A stretch of 38,886 nt of DNA from Candidatus Daviesbacteria bacterium (GTDB taxonomy: Bacteria > Patescibacteriota > Microgenomatia > Daviesbacterales > UBA10151). Each line of letters opens with the position of its first letter. Position 1 is the first letter of the stretch. The stretch is from assembly GCA_016176405.1 (NCBI GenBank), contig JACOXG010000015.1, forward strand, positions 1 to 38,886, written 5' to 3'. Both the position numbers and the translations under genes were made by a program. The notes beneath the pieces were generated by a model, which saw only the letters and a list, made by a program, of their open reading frames with translations, was not told where the DNA came from and searched no databases. Below, one piece after another: positions 1 through 38,886 of the stretch.

Positions 1-1208
1 TCTTGTAGCATTAGACTTTTTAAAAATTCAGTCTTACCAGTACCGGTTCGACCGATCACATACATATGTCTTCTTCTGTCATCTTCAGCCAGATAAATTG
101 GCCTGGTAATGCCTCTAAAAACAGATCTGCCCAGATATAATCCCGAGGTGGGAATTTTTTCCGGAGCAGGGGCCCGTTTGGCTGAAATCCAGGATAAATA
201 TGGGGTTTCCACAGATTTGTTGGGAAAATGAAAGATTGAGGCCAGCTCATCAGCTGTTAAAACTGAGACTTTAGAGTATCTGGGCAAATATCTGTAAATA
301 AAATCAGTCATAAAACCTTTTTGCGAATATACTTTGGCGCCACTAAAACCATTATATGGACCAGAGAATTGTTCGAAGGAGGCTCTGATATTAGTCAGAT
401 GAGCTTTGGCAGCCTCAGAGGAGGTGGATGAGGTGACAATCCGGATCGCTGTATGAAAACCGCTTCTGGCAATTTTTCCTTCCACTGCTTCCAGCTGCTT
501 GGCATCAGGAGGGGTTTTGGGATTTTTTTCATCTCCTGGCTCTTTTTCTTTTTTGAGCCATTTCTTACCTAAATCTTTCCATTTATCATCTGATGGAGAA
601 ATGATCAGCTGAATAGCTGCTCCCTCCCCTGGTTGCATTTTGGCCAAAGCTGAGGTAACGGAGGATAAAGGATCTGTGGGTAGATCTCGATAGGTTTTGA
701 TGGGAAAATAATCGGCATTTTTCAGCTTCAAAGAGGCATAGGCAGTTTTGGCGGTCTCAGTGAAAATATTATATTCAGGTACCTCTCTAATTTCTGCATC
801 CGGATAGGCTCCATGAATTTGTTTCTCCACCAAATCTTGGTGCTCCTTATGACAGGAAATATAAAAATGGATGGATTCATGCAAAGCCACAATCTCAAAT
901 GAGAGATGAGGTTGTGTTTTAAAAGCAGACAGTATCCCGCCGGATTTTCTAAGTGAAGCAAAGGTGGAGAAAAACTGCTCAGCAGCATCAATTTTGATCT
1001 CATTTCCTCTGACAACTTTAACTTGTAAAACCACAAACTGTAAGGAGTTTTTTTCTCTTTCTCTAAATTTGATCCAACCTAAAATAAATTTTCTAAGATA
1101 GAATGTTAGGCCAAAAATAACCATTAAAAAGGCCCCAATAATAACAACTGTTAAAAGTAAACCTATAAAATCTATACTTGGTGCTGCTGCAACCTCTGTT
1201 ACTTCCAT
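1..1208 (-). CDS. Type IV secretion / DUF87-like P-loop ATPase, N-terminal part (gene runs off the window start)
   Basis: Uninterrupted minus-strand reading from ATG at 1208 (MEVTEVAAAPSIDFIGLLLTVVIIGAFLMVIFGLTFYLRKF...) to a Walker A segment HMYVIGRTGTGKTEFLKSLMLQ at the window edge; N-terminal TM segment. Not in the ORF track because it has no stop in the window. Confidence 0.8.
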   Translation of the reverse strand, partial: MEVTEVAAAPSIDFIGLLLTVVIIGAFLMVIFGLTFYLRKFILGWIKFREREKNSLQFVVLQVKVVRGNEIKIDAAEQFFSTFASLRKSGGILSAFKTQPHLSFEIVALHESIHFYISCHKEHQDLVEKQIHGAYPDAEIREVPEYNIFTETAKTAYASLKLKNADYFPIKTYRDLPTDPLSSVTSALAKMQPGEGAAIQLIISPSDDKWKDLGKKWLKKEKEPGDEKNPKTPPDAKQLEAVEGKIARSGFHTAIRIVTSSTSSEAAKAHLTNIRASFEQFSGPYNGFSGAKVYSQKGFMTDFIYRYLPRYSKVSVLTADELASIFHFPNKSVETPYLSWISAKRAPAPEKIPTSGLYLGRSVFRGITRPIYLAEDDRRRHMYVIGRTGTGKTEFLKSLMLQ

Positions 1209-1495
1209 TTTTGTTTCTGTTTTTTTCTATCCTCGGTTTGATGGAACATACCATGAGAATCAGTCTGTCTAATCTTACTCATTTCATCCCCAACTGTAGC
1301 TCCCATAATATGGACTGCATCTCCCAACACTCGTTCTATTTCCTTAAGCGGAGTCTGATCATCAGGATGAACTGAGTGAGGGGTGGAATGATGTCCCATC
1401 TGATTGACTGAATCACTAATCTCCTGCTGCAATTTTTTATCATCATCGTCAGTAGTTTGGATAATTTTTGACTGAGCACCCTTTTGCATGGTCAT
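1199..1495 (-). CDS. Hypothetical protein, translationally coupled to the ATPase
   Basis: 98 aa ORF; its stop overlaps the ATPase start at 1208. Confidence 0.6.
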   Translation of the reverse strand: MTMQKGAQSKIIQTTDDDDKKLQQEISDSVNQMGHHSTPHSVHPDDQTPLKEIERVLGDAVHIMGATVGDEMSKIRQTDSHGMFHQTEDRKKQKQKWK

Positions 1496-1544
1496 ATTAT
1501 CTCACGTTTTGAAGTATGTTCGTATATGTTAGTATACTGCCAAG

Positions 1545-2201
1545 ATGCAACTTAAGATCAAAAAAATTATTTCCAGATCCAAAGATATTTTTAGTTTAAT
1601 TTTGGAAAAACCGGAAAGTTTTACTTTTTATCCAGGACAATATTTGGACGTGGAATTACCTATTAGAAGTCCTGACAAACTGGGTAAAAGTAGAACCTTT
1701 ACCATTTCTGCCTCTCCCACAGAAGAATTTTTAATGATCACTACCACAAAGAGCGCGAGTAAATTCAAAAAAACCATGGGAAATTTAAAAAAGGGAGATA
1801 ATATCACCGCTACTCATCCTATAGGTACTTTTATCTTGGATGAATCCTCACCTGCTATTTTTATAGCAGGAGGAATTGGTATCACTCCCTTTAGATCAAT
1901 GATCAAATATGCCGTTGATCAAAAGCTCACCACCCCAATTACCTTAATTTACTCCAATTCAGATTCTAACTTTCTTTTTAAAAAGGAATTGGAAGATTGG
2001 AGGAGGCATTTACCAAATCTGACTATCATTTATCATAACTCCACACAAAAAGGCCATCTTAGCAAACTACCCCCAACCACCCACCTACCCATTTACTATC
2101 TAGCCGGACCGCCCTCCTTTGTGGATGATATGGAGAAGATACTCCTAGATTTAGGCATTGATGAAATTAATATCAGATATGATCGGTTTGATGGTTATTA
2201 A
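1545..2201 (+). CDS. Ferredoxin/flavodoxin reductase-type FAD/NAD(P) oxidoreductase
   Basis: FAD-binding motif (RTFTISASP) and NAD-binding motif (AIFIAGGIGITPFRSMI). Confidence 0.85.
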   Translation: MQLKIKKIISRSKDIFSLILEKPESFTFYPGQYLDVELPIRSPDKLGKSRTFTISASPTEEFLMITTTKSASKFKKTMGNLKKGDNITATHPIGTFILDESSPAIFIAGGIGITPFRSMIKYAVDQKLTTPITLIYSNSDSNFLFKKELEDWRRHLPNLTIIYHNSTQKGHLSKLPPTTHLPIYYLAGPPSFVDDMEKILLDLGIDEINIRYDRFDGY

Positions 2202-2482
2202 CCAGACCAAACGACCTTACCAATTATTTGATATCTTTTGACTGGACCAAATTTTCTACTATCAGTACTTTCTCTTTCATTATCCCCTTGGACAATAACT
2301 TCTCGATCGAAAACTTTTCGGACACGTTTAATCATTTCTTTGCTAGTAACTTTAATGGCCACTATATCCCCTACTTTTGGTGTATAAAACCAACACCAAA
2401 CTAAAACATCCTGACCTGGTTTCAAAGTTGGCAGCATACTGTCACCAAAAACTGTGAACCTAAGAATGGGAAACAATTTCAC
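2198..2482 (-). CDS. S26 signal-peptidase-like Ni-SOD maturation protease (SodX-like)
   Basis: FGDSMLPTLKPGQ and KRVRKVF catalytic-type motifs; lies next to a Ni-SOD gene. Likely start is GTG 2482; the track start at 2551 overlaps the upstream CDS. Confidence 0.75.
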   Translation of the reverse strand: MKLFPILRFTVFGDSMLPTLKPGQDVLVWCWFYTPKVGDIVAIKVTSKEMIKRVRKVFDREVIVQGDNERESTDSRKFGPVKRYQIIGKVVWSG

Positions 2483-2954
2483 CTTCAGTTGGGTATCCAG
2501 AGGGAATTCTGACTGGTTCCTTGCCCTTAGTCTTCCAAAAAATCTCGGCAATTTCTTGAACGTTTTTTAGAAGTTCCTGCGCCGCCTCCAGATTAACCTC
2601 TTGTCTGACTTTGCCGGTTAATTTTAGACTCTTCCACACTAACTCATGTAGGTTTGGGTTATTTTTTAAATGTTCCTCTTTAAAATAATCTGCCCATAAA
2701 GTGACTATCTCGTGTTCTACCCGATGTGCATGTTCCTCTTTAACCTTAGTTAGCCTAGAAATTTGAGAGATAATTTTTTTTCTTTCATCAAAAGGAGGCT
2801 CCTCAGAACTTGGTTTAAGCTCATTTATTAAATTAACCATTCTGATCACAGTATGGGCAGCCATCTGAGCCTCATGTGGATCATAAATTCCACAAGGAAT
2901 ATCACAATGGGCATAAATTGGTTTTGAGGGAAGTAGCTTTATCAGAAAATCCAT
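2460..2954 (-). CDS. sodN: Nickel-containing superoxide dismutase precursor
   Basis: MDFLIKLLPSKPIYA|HCDIPCGIYDPHEAQ: the Ni-hook HCDxPCGxYDP preceded by a short propeptide. Confidence 0.92.
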   Translation of the reverse strand: MDFLIKLLPSKPIYAHCDIPCGIYDPHEAQMAAHTVIRMVNLINELKPSSEEPPFDERKKIISQISRLTKVKEEHAHRVEHEIVTLWADYFKEEHLKNNPNLHELVWKSLKLTGKVRQEVNLEAAQELLKNVQEIAEIFWKTKGKEPVRIPSGYPTEGEIVSHS

Positions 2955-3003
2955 CCTTTTTATTTTACCATAGAGGCTAATTTGTTGTATACTCACCACC
3001 TAA

Positions 3004-4221
3004 ATGGAACGTAAACCATATGATTTTGTGGTGGTTGGTGGAGGCGCAGTTGGATTGAGCACTGCTTTGGAATTATCAAAAGAATATAGAGGTGCTGTTT
3101 TGGAAAAAGAGTCAGAGATTGCCACTCACCAAACAGGGCATAACAGTGGAGTGATACATTCTGGTATTAACTATCCAGCAGGCTCTGATAAAGCTAGGCT
3201 TTGTGTAGAAGGCAGGACTCTTTTGCTTGAATACCTTGAGCAAAAAGGGATCCCTTATAAAGTATCGGGTAAGGTGATGGTTGCCAAAACTGAAGAAGAG
3301 AGTGAGCGATTAAATAGCTATTATCAACAAGGCCTACAAAATGGTATTTCTGAGCAGGAATTAAAAATAATTGATGGAGATCAGCTAAGAGAAATAGAGC
3401 CACATAGCCAGGGCTTCGCAGCCCTCTGGGTAGGCACTACCGGAGTAGTAGATTATTCCCAAGTGGCTCGCTTTTATGCTTTAGACTTTCAACAAAACGG
3501 AGGTAAAATCTTAAGTGGCACCAAATTAGTAGGTATTAAACAACAAGATAATCTAACTTATCTTGAGACCACTACTGGCACTTACAGAACTAGACTTTTG
3601 ATTAATTGCGGTGGTCTTTATGCAGATATGATTGCCTTAATGGCGGGTATTATTCCCAGTATCAGAATTATTCCTGTCCGAGGTGAATTTTACTCATTAA
3701 CAGATGTATCCTCTTATTTGGTTAATAATTCAATCAATCCACTACCGATACCTAATTTACCCTTTGTAGATATTCATCTAACCAGAACTATTGATGATCA
3801 GGTCAAGGTTGGGCCCAATGCAGTCTTAGCCTTTGCCAAAGAAGGATACGGTAAAAGAGATATTAATCCAAGGGAGATGCTACTTTATACCCTACTACTT
3901 ATCCCCACCTTTTACAGAATGTGCTGGCGTTATTGGCGAGTGGGTAGAGATGAATTTATCAGATCATTTTCTAAAAAGATATTTACTCAATCCGTACAAA
4001 AACTGGTACCTGAGATAGAAGAGAAGGATCTTGAATACTACGGAGCTGGGGTGAGAGCCCAGGCAGTTTCTTCGGATGGCTCATTAGTCAATGACTTTGT
4101 ATTTGAATGGTCTAAGGATGGAAAATCTTTGCATGTACTTAATGCTCCCTCTCCAGCAGCTACAGCTTCGCTTGCCATAGGCCGCTACATTGCCCAAAGA
4201 GCCAGGTCAGCCTTGGAATGA
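3004..4221 (+). CDS. lhgO: L-2-hydroxyglutarate oxidase
   Basis: FVVVGGGAVGLSTALELS; TGHNSGVIHSGINYPAGSDKARLCVEG; C-terminal NAPSPAATASLAIG. Confidence 0.88.
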   Translation: MERKPYDFVVVGGGAVGLSTALELSKEYRGAVLEKESEIATHQTGHNSGVIHSGINYPAGSDKARLCVEGRTLLLEYLEQKGIPYKVSGKVMVAKTEEESERLNSYYQQGLQNGISEQELKIIDGDQLREIEPHSQGFAALWVGTTGVVDYSQVARFYALDFQQNGGKILSGTKLVGIKQQDNLTYLETTTGTYRTRLLINCGGLYADMIALMAGIIPSIRIIPVRGEFYSLTDVSSYLVNNSINPLPIPNLPFVDIHLTRTIDDQVKVGPNAVLAFAKEGYGKRDINPREMLLYTLLLIPTFYRMCWRYWRVGRDEFIRSFSKKIFTQSVQKLVPEIEEKDLEYYGAGVRAQAVSSDGSLVNDFVFEWSKDGKSLHVLNAPSPAATASLAIGRYIAQRARSALE

Positions 4222-5166
4222 TTAATTCTCAGTAGGCAATTTTATATTTTCCAAATATTCCTCTGCATCCATGGCTGCTTTACAGCCCATACCAGCTGCT
4301 GTGACTGCCTGACGATAATGATAATCAGCCACATCTCCTGCCACAAATACTCCAGGGATTTTGGTATGAGTTTCATTTTCAACTACAATGTAGCCTTTTT
4401 TATCTAGAGATAGTTGTCCTTTTAAGAAGTCAGTGTTCGGTTTATGACCTATTGCTATAAATACCCCATCAATTTTCATTTCAGAAATTTGACCTGTTGT
4501 TACATTTTTCAGTTTCATACCCGTAACTTTTTCTTCTCCTAAAATTTCTTCCACTACACTATTCCAAATAAATTCCACATTCTTCTTACTCTTCACCAAC
4601 TCTTGTAAGGCACTTTGAGCTCTAAGCTGATCTCTTCTGTGGACCACCGTCACTTTTTGACAAAGTTTGGATAAATAATTGGTCTCTCTCATGGCAGTAT
4701 CCCCTCCTCCAACCACAATCACATTTTTATCTTTAAAGAAAAACCCATCACAAACAGCACAAGAAGAAACACCACGACCTACCAATCTTTTTTCAGATTC
4801 CAAACCAAGCCACATGGCTGAAGCACCGGTAGCTAGAATCAAGGTATTAGAATTAAGAATTAAGCTTTCGGTTTTAATAGTGTAGGGTTTATCTTTTAAA
4901 TCAACTGAAATTACATCTTCATTAACAAACTTTGTGCCAAATCTCTCTGCTTGCTTTCTCATTTTATCCATCAGCTCAGGTCCTTGGATGCCTTCATTAA
5001 ATCCTGGAAAATCATCAACATCTGTGGTGAGCATTAATTGTCCTCCAGCTTCTCTACCAGCAATCACCACAGGAGTTAAATTACCTCTGGCAGCATAAAT
5101 GGCAGCAGTTAAACCAGCTGGTCCTGAACCAATGATAATCAACTTCTCAATCTGAGAATTACTCAT
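4222..5166 (-). CDS. trxB: Thioredoxin reductase
   Basis: GSGPAGLTAAIYAARG, CAVCDG redox motif, GGGDTAMRE, GVFVAGDV. ATG 5166 (MSNSQIEK) is a likelier start than 5187. Confidence 0.95.
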   Translation of the reverse strand: MSNSQIEKLIIIGSGPAGLTAAIYAARGNLTPVVIAGREAGGQLMLTTDVDDFPGFNEGIQGPELMDKMRKQAERFGTKFVNEDVISVDLKDKPYTIKTESLILNSNTLILATGASAMWLGLESEKRLVGRGVSSCAVCDGFFFKDKNVIVVGGGDTAMRETNYLSKLCQKVTVVHRRDQLRAQSALQELVKSKKNVEFIWNSVVEEILGEEKVTGMKLKNVTTGQISEMKIDGVFIAIGHKPNTDFLKGQLSLDKKGYIVVENETHTKIPGVFVAGDVADYHYRQAVTAAGMGCKAAMDAEEYLENIKLPTEN

Positions 5167-5193
5167 GAAGATATATCCTACCATCAACCCAAC

Positions 5194-5451
5194 CTATCTG
5201 CTAGTGGATGAAGGAGTAGATGTTTTTTGTTTCATAGATCCTGTCGCCTCCTCAGTAGGGCTGGCGGAAGGTGTGGCTATCTCAGTCGGGGTAGGTATTG
5301 GTGAAACTGTTACAGTCTCCTCAACTACTGGTGAGACTGGAGGTTGATATTTGCTTCTAAGCCAAACCAAATACCCTGCAATCACCACTAAAACTAAAAT
5401 TATTACCACAATGGTCACATTTCTATTCAGAGCACTCACCTCCCTGGGCAA
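5194..5451 (-). CDS. Small single-TM hypothetical protein with a Pro/Thr/Ser-rich tail
   Basis: TM helix NVTIVVIILVLVVIAGYLVWL followed by low-complexity PTPTEIATPSASPTEE. Confidence 0.6.
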   Translation of the reverse strand: MPREVSALNRNVTIVVIILVLVVIAGYLVWLRSKYQPPVSPVVEETVTVSPIPTPTEIATPSASPTEEATGSMKQKTSTPSSTSR

Positions 5452-5497
5452 GCAAGGCTATGTTATACCAATTTAACTTATAAAATCAACCCCGCGG

Positions 5498-6136
5498 TTA
5501 GACTCGCCTTACAATAAAGATTGAGGCAAAAAGTCCAACTGTTATCCCTAAAAGTATCCCTCCTAAAACATCTGATAACCAATGTTCACCCAAAGAAATC
5601 CTACTTAAAGCCATCAGCCCAACAATTAGGATGATCATAAATATCATGAGATATTTTGGCCAGGGATTTTTTTTGGTTAAAAGAATCAGGATAAAAAGCG
5701 TGGTGGCAATAAAAGCTATTCTGGTCATGTGCCCTGAAGGGTAGGAAAAGTTGGTATGGACAGCAAAAGAAGGCAAGGTAGTCGCCAGTTCACTGCGATG
5801 AAAAAAATAAGGTGGTCCGGGATGAAATAAAATGAGTTTGCCAAAAACTTCAGCGGCTGTGGCTGGCAATATCATCAGCCAGCCTAAGGTAACCAACCAT
5901 CTGCCTTTAAAAAGAGCCATTAAGGCTAGTATAAAACAAAATCCAAAAGTGACTTCTACACTGCCTAACAAACTAAAAAAGGAAAGCATCTCATCATATT
6001 TTTGAGGTGTTCGATCCTGCAGCTTCACCATAGTATCAAAATCAATTCTTTGAAAAGTCTCTTTGGCCACCTGATAAGAAAAAAGAGTAAAAAGAATTAA
6101 AAAAATGGCAGAGAATAATAGCAGTCTCAGTCTCAC
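5498..6136 (-). CDS. PAP2-family phosphatase
   Basis: Membrane protein with SYPSGHMTR and SRISLGEHWLSDVLGG motifs. Confidence 0.88.
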   Translation of the reverse strand: MRLRLLLFSAIFLILFTLFSYQVAKETFQRIDFDTMVKLQDRTPQKYDEMLSFFSLLGSVEVTFGFCFILALMALFKGRWLVTLGWLMILPATAAEVFGKLILFHPGPPYFFHRSELATTLPSFAVHTNFSYPSGHMTRIAFIATTLFILILLTKKNPWPKYLMIFMIILIVGLMALSRISLGEHWLSDVLGGILLGITVGLFASIFIVRRV

Positions 6137-6140
6137 TAAA

Positions 6141-6578
6141 TCATTCTACAGTAACTGAGCCAGTCAGAGAAGGGTTGAGGTGGTCGTGGTAATTATAAGT
6201 GCCTACTTTATCAAACATAAAACCTTTTCTTTCGCCTGGCTTGAGTGTACCAACATTATTTAGTGGTGGATAGACTTGGTGGGTTGGATGTACAGCAGAG
6301 TTGACTGTGTGATCCTCGCTATCTTCATTCACCCAAGTTACCACCGTACCTACTTTGACTGTTATTTCCTTAGGTGAGAAACCTGATGAGGAAATGGTGA
6401 CTAAATTTTGTTGATCTATCATCTGAGCTGCCTCGCTACTTTCTGAGGCGGTTGGTGAAGATTCAGTTTGAGTAGCTGGAGAAGGGGCTTGGGTTTGTGG
6501 CGGCCGGCTGAAAAGATATAAACCTAACCCTAAAACTACCACCACTGCTACTGCTGCCAAAATTGTATTTCTAGACAT
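6141..6578 (-). CDS. Membrane-anchored cupredoxin (plastocyanin/amicyanin-like)
   Basis: N-terminal TM; VKVGTVVTWVNEDSEDHTV... YNYHDHLNPSLTGSVTVE copper-site pattern. Confidence 0.82.
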   Translation of the reverse strand: MSRNTILAAVAVVVVLGLGLYLFSRPPQTQAPSPATQTESSPTASESSEAAQMIDQQNLVTISSSGFSPKEITVKVGTVVTWVNEDSEDHTVNSAVHPTHQVYPPLNNVGTLKPGERKGFMFDKVGTYNYHDHLNPSLTGSVTVE

Positions 6579-6585
6579 ATTATTT

Positions 6586-7299
6586 TTATACGAGAAATTT
6601 TCCTAAAAGTCTACCCCCCAAATTACCTATTAACAAAGAGCTAATCAGAGGATCAAAGGTGGTTTGGCTAAATATTAAATATCCAATACCAACTATGATC
6701 CCATAAATTAAACCAATCTTTACATCCGCTGGAGAGGTTTTAGGCTCAATTAACATCACAGACAGAAAGAATAGCAGTGAGCCAGAAGTTAAGATCAGCC
6801 CACCGTCTTTGATGATAACCGGTATTAAAAATCCCACCATGGGGGCCCATCTTTTAAATTTGATAAGTAAAATTGGTATCCAGATGAAAAAAATCCAAAA
6901 ATAACCACTGCCACCCCACCAGGCTGGATAAGATGAGAATAATATCATGCCTAAAAATAAGCCTGAGGCAGCAGGGTTAAAAATATGCCTGCCATCCCAT
7001 TTAATGAAAAATTTGGCTGCCATGGCCAAAAAACCGATGACAACTAGTACAATAGCATCTGCTCCAAATTGAGCCACCAAACCAATGATTAAACCGGAAA
7101 TAAAAGGAGTAATAGGATAAGAGAATCTTTTAAGTTCCAAATAATCAAATAATGCTCCTGCCAAAGTGGTTGATAAAATAGCAGGTAGTGCTTGCCAAAT
7201 TATTTTTTCTATACCAAAAATTAAAATGCCTAGAAAATAAAGTAACAGCAATAATAAGGTAATCAGCCGATAAATATTAATTAGATTCAACAAGTTCAT
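6586..7299 (-). CDS. RnfD/NqrB-like integral membrane protein
   Basis: Multi-TM; KWDGRHIFNPAASGLFLGMILFSSYPAWWGG resembles the RnfD/NqrB FNPAA region. Confidence 0.65.
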   Translation of the reverse strand: MNLLNLINIYRLITLLLLLLYFLGILIFGIEKIIWQALPAILSTTLAGALFDYLELKRFSYPITPFISGLIIGLVAQFGADAIVLVVIGFLAMAAKFFIKWDGRHIFNPAASGLFLGMILFSSYPAWWGGSGYFWIFFIWIPILLIKFKRWAPMVGFLIPVIIKDGGLILTSGSLLFFLSVMLIEPKTSPADVKIGLIYGIIVGIGYLIFSQTTFDPLISSLLIGNLGGRLLGKFLV

Positions 7300-7712
7300 T
7301 TATATCCTCCTAAAATTCTACTACTAGAGTAGTTGCCAACCATTTTAGTAACATATCTTAGTTTAGCATCAATCAGTTTGGCCGCTCTTTGGTAATGGTG
7401 AATATTGGTATCCCCATATGTTGCTGCAATGATATGAGGTTTTATTTTCGCGACAATTTCATCATAGTCCTCTTCATTATCCAAATATGGCAACATCACT
7501 ACTTGATCTACTGATCTTAAGGCTTGTAGAAGTTTTGCTCTTTCTTTTTGGGTATGGATAGGTCTTCCCTGACCCTTCAGTTCTTTGACCTTTTGATCAG
7601 ATTCTAAAAGTACTACTAAGCTATCTCCTGCTGCTTTGGCTTTTTCCAAAAAAATAATATGACCCGGATGCAATATATCAAAACAACCACCCACTAAAAC
7701 CACTTTCTTCAT
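7296..7712 (-). CDS. Cytidylyltransferase-like nucleotidyltransferase (FAD synthase / RfaE-C type)
   Basis: GGCFDILHPGHIIFLEKAK motif; overlaps the RnfD-like start. Confidence 0.8.
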   Translation of the reverse strand: MKKVVLVGGCFDILHPGHIIFLEKAKAAGDSLVVLLESDQKVKELKGQGRPIHTQKERAKLLQALRSVDQVVMLPYLDNEEDYDEIVAKIKPHIIAATYGDTNIHHYQRAAKLIDAKLRYVTKMVGNYSSSRILGGYK

Positions 7713-8077
7713 TAACTGGTGTATTTTACCACCATCTTTAGAAGATCGGCCATGTTAAAGGGCTTTGACAGGAAACCCTCCACTTCCACCCGTTTAATTA
7801 TGGCCTTAATTTCATTTTGATGCAAAGCTGACAGGATGATAATTGGGATATGCTTGATTTGTTCATCTCTTTTTAAAATTTTGGCAACCTCTTCTCCATT
7901 AATTCCCGACATCCAAATGTCCAGTAAGATTAAATCCGGTAAATATTCTTTGATTCTTTTTTGAATAGCCTTGCCACTAAACTGTAATCTGACATCATAG
8001 CCATTATTTTCTAGCATGACTTTGATCATCTCTGCCACAGGCTGATCATCATCACATACTAAGATTTTTTTAGCCAC
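7712..8077 (-). CDS. Response regulator, receiver domain only
   Basis: KKILVCDDDQPVAEMI... PDLILLDIWM... PIIILSA... LSKPF. GTG start at 8077 abuts the kinase stop; the track extension to 8374 overlaps the kinase ORF. Confidence 0.85.
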   Translation of the reverse strand: MAKKILVCDDDQPVAEMIKVMLENNGYDVRLQFSGKAIQKRIKEYLPDLILLDIWMSGINGEEVAKILKRDEQIKHIPIIILSALHQNEIKAIIKRVEVEGFLSKPFNMADLLKMVVKYTS

Positions 8078-8078
8078 A

Positions 8079-10046
8079 TTACTCCTTGATAGGCAGATTG
8101 ACGGTAAAGGTTGATCCCTGTCCCTTGATGGAATCTGCTTTAATTTCACCTCCATGCCGTTTGATGATTCGTTGGGAAATATACAATCCCAAGCCCAGTC
8201 CCGAGAAAGATGATCTGATTCTATTTTCTGCTCTAAAGAAGCGCTCAAAAAGATGACTAATATGCTTTTTGGAAATGCCAATGCCAAAATCTTGAACGCT
8301 GATATTAACATGGCTAGTATCTGAATTAACCCGCACCAAAATTTTATCTGATCGGGGTGAGTATTTAATGGCATTTGTCATAAGATTTATTAAAACTTCA
8401 CTGATCCGATCTTTATCGGCATAAATTTTTGCTTGACCATCTGGTTGAAAGAGGATCCGATGTTGGGTAGTCAGCTGTAGATTATCCACCACCTCAGAAA
8501 CCAAACTATCCATATTAAATTTACTTTTATGAAGTTCTAATTTGCCTGCTTGGATTTGGGAGACATCCAATAGATCTGCCACCAATTTAGTCAATCTATC
8601 AATTTGGCCTGCCATTTTGGAAATATATCCTGTCAATTTGTCATCCTTACTTTGTAGAAGTTGACCTAGAATCTGGGTATAACCTTTGACCGTAGCCAGA
8701 GGAGTTCTTAGTTCATGAGAAGCTATAGAAATAAATTCATCTTTTCTCTCCTCTACTTCTTTACGCTCAGTAACATCACGGAAATTCACCACAATGGCTT
8801 TGACAGATGAATCATGCAGGAGGTTAGTAGCAGTGGCTTCTATCCATTTCCAGGAACCGTCCTGATGAAGGGCACGAGAGGCAGCGGTAATGGATGCATT
8901 AGGTTGTTTAAGTAATTGCTTAAATAATTTCGATAACTCTAATTTATTCTTTGGATCAGATGAACGAGCAAACACAAAACAAATCTGCCCAACAAGTTCT
9001 TGGGGGGTATACCCTATTATCTTACTGCTAGAAGGACTGGCGTATAGGATGCTGCCTTTTTTATCTACTAAAAAAATGGCGTCTGAGGCTTTCTCAATCA
9101 AGGCCCGGAAGCGTCTTTCATTGCTTTGTAGTTTTTCATTTGCCCGTCTTCCCTCATGGGCAATGGCAGCAAAAGTCATGGCAGTAATGCTCATAACTGC
9201 CACAAACAACTGTAAAAACCATAAATTTTCATGAAGTGGTCCAACTGAGAATGGACCAAATCCTAAAATGGTACTATAAATGGCGATGACAGAGAGGATA
9301 AAAGTGGCGCTGACCGCACCTCTAACCCCAAATCTGAAGACTGCCCAAATCAAAAGCGGAAAGACCAAATAAGCCACCGGACGTCCCTTAAAAGATATCG
9401 AAAGCAGTCCACCAAAAACAGCCAATCCAGCAAATACTAATAGTGTGCTTAAAACAATCGCCTCAATAAGACGCTTGATGCTAATAGTAAAATGGAATCT
9501 GGTACTCCAAACCAGTAAAAGAGGGACTACTACTAGATCAGAAATCAAATCTCCCATCCACCAAGCTATCCAAGTGGCAGCATAGGTTTTGGAAGTGACA
9601 ATACCACCAAGTAGTAAACTAAATACCCCTATGGTGGCACTGACCATGGTTGAGAAGAAGGCTGCCGCTATGACAAGATAAATCACATCCTTCAGGGTGT
9701 CTAAGGAATTATTAAATCCTAAACGTTTGAGAAAATAGGCTGCCAAAACTGCTTCTAGGGTGTTTCCCGTACCAATACCTAAAGCCACCAGGGGCGGCGC
9801 ACCAATGGTTAGATTAGCCAAGAAAGCTCCTAAAAATATGCCAGGCCATATTTTAAAACCAAATATGAGTAATGCAGCGAGGGAGAGCCCTGTCGGTAAC
9901 CAGACTAAAGTGGCAAAGCCGGAAACAGCATCAAGTGTCAATCCCAATCTGGCCGTGAAAAAATAGGCAGTAAAAATAATCAGCACCTTTATTAAATAAG
10001 CTAAATCTCTCAAATCAGCCGTTTTAGGCATAAAAATATTTCCCAA
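8079..10046 (-). CDS. MASE1-PAS sensor histidine kinase
   Basis: N-terminal multi-TM MASE1-like region, PAS domain, SHELRTPLATVKGY H-box, and N/G boxes (NLMTNAIKYSP, GLGLGLYIS). Confidence 0.9.
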   Translation of the reverse strand: MGNIFMPKTADLRDLAYLIKVLIIFTAYFFTARLGLTLDAVSGFATLVWLPTGLSLAALLIFGFKIWPGIFLGAFLANLTIGAPPLVALGIGTGNTLEAVLAAYFLKRLGFNNSLDTLKDVIYLVIAAAFFSTMVSATIGVFSLLLGGIVTSKTYAATWIAWWMGDLISDLVVVPLLLVWSTRFHFTISIKRLIEAIVLSTLLVFAGLAVFGGLLSISFKGRPVAYLVFPLLIWAVFRFGVRGAVSATFILSVIAIYSTILGFGPFSVGPLHENLWFLQLFVAVMSITAMTFAAIAHEGRRANEKLQSNERRFRALIEKASDAIFLVDKKGSILYASPSSSKIIGYTPQELVGQICFVFARSSDPKNKLELSKLFKQLLKQPNASITAASRALHQDGSWKWIEATATNLLHDSSVKAIVVNFRDVTERKEVEERKDEFISIASHELRTPLATVKGYTQILGQLLQSKDDKLTGYISKMAGQIDRLTKLVADLLDVSQIQAGKLELHKSKFNMDSLVSEVVDNLQLTTQHRILFQPDGQAKIYADKDRISEVLINLMTNAIKYSPRSDKILVRVNSDTSHVNISVQDFGIGISKKHISHLFERFFRAENRIRSSFSGLGLGLYISQRIIKRHGGEIKADSIKGQGSTFTVNLPIKE

Positions 10047-10125
10047 AAAGGGACTTTAATTTAAACTAATCTATTTTTGTAAGATTAATCTATAAATTAG
10101 GTAATAATCATGTAAAATACATCCT

Positions 10126-10688
10126 ATGGAAACAGCAACTTTAGCTGGGGGTTGTTTTTGGTGTACTGAGGCTATTTTTAAAAGTGTTTTTGGTGTACTG
10201 AGGCTATTTTTAAAAGATTAAAAGGAGTAAAGTCAGTTGTTTCAGGATATGCTGGTGGTGATGTTGAAAATCCCACCACTGATCAAGTCTATTCAGGTAA
10301 AACAGGTCATGCCGAAGCCATTGAAATCAGCTTTGATCCCAAAATCATTTCCTATGAAAAACTTTTAGAAATATTTTTCAAGCTTCATGATCCCACCACT
10401 GTTAATAGACAAGGCCATGATGTAGGCACTCAATATAGATCGATGATTTTCTATCACAATAATGAGCAAAGGAGAGTGGCAGAAGAGTCAAAGAAAACCA
10501 TAGCACAATCAGGCATGTACAAAGATGCTGTTGTCACCCAAATTGTGCCATTTAAAAACTTTTATAAAGCAGAGGATTATCATCAAAACTATTATGAGAG
10601 GAATTCTTCTGCCCCTTATTGTCAAATCGTGATTGATCCTAAAATCCAAAAGCTAACCACGGAATTCAAAGAGAATGTTAAAATATAA
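10126..10688 (+). pseudogene. msrA: Peptide methionine sulfoxide reductase A, frameshifted by a 32-bp tandem duplication
   Basis: ATG 10126 reads [19 protein letters not shown] and then [12 protein letters not shown]. Removing one 32-bp copy restores ...[48 protein letters not shown]... through the 10443-10688 ORF. Confidence 0.9.
10153..10216 (+). repeat. Perfect 32-bp tandem duplication (2 copies)
   Basis: TGTTTTTGGTGTACTGAGGCTATTTTTAAAAG at 10153-10184 and 10185-10216. Confidence 0.97.
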
Positions 10689-10732
10689 AAAATTAAGAAT
10701 ATTTTGGTAATCTGTAGTAAAATTAGGGGTTA

Positions 10733-12961
10733 ATGAAACAAATAGCTGTGGCGGTGGTGATAATTGTGGCTATCATCAGTCTGATAGTGACAGCTTTCAC
10801 CATCAACCAAGTTTATCGGGAAGAACAAAGATTAACAGAAGATTTGCATTATCGCTCCACTCTTTTGGCAGATAATTTAAAAGGGGCTATTGAGCCTAAT
10901 TTTTCCACAAAATCTTCCTCAGATTTGCAACAACTGGTTAATAAATTGGATGCTGAAGAAAGATTTGTGGGCATGAATATTTATGATAATAAGGGAGAGA
11001 TGATTGCCACCTCCTCATCCCTGCCTGCTGATCTTCCGGAAGCCAGTAAAATTGCCGAAGAATCCATGGATGCAGATAAAGCCAATGGTACTTTCGTCAA
11101 GTTGAATCAAGAAAAAATGTATCTTCTAGCAGCCCCTCTTCATGACCAAGAAAGTATTGTGGGTGCTTTGATGATTGCTCAAAATGCTTCTTATATTGAT
11201 ACCAGACTGACAGAAATTTGGCGCAATAACCTTCTTAGATTAGTTATCCAGGCCTCTTTAATCTCTCTGGCTGCCCTCCTACTTTTACGTTGGATTATTT
11301 ATGAACCAATACACAATTTAGTTGAATTTTCAAAATCTGCCAGAAGTGGGGAGTTGAATGAGAATGCTCAAAATTTACCATCTTCCCTTTTCTTTCGACC
11401 TTTGGTTAAAGAAATTTCCAATATTAGAAGATCGCTTTTGGAGGCCAGAGTGACAGCTTCTGAAGAGGCTAAATTAAGATTGGAAAAATTAGATTCTCCC
11501 TGGACTGCTCAAAGATTAACTGAGTTTATTAAAGATGTCTTAAAAGATAGAACTATTGTGGTTGTTTCCAATAGAGAACCCTATATTCATACCAAAAATG
11601 GTAGGAAAATTAGTTACTTTGTCCCAGCTTCTGGTATGGTCACAGCCATAGAACCGGTGATGGAAGCTTGTGGAGGAATTTGGGTGGCCCATGGCAGTGG
11701 TGATGCTGATAAGATGATGGTTGATGAGCACAACAAGTTAAGGGTTCCTCCTGATGAACCAAAGTATACCCTAAGACGCATCTGGCTAACTGATAAGGAA
11801 GAAGCGGGCTATTATTATGGTTTTTCTAACGAGGGACTTTGGCCGCTTTGTCATATTGCTCACGTTCGACCCACCTTTAGAAAAGAAGATTGGGAGGAAT
11901 ATAAAAAGGTTAATGGTAAATTTGCCCAGGCTGTACTGTCAGAAATCAAACTTTTGGAAAAACCAATCATTATAGTACAAGATTTTCATCTGTCACTTTT
12001 ACCCAGAATGATAAAAAATAGTCGCCCTGATGCCACCGTGGCACTCTTTTGGCATATTCCCTGGCCCAATCCTGAATCTTTCAGTGTCTGTCCTTGGAAA
12101 AAAGAAATTTTAGATGGAATATTGGGATCAGATTTAATTGGATTCCATACTCAACTACACTGTAATAATTTTATTGAAACTGTCGGCAGAGAGCTCGAAT
12201 CACTAATTGATTTTGAACAATTTAACATCACCAGGCATAACCATATCTCCTCAATAAAACCTTTTCCTATAAGTATTGCTTTCCCTAATCATATTAATAA
12301 TCAAGATGCTAACTTTGATCCTAATAAAATTTTAAAAAGTCTAAATATCAAAACTAAGTACATAGGTTTAGGAATTGATAGGTTTGATTATACCAAAGGT
12401 ATTTTGGAGCGTTTAAAGGGTATTGAGATTTTCCTCCAGAAAAACCCTATGTATATAGGACAATTCACTTTTTTGCAAATTGCTGCACCTTCAAGAAGTA
12501 GGATTGAACGTTATCAACAATTTGTGAGAGAGGTAGAAAATGAGGTGGAGCGCATTAATAAGCTTTTAAAGAAAAATGGTTGGAAACCAATTGTACTGAT
12601 TAAAAAACATCACAATCAGGAAGAAGTTTATAAGTTCTATAAATTAGCCGATGTCTGCCTGGTCACCTCTCTTCATGATGGCATGAATTTGGTTGCCAAG
12701 GAGTTTATAGCCTCAAGAGATGATGAGAAAGGGGTACTGATTTTATCTCAATTTACTGGAGCCTCCAGAGAGCTTAAAGATGCTTTAATTGTTAATCCAT
12801 ACAATGGTGAGCAAACAGCAGAAGCTTTAAAGATAGCTTTAGAGATGCCTCCAACAGAACAGACCAAAAGAATGAGACGACTTAGGGAAACTATCAAAAA
12901 TTATAATATTTATCGCTGGTCAGCAGAGCTTCTTAAAACCATCGTCAATTTAGAACAATAA
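10733..12961 (+). CDS. Membrane sensor (two TM, extracytoplasmic region, HAMP-like) fused to a GT20 trehalose-6-phosphate synthase
   Basis: TM at both ends of the ~180-residue N-terminus; C-terminal OtsA features (VVVSNREPY, FWHIPWPNPESF, LGIDRFDYTKGILERL, SLHDGMNLVAKEFIA). Confidence 0.88.
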   Translation: MKQIAVAVVIIVAIISLIVTAFTINQVYREEQRLTEDLHYRSTLLADNLKGAIEPNFSTKSSSDLQQLVNKLDAEERFVGMNIYDNKGEMIATSSSLPADLPEASKIAEESMDADKANGTFVKLNQEKMYLLAAPLHDQESIVGALMIAQNASYIDTRLTEIWRNNLLRLVIQASLISLAALLLLRWIIYEPIHNLVEFSKSARSGELNENAQNLPSSLFFRPLVKEISNIRRSLLEARVTASEEAKLRLEKLDSPWTAQRLTEFIKDVLKDRTIVVVSNREPYIHTKNGRKISYFVPASGMVTAIEPVMEACGGIWVAHGSGDADKMMVDEHNKLRVPPDEPKYTLRRIWLTDKEEAGYYYGFSNEGLWPLCHIAHVRPTFRKEDWEEYKKVNGKFAQAVLSEIKLLEKPIIIVQDFHLSLLPRMIKNSRPDATVALFWHIPWPNPESFSVCPWKKEILDGILGSDLIGFHTQLHCNNFIETVGRELESLIDFEQFNITRHNHISSIKPFPISIAFPNHINNQDANFDPNKILKSLNIKTKYIGLGIDRFDYTKGILERLKGIEIFLQKNPMYIGQFTFLQIAAPSRSRIERYQQFVREVENEVERINKLLKKNGWKPIVLIKKHHNQEEVYKFYKLADVCLVTSLHDGMNLVAKEFIASRDDEKGVLILSQFTGASRELKDALIVNPYNGEQTAEALKIALEMPPTEQTKRMRRLRETIKNYNIYRWSAELLKTIVNLEQ

Positions 12962-12966
12962 TTACT

Positions 12967-13215
12967 TTAAATAGTTGTTACTAATCTGTTCTTTAGTTTC
13001 ATACCTGCTCTAGTGCGAAGCAATAGCTGTGATTTCTTTTTGGCCAGATCATCACTTTTTGCCCGACGATCAGCAATTGCTTTATCTACTTCTTTCTGAC
13101 ACAGCTTATCAGGACATAAAGTTTGGGTATAAGTTACAATAGAAATTCCGCTCTTTTCCTGCCAAGATTTACCATCTATTCTTTGTAGGCCACACCTGAT
13201 ACAAGGGTTGTTCAT
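12967..13215 (-). CDS. Small hypothetical protein, Cys-rich (CIRC...CPDKLC)
   Basis: 82 aa ORF with paired Cys motifs. Confidence 0.55.
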   Translation of the reverse strand: MNNPCIRCGLQRIDGKSWQEKSGISIVTYTQTLCPDKLCQKEVDKAIADRRAKSDDLAKKKSQLLLRTRAGMKLKNRLVTTI

Positions 13216-13308
13216 AAATTTAATCAGATAAAGATAAAGGGAGGGGGTAGTATCTGTATCTTGACTAAAACAGTATAACAGAATGGATAAATTAAAGCAA
13301 TCTTAAGT

Positions 13309-13560
13309 TCAGCTATTTGTAGATTTAATACTAATATCAGTACCCAGCTGGGTCACAGCAAAGGAAGCTGCATCAAAACTGTAGGAGTTGGCCATCTCAG
13401 ATATTAATCCAGTTACTTCAGTAGTGAAATTTGCTTTCATCTCTTCTGACACACCTTTTATTAAAACTTCCTCATCAGTAGAGGTTATTTCAAAATTGTT
13501 ATTGGCATATCGGGAACGCAGGGCATCAGCTATGGCCAATAAGACTTGTTTAGAATCCAT
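13309..13560 (-). CDS. Small hypothetical protein
   Basis: 83 aa ORF with ordinary coding composition. Confidence 0.5.
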   Translation of the reverse strand: MDSKQVLLAIADALRSRYANNNFEITSTDEEVLIKGVSEEMKANFTTEVTGLISEMANSYSFDAASFAVTQLGTDISIKSTNS

Positions 13561-13643
13561 AAGTTAAATGTAACTGACATTGAAAAGGATTTCAATACCC
13601 TAAAATTATCCTTTTTAAAAAATTATATACTACAGTAATACTC

Positions 13644-15008
13644 ATGCAGAAAATTGGCAGGTTTTTCAATATCAAATTTCTTTTATCTTTGTTCGTCTTA
13701 TTGGGACTATTTACACTCTGGGTTTATCAGGGAGTTGCCCAAACAGGGATACACGTTGATTTGGCTAGAGATTTACATTATCTATCTGAGATTTGGGTAG
13801 GCAAAATTGTCTGGCTGGGACCAATGACCAGTGCCAATTTCCCCACTCCTCCCATCTATTATTATCTACTTTTTCCCGGGCTTTTGTTAAGTAGTGGGAA
13901 CGGATTATCTATCATCTTTTCCCAAACTTTTTTTGCCCTTTTAGCATTAACACTTTTTGCCTACTTTCAATCAAAAAACTCACTCATTTCCACTCTCTTT
14001 GTCATATTAACTATCGGTTTATCTCCCTGGTGGATACGTGCCTCTACTCTACCCTGGAATGGTCATATGTATGTAGCTTGGGTATTTCTTGCATTAACTA
14101 GCCTTTGGTTTAAAAATCCCATTTTTATTTCAGCTCTTTTGTTTGGCATCTCTATTGCCATCAATCCAGTAGCCATCCTGGCCCTGCCTGTATTATTTTA
14201 TGAATGGCTAACTTATGAGAAAAAGATTAAAAACTTAGTTTATGTTTTATTGGGATTATTGCTTCCTTGGACCCCAATTTTGATTTTTGAAATTATTACC
14301 AGGGGATTTTTGATACGTCAATGGCTGGAACAACCTTCTGCAGCTGGGATCATTTTTTCTCCTAATATGGCCAACATTTCTCCTTTATTAAATACCATTG
14401 GCATCTCTCAAGTACCAGCCGTGGTAATTTGGCTGATGGCATTTTTAATTGGTTCAAAAAGAGCCAAATATTGGCTGGTCATGGCCAGTCTACCCTTAAT
14501 TTTTTTAATGCTATTTTCTCCACTTAGAGGATATTATCTTTTGGGGCTGATCTGTGCTCTCACCTTCATTACTCTGATTAGCTTGTCATCAAAAACAATT
14601 GGCAGAATTCTACTAATTATTTTTATTTTCTCATATATTCAAATGATCAGTTTTCCTCCTCTTAACTTGAGTGGCCGTTCAATTCCCAGGATGAATAATG
14701 TTGTTGATACATTTATAGAAAATAACCATCTGGATAAGACTAAAAAATATGCTGTTGTTTCTGTGATTGATTCACAAAATTCCACACCCCAGGCAGATGA
14801 TTATAGATTTTTTTTAAGAATGAAGGGAGTGAATGCTTTAAGCCTTGATCAATATAATCAGGCTGATATTTTAGTGCTTTTTGTTGAAGTTCCAAACTTT
14901 AATTGGCAAGATTTTGAAGATTGGCATACCCAGCAATTTGGCAGCAGGAAGCTACTTTCAAGTCAAAATATAGATGGAATTGAGATTATAATTTATGGAA
15001 GGAATTAA
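13644..15008 (+). CDS. Multi-TM glycosyltransferase (PMT/ArnT-like GT-C fold)
   Basis: Many TM helices; N-terminal HVDLARDLHYLSEIWVGKIVWLGP resembles the GT-C loop 1. Confidence 0.65.
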   Translation: MQKIGRFFNIKFLLSLFVLLGLFTLWVYQGVAQTGIHVDLARDLHYLSEIWVGKIVWLGPMTSANFPTPPIYYYLLFPGLLLSSGNGLSIIFSQTFFALLALTLFAYFQSKNSLISTLFVILTIGLSPWWIRASTLPWNGHMYVAWVFLALTSLWFKNPIFISALLFGISIAINPVAILALPVLFYEWLTYEKKIKNLVYVLLGLLLPWTPILIFEIITRGFLIRQWLEQPSAAGIIFSPNMANISPLLNTIGISQVPAVVIWLMAFLIGSKRAKYWLVMASLPLIFLMLFSPLRGYYLLGLICALTFITLISLSSKTIGRILLIIFIFSYIQMISFPPLNLSGRSIPRMNNVVDTFIENNHLDKTKKYAVVSVIDSQNSTPQADDYRFFLRMKGVNALSLDQYNQADILVLFVEVPNFNWQDFEDWHTQQFGSRKLLSSQNIDGIEIIIYGRN

Positions 15009-15065
15009 AAGAAAAATTATTATTCATACTCAAAACCAAATGGGATGATTTTCGAAAGGTTTCTC

Positions 15066-15584
15066 CTATTCTTGCATTTTCAGTACTCGAAGGATTGCTT
15101 TACAGAAATCGCCAAGATCTTCGGGTTTTCGAGAGGAAACGAGATTATCATCGATAACTACAGGTGAATCTTCCCAAAAAACTCCAGCGTTTTCCATGTC
15201 GTCTTTAATTGCAAAAAAGCTTGTCGCTTTTCTTCCTTTGAGAATTTTTGCAGAGATTGGCACCCAGCCCGCATGACAAATAAACGCCACAAGTTTCTTA
15301 TGTTTATCAAACTCTCTAACTAAATCGAGCACTTTTTGGATTCTACGTAGCCTATCAGGAGCATACCCTCCAGGAATAACAATTCCATCAAAATCAGACT
15401 CTTTAACTTGATCGACAATGACATCAGGGTCTGCTGGTAGACCTTTTTTCCCATGGTATGCTTTCTTTTCCGGCGCAGCAACAATAACCTTTATTCCTTC
15501 TTCTTCAAGACGTATCTTTGGATACCAAAATTCCAAATCTTCATATAGTTCTTCAACAATAAGAAGAATTCTTTTATTTTTCAT
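15066..15584 (-). CDS. DJ-1/PfpI family protein
   Basis: VIPGGYAPDRLRR and FICHAGWVP nucleophile elbow. Confidence 0.9.
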   Translation of the reverse strand: MKNKRILLIVEELYEDLEFWYPKIRLEEEGIKVIVAAPEKKAYHGKKGLPADPDVIVDQVKESDFDGIVIPGGYAPDRLRRIQKVLDLVREFDKHKKLVAFICHAGWVPISAKILKGRKATSFFAIKDDMENAGVFWEDSPVVIDDNLVSSRKPEDLGDFCKAILRVLKMQE

Positions 15585-15598
15585 AGATTTTTTGTAGT

Positions 15599-15615
15599 GC
15601 TCCCCCGGGAGGATT
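15599..15615. repeat. Distal att site of the integrative element (displaced tRNA-Asn 3' end)
   Basis: GCTCCCCCGGGAGGATT, identical to 23536-23552 in the 3' end of tRNA-Asn. Confidence 0.88.
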
Positions 15616-15866
15616 AATTACCTTTTGCTTCGCAAAAGAACGAACAGCTTGCCAGATACTGGTGCGCAGTTCAAATCCACAATCAGGGAAGTTTTGAGAA
15701 CCTCCGCCTTTGGCGGAGAACCTCAAAACTGCTCCCATTATAGAAGATTACTCGAATTTAAGCTCAATTTTAACAAATCAGCAGCTCCTTGTAAATTTAT
15801 ACAATAAACTTTCTAGCTTAGACCTTTAATACCCTTTGGTGAGGAGATAAAAACTCTGCTGACCTT

Positions 15867-16622
15867 TTAAGAATCAAATGTTTTGTCGTATTGTTTTAAA
15901 CGTGTGGCAGATTGTTCACCCGCTGACACTTTTGCTCTAACGAGAAGACCAAATGGTTTATTTCCAAATTCCTTTCCTAAATTTGCAAGATTATGAATAA
16001 AGTAATAAATTGCGGCTTGTGTTCCGAGTACACCATACCCACCAAGAAGGATACCTATTCCTCCTTTTATATTGGGATTCTTTGTTTTTAATATAAGGCC
16101 ATAACCATATTTTTCTGGTTCATCTCTCGGGATAACTTCCCCCGTTGCCTTGTTATAAATATGGTTCTCATCCACCGAGTAGGCCACATTCTCCATGACT
16201 TCATAAAAATTCATACATTTCATTGCTTGTGCTCCAAGAACAATCATACTGCTATCCCAAAATTCATACCCTTTGCTCATTTCGGTAATTTCCAACTTCT
16301 CTCGTTTTCCTAACTCTCCCAAAGTATTTAACAATCTTGCTATTCCACGAGCTTCTGCCTCTGGCCAAACCTTCTCCACATTGGGGTGGGCTTGAGTTGT
16401 TGGCCCCTCTTCAGAAAATAGCTTCGGATTAGAATTAATATTATCTTTGACAATAAAATCTTTAACAAAAATTCGTGTCAGTTTTTTATTGTCAATAATA
16501 CTTCCTAATAATTTTTTTGCTGGCCTGATATAAAAGAACCAGTGTGCTAAAAATTTCCATGCTGAGAAAAAAAGTTTTATAAAATCTAAACATAACTGAA
16601 TTAGAGATATAATTGTTCCCAT
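15867..16622 (-). CDS. Membrane-anchored orphan protein with a possible Rossmann-like domain
   Basis: Hydrophobic N-terminus; YGYGLILKTKNPN...GGIGILLGGYGVLGTQAAIYYF. Confidence 0.6.
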   Translation of the reverse strand: MGTIISLIQLCLDFIKLFFSAWKFLAHWFFYIRPAKKLLGSIIDNKKLTRIFVKDFIVKDNINSNPKLFSEEGPTTQAHPNVEKVWPEAEARGIARLLNTLGELGKREKLEITEMSKGYEFWDSSMIVLGAQAMKCMNFYEVMENVAYSVDENHIYNKATGEVIPRDEPEKYGYGLILKTKNPNIKGGIGILLGGYGVLGTQAAIYYFIHNLANLGKEFGNKPFGLLVRAKVSAGEQSATRLKQYDKTFDS

Positions 16623-16629
16623 TTACTTA

Positions 16630-17343
16630 TTACAAGTTGGTTTCAACATCAGATTTTTGTTCCTGCAACACATCATTGAAGTAAGCCAATAGAGTTCCGC
16701 TTGCATCTACATACCTGATTTTAGTCTTATTGCTGCAGAAAGCACCATATTCAGAAGGTATCTGTCCAACCTCGTTATATCTATGCTCTATAAAGTTACG
16801 GGCAAATGTCTTAATTTGTTGCTCATTAGGTGAACCAGGTAAATGAAGTTCATCTGAAATAAATTCCTCTGTAGCCCAGATTTCATAAGAATTGGGTCTA
16901 ACTTTTAAACCAGTTTTTTCCATGAAATCAATATCAATCCTCCATACTTCGAATCTGGGTTTAATTCTCCCAAAGTAACCGATCTTGTAAAAAATACCAT
17001 CATCTAATGCGAATACCTCTTTAGTTTTTTTAAACTTATCTTGAACTTCTGATAGCATATAGAATTTTTCCATTAAGTCAGATGGATTACTCCCAAGTTT
17101 TGCAAAAATATCCTCTCCAAATATTCTTTCTATAGCCTCTGATCTAAGCTTATGTAAACTATGTAGTTGGGGAGTAATACCTCCAAAGAATAAGGATTCA
17201 TTTTTTGTAAGTCTGTATTTTCGATAGAGCTCTAAGGCATCTCGGATTGTTTCACCCATGCTTTTATAGTTGTTAAAACTATATTTTCTAAGCCACTCAT
17301 ATAGTTGGTCATCTAAGTATATTGTGGTTTTCATTGACGCCAT
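16630..17343 (-). CDS. Ribbon-helix-helix N-terminal domain fused to an uncharacterised C-terminal domain
   Basis: MKTTIYLDDQLYEWLRKYSFNNYKSMGETIRDALELYRKYR is RHH/CopG-like. Confidence 0.65.
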   Translation of the reverse strand: MASMKTTIYLDDQLYEWLRKYSFNNYKSMGETIRDALELYRKYRLTKNESLFFGGITPQLHSLHKLRSEAIERIFGEDIFAKLGSNPSDLMEKFYMLSEVQDKFKKTKEVFALDDGIFYKIGYFGRIKPRFEVWRIDIDFMEKTGLKVRPNSYEIWATEEFISDELHLPGSPNEQQIKTFARNFIEHRYNEVGQIPSEYGAFCSNKTKIRYVDASGTLLAYFNDVLQEQKSDVETNL

Positions 17344-17581
17344 AATACCATACTACGGTTAGCTTCGTCAATAATTAAAACAAAAGGTGGTGGGAGCTTT
17401 TTAGGTACGGGATTATAAATGATGTGGGTGAAAATATATATAGCTTTTTACATCCACTGTCCTAAAAATCCTAGGCAGGTAGAATTTCCAAATTGGTACC
17501 ATATTGAAAATTTTAAAAGAAATTTATGATAACATAGACGGTAGAATCGGTGTTGTAGATTAACTAGTCCGTGAGGAATAA

Positions 17582-17962
17582 ATGGAAGATCAACCTAAAA
17601 CCTTAATTAGTAAATATAAAAATTGGATTATTGGAATAGGTGTAGTCTTATTTATAATTTGGGGTATTTCTGCAATTGGTGGAAGTTCATCAAAAAAGGT
17701 AGAATCTACCAAAGTCTTAGCACCTTCTTCCACACCCTCTCCGCAATCCTCCTATCCTCCAGAAAGTATTATAAACCCTACCCAGAAACCAGGAGGTAAT
17801 ACTAACACCTATGGTGGTTCTTCTAGTTCGGGAGGAGACAAAGACTGCTCTGATTTTTCAACCCATGCAGAGGCTCAAGCGTTCTTTGAAGCTGCAGGGC
17901 CAGGTGATCCACACAGGTTAGATAGAGATGGAGATGGGATAGCTTGTGAAACTTTACCTTAG
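17582..17962 (+). CDS. TM-anchored Excalibur calcium-binding domain protein
   Basis: TM, Ser/Pro linker, then [41 protein letters not shown]. Confidence 0.85.
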
Positions 17963-17979
17963 TAACTACACTCTCAGGA

Positions 17980-18198
17980 TTAGAAAGGAAGAATATCTTT
18001 TACTTTTGTTTTAAGTACAGATGCAATTTTTTGAAGAGTTTTAAGACTTACTCTCCTTTTTCCAGTTTCAATTAACCCAATATGGGTTGTGCTTACATGA
18101 ACCTTATCTGCTAATCCTTCTTGGGTTAGTTCTGCTTTGCCTCTTAATTTGGCAATTCTTTTGCCTAACCTAATATCATCTTGAGTCAGCTTAGTCAT
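17980..18198 (-). CDS. XRE-family HTH regulator
   Basis: RIAKLRGKAELTQEGLADKVHVSTTHIGLIETGKRRVSLKTLQKIASVL. Confidence 0.9.
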   Translation of the reverse strand: MTKLTQDDIRLGKRIAKLRGKAELTQEGLADKVHVSTTHIGLIETGKRRVSLKTLQKIASVLKTKVKDILPF

Positions 18199-18323
18199 AG
18201 GCTCACCTTAACAAAAGGCAACTAGATTTTTTATTACGTAAAAGGAAAGATTTAAGGCCAAAAGTATTGACTTTTTATTAACTAGGAGTTAGTCTGGAAA
18301 ACAGATTACACAAAATTTTTGAA

Positions 18324-18857
18324 ATGACAATAATATTAATACCCTTATTGCTAATAATTTACGCTCTTTGGTTATTCTTCTCGCCCAGTGCGGGATTCAT
18401 ACTTTATATAATTTTTTCTATTCTGTTAGTGGGATGGCCACTACTTGCCCAGCCTGGTGCAAAGGCCCCTTTTGAATACTTTAAAAAAGACATTCTAAAG
18501 TACCTATCAGAGGGTGAATATAAATTCTTAATTAAAAATGCAGTCTTCTACCGCTGGCCTTTTGTCTCAAGAGAAATATCAAGCTTATTTTCATTCCTTT
18601 ATTTGTTTAACTTAGTCTCTGGAGCTACCTTTCTTTTTAGAGGGGAAATTACATACTTAATTGTAGCGATAGTTTCTATCCCCCTTTTTGCTTACTTTTC
18701 ATCTAAATATAATCCTAATTTTTTTATTGCTCAAAAGAAGGATTCTAGCTTAAGAGGTACATTAGAGAAATTAGATTCAGAGCAAGTAACCAACTTTATA
18801 CTTAATACTTGGCCAAAGATACTGGAAAAGTATAGTAAGAAAAACTTAAAGAAATGA
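18324..18857 (+). CDS. Hypothetical membrane protein
   Basis: 177 aa with several TM segments. Confidence 0.6.
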   Translation: MTIILIPLLLIIYALWLFFSPSAGFILYIIFSILLVGWPLLAQPGAKAPFEYFKKDILKYLSEGEYKFLIKNAVFYRWPFVSREISSLFSFLYLFNLVSGATFLFRGEITYLIVAIVSIPLFAYFSSKYNPNFFIAQKKDSSLRGTLEKLDSEQVTNFILNTWPKILEKYSKKNLKK

Positions 18858-19030
18858 CAACTTTCCAAAAACTGCTAATTATAATTCTTATAATCTTTGG
18901 AGTCCTATTTTTATATATTTTGAAAACGGGTATAGAATTTCACGCCTGTATTACAGGAGTGAATGCTCGTGTTGCACAGGCACGTTGTGGAGAAGTTGTT
19001 AAAACAGGGTTTGGTGCAGTGGGGAACTAA
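18854..19030 (+). CDS. Small TM protein (58 aa), overlaps the previous gene by ATGA
   Basis: MTTFQKLLIIILIIFGVLFLYILKTGIEFHACITGVNARVAQARCGEVVKTGFGAVGN*; not in the ORF track. Confidence 0.55.
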   Translation: MTTFQKLLIIILIIFGVLFLYILKTGIEFHACITGVNARVAQARCGEVVKTGFGAVGN

Positions 19031-19051
19031 AATCAGAATTCCCAAAAAAGA

Positions 19052-19234
19052 TTGGAATATGGAAAAAGCACGCTTGTAATATTTTTAACTTTCATTTTTA
19101 CATTTGTCTTTATTTTGATTGATGCATTACTTCAAAGATTAAAAGTTTCAGATCCAGGTTTATACATTATGGCTTACGCTTTCACTACGGCTTTGATAAT
19201 AGCCTTTTATCCTTCTAACCAAGATTCCAATTAA
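19052..19234 (+). CDS. Small two-TM hypothetical protein
   Basis: 60 aa ORF, hydrophobic. Confidence 0.45.
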   Translation: MEYGKSTLVIFLTFIFTFVFILIDALLQRLKVSDPGLYIMAYAFTTALIIAFYPSNQDSN

Positions 19235-19513
19235 CTTCTTATAAAACAGCTCTTAACAAAAATGAGTACTTAAGGATAATGGTATTAAATTTAATTATCT
19301 AGGCATAAAATAATTAAAAAAATCATAAATTTTTACCTAAAAAGAGTAAAATTATCTCCAAAGCTAAAGCGAGCCTGTTTTAGTAGTAAAATGGATTAAA
19401 AAGTTACGCATGTTGAGATCAGAAAAAAGTATCAATTTATGCCCGCTGCCTATAAAATTGGACTAATCCTGAGAAAAAGGTAAAATAAGCACGAGTTAAA
19501 AATAGTCTCTACG

Positions 19514-20272
19514 ATGCAAGATAAAAAAATAGGTACTGATAAGGAGCAAGCAATTTTTGAGGAGTTACTCCTTAATCCTAAGTTTCAAAAAATAGTTCCC
19601 AAAATAAGGATTAGCTATGGAATCCCACCTGATGGCTTCAAAAATGGAGAAGAATATCTTAAGTGGTGGCAAACTTATAACTTTGAATATAAAGAGTTTA
19701 AGGTAGCACAAGAATTATTTGATTTAGATATTAATGATAATCCAGAGTTGCTTTCCAAAAAAATCTCTAAAAGAAGAATAAAAATTTACCACATTGATCT
19801 TTGCAAAATTCTGAAAGAGTTAGATTTGAGTTTAGAGTGGCTCCCTTTTATAGATGGCTGTGTGACTATGAATAAGGATATAAATTCTAAGGGGAAGATC
19901 AGTTATTATTTTGCTAATTTAACCAGAGAAACCTGTGAAGGTGTAATTATTAGTGAAGAGCTACATCTTAATTTTGGAGCTACCATGAATTTAAAAAGGA
20001 TTTTTGATGATCCTTTTGGAGGAAGTATCTGGATGAAAGAGGTTGAACCGCTCCAATCTATAATGCAAGGTTACAAAGAGAAAAAGAGGAGACCAAAAAG
20101 ATCAGGAGCTGCATTACAATCAAAAATTTATCACATGGCTAAGGAAGGTCTTAGTGATTCAGATATAGAAGCAAAACTGTACACTGATGGATTAATCAAT
20201 GATGATTTCAACTTTTGGAGCATCAGAAAAAATAAACAAAGAGCTAGAAAGAAATACTCCCCTAATAGTTAA
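19514..20272 (+). CDS. Hypothetical protein of the element
   Basis: 252 aa ORF upstream of the RepA-like gene. Confidence 0.6.
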   Translation: MQDKKIGTDKEQAIFEELLLNPKFQKIVPKIRISYGIPPDGFKNGEEYLKWWQTYNFEYKEFKVAQELFDLDINDNPELLSKKISKRRIKIYHIDLCKILKELDLSLEWLPFIDGCVTMNKDINSKGKISYYFANLTRETCEGVIISEELHLNFGATMNLKRIFDDPFGGSIWMKEVEPLQSIMQGYKEKKRRPKRSGAALQSKIYHMAKEGLSDSDIEAKLYTDGLINDDFNFWSIRKNKQRARKKYSPNS

Positions 20273-20281
20273 CTATTAGGG
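20260..20281. repeat. Perfect 22-bp palindrome
   Basis: CCCTAATAGTTAACTATTAGGG; contains the stop codon of the 19514 ORF. Confidence 0.9.
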
Positions 20282-20310
20282 TCACAAATTTTCTCAAACA
20301 CTAATTTAAA

Positions 20311-20379
20311 CTGGCATCATAACGCCAGGATCGTAGAGACCGCCCTCGGTTTAACCTGGCAGTTACCGAGGGTTGTTTT
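20311..20379 (+). promoter_or_regulatory. Structured leader / attenuator-like element before the RepA-like ATPase
   Basis: Hairpin CTGGC(20311)/GCCAG(20324); hairpin CCCTCGGT(20343)/ACCGAGGG(20365) followed by TTGTTTT and then ATG 20380; loop CCTGGC(20355) is complementary to GCCAGG(20324). Confidence 0.55.
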
Positions 20380-21684
20380 ATGGATGAAGAATTAGAAAAA
20401 AGATTAAAAGAATTTGAGGAACGAAAAGATAAAGAATCCAAAGCTAAATTGGAGCAACTTGAGAAAGATTGGCCTTTAAAGGAAAGAATTTTAGCCATGG
20501 ATCAGATGAAGGCTAAGGAGAGATTGGATAGAGAAATCAAGGAGTTAGAGGAATTTGAAGAAACCCAAAGGGAACTAGATTCCAAATTTGTCCCCTGGAA
20601 AGAGTTTAAAAGCCAGGTGTTTGAAGAGCCTAAATGGGTCATAGAAGGGATCATCCCTGAAAAAGGCATTGCTGCATTAGCAGGATCACCAGAGTCTTGT
20701 AAAAGTTTACTTTCTAATTTTATAGCACTAGCTGTGGCTAAGGGTGAGACATTTTTAGGTAAATTTCCAACTCTTAAAAAAGCAGTGCTGATTATCGATC
20801 AGGAGAATTTACCAGTCTGGATACAAAAAAGGATTACAAATTTTACTTCAGAAGAGGATTTACCTATGTATATCTTCCAAAGCAGAAAAGGTGAATTCAA
20901 AGTTGAGAATGAAGATATTTTTGGCCAGGTAAAGAAATTTATTAAAGAAAAAAATATAGGACTGGTAATAATTGATACTCTAAGGTTAATCCATATTGGA
21001 GAGGAGAACTCCTCCACAGCCCTAGCCCCTGTTATTGATAAGTTAAAAGAACTTTCTGAGTTTACCGCCATACTTTTGATACATCACAACCGCAAGATGG
21101 ATAGGAATAGTAAAGGTAAAGTGGGCGGAGAAGACATGATGGGTAGTATTTTTATCCGCGGTTCACTTGATTCCCAGCTCACTTTAGTAAAAGTCACTGA
21201 TCCTTCAGACAATGTACCCAGAGTTAGGGTAACCCACACCAAATCCAGGTATATTCAACCAATACCAACTTTTGATCTAACCTTAGAGGAAAATGACAAA
21301 CAGTTACTGGAGTTTGTTTACCAGGATGCTCCTGAAGAAGAACTGCTTAAAAGAGAAGATGCCAAAGGTACAATTTTGGCACTTCTTCAAGAGCAGGACT
21401 TTACTAGGCAAGAATTAATAGACCAATTAAAACAGGATGGGATTTGTGGTCAAAGGACTACTGAAACTGCATTAGCCGAATTACAGCGAGAGGGAAAGGT
21501 AAAGCATACTGAAGCTAAACCACACGTTTACTCATTAGTAGAATCAGTAAACATTCCGCAATCCGCAAACCCCTATATAGGTAACAAAATTGCGGAATCT
21601 TCTGAAAAAATTTCTGATGACAAACAGCTAGATTTAATGAAAGGGATTTTTGGGGAGGGGACAAAGTGGGAAGAGGAAAAATAA
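20380..21684 (+). CDS. RepA-like / AAA_25-type replicative ATPase
   Basis: Walker A-like LAGSPESCKSLLSNF; VLIIDQENL; LVIIDTLRLIH; LLIHHNRK; GSIFIRGSLDSQLTL. Confidence 0.75.
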   Translation: MDEELEKRLKEFEERKDKESKAKLEQLEKDWPLKERILAMDQMKAKERLDREIKELEEFEETQRELDSKFVPWKEFKSQVFEEPKWVIEGIIPEKGIAALAGSPESCKSLLSNFIALAVAKGETFLGKFPTLKKAVLIIDQENLPVWIQKRITNFTSEEDLPMYIFQSRKGEFKVENEDIFGQVKKFIKEKNIGLVIIDTLRLIHIGEENSSTALAPVIDKLKELSEFTAILLIHHNRKMDRNSKGKVGGEDMMGSIFIRGSLDSQLTLVKVTDPSDNVPRVRVTHTKSRYIQPIPTFDLTLEENDKQLLEFVYQDAPEEELLKREDAKGTILALLQEQDFTRQELIDQLKQDGICGQRTTETALAELQREGKVKHTEAKPHVYSLVESVNIPQSANPYIGNKIAESSEKISDDKQLDLMKGIFGEGTKWEEEK

Positions 21685-21812
21685 AAGGAGAGCGAGCACG
21701 GAAGAAAAACAAAGATTTATTTGCAGTCAGGTTAGCCACCCTCCTACTTGTCCAAAACAAACTATTACCCCCTACTGTCTTGGGCATTAAGGATTTAACT
21801 AAAAGGATTTAA
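21666..21812 (+). CDS. Possible small basic protein (48 aa), GTG start overlapping the 3' end of the ATPase
   Basis: VGRGKIKGERARKKNKDLFAVRLATLLLVQNKLLPPTVLGIKDLTKRI*; fills the gap between ATPase and HTH gene. Confidence 0.4.
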   Translation: MGRGKIKGERARKKNKDLFAVRLATLLLVQNKLLPPTVLGIKDLTKRI

Positions 21813-21821
21813 TCCTTGACA
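21803..21821 (+). promoter_or_regulatory. Palindromic operator-like site overlapping a -35 box
   Basis: AAGGATTTAATCCTT (21803-21817) overlaps TTGACA (21816-21821) upstream of the HTH/recombinase operon. Confidence 0.45.
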
Positions 21822-21868
21822 CTTACAATTATTTAGCAGATGATTAAGTTAGATCAATTAAGATAACT

Positions 21869-22048
21869 ATGAATAAAACTAAACTTCTAAATATAAAACA
21901 AGCTAGTGAACTTCTGGGGATTACTCCACTTACACTGCGGCGCTGGGATAACAACGGGCGCTTAACGGCCATTAGAGTCGGCTCTAGAGGTGATAGAAGA
22001 TATGAAGAAGCAAAACTGCTTGAGCTTATAAAGAAGGGGAAAATATGA
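21869..22048 (+). CDS. HTH_17/MerR-type excisionase-like DNA-binding protein
   Basis: MNKTKLLNIKQASELLGITPLTLRRWDNNGRLTAIRVGSRGDRRYEEAKLLELIKKGKI*; stop overlaps the recombinase start. Not in the ORF track. Confidence 0.85.
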   Translation: MNKTKLLNIKQASELLGITPLTLRRWDNNGRLTAIRVGSRGDRRYEEAKLLELIKKGKI

Positions 22049-23664
22049 AGACATCTTTAATTTATTCCAGGGTTTCCACCGAAGAACAGGCTCAGGAAGG
22101 CATGTCAATTGATACCCAAATAAACAGATGCAGAAGGTGGGCAGAAGAAAATGGGTATACGGTAGTTGGCATTTATATAGATGAGGGTAAATCAGCTACA
22201 AATATGAACCGTGCAGGCTTACAAGACCTGCTAGCTCGGTGCCAAGAAAAAGATATAGAAGCGGCTCTGGTTTTGGATACAGATAGATTATGCCGCAATA
22301 CACTTGACCATTTAACTGTAAAATCCATTTTACAAAAATCAAATGTAAAGTTAATTTCAATCAGCCAACCTATGATTGATGACAGTCCAGAGGGAAATCT
22401 TATAGATACAATTATTGCATCTGTTAATGCCTTTCAATCCCAAATTACAGGAAGAAAAGTATCTAAGGTGGCAGAGGAAAAGGCAAAAGCTGGATTTTAT
22501 CCAAGTAAGGCCAGGATGGGATATAGCAACATTCCAAATCCTAAACCTGCTGGCAAATTTGATAAGAATATCATAGCTAAAGATCCAGAAAAAGGTAACT
22601 TTATTACTCAAGCGTTTAAGCTATATTCTACAGGGAATTTATCACTACAGTTACTATCAGATCAGTTGTATGATTTGGGTTTACGCTCAACAACAGGTGG
22701 GAAAGTAGGGGTGAGTCTACTTGCTTATTGCTTAAGAGATCCAATGTATATAGGAAAATTTGTGTGGAAGGAAGTTTTATATGAGGGTAAGCATATCCCC
22801 TTAATAGATGAAGAGACTTTTAACCAGTGTCAGGAAGTATTAACTGCCCATAACCAAAATGGTTCCAGACAAAGGAAACATAACTACCTCTTAAGAGGGT
22901 TTGTTTTCTGTGCGGTCTGTACTAGAAGACTTTGGGCAGATAAGCATATAAAGAAAACTGGGTTGGTATTTGAATATTATTTTTGCAAAACTTGTGGGAA
23001 GAATACCTATGTACCTGTTAAGGATCTGGAAACTGAGGTAGAAGAATGGTTCAGTGGTATTCAGATTACAAAAGACTATGCAGAAAGCCTGGTAGAAAGA
23101 GCAAAACATATCTTAGAAGACTTCAGGCATAACAGTAATAATACAACCCAACTTTTGACAAATAAGCAAGCTAAAATTAATGCTGCTATGCAACAAGCAG
23201 AAGATAAGTGGTTGATACAAAAGACTTTATCCGATGAGGCTTTCAGGAGAATCTACAGCCGTTATGAGGCAGATTTAAAAAGCATTGAGAAACAATTAAA
23301 AGAACTGGTAGCAGATCATGCCAAATCCTTAAAAACTGTACAGAGATTAATGGGACTGGCCCAAAATATAGGACTGGCTTATGAGCAGGCAGAGCCTACC
23401 CTTAAAAGGTTTTATTTAGGATTATTCTGGGAAAAGTTTACAGTTAAGAAGGGGAAAATAGTGAATGGACTATTAACCCCAGAGGTAAAAGACCTGATTA
23501 AAAAGCCTACAAATAGTTCGAGTATCAATAATATGGCTCCCCCGGGAGGATTCGAACCTCCAACCTCGATCTTAACAGGATCTCGCTCTACCATTGAGCT
23601 ACAGGGGAATGTTAATGTACCTTGGGAATTTTACCACCCAGAAGTTTCAAAATCCATCTCATAA
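22045..23664 (+). CDS. Large serine recombinase/integrase (3' end reads antisense through tRNA-Asn)
   Basis: IYSRVSTEEQAQEGMSIDTQINRC resolvase motif; recombinase domain; zinc ribbon CAVC...CKTCG; C-terminal MAPPGGFEPPTSILTGSRSTIELQG is translated antisense tRNA. Confidence 0.92.
   Translation: MKTSLIYSRVSTEEQAQEGMSIDTQINRCRRWAEENGYTVVGIYIDEGKSATNMNRAGLQDLLARCQEKDIEAALVLDTDRLCRNTLDHLTVKSILQKSNVKLISISQPMIDDSPEGNLIDTIIASVNAFQSQITGRKVSKVAEEKAKAGFYPSKARMGYSNIPNPKPAGKFDKNIIAKDPEKGNFITQAFKLYSTGNLSLQLLSDQLYDLGLRSTTGGKVGVSLLAYCLRDPMYIGKFVWKEVLYEGKHIPLIDEETFNQCQEVLTAHNQNGSRQRKHNYLLRGFVFCAVCTRRLWADKHIKKTGLVFEYYFCKTCGKNTYVPVKDLETEVEEWFSGIQITKDYAESLVERAKHILEDFRHNSNNTTQLLTNKQAKINAAMQQAEDKWLIQKTLSDEAFRRIYSRYEADLKSIEKQLKELVADHAKSLKTVQRLMGLAQNIGLAYEQAEPTLKRFYLGLFWEKFTVKKGKIVNGLLTPEVKDLIKKPTNSSSINNMAPPGGFEPPTSILTGSRSTIELQGNVNVPWEFYHPEVSKSIS
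23534..23608 (-). tRNA. tRNA-Asn(GTT), 3' CCA encoded at 23534-23536
   Basis: Cloverleaf TCCCCTG...CTGTTAA anticodon loop...GGTTCGAATCC...CGGGGGA G CCA on the minus strand. Confidence 0.93.
23536..23552. repeat. tRNA-proximal att site of the integrative element
   Basis: GCTCCCCCGGGAGGATT, identical to 15599-15615. Confidence 0.88.
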
Positions 23665-23730
23665 CTTCTATCCAAATTATTACAAAATATTATCTTTCTT
23701 ATAATGTTTTTAGACTAACTTAGGTATTAT

Positions 23731-24123
23731 ATGCCAGTTCGTTTATCTAATTTGTTGATAAATTTGATCAATATAATTTTATATCTAATTGGATTCTTTT
23801 TAGGGCTGAGAATAATTATGAAGTTTTTTTCAGCAAATCCTGCCACACCATTTGTAGGGTGGGTTTATGACACCAGTGGTCTTCTTATCAGTCCCCTTAA
23901 AGGCATCTTTCCTGATTTTGGTACCGGGATAGGAGTTTTAGATATAGTAGCAATTATATCTTTAATCAGCTATTTGTTGATTGGATATTTTCTGATGGAA
24001 CTTTTCAGGAGTTTCTCCAAACCTGCTCTAACAGAGGGGGCACATTCAATTCATTATCATGATATAGATAAAGATTTAGAAGAGGAGGAAGAAGAACATC
24101 ATCATCACCGTCACTCGAGCTAA
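23731..24123 (+). CDS. YggT-family membrane protein with an acidic/His-rich tail
   Basis: Multi-TM with FFSANPATPFVGWVYDTSGLLISPLKGIFP; tail EEEEEEHHHHRHSS. Confidence 0.8.
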   Translation: MPVRLSNLLINLINIILYLIGFFLGLRIIMKFFSANPATPFVGWVYDTSGLLISPLKGIFPDFGTGIGVLDIVAIISLISYLLIGYFLMELFRSFSKPALTEGAHSIHYHDIDKDLEEEEEEHHHHRHSS

Positions 24124-24154
24124 TCACCAAATTTTCCTCAGTAAAAAGATCTGT

Positions 24155-24160
24155 TATAAT
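24155..24160 (+). promoter_or_regulatory. Extended -10 promoter (TGTTATAAT)
   Basis: TG-N-TATAAT just upstream of the structured RNA region. Confidence 0.6.
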
Positions 24161-24167
24161 ATAAGAA

Positions 24168-24335
24168 TAGTGGTGCTAGAACTGGGTTGAATCTTCGACC
24201 CAAGCGCTCCAACTTCCTGGAGCAAAGGGCATAAAGTCCGAATTACTCGGACCATCGTAGCTGTAATCAAACAGTGCTGATGAGTGCCTAGGAAAGCATC
24301 CGCCCTCCGCCAAAGGCGGGGGACCATGGAGGGAA
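24168..24335 (+). ncRNA. Unassigned structured RNA or long 5' leader
   Basis: Serial hairpins GGGTTG/CGACCC, GCTCCA/TGGAGC, GTCCG/CGGAC, CTGT/ACAG, CCGCC/GGCGG; no coding ORF; promoter immediately upstream. Confidence 0.6.
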
Positions 24336-24417
24336 TTCTTCTTTTGTGGCTTATTTTGCTGCTTTAGGTTTTCCCTTTGTTAAAAATCAATAAGTGTTCC
24401 TATCGAAAAGGATTTTT

Positions 24418-24915
24418 ATGGAGAGAAAAACAGCCCAGTCTATCTTGCTAACCCTTGGCCTCTTTGTTGGCTCATCTTTTATAAGACCTTCTAATGTAGG
24501 TGCTGCTGTTAATGATTCTACTGTACAAGATAAAGAATCTTGGATAGAACCGTGGGAATGTAATATGGAGGAAAGAGAGTGTACAGAAAATCATGTTAAG
24601 GCTGCGATTAAGTTTGCTGCCAATCAATACGGGGTTAGTCAATCTTTGCTTGAGTGCATCGCTCAGCATGAATCAAATTTTAATCCGTATAAAGTATCTA
24701 AAACTAATGATCATGGGGCCTTCCAATTTCATCTCAACTCTGCAGATAAATATCACCCTACTGCTTGGACTATGATGGATATTACTCCCTATAAGGGGCA
24801 AAGTTTCTATGATCCATTCGCTTCAGCCAATGCAACAGCTTACCTGATAGCAAACGGGATAACTACCCCTGAGACAGGTGGCTGGACTACCTACCGTTTA
24901 TGTACTAGGGATTAG
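24418..24915 (+). CDS. Secreted lytic transglycosylase-like (SLT) protein
   Basis: Signal peptide; AANQYGVSQSLLECIAQHESNFNPYKVSKTNDHGAFQFHL. Start likely at ATG 24418 rather than 24394. Confidence 0.78.
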   Translation: MERKTAQSILLTLGLFVGSSFIRPSNVGAAVNDSTVQDKESWIEPWECNMEERECTENHVKAAIKFAANQYGVSQSLLECIAQHESNFNPYKVSKTNDHGAFQFHLNSADKYHPTAWTMMDITPYKGQSFYDPFASANATAYLIANGITTPETGGWTTYRLCTRD

Positions 24916-24917
24916 CT

Positions 24918-26006
24918 TTATTCCAGATAGTCTCTTAATTTTTTGGCTCTGGTTGGATGTTTTAGTTTTCTGATGGCTTTGGCCTCAATTTGTCTAATAC
25001 GCTCACGAGTTACTCCGAATTCTTTTCCTACCTCTTCCAAAGTCCTCTGTTTACCATCTTCTAATCCAAATCTAAGTTGCAACACTCTTTTTTCCCTGGG
25101 AGATAAAGAATCCAATACCTCATCCAAATGCACCTTTAAAAGCTCTCTGGTGGCTTGTTCATCTGGTTGTAATCCCTGATCTGCAATAAAATCTCCCAAG
25201 TGTGAATCTTCCTCATCTCCAACAGGAGTCTCAAGTGAGGTTGGTTCTTGAGACACTTTGATGATTTCTCTGGCTTTTGATGAGTCAATCTCTAATACTT
25301 TGGCCACCTCATCTGGTGTTGGCTCCCTACCAAGCTCCTGCATCAGTCTTCTTTGAGTCCTATTAAATCTGTTGATCGTTTCCACCATATGAACCGGAAT
25401 TCGAATAGTTCTGGCTTGATCGGCAATAGCCCTGGTGATGGCTTGTCTAATCCACCAGGTGGCATAGGTGGAAAATTTATAACCTCTTCTCCAATCATAT
25501 TTATCAACTGCTCTCATTAGTCCAATATTACCTTCCTCTATTAAATCTAAAAGGCTCATCCCCCTTCCCACATATTTTTTGGCAATGGAGACTACCAATC
25601 TTAAATTGGCAGAAGTCAACTTATCTCTGGCAGCCTTGGCACCTTTTTCAGCCTTTTTTGCCAGTTCTATTTCTTCGGCAGCTGTCAGAAGAGAAATTTT
25701 ACCAATATCTCTTAAATACTGTCTGACTGGATCTGTCACTGAGCCTTCTTCTAAAGAGGTTAACAGCTCCAGTTCCTTCTCTAGCTCGGTGACAGATTTG
25801 GTTTCTGCTTCCAATTCCTCGGCAGTTGTTTCAAAAACGTCAATGCCCTCCTCTATCAGCTTGATATAGAAATCATCCAGCTCGACAATTGTTTCCTCAG
25901 GCTTGGGAAAAACTTGCAAAATTTCCTCTTGGGTAATAAAGCCGCGGTCTTTACCCAGCTTGAGTATCTTTTTAATATCTAATGGTTGTTCTTTTCGTTT
26001 TGACAT
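24918..26006 (-). CDS. rpoD: RNA polymerase sigma factor RpoD
   Basis: Sigma-70 regions: [82 protein letters not shown]. Confidence 0.97.
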
Positions 26007-26018
26007 ATTTTCCAGAGG

Positions 26019-26086
26019 AAAGGGTAAAGCGTGAAGGGTGAAGTATTTTAATTATTTTCCCCTTTACCCTTACCGCTTCCCCCTTT
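26019..26086. repeat. Inverted pair of degenerate heptamer arrays between dnaG and rpoD
   Basis: AAAGGGT AAAGCGT GAAGGGT GAAGTAT (26019-26046) and CCCCTTT ACCCTTA CCGCTTC CCCCTTT (26059-26086); 10-bp perfect stem AAGGGTAAAG/CTTTACCCTT. Confidence 0.7.
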
Positions 26087-26189
26087 TTATAAGTTTTTTA
26101 ATTTGACTGATAGATCCCTAAATCTCTTTAGAGAACGGAGCTCTATTGTAACAACGATTACAATAGATGCGTAGTTCTCGCAAGCGTTT

Positions 26190-27998
26190 CTACAAATTCT
26201 TCAGTTTTACAGATAAGTCTCTGAAACGCTTATTTAAAGTCTCCACCACCTCCATCTTACCAAACTCTTGGGCATTTTTAATCTCGAATGAAAGTTTTTC
26301 TAAAGAGGCCTTAATCAAAGCCTTTTTCAGTTCGGCAATTACCCCGGAAACTTCTTTTTCCCAACTCCTAGCCTCTTTCAGTTTATCATCTAGCTCAATC
26401 AAATATAATCTATCTACTTCCAAGATAATCTCTTTTGGCAAGCCCGCCACAAACTCATTAATATCAAAAGATTTGGCCTTAAAGGAGATTGAATCCAGAT
26501 ATAAAATCAGCATCACATAAATTTGTCTTAAGGCTTCAGCCAAAAATAAGTCATAGATATTGGAAGGGAAGGTTGACACAAAGACAAAATCTTTAGGAGG
26601 GTGCAAAAGCAGGGCAATTAAATATTCTTCCAAAAGTTCTCTTCTGGATCTTAAGTTAACCACATCATCTTTTTTTTGATGCAAAATTTGACTGTAATTT
26701 CTAGTCTCTGCCTGCCTGAGCTTATTGATAGCCTGTCTTAAAGCACTCTCATCAGTTTTTATAAAAGCTGCCAGTTTTTGGATATAATGATCTCTTTGCA
26801 AATCATCTGAGATTTTGGCCCAAATCGGGATCAGTTCTTCTCCAATCTTTCTTAGATGGAGGGGATTTTTTAGATCAAAACGAGCAGAGATGGAGGCTAA
26901 ATAATAATCATAAATTGGCACTGACCCCTCAATGGCTTTTTGCCAAAGATTCGGATCCTCTTTAATCACTTCTGCTGCATCTTTGCCTTTGATAATTTGT
27001 ACCACTTTAATATCCAAACCTGCCTTGTCTGCCATCTCGATGCCACGACGAGAGGCAAAATCCCCTGCTAAATCCATATCAAAACCCAAACTTAAATTAT
27101 CACTATATTTTTTCAAAAGTTCAATCTGGCCCTCTGTTAAGGCAGTACCTTTGGTGGCTACTACATTTTTAAAGTTAGCCTGATGAGAGGAAATCACATC
27201 CATCTCACCTTCTACCAACACTGCTTCTCCTTTAGCCCTAATATCTCCTTTGGCCAGATTTAAACCAAATAAAAAATTACTTTTATCAAAAATGGCAGTT
27301 TGTGGGGTGTTAATGTATTTTGGTTCGGCAAAGTCTAGGACTCTGCCAGCAAAACCTCTCAATTTATCTTTACTATCAATTAGTGGAAAAATAATCCTGC
27401 CTCTAAAACGATCATAGCAGCTTGCTTGTCCAGCTCCTCTTGAGGCCACGGCCAAGCCTGAGGCAATTATTTCAGAAGTAGTAAAGCCCCTTTTTAGTAA
27501 AAATTTGCTTAAAGATTCCCAGGAATTAGGGGCATAACCTAAACCAAACTGCTCTATAGAAGCATCGCTGATTCCTCTTTTTTGAAGATACTCTAAGGCT
27601 GTTTTACCCAAGAGATGCTTAGTTAAAATATAGTGAAAAAATTCTTGAGCCTTTAAATTGGCCTCAAATAATCTTTCTTTTAATCCTTTGACTTGATCAG
27701 TTTTCGCTTTTAAAGTCACTCCTGCTTTTTTGGCCAAATATTCTAAAGCCTCCTTAAACTCCATCCCCTCCTTTTCCATTAAAAACGTGAACAAATCGCC
27801 ACCTTTTCCGCATCCAAAACAATGCCAGATTTGACGTTCAGGAGAAACTACAAAAGAGGGAGTTTTCTCGCCGTGAAATGGACAAAGGGTTTTAAAGTTA
27901 ACACCGCTTTTTTTTAAAGGAAGATACTCAGCAATTAAATCTACAATATTAATTTTCTGCTTAATCAGCTCTGTTTCATCCATACCTGTAGCAGTCAT
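26190..27998 (-). CDS. dnaG: DNA primase
   Basis: CPFHGEKTPSF...HCFGCGKGGD zinc ribbon; TOPRIM segment VLVEGEMDVIS. Confidence 0.96.
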   Translation of the reverse strand: MTATGMDETELIKQKINIVDLIAEYLPLKKSGVNFKTLCPFHGEKTPSFVVSPERQIWHCFGCGKGGDLFTFLMEKEGMEFKEALEYLAKKAGVTLKAKTDQVKGLKERLFEANLKAQEFFHYILTKHLLGKTALEYLQKRGISDASIEQFGLGYAPNSWESLSKFLLKRGFTTSEIIASGLAVASRGAGQASCYDRFRGRIIFPLIDSKDKLRGFAGRVLDFAEPKYINTPQTAIFDKSNFLFGLNLAKGDIRAKGEAVLVEGEMDVISSHQANFKNVVATKGTALTEGQIELLKKYSDNLSLGFDMDLAGDFASRRGIEMADKAGLDIKVVQIIKGKDAAEVIKEDPNLWQKAIEGSVPIYDYYLASISARFDLKNPLHLRKIGEELIPIWAKISDDLQRDHYIQKLAAFIKTDESALRQAINKLRQAETRNYSQILHQKKDDVVNLRSRRELLEEYLIALLLHPPKDFVFVSTFPSNIYDLFLAEALRQIYVMLILYLDSISFKAKSFDINEFVAGLPKEIILEVDRLYLIELDDKLKEARSWEKEVSGVIAELKKALIKASLEKLSFEIKNAQEFGKMEVVETLNKRFRDLSVKLKNL

Positions 27999-28138
27999 CT
28001 AGTCGTCCGATATTAACGAGGCCACTGGAAACTGCTTGGCAAATTGTACACCAAAATAAATCCGAAAACAACCCCGCACCCCCTTGTCATCCTGAGCGTA
28101 GCGAAGGATCTCACTTTCTGTTAAAATTTAGGCTGCCT

Positions 28139-28223
28139 GGAGAGGTCGCATAGTGGCCTAGTGCGCGGGCTTGGAAAGCTCGTATACCGCAAGGTATCGA
28201 GGGTTCAAATCCCTCCCTCTCCG
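28139..28223 (+). tRNA. tRNA-Ser(GGA)
   Basis: GGAGAGG...CTTGGAAAG anticodon loop...long variable arm...GGGTTCAAATCCC...CCTCTCC G. Confidence 0.95.
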
Positions 28224-28249
28224 CAGGTACTTTTTTAACCTATTAGCCT

Positions 28250-29050
28250 ATGTCGTCATTTTCTCCAAATTTTTTAAAAGAATACAAATTAGTAGTTTCT
28301 GATTTTGATGGGACACTTGTAGATAAAAGTCTGGAATTATCATCGGAATCCGAAAAGTTTGTAAAGTACATTCTTGAAAATAATCTTCATTTTTCAATCG
28401 CTTCAGGAAGACCTTTCTTTGGAATTATTGAGAAAGCGTGTTATAGATTAGGTCTTAATGATTATCAAATCGTCGCAGGTGGCTCAATAATTATTAGTCC
28501 AAAATCCAAAAAACCAGTTTGGATTAAACATTTCGAACCAAAGCTGGCAAAAGAATTAATTTCAAAGCTTTTAGATTTGAAAGCTAACTTCGCTGTTGAA
28601 ACATCACAGTCTGTTTACACGGAAAATTCACAAGAAAAACCACAATATGGAGCAGGAATAATATTTAAAAACATTGATGATTTAAATTATGAGGAGGTTA
28701 ACAAGATTGTAATCTTCCCTTTGGATATTTCCAAAGACATAATGAATAAAATACATGTGTTAGTTGAATCCTATAAGGATAAATTTCATTCCGTCAATGC
28801 TAATTCTCCGGTTGGACCTGCATACGACCTTACTCCTGCGTCTACTTCTAAACATTTTGCGGTACTAGAACTCATAAAGATTTTGAATATTAACCGTCAA
28901 GAGACAATTGGAATTGGTGACAGTTATAACGATTATCCTTTGCTAACCGCTTGCAGATATAAGGTTGTGATTAAAGGAGCTCCAAAAGAACTTGTCGAAA
29001 TTGCAGATTTAGTTATTTCAAGAGAAGAACTGTTTAACTTAGCTCAATGA
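28250..29050 (+). CDS. HAD-superfamily (Cof-like) phosphatase
   Basis: VSDFDGTLVDKS; SIASGRPFFGI; GIGDSYNDYPLL. Confidence 0.88.
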   Translation: MSSFSPNFLKEYKLVVSDFDGTLVDKSLELSSESEKFVKYILENNLHFSIASGRPFFGIIEKACYRLGLNDYQIVAGGSIIISPKSKKPVWIKHFEPKLAKELISKLLDLKANFAVETSQSVYTENSQEKPQYGAGIIFKNIDDLNYEEVNKIVIFPLDISKDIMNKIHVLVESYKDKFHSVNANSPVGPAYDLTPASTSKHFAVLELIKILNINRQETIGIGDSYNDYPLLTACRYKVVIKGAPKELVEIADLVISREELFNLAQ

Positions 29051-29168
29051 GAAGTAAGTTCGAGTAACGTTTCTTAAATTGTAAAATTTGTGAAGTTGAT
29101 TAAGATTTTAAAATACGTTCCAACATAGTCAACCAGGCACCGCCTTCTTAATCTGCTACAATACCCTC

Positions 29169-29411
29169 ATGTTTAACTGGAATGTACCAAATGATAGTTT
29201 GGTCTTTGTATTATTAGTGATTTGGGAGGCTTTTTGGAAGGGAGTGGGACTTTGGAAGTCTGCCAAAAGGTCAGAGAGATGGTGGTTTATTGCCATCTTT
29301 TTAATAAATCTATTTGGCCTGATTCCCCTTTTCTATCTTTGGAGAACCAAACAGTTGGAAGAAGTTTTAAGAGATTTCTTTAAAATAAATCTTAGGAAAA
29401 ATACAGATTAG
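29169..29411 (+). CDS. Small membrane protein (DUF5652-like)
   Basis: WEAFWKGVGLWKSAKRSERWWFIAIFLINLFGLIPLFYL. Confidence 0.7.
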   Translation: MFNWNVPNDSLVFVLLVIWEAFWKGVGLWKSAKRSERWWFIAIFLINLFGLIPLFYLWRTKQLEEVLRDFFKINLRKNTD

Positions 29412-30751
29412 GCAGCAGAAAGAAGGCACCGATTAGCTCTTGACCAGGCTACAGCTGCTGCCCAAAATTGAGGAATGCAGGCTGCAGGTTTTCCTCCTTC
29501 CGTATAATCATACCAGGTACCATCATAATCTACCGAACCTGTTTCAACACAACCCTTCTCTATAATGATCTGTGCCAGTTCCCGATCTAACTCCTCGGCA
29601 AAATCCGTATGACCATAATTTTCAGCACCAAAGGCAGCAATACCAACATGATGAGGCCAAACCCCATTCCAATATGAGCTTGGACCATTAACAACAAATT
29701 GTCTTGAGTCGCTACTTTTAGACCTTGTACCCCATCTTTTTGTGTGAAAATCTGATTTCTGCAGTCTTTCAATAACTTGATCGGCAAATGGTTTTGCGAA
29801 AGTTTTACACCATAAACCATGCACTACATCATCTGTCATAATTTTCACCTGATTTCCTTCGCCATCAATTACTGGCGAGTAAAAACCTTTATCTTTCATC
29901 CAAAATAACTGGTGTATTTTCCTTTTTCCTTCATAATGTCTTCTCATTGCATCCTCAGCCAAGGAAAATTCTCCTCTGACTTGAGCCATCCAAGCAAATT
30001 CTGATAGTGAATCAACAAAGTGACAATTAAGACTCAAAAAGATATGCGGCGGACGGGGTACCTCTCTATCCTCTGTAATATAAGCAAGATCATTATCTTT
30101 CTCTGTAAGATTAAAAAGAGTCTTAAGGTTTTTAGGAATGGAATCAATTAAACCATAACCACTTGAATCAGCAATACCTGTATCATGCCTATACATAGCC
30201 AATATACTGGGCCAATACTTCTCTATGACTATTCTCCCCTCACCTTCGGATCGACCTTCTTTAACTCTCGCTAAAGATGCAATAAGCTTGATAATAAGAG
30301 CATTCACATCTCTTGCTCCGTAATATCGCATTTCCAAAGATCCGTCTGGCTTTTCCTCCACGGGCCATCCTGTAGCTCTTAGTTGCTCCATCCTGAATCT
30401 TGGTGTATATCCATTTCTATATTCGTGAGGTAAAACTCCCTCTTCTTCCTCACGTTCAGGATCAAATCTGGTACCTTGAAATTGAGTTAAAACATCAATA
30501 CCTACTTCTGTTGATTCAATAAACCACTCAGGGATTAATTCTGGTGACAAGGAGTTCAAAAGTACTAAACCGCCTATACCCAGATCGCGACCATGTAGAG
30601 CTTCATGTCTACCTAGGGCGGATGACCAGCCATACTGAGGATGACGGAGGCGTAAGAGATTATCCTCCGTAATTCTGGCAACCTGTGCAGCTTGCTCAGG
30701 TGACAACATAGGGTAGGGCCGTAATCTTATTATGGGATCAAAGTTTTTCAA
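29408..30751 (-). CDS. Glycogen-debranching-like (alpha/alpha)6 glycoside hydrolase
   Basis: GRDLGIGGLVLLNSL; VNGPSSYWNGVWPHHVGIAAFG; PQFWAAAVAWS. Confidence 0.75.
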   Translation of the reverse strand: MKNFDPIIRLRPYPMLSPEQAAQVARITEDNLLRLRHPQYGWSSALGRHEALHGRDLGIGGLVLLNSLSPELIPEWFIESTEVGIDVLTQFQGTRFDPEREEEEGVLPHEYRNGYTPRFRMEQLRATGWPVEEKPDGSLEMRYYGARDVNALIIKLIASLARVKEGRSEGEGRIVIEKYWPSILAMYRHDTGIADSSGYGLIDSIPKNLKTLFNLTEKDNDLAYITEDREVPRPPHIFLSLNCHFVDSLSEFAWMAQVRGEFSLAEDAMRRHYEGKRKIHQLFWMKDKGFYSPVIDGEGNQVKIMTDDVVHGLWCKTFAKPFADQVIERLQKSDFHTKRWGTRSKSSDSRQFVVNGPSSYWNGVWPHHVGIAAFGAENYGHTDFAEELDRELAQIIIEKGCVETGSVDYDGTWYDYTEGGKPAACIPQFWAAAVAWSRANRCLLSAA

Positions 30752-30754
30752 ATG

Positions 30755-31486
30755 TCAAATTTTAAGCTCCATACCATCGTAGGCAGGTAGGGATTTAGGG
30801 CAAATCTTTTGAATTTCTTGTTGTAATATTTTCTGTTTAGGGGCTGTATGACCAATTTGAGTAAAGATAATTTTTTTAACTGGCCAGGCGCAAAGTTTGG
30901 GCAAGACTTTTTGGATAGTCAAATGTGAGGCTATTTTCTTACCCCACATAGCGCCATCAATGATTAAAACATCAGCACCGGCCATGAGTTTTTCTGCCCT
31001 TTTATTCCAAGAAGCCACATCAGATGCATAAACCCATTTTTGACCATTTAAGGAAAAATGAAAACCTAAGGTGGGAAAATCCTTTTGAATAGAATGTTTA
31101 ACTTTAAATGGGGTGATCACCAAATCCCCCAGATGAATTTTTTTCCAAGCATTGATTGGATGAAGATCTAACAATTCTTGGGCTTTTTTAAATTTGGATT
31201 TGATTTTGGCAATAGTCTGGGACAAAGAAAGAATAGGCACCGCACCTCCTTTTTTAATTTGCCATTCTAGAAAATCTTTGATTCCACCAATGACATCAAT
31301 ATGAGCATGGGTAATGAATACTGCATCTAGGCTGGTTAGCTTTTGAGATTGTTTTTTAAAATCACGGCTAATATCTATTAAAACATTAACTAACGGAGTC
31401 TCAATTAGACAGCTGGACTCCAATCTTTGACCCTTAACTCCTCCAGTCGGCCCAGTGCCTAAGAAAGTTAACTTTACTTTTGCCAT
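30755..31486 (-). CDS. MBL-fold metallohydrolase (PhnP/RNase Z-like)
   Basis: FLGTGPTGG...DAVFITHAHIDVIGGI...FTQIGHT. Confidence 0.85.
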   Translation of the reverse strand: MAKVKLTFLGTGPTGGVKGQRLESSCLIETPLVNVLIDISRDFKKQSQKLTSLDAVFITHAHIDVIGGIKDFLEWQIKKGGAVPILSLSQTIAKIKSKFKKAQELLDLHPINAWKKIHLGDLVITPFKVKHSIQKDFPTLGFHFSLNGQKWVYASDVASWNKRAEKLMAGADVLIIDGAMWGKKIASHLTIQKVLPKLCAWPVKKIIFTQIGHTAPKQKILQQEIQKICPKSLPAYDGMELKI

Positions 31487-31926
31487 AACTTGACAGCTTC
31501 TTTAAGAAGTTCCTTGTCATGAGAGAAACTTAAAGTCTTTAATGCATCAGCTACTTCAAACCATCCTGCTTCCTCCACTTCCCAATCATGATCTTTTGGA
31601 TCCCCTGAGACATATTTCATCAAAAAATACGTCACCACTTTAAAAATTTTTTCATTATTTAAGGTGTAGACATATTTGGAATAGCCCACCTTATCTAAAA
31701 TCTCAGCCTCCACTCCCCCTTCTTCTTTAACCTCACGAACCGCAGCTTGCTCAGCAGTTTGTCCTTCCTCAATCCAACCTTTGGGAAAACTCCAATTTTT
31801 ATTTTGAGAATGCTTGGTCAAAAGCACCTCAACTTTATTTTTTAAAAATTTATCCTGAGCGAGTCCAGAACGAAGTCGCGGGACGAGTCGAAGGACAATT
31901 CCACCGGCCGAAAATTCACGTTTCAT
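31474..31926 (-). CDS. NUDIX hydrolase carrying an in-frame repeat insertion
   Basis: NUDIX box GWIEEGQTAEQAAVREVKEEGGVEAEI; VPRLRSGLAQDKF encoded by a palindromic repeat. Confidence 0.88.
   Translation of the reverse strand: MKREFSAGGIVLRLVPRLRSGLAQDKFLKNKVEVLLTKHSQNKNWSFPKGWIEEGQTAEQAAVREVKEEGGVEAEILDKVGYSKYVYTLNNEKIFKVVTYFLMKYVSGDPKDHDWEVEEAGWFEVADALKTLSFSHDKELLKEAVKLWQK
31853..31895. repeat. Palindromic dispersed repeat inside the NUDIX CDS
   Basis: TCCTGAGCGAGTCCAGAACGAAGTCGCGGGACGAGTCGAAGGA; nested inverted symmetry (TCCT...AGGA, GTCC...GGAC). Confidence 0.8.
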
Positions 31927-31947
31927 CTTAAAGCTATTTTAACATAG

Positions 31948-31976
31948 TTGACAAATAATAAGTATTACTATAAAAT
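31948..31976 (+). promoter_or_regulatory. Near-consensus sigma-70 promoter for the toxin-antitoxin pair
   Basis: TTGACA (31948-31953), 17-bp spacer, TAAAAT (31971-31976), ATG at 31987. Confidence 0.8.
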
Positions 31977-31986
31977 AGGTATTACC

Positions 31987-32274
31987 ATGCAGATTCAACC
32001 TACTACCATTACTCAAAAGGGTCAAGTCACTATCCCTGCTCCAGTCAGGAAGGCACTGGGATTAAAACGTGGTGATCAAGTTCAATTTACTCTTAAGAAA
32101 AAGGTGGTTCAAATAAAAGTAGCCAAGAGATTTTCAATTATGTCACTTTATGGATCTTTAAAACCAAAGGTAAAATATCAAAAAACAGATGATATTTATA
32201 AAATTATCAAAAAAGAAGAACAGGCTTGGCCCGAGGCTGCTGTGGAGAGAGATTTAAAAAGCAAAATTAGATGA
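31987..32274 (+). CDS. AbrB/SpoVT-type antitoxin
   Basis: MQIQPTTITQKGQVTIPAPVRKALGLKRGDQVQF. Start 31987, because the track start at 31948 lies in the -35 box. Confidence 0.87.
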   Translation: MQIQPTTITQKGQVTIPAPVRKALGLKRGDQVQFTLKKKVVQIKVAKRFSIMSLYGSLKPKVKYQKTDDIYKIIKKEEQAWPEAAVERDLKSKIR

Positions 32275-32672
32275 TATTTTTAGACACAAACATCATCCTA
32301 AGATTTGTTTTAAAAGATCATCCTATTTACTCCCCTAAGGCTGAAGAGATTATTGGAAAAATTGACAGCGGTAAGGTCAAGGTCTATATTTCCTGGCCAA
32401 CCATTCTTAAAGTAGTATTTGTTTTACAAAATTCTGTTAAACTACCCAAAAAAGAAATTGCTAAGAATCTGCTATCTATTTTCCATTTGGAAAATGTGCT
32501 TTTAGAACAAAAGATTCTTTTGGATATTGTCTTTGAATATTATATGGATAAAAATATTAGTTTAACCGATGCCTATAATGCCGCCTTGATGCAAAAGAAA
32601 GGGGTAAGGCAAATTTATTCTTTTGATGAGGATTTTGATAAATTTCCCCAAATTAAAAGGCTGGAAAAATAA
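32271..32672 (+). CDS. PIN-domain toxin (VapC-like)
   Basis: MIFLDTNIILRFVLKDHP; acidic SLTDAYNA and FDEDFDKF. Confidence 0.87.
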   Translation: MIFLDTNIILRFVLKDHPIYSPKAEEIIGKIDSGKVKVYISWPTILKVVFVLQNSVKLPKKEIAKNLLSIFHLENVLLEQKILLDIVFEYYMDKNISLTDAYNAALMQKKGVRQIYSFDEDFDKFPQIKRLEK

Positions 32673-32700
32673 TCCCTTCAGCAGAAAATTCACGTTTCAT
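32653..32700 (-). pseudogene. Fossil 5' end of a second NUDIX gene
   Basis: Minus strand reads MKREFSAEGIIFPAF*; 17 bp (GAAAATTCACGTTTCAT) identical to 31910-31926, the start of the intact NUDIX gene. Confidence 0.65.
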
Positions 32701-32728
32701 AATCGTGAGTTTATCATATAATAACAAT

Positions 32729-33157
32729 GTGAAATCAATTAAGGATATATCGATTCTAATTTATGATAAAAATAATAGAATCTTGTTTTCAAAAAGAAGT
32801 AAAAATAAAAGTCTTTATCCTTCCTATTGGACAATGAGTACAGAAGGCCATATGAGCAGAGGAGAAAATACAGAAGATACAGCTCATAGAGAGTTGAAGG
32901 AAGAGTTAGGAATTGATATAGAGCTAACTTTTCTTAAAAAAGTAGAGGTTAATGAACCACCTAATCAATATCTTACTAGTTGTTATATAGGAAAATACCA
33001 AGGAGAAAAAATAGTTATTGAACCGTCTGAAATCGAGGAAATTCGATTTCTCAATGAAAATGAATTTAATCAATTGCTGGAAACCGAAAAAGCTACAGAG
33101 TTTGCAAAAGAATTCGCTAGAGATTTCTGGGCAGGGAAAAACAATTCGTACCTATAA
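32729..33157 (+). CDS. NUDIX hydrolase (IPP isomerase-like)
   Basis: GHMSRGENTEDTAHRELKEELGIDIEL. GTG 32729 follows TATAAT 32717-32722 by 6 nt; the track start at 32705 lies upstream of that -10. Confidence 0.8.
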   Translation: MKSIKDISILIYDKNNRILFSKRSKNKSLYPSYWTMSTEGHMSRGENTEDTAHRELKEELGIDIELTFLKKVEVNEPPNQYLTSCYIGKYQGEKIVIEPSEIEEIRFLNENEFNQLLETEKATEFAKEFARDFWAGKNNSYL

Positions 33158-33192
33158 GAGATTAAAATACTTTAGGCTTCAGCGGACGAAGG

Positions 33193-33279
33193 CGGTGGGA
33201 GGAGGATTCGAACCTCCGTGAGACTTTCATCTCGATTGGTTTTCGAGACCATCCGAATAAGCCACTCTCGCATCCCACC
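33193..33279 (-). tRNA. tRNA-Ser(CGA)
   Basis: GGTGGGA...CTCGAAA loop...long variable arm...GGTTCGAATCC...TCCCACC G. Confidence 0.93.
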
Positions 33280-33284
33280 TTTGG

Positions 33285-33357
33285 CGCGCTCGGCGGGAAT
33301 CGAACCCACAACCGCCAGATCCGCAATCTGGTGTTCTATCCGTTGAACTACGAGCGC
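33285..33357 (-). tRNA. tRNA-Arg(GCG)
   Basis: GCGCTCG...CCAGA-TTGCGGA-TCTGG...GGGTTCGATTCCC...CGAGCGC G. Confidence 0.93.
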
Positions 33358-33373
33358 TTGAGGGTATTTTACA

Positions 33374-33408
33374 CTAACTAGAAGCTAGACGCTAACCGCT
33401 AGAAGCTA
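33374..33408. repeat. Degenerate heptamer array (5 units, consensus NNNGCTA)
   Basis: CTAACTA GAAGCTA GACGCTA ACCGCTA GAAGCTA. Confidence 0.75.
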
Positions 33409-33990
33409 TCTATGGATATTTTCTAAGGGAAAATGTTTTTGTAATCCTTCTGACCATTTTTCCATCCAAGATTTATATGGTACTTCCACAAATGGTAAAA
33501 AGCGGGCTACTATTTTTTTGACTTTTTCCTCATCTTGACCATCTAATACCAGCATCAACTGACCGGGAAATCTGACTCTGGTTTGGATGATTAAAATCTT
33601 ATAATTTTCTTTTTCTTTGAACCAAAAAGCATCCAGAAAATGCCAAAAGTAAAAATCATCGCCAATAGTAACCCCTTGTGTTGAGATTCTGTATCTGATT
33701 GGGTGTGGCGGCACAAAAGCCAAAACATAAGCCACAAAAGTTAAAGCCAAAAGTACCCCAATCAGTAAAAATTCTCTGGCAAGAAGCAAAATTAGGATCA
33801 AAAGAACTACAATTACAGCTGAGGTTGTGTAGTAAGAACGATCTTTTTTCCTAAAAGGTCTCGAAGCAGCTTCCCAAGATAACAGGGTTTTAACCTCCCC
33901 TGCCTCCATAATCTTAGGGGTTAAAAATTCCTCAGGAGTTCTTTTTTCTGATTTATTTTTAGCTTGATCCTTTTTTTCCTCTTTGGGCAT
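33406..33990 (-). CDS. Hypothetical two-TM membrane protein
   Basis: 194 aa; charged N-terminus, two TM helices, WHFLDAFWFKEKENYKILIIQTRVRFPGQLMLVL. Confidence 0.7.
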   Translation of the reverse strand: MPKEEKKDQAKNKSEKRTPEEFLTPKIMEAGEVKTLLSWEAASRPFRKKDRSYYTTSAVIVVLLILILLLAREFLLIGVLLALTFVAYVLAFVPPHPIRYRISTQGVTIGDDFYFWHFLDAFWFKEKENYKILIIQTRVRFPGQLMLVLDGQDEEKVKKIVARFLPFVEVPYKSWMEKWSEGLQKHFPLENIHR

Positions 33991-34070
33991 ACTTCGCTAC
34001 GCTCAGTACAAGTTACCGAACCTAGTAATTCGATTATACAATAAAGTTTACCCTGAACGATAGTGAAGGG

Positions 34071-34157
34071 CGGAGGGGGTGAGATTCGAACTCACGGCTG
34101 ACTTGCGCCAGCAGTGGTTTTCAAAACCACCGCACTAGGCCACTATGCGACCCCTCC
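34071..34157 (-). tRNA. tRNA-Ser(TGA)
   Basis: GGAGGGG...GTGGT-TTTGAAA-ACCAC...GAGTTCGAATCTC...CCCCTCC G. Confidence 0.93.
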
Positions 34158-34162
34158 GTATG

Positions 34163-34246
34163 CGGTGGGTACAGGATTCGAACCTGTGTGACATTTCTGC
34201 CAACGGTTTAGCGAACCGTCTCCTTAAACCACTCGGACAACCCACC
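34163..34246 (-). tRNA. tRNA-Ser(GCT)
   Basis: GGTGGGT...ACGGT-TCGCTAA-ACCGT...GGTTCGAATCC...ACCCACC G. Confidence 0.92.
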
Positions 34247-34307
34247 GTGAAGGCAATTTTACCATTAAAACAGATCCTTCGCTAATCGCTCAGGATGACA
34301 GAAGGTG

Positions 34308-35009
34308 TCATCTGGCCAAAGTTAGGGCCCAGACTTGTTTTGCTCCAGCTCTTTTTAAGACCCAACAACATTCTTTTAATGTAGAACCAGTTGTCCAGAC
34401 ATCATCTATGAGTAAAACAGAGGGTTTAGAGTCTAGAGTATAGGGTATAGAAATCTCAAATGCATCTTTGATATTTTGGCGGCGCTGTTTTTCTTTTAGC
34501 TTGGTCTGAGATTTAGTATAACGAATACGTTTAAGACTTTCAGAATAAGCTAAACCTAACTTTTTGGATAAATTTTGTCCAATGAGATTTGACTGATTAA
34601 AACCCCTCTTATTGGCCCTAAGCCAATGCATTGGGACTGGAATAACTACCCATCCTACTCCCCGATCTTTTTTAATTTTATCCAAAACAAATGGCTGATA
34701 TTTGGCCCAATATTCAATAGTAATATCAGTTAAAATTTCAGCTAGTTCCTTAATACCTTTGTATTTTAGTTGTCCAATAGCAGAACGTAAGGGATCTTGG
34801 TAGACTCCTAAACTCCAAAGGCCATCTAAACCAAATCTTCTTTTACAAATAGGGTGAGTTTGACCACCTATTGAGGGCTTTTCACATCTGGGACAAACTA
34901 AATCTGTCTGTTTAATATCCCTAACACAACTAGGACAAAAATAGCTTCCAACTTTACCACATCCCACACATTTTCTAGGAAATAAAATATCAAAAAGAAT
35001 CTTCAACAT
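34308..35009 (-). CDS. ComF-family phosphoribosyltransferase
   Basis: CVGCGKVGSYFCPSC zinc motif; KRGFNQSNLIG; VLLIDDVWTTGSTLKE. Confidence 0.9.
   Translation of the reverse strand: MLKILFDILFPRKCVGCGKVGSYFCPSCVRDIKQTDLVCPRCEKPSIGGQTHPICKRRFGLDGLWSLGVYQDPLRSAIGQLKYKGIKELAEILTDITIEYWAKYQPFVLDKIKKDRGVGWVVIPVPMHWLRANKRGFNQSNLIGQNLSKKLGLAYSESLKRIRYTKSQTKLKEKQRRQNIKDAFEISIPYTLDSKPSVLLIDDVWTTGSTLKECCWVLKRAGAKQVWALTLAR
34419..34453. repeat. Degenerate heptamer array inside comF (5 units, consensus NTAGRGT)
   Basis: AGAGGGT TTAGAGT CTAGAGT ATAGGGT ATAGAAA. Confidence 0.7.
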
Positions 35010-35141
35010 TGCCTGGGGCTATATTACAACAATACGAGGAATAATTTTAAAATAAAAATCAATGGAGGGCAGGACCGAGAAGATTGGGCAAACGGTAAGG
35101 AATTGGCAAGAAGTTGTATTTTTTGGTATAATTGCCGCGCC

Positions 35142-35816
35142 ATGTTGCAAAAGATCTTAGTGATCGAAGACGATATCGGTCTACAAAAATATTTAAAAGA
35201 ACTTTTTCTAAATAATGATTTTGCTGTGGCTACTGTTTCAGATGGACCAACTGCTCTAAACTCCATCACCCGCCTGCCCCCAGATTTAGTCATTTTAGAT
35301 TTAGGATTACCTAATATGAGCGGAGAATCAGTGCTGACGGAGCTTAGAAAAAAACATGCAGATCTACCGGTCATAATTCTGACTGCCAAAGATGCCTCCT
35401 CTGATATTGTTCATGGGTTAGATATTGGAGCAGATGATTATATGACCAAGCCGTTTGTGGCTGATGAACTGTTAGCCAGAATTAAAGCCAGACTCAGAAG
35501 TGGCACCAGTACTAATAACGGTAAATTAGCAGTGGGCGATTTAGAACTGGATAACCATACCTTGGAAGTAAAAAGAGATGGCAAACTAATTCAACTAACT
35601 CCCCAAGAATTTAAACTTTTACAATATTTGATGAGTAATCAAAGTAGAATTTTAACTCGGGAAATGATCTTAAATAGGGTCTGGCTTTATTCACCTGATA
35701 TTGAATCTCGGGTGGTGGATGTGTATATGGGCTATTTAAGAAAAAAGGTAGATTCCGGCTTTAACAAAAAACTGCTTCATTCAGTCAGAGGCTTCGGTTA
35801 TATGATTAAGGAGTAA
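35142..35816 (+). CDS. OmpR/PhoB-family response regulator
   Basis: KILVIEDDIGLQKYL...LVILDLGLPNMSG...GADDYMTKPF...winged-helix C-terminus. ATG 35142 is the likely start. Confidence 0.92.
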   Translation: MLQKILVIEDDIGLQKYLKELFLNNDFAVATVSDGPTALNSITRLPPDLVILDLGLPNMSGESVLTELRKKHADLPVIILTAKDASSDIVHGLDIGADDYMTKPFVADELLARIKARLRSGTSTNNGKLAVGDLELDNHTLEVKRDGKLIQLTPQEFKLLQYLMSNQSRILTREMILNRVWLYSPDIESRVVDVYMGYLRKKVDSGFNKKLLHSVRGFGYMIKE

Positions 35817-35817
35817 A

Positions 35818-36792
35818 TTAGACTGATCGTTTATTGTAACCACTAAAACAGTCCTCTTTGGCGATATGGAGATTGCTTTGTCTAGCTAAAAAACAATAGT
35901 ATTCGATAATTCGGCATTGTCTGGCCATATCTTGATATACCTCCCGTTCGCTATTAGTTAACCAGAGAGGAGCTGACACGGGCATCCGCTTCTCTCTTCG
36001 CAAAGCTCTGCTTAATTCTGGTAAATCCTCATAGTATTTTAAGATCGTTGCTGCAGAAGCACCTTCCAACTTTTTTAATTTAAATTCCTCTTCAGTCTGA
36101 GGAATATCCTCCTCTGGTACGTCAAAAGCTCTAAGCTTATTTTGCATATCTTCTAAATCTGTTGCTTCTTTAATATTTTGTCTTAGATTTATGGCTAACC
36201 ATTTTTGAGTGGGACCTGCAATTATGCCTATCATTAACATTCTATAGTTTGGTAGCAGGTTAGAGTTATCTTGCATTAATTGAAAAGCCGCTCTTCCTCC
36301 AGTATCTACTCCGATAAACCTATTTCTGGGTAATGGGGATCCTGTAATAACAGGTGCCTCAGCTAAGACAACCCGATGATTTCTGACAGCTTCAAATAAG
36401 TTAGCCTGAAAAAACATCCCTGAGATATTAAGTTCACGCTCCTGACGCAATTCATGTGGGGCGGTTTCAATAAAAGCTGCCTGTCTTGCTACATTAATTC
36501 CTCCTTTCTCAAAAGTAACAACCGCTAATCCATGAGGTTCCTGTAAATATGGGAAAGTAGGCACCAAAATATTGTGGAGTATCTTTAAGACATAAGTTTT
36601 ACCTGAACCTGGTAGACCAATATCCCAAATAATTGTTCCAACACCGTCTTCCAAATTTTGTTCTATTTGCGGAATGATTCTTTTTAGAGTGAAGGATCGC
36701 AAACTCGAATTAAGGGGGCGGCCACGAAACAAACCATCAAAGTCCAATAGTTTATTTGCCTCAGATCTAACTTCTCTTTCTAATTTAGCCAC
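35818..36792 (-). CDS. P-loop NTPase of unknown function
   Basis: Walker A WDIGLPGSGKTYVLK; overlaps the kinase gene by 8 bp. Confidence 0.7.
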   Translation of the reverse strand: MAKLEREVRSEANKLLDFDGLFRGRPLNSSLRSFTLKRIIPQIEQNLEDGVGTIIWDIGLPGSGKTYVLKILHNILVPTFPYLQEPHGLAVVTFEKGGINVARQAAFIETAPHELRQERELNISGMFFQANLFEAVRNHRVVLAEAPVITGSPLPRNRFIGVDTGGRAAFQLMQDNSNLLPNYRMLMIGIIAGPTQKWLAINLRQNIKEATDLEDMQNKLRAFDVPEEDIPQTEEEFKLKKLEGASAATILKYYEDLPELSRALRREKRMPVSAPLWLTNSEREVYQDMARQCRIIEYYCFLARQSNLHIAKEDCFSGYNKRSV

Positions 36793-38458
36793 TTTTAATC
36801 CTAGGTAGTCTAACGGTGACAGATGTCCCTTTGTTTTCTTTAGATTTAATTTCTATTGCGCCATGATGTTGTTTAATAATATTTTTGACCAAAAATAATC
36901 CTAATCCCATCCCCTCTTCTGAGTGACCGGATCCTTGATAAAACTTTTCAAAAACTTCTGGCAGATCTTTTTTTTTAATACCTCTCCCTTGATCTTTAAT
37001 TTGTAAAATCAGGTAGCTTTTTTGAGCCTTTAGGGTAACATCAATTTTGGTATCAGCAGAAGAGAACTTGGCAGAATTATCTAAGAGATTAATCATTGCT
37101 TGAAGTAGCTTATTAAAATCACCCACTATTAAATCGCCTTGACTATCTAAGCTATCTTGAACAATAACTTGATGCTCAGGATGAGTAAAATGAAAATCTG
37201 ATAGGGCTCTTCTAACAATCTCTTTTAAGCTGCACTCTTTCCAGATGTATTGCAGCTGACCACTTCTGATACGATTAACTTCTAACAATTCATTAATTAG
37301 ATAAGTTAACCTAAGGGCTTCCCAAGATAAATCTGCCACCCATTTTGATTCCGGAGCATCTGATGCTGCAAACTTGCTATGTAATAGTTGACTATAACCA
37401 CTGATGGTGGTGACAGGGGTACGAAGCTCGTGGGCAGCCATAGAAATAAATAAATCTCTGGCCTCAACTGCCCTTTTTGTTTCATTATAAAGTTGAGTTT
37501 TTCTAATAGCCAGTGATGCCAAAGGAGCGAATAACTGTAAAATAGTCACTTCTTTCTTTGTAAAAAAATTTGGTTTAAAGGACATCAGTCCCAATACTCC
37601 TATAGATTCATGACGATATGATAAAGGGATACCTAAGCTAGTCCGCACTCCCAGATTTGTAATAGAAGGGTGTATTGGTACGATATCTCTATCACTTAAG
37701 ATGAGTGGTCTTCTACCGCTAAAGACAGAGTGCATAAAACCTCTTTTGCGAGTCTTAATGGAATATAAAGCTGGATTAGAAGAATAGATTCTTTTGAGTT
37801 CACCTTGCTGTTCCAAAAGTATATGCCCTATATCTGCACCAACCAGTTTCATGGCTTCTTCAACAATCAGCTTATAAGTTTGTTCAGGGGTTAAGGGAAT
37901 TAAGAATTTTAAAGCAGATTTGTGTATTTTTTCTAAAATATTACCCAGATAAGCTCTAGTTTCATAAAATTGAGATTCTCTGATAGCTAAAGAAGCCACA
38001 TCAGCAAATAACCTTGAGGCAGCTAAATGATCACTGCTGAAGTAATCACTTTTTTTAGAAAGAAGCGAAAGAACCCCCACAGAGATATTACGATAAGAAA
38101 GTGGCACTAACAAATCTGATTTAACTCCCAACTCTTTAATTTTAGGATTGACATTTGGCTGGTATTTGACATCCACAATTAAGGCCTGTTTTTTCTTGAA
38201 AGCTTTATATGTAAATCCTTTGGGACGAAGTGCCACTTGACTTAAAAAGGGATAGGTGGTGTAAACTCTTTTCAGTTCTCCATCCTGACCTAAAAAGATT
38301 GAGCCAAAGTCAGCTTTGGTTAATTTCAATGCTTCCTCCACTATTAATTTATAAGTTTGTTCAGGGGTTAAGGGAATTAAGAATTTTAAAGCAGATTTAT
38401 GGATTTTTTTTAAAATATCATCCATAGATTTCGCGCCAATCTTACCAAAAATAGACAA
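36785..38458 (-). CDS. Tandem-GAF sensor histidine kinase
   Basis: Two GAF domains, AAHELRTPVTTISGYSQLL, NLLDNSAKFSS, GMGLGLFLVKNI; no TM segment. Confidence 0.9.
   Translation of the reverse strand: MSIFGKIGAKSMDDILKKIHKSALKFLIPLTPEQTYKLIVEEALKLTKADFGSIFLGQDGELKRVYTTYPFLSQVALRPKGFTYKAFKKKQALIVDVKYQPNVNPKIKELGVKSDLLVPLSYRNISVGVLSLLSKKSDYFSSDHLAASRLFADVASLAIRESQFYETRAYLGNILEKIHKSALKFLIPLTPEQTYKLIVEEAMKLVGADIGHILLEQQGELKRIYSSNPALYSIKTRKRGFMHSVFSGRRPLILSDRDIVPIHPSITNLGVRTSLGIPLSYRHESIGVLGLMSFKPNFFTKKEVTILQLFAPLASLAIRKTQLYNETKRAVEARDLFISMAAHELRTPVTTISGYSQLLHSKFAASDAPESKWVADLSWEALRLTYLINELLEVNRIRSGQLQYIWKECSLKEIVRRALSDFHFTHPEHQVIVQDSLDSQGDLIVGDFNKLLQAMINLLDNSAKFSSADTKIDVTLKAQKSYLILQIKDQGRGIKKKDLPEVFEKFYQGSGHSEEGMGLGLFLVKNIIKQHHGAIEIKSKENKGTSVTVRLPRIKSG
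37872..38398. repeat. Two identical 50-bp copies (37872-37921 and 38349-38398) in the two GAF domains
   Basis: TTATAAGTTTGTTCAGGGGTTAAGGGAATTAAGAATTTTAAAGCAGATTT. Confidence 0.9.
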
Positions 38459-38663
38459 ATTTGCAAGTTAGGGATTAAAATTTTGAAATCAACTGTTGGG
38501 AATTTCTTACATATTAAAGAGGAATGAACGCTAGCTACTAATTATCTTAAGTCTGCCAGAAAATTTAGTGGCTTGCATTTTAATCATGTTTGATAGAATG
38601 AGGGGACTTAAAGAATTTCGTTCTTTGGGCAAAAATCTTTTTTGATAATTTCTCATCATAAAT

Positions 38664-38819
38664 TTAAGCTACCGGTGCACTAATCAGACGATAAATAAAA
38701 TTATCTTTAACAATATGAAAGGTTATTTTCACCAATCTATATTTGCTGACTTGTTTGATCACAGCTTTTAAAAGAGGGGTCAGATCAAAAAAATTACCAA
38801 TCACCAAAGTTTTATCCAT
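38664..38819 (-). CDS. Small hypothetical protein (51 aa)
   Basis: MDKTLVIGNFFDLTPLLKAVIKQVSKYRLVKITFHIVKDNFIYRLISAPVA*; below the ORF track cutoff. Confidence 0.4.
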   Translation of the reverse strand: MDKTLVIGNFFDLTPLLKAVIKQVSKYRLVKITFHIVKDNFIYRLISAPVA

Positions 38820-38886
38820 TTTTTAATATGATAATGAGAGAAATTAAGGAATGATAAAAAAATGAGTAAGAAAACTGAAAGTAATT

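Follow-up and report, generated by a model that had tools for sequence, protein, structure and literature searches.

Positions 15731-23535 (7,805 bp) of the window are very probably an integrative element that was put at the 3' end of a tRNA-Asn gene by its own large serine recombinase (LSR). The window is the whole stretch of DNA analysed here, positions 1-38,886 of the forward strand of contig JACOXG010000015.1 (assembly GCA_016176405.1), from Candidatus Daviesbacteria bacterium. An integrative element with an LSR at its tRNA end, in a CPR/Patescibacteria genome, had already been proposed in a preliminary description of the sequence and is upheld here, as is the integrity of the target, which the tRNA search returned as an intact tRNA-Asn(GTT) gene at 23534-23608 on the minus strand. 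The integrase adjoins this gene and a displaced copy of the tRNA 3' end lies at the opposite side, which is the geometry of tRNA-targeted elements.

The att core shared by both ends is only 6 bp long, GCTCCC, and is found on the plus strand at 15731-15736 (proposed attL) and at 23536-23541 within the tRNA 3' end (proposed attR). The attL was assigned from a second copy of the tRNA 3' end, located after a structured unit described below, and from a tRNA junction like that of an LSR-free locus (L243). With this anatomy the element re-supplies the 3' end of the tRNA, and a recombination event probably took place at GCTCCC. Excision, circle formation and transfer of the element are predictions made from the sequence.

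Gene content of the element

Gene families were tested with Pfam, PHROGs, NCBIfam and PADLOC for all genes of the element but the 60-aa ORF. From left to right, the element encodes a 251-aa protein with one N-terminal hydrophobic stretch (15867-16622, minus strand), which matched no family over the cut-off and has a homologue in an LSR-bearing locus (L146); a 237-aa protein with a weak ribbon-helix-helix N terminus (16630-17343, minus; RHH_1, E 0.046); a 126-aa membrane protein with an Excalibur domain (17582-17962, plus; E 9.5e-9); a 72-aa XRE/HTH_3 regulator (17980-18198, minus), with homologues in other LSR loci; and three small, mostly hydrophobic ORFs of 177, 58 and 60 aa (18324-19234, plus), taken from the ORF list and the profile scan. 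These are followed, all on the plus strand, by a 252-aa protein (19514-20272) upstream of a 434-aa RepA-like AAA_25 ATPase (20380-21684), a 59-aa MerR/excisionase-like HTH protein (21869-22048) and the LSR (22045-23664), whose frame runs through the att core and, in the integrated state, ends past the tRNA gene.

Strong family matches were obtained for the LSR (Resolvase and Recombinase), the MerR/excisionase-like HTH, the AAA_25 RepA-like ATPase, the XRE HTH and the Excalibur protein, so the gene list given earlier stands for these five, but the ribbon-helix-helix assignment is only weak. The 251-, 252-, 177- and 58-aa proteins had no confident match in the four libraries, and no homologues were found from which to align the 252-aa protein. 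From their families, the 59-aa protein is likely a directionality factor and the AAA_25 ATPase likely a replication protein; homologues of the former overlap the start of an LSR (L034) or adjoin one (L142), and all three relatives of the latter in the class adjoin an LSR.

A homology search for related copies found only the LSR, the xis-like HTH, the XRE regulator, the AAA ATPase and the 251-aa protein recurring in other loci, the remaining cargo being mostly private, and the earlier proposal of a novel element family cannot be made from gene content. In agreement with the preliminary description, none of the four libraries recognised in the element any capsid, terminase, portal or packaging gene, nor any relaxase, coupling protein or conjugation gene. 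The sole phage-like match was that of the 59-aa HTH protein to a terminase small subunit profile, with similarity at the level of the HTH only. Transfer, we infer, must rely on something unrecognised here, for example natural uptake or a helper.

The integrase gene and its proposed stranded tail

In the predicted circle, the LSR gains a 32-residue C-terminal tail, APIIEDYSNLSSILTNQQLLVNLYNKLSSLDL, which now lies stranded at the far left end of the element (15731-15829, plus strand, stop codon at 15827-15829). The circle form of the LSR would be of 529 aa and would end in ...NNMAPIIEDYSNLSSILTNQQLLVNLYNKLSSLDL; integration would leave this tail at the left end, and the LSR would get a new one, read from the antisense of the tRNA gene. 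Of nine delimited elements, seven have an LSR frame that stays open through the core; no extended tail is seen in the other two, L041 and G010. Tail peptides are conserved in other genera, several of them next to tRNA cores, and at the core they lack a start codon that would be theirs alone; the differences between them fall at codon positions 1, 2 and 3 in numbers of 45, 21 and 74, respectively. Given that such tails are found in other genomes too, for the most part next to tRNA cores, that their differences lie chiefly at third codon positions and that the frame is continuous, attP is probably located inside the integrase gene, and each insertion of the element appears to cut this gene in two. 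If true, this would be a simple and testable switch between an integration-competent and a resident state.

The third-position bias of the tails also implies that the circle state has been in recent use in this LSR group, which argues against a decayed or immobile island, inserted once by the LSR and no longer moving. The small size of the element and its lack of recognised transfer genes are consistent with such an island, but the LSR frame and catalytic motif (YSRVSTEEQ, DTDRLCRN) are intact, and we regard this explanation as rather unlikely. An attP placed beside the integrase gene, with the LSR ending at the core and the tail being a small gene in its own right or a frame left open by chance, would agree with the position of the tail outside the recognised LSR domains, with the two elements that lack an extended tail, and with G020, an orphan homologue of the tail in the window that has no visible tRNA core adjoining it. 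However, continuation of the LSR frame in the seven elements, recurrence of the peptides in other genera, with several adjoining tRNA cores, their third-position differences and the missing start codon make it unlikely.

The tRNA-echo unit and the empty site

The left end of the element had been placed at 15599, where a 17-bp direct repeat begins. The repeat itself is exact (15599-15615 and 23536-23552), these are its sole copies in the 0.95-Mb genome, and shuffled versions of the window never contained two matches. What it bounds, however, is a nested, structured unit of 132 bp (15599-15730), which carries an echo of the 3' end of tRNA-Asn and is separate from the LSR element, and the GCTCCC at 15731-15736 is the better attL. 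The 17-bp echo on the plus strand thus forms the outer edge of this unit, a layout also found at other tRNAs without an LSR. Its structured part (15616-15730, plus strand), supported by a covariance model, pair counts and folds, contains a hairpin at 15622-15638, a conserved hairpin at 15641-15678, CGAACAGCT...GCGCAG, and a long terminator-like hairpin at 15690-15730.

LSR-free units of this kind occur both in this genome and in the family: the unit lies directly against 12 tRNAs with no intervening LSR, including the tRNA-Asp of the same genome, and L243 is an LSR-free version of the unit-tRNA junction with nearly the same hairpin. In the window, as in L052, L041 and L085, a second tRNA copy comes after the unit. 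As the element sits between the echo unit and the tRNA, tRNA-Asn already had the unit when the element arrived. An element running from 15599 to the tRNA (7,937 bp), with the structured unit inside it, for instance as an attP arm, would take the longest shared stretch as its repeat and would resemble several LSR elements that hold a comparable structured stretch inside the distal repeat, but it is highly improbable given the LSR-free units, the tRNA copy between unit and element, and the failure of a join at 15599 to yield the conserved-tail reading frame.

The echo unit had no credible match in Rfam, and a search under strict settings did not detect it beyond the family; the one class-level match (G049) was discarded, with no tRNA nearby. 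An integron attC and a group I or group II intron were rejected by eye, the expected conserved boxes being misplaced, and no Rfam intron match was found at the site. The unit poses the question of how a short structured sequence copies many different tRNA ends so closely.

The DJ-1 gene is carried by only one other genome of the family, and therefore the empty site, whose search in relatives had been proposed earlier, was tested by synteny in another genus. G003, of the same family, has the same neighbourhood and the echo unit without the element, with the flanks together and no LSR, in the order homologue of the gene at 13644-15008, echo unit, tRNA-Asn, YggT and RpoD, and also without DJ-1; the comparison is thus one between genera. 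The family holds both occupied and unoccupied tRNA-Asn/RpoD loci. BLAST with the joined flanks against 57 relatives matched little other than tRNA genes and the region upstream of tRNA-Asn; for the tRNA-Gly element of G041, it showed no clear empty site within that genome's genus.

Serine recombinases at tRNA genes and known systems

Genes for tRNAs are usually described as the territory of tyrosine integrases. The serine nature of the window recombinase, pointed out in the preliminary description, was confirmed by its Pfam domains, with Resolvase (1.3e-30) and Recombinase (1.1e-10) over the cut-off and the zinc ribbon (4.4e-4) below it, and by the invariant residues R9, S11, D80, R81 and R84. 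It is not specific to this element, since 76 of 94 LSR relatives in Patescibacteria terminate at a tRNA gene in antisense orientation, at its 3' end, with about 17 isotypes used by the group; those at first seemingly without a tRNA often end at one split by a group I intron. In the control, a tRNA was found at the 3' end in 2 of 89 LSR homologues on viral contigs, a set obtained via alignments and mostly unlike the query. A search of the viral contigs with the single protein found no close relative, and the control genomes for PF07508 yielded no loci. A serine recombinase at a tRNA is the norm for this group of recombinases throughout the phylum and not a peculiarity of one element. This phylum of reduced genomes appears to have handed the tRNA niche to LSRs, and the group offers serine integrases with natural tRNA-gene sites, as well as a system whose changes of target can be followed on a tree.

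The broadest joint reading, which we put forward tentatively, would combine a dedicated Patescibacteria radiation of tRNA-targeting LSRs, with attP in the integrase gene and a C terminus remodelled by integration as a built-in switch, and a new structured tRNA 3'-end element, the 132-bp echo unit, whose hairpins covary and one arm of which partly complements the copied tRNA end, spread onto many tRNA genes.

The best sequence matches of the window LSR are the TP901-1 and A118 integrases, CcrB and PHROG 95, which are like it in their Resolvase, Recombinase and zinc-ribbon domains, TP901-1 integrase being its best relative in the PDB; CcrB reached 140 bits against a family cut-off of 900 bits. 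None of the known targets of these recombinases is a tRNA gene. The Islander tRNA-targeted genomic islands (PMC4383910) share the intact tRNA gene, the displaced 3' fragment and the integrase beside the tRNA. A serine recombinase at a tRNA gene 3' end is likewise found in the phiRSM filamentous phages of Ralstonia, whose target is tRNA-Ser, with a 13-bp core in reverse orientation, but these have a small invertase-like recombinase, virion genes and an attP between two genes (PMC3816273). The AICEs of Mycobacterium also use PF07508 serine recombinases to integrate into a tRNA gene, theirs being tRNA-Leu, which their authors call rare; these elements are actinobacterial and conjugative, with transfer genes, and comprise eight related recombinases at one tRNA, whereas the Patescibacteria LSRs are phylum-wide and use many isotypes (PMC3218068). 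Finally, mycobacteriophage BPs has attP in a coding gene, and integration changes the C terminus of its product (PMC9262239), but there it is the repressor that is affected and a tyrosine integrase that acts, whereas in the window the predicted attP would lie in the serine integrase itself.

Anatomy and left boundary of the LSR element

The 17-bp direct repeat reported in the preliminary description is exact and has only two copies in the window, one at 15599-15615 adjoining a DJ-1/PfpI gene and the other at 23536-23552, within the 3' end of the intact minus-strand tRNA-Asn gene at 23534-23608; none was found elsewhere in the 0.95-Mb genome. Between the copies lie the large serine recombinase (LSR; 22045-23664, plus strand), a 59-aa MerR/excisionase-like HTH protein whose gene shares 4 bp with the start of the LSR gene, an AAA_25 RepA-like ATPase, an XRE HTH protein, an Excalibur protein, a protein with a weak RHH match and small proteins without family. 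As also described before, no conjugation, capsid or terminase genes were recognised there, nor was a relaxase gene, although several of the proteins lack a confident match. A PHROG transposase profile, phrog_6620, aligns over 21869-22500, its N-terminal part with the 59-aa HTH and its C-terminal part with the LSR catalytic domain; in IS607-type enzymes these two are fused in one protein. Ser and Arg tRNA genes are clustered at 33191-34246.

Just inside the left 17-bp copy there is a conserved two-hairpin motif, belonging to a 132-bp structured stretch (15599-15730) that we call the echo unit. As such units abut tRNAs without an LSR, including a tRNA-Asp in the same genome, the echo unit is distinct from the LSR element. 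The unit is followed by GCTCCC (15731-15736), in which the tRNA 3' end is copied a second time in shorter form, and at another locus (L243) a nearly identical long hairpin continues straight into tRNA-Asn. The LSR element is therefore placed at 15731-23535, a 7,805-bp insertion between the echo unit and tRNA-Asn, and the repeat at 15599, at first taken as its boundary, belongs to the echo unit.

An empty site, proposed earlier as a check, was found in G003, a genome of the same family and another genus, in which a homologue (59% identity) of the window gene at 13644-15008, an echo unit, tRNA-Asn, YggT and RpoD lie together with no LSR. A group I intron splits this tRNA-Asn. Among other genomes of the family, the RpoD-adjoining tRNA-Asn is followed by an LSR in some and not in others, the difference in occupancy being between genera, not strains.

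Distribution of the echo unit

A pattern search for the motif in 1.87 Mb of fetched sequence (overlaps included) gave 6 distinct matches, 5 of them at copies of tRNA 3' ends. Stem covariation was 0.456 over 6 sequences, against 0.240 in shuffles, and 0.485 against 0.238 over 20 distinct sequences, the latter from an alignment fitted to the covariance model and hence biased towards it; no shuffle out of 500 reached the score in either case. The covariance model detected 21 places in 12 of the 45 family genomes. By inspection, 12 abut a tRNA gene directly, with its 3' end copied at the far side of the unit; in 5 (the window, L052, L041, L042 and L085) an LSR element lies between unit and tRNA; 3 show the echo but have other DNA ahead of the tRNA, or no tRNA within reach; and 1 fits no such arrangement. 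The second unit of the window's genome (G000:C10:3892-3929; loci L241 and L252), abutting tRNA-Asp, repeats 18 bp of the 3' end of that tRNA and has no recombinase. In an independent search, 199 tRNAs were scanned for downstream copies of their 3' ends; this revealed more units, with 23 hits, some of them neighbouring tRNA genes, against 6 in the upstream control. Outside the family, none were seen at strict settings.

Several hairpins are predicted in the unit, mostly including a terminator-like one beside the tRNA, and one arm often appears by eye partly complementary to the copied tRNA end. G018 and G040 have intervening DNA with one or three genes, placed between a unit and the tRNA or flanked by two units; at L249 4933-7604 (G040:C9), two units surround three ordinary-looking genes followed by tRNA-Glu, an arrangement like a small gene array accumulated at a single tRNA. 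The echo unit could be a miniature insertion found at the ends of tRNAs; alternatively, it could be an end of older elements.

tRNA placement of the LSR group

LSR homologues are present in 38/45 genomes of the family, 80/110 of the class sample and 118/192 of the phylum sample. In the loci examined, taken best matches first, the LSR genes point towards an antisense tRNA gene at its 3' end. Such a tRNA lies at the end of 76 of 94 distinct LSRs, and none of the 94 has a tRNA at its 5' end. With the intron option of ARAGORN and with Rfam, many seemingly tRNA-less loci proved to adjoin tRNA genes split by a group I intron, which hides them from a plain tRNA scan. Such introns occur in related genomes mostly in tRNA-Asn (L194, L187, L204, L196, L210, L098, L101, L103, L122, L134), several of these genes adjoining an LSR. 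The targets include Asn, Gln, Glu, Gly, Leu, Lys, Ala, Ser, His, Phe, Arg, Trp, Thr, Ile, Asp, Met and Val, calls being unsure for intron-split tRNAs other than Asn.

Among the 18 remaining LSRs, 3 are at contig ends and 2 (in G015 and G203) are followed by a second LSR on the same strand. On each of the two contigs a pair of like-oriented LSR genes is present (G015:C4 132463-149842; G203:C1 9594-14502), the outer one reading into the next element, as tandem insertions at a single tRNA would give. Among LSR homologues on viral contigs, used as control, only 2/89 had an antisense tRNA, one of these contigs being the closest to the Patescibacteria set; a third, Patescibacteria-like (L258), has an end in tRNA-His and was left uncounted, being too near the contig end. 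In a tree of the 94 LSRs isotype changes numbered 33, against 40-48 in 200 shuffles, and the clade of the window LSR is nearly all tRNA-Asn while spanning several families. tRNA targeting is thus the rule for this LSR group: the serine recombinase noted earlier is confirmed, and it is no peculiarity of the window element.

Integrase tails and proposed mechanism

The LSR frame extends beyond the tRNA 3' end in 73 of the 76 cases. When the right and left ends of 9 delimited elements were joined by script, it stayed open in 7, for 20-45 residues past the core start; the window LSR (left-end tail at 15731-15829, proposed core at 23536-23541) would have 529 aa in the predicted circle form, ending in APIIEDYSNLSSILTNQQLLVNLYNKLSSLDL. 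The left-end tails are conserved peptides. That of L049 recurs after tRNA-like cores in G010 (73%) and G031 (81%), and that of G011 in G032 and in G029, here beside a GTGACCCG core on a contig with a tRNA-Lys LSR; the tails of L052 and G020 have LPL..TLRTF.Y in common, though at E 0.08. An orphan stretch in G020 (L080 9397-9471; G020:C18), in reverse orientation, encodes a peptide related to the window tail (60%), with no tRNA core visible beside it. Differences between tails at codon positions 1/2/3 were 45/21/74, summed over 7 pairs that are not all independent. Integrated tails lack a start codon at the core, so the selection on them must operate in a different state, of which the circle is the simplest candidate. 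attP probably lies inside the integrase gene.

The element first described is real, with its boundary and the meaning of the repeat revised: it is a tRNA-targeted integrative element driven by an LSR, of more interest than first stated. Its anatomy, the tRNA placement across the phylum, the empty site in another genus and the tail conservation are observed, and a mechanism can be proposed on them. The LSR would recombine at the short core, the element restoring the tRNA 3' end. The 59-aa HTH, which has homologues adjoining the LSR in L034 and L142 and placed elsewhere in other loci, is the likely directionality factor, and the ATPase, whose relatives in the class lie beside an LSR in 3/3 cases, probably replicates the circle. 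The genes present do not account for cell-to-cell transfer, for which natural uptake or helper elements are mere possibilities.

Serine integration into tRNA genes was called rare in a survey of Actinobacteria, which cited phiRSM and located Mycobacterium AICEs in tRNA-Leu (PMC3218068); phiRSM is a serine-recombinase case at a tRNA gene (PMC3816273). In M. abscessus, 16/23 Int-Y prophage sites are in tRNA/tmRNA genes, and Int-S satellites are integrated at other sites (PMC10654092). For Patescibacteria, no published description of tRNA-targeting LSRs was found in a search of mainly open-access journal papers. The exchange of tails could control the integrase, comparable in its logic to integration-dependent immunity (PMC9262239).
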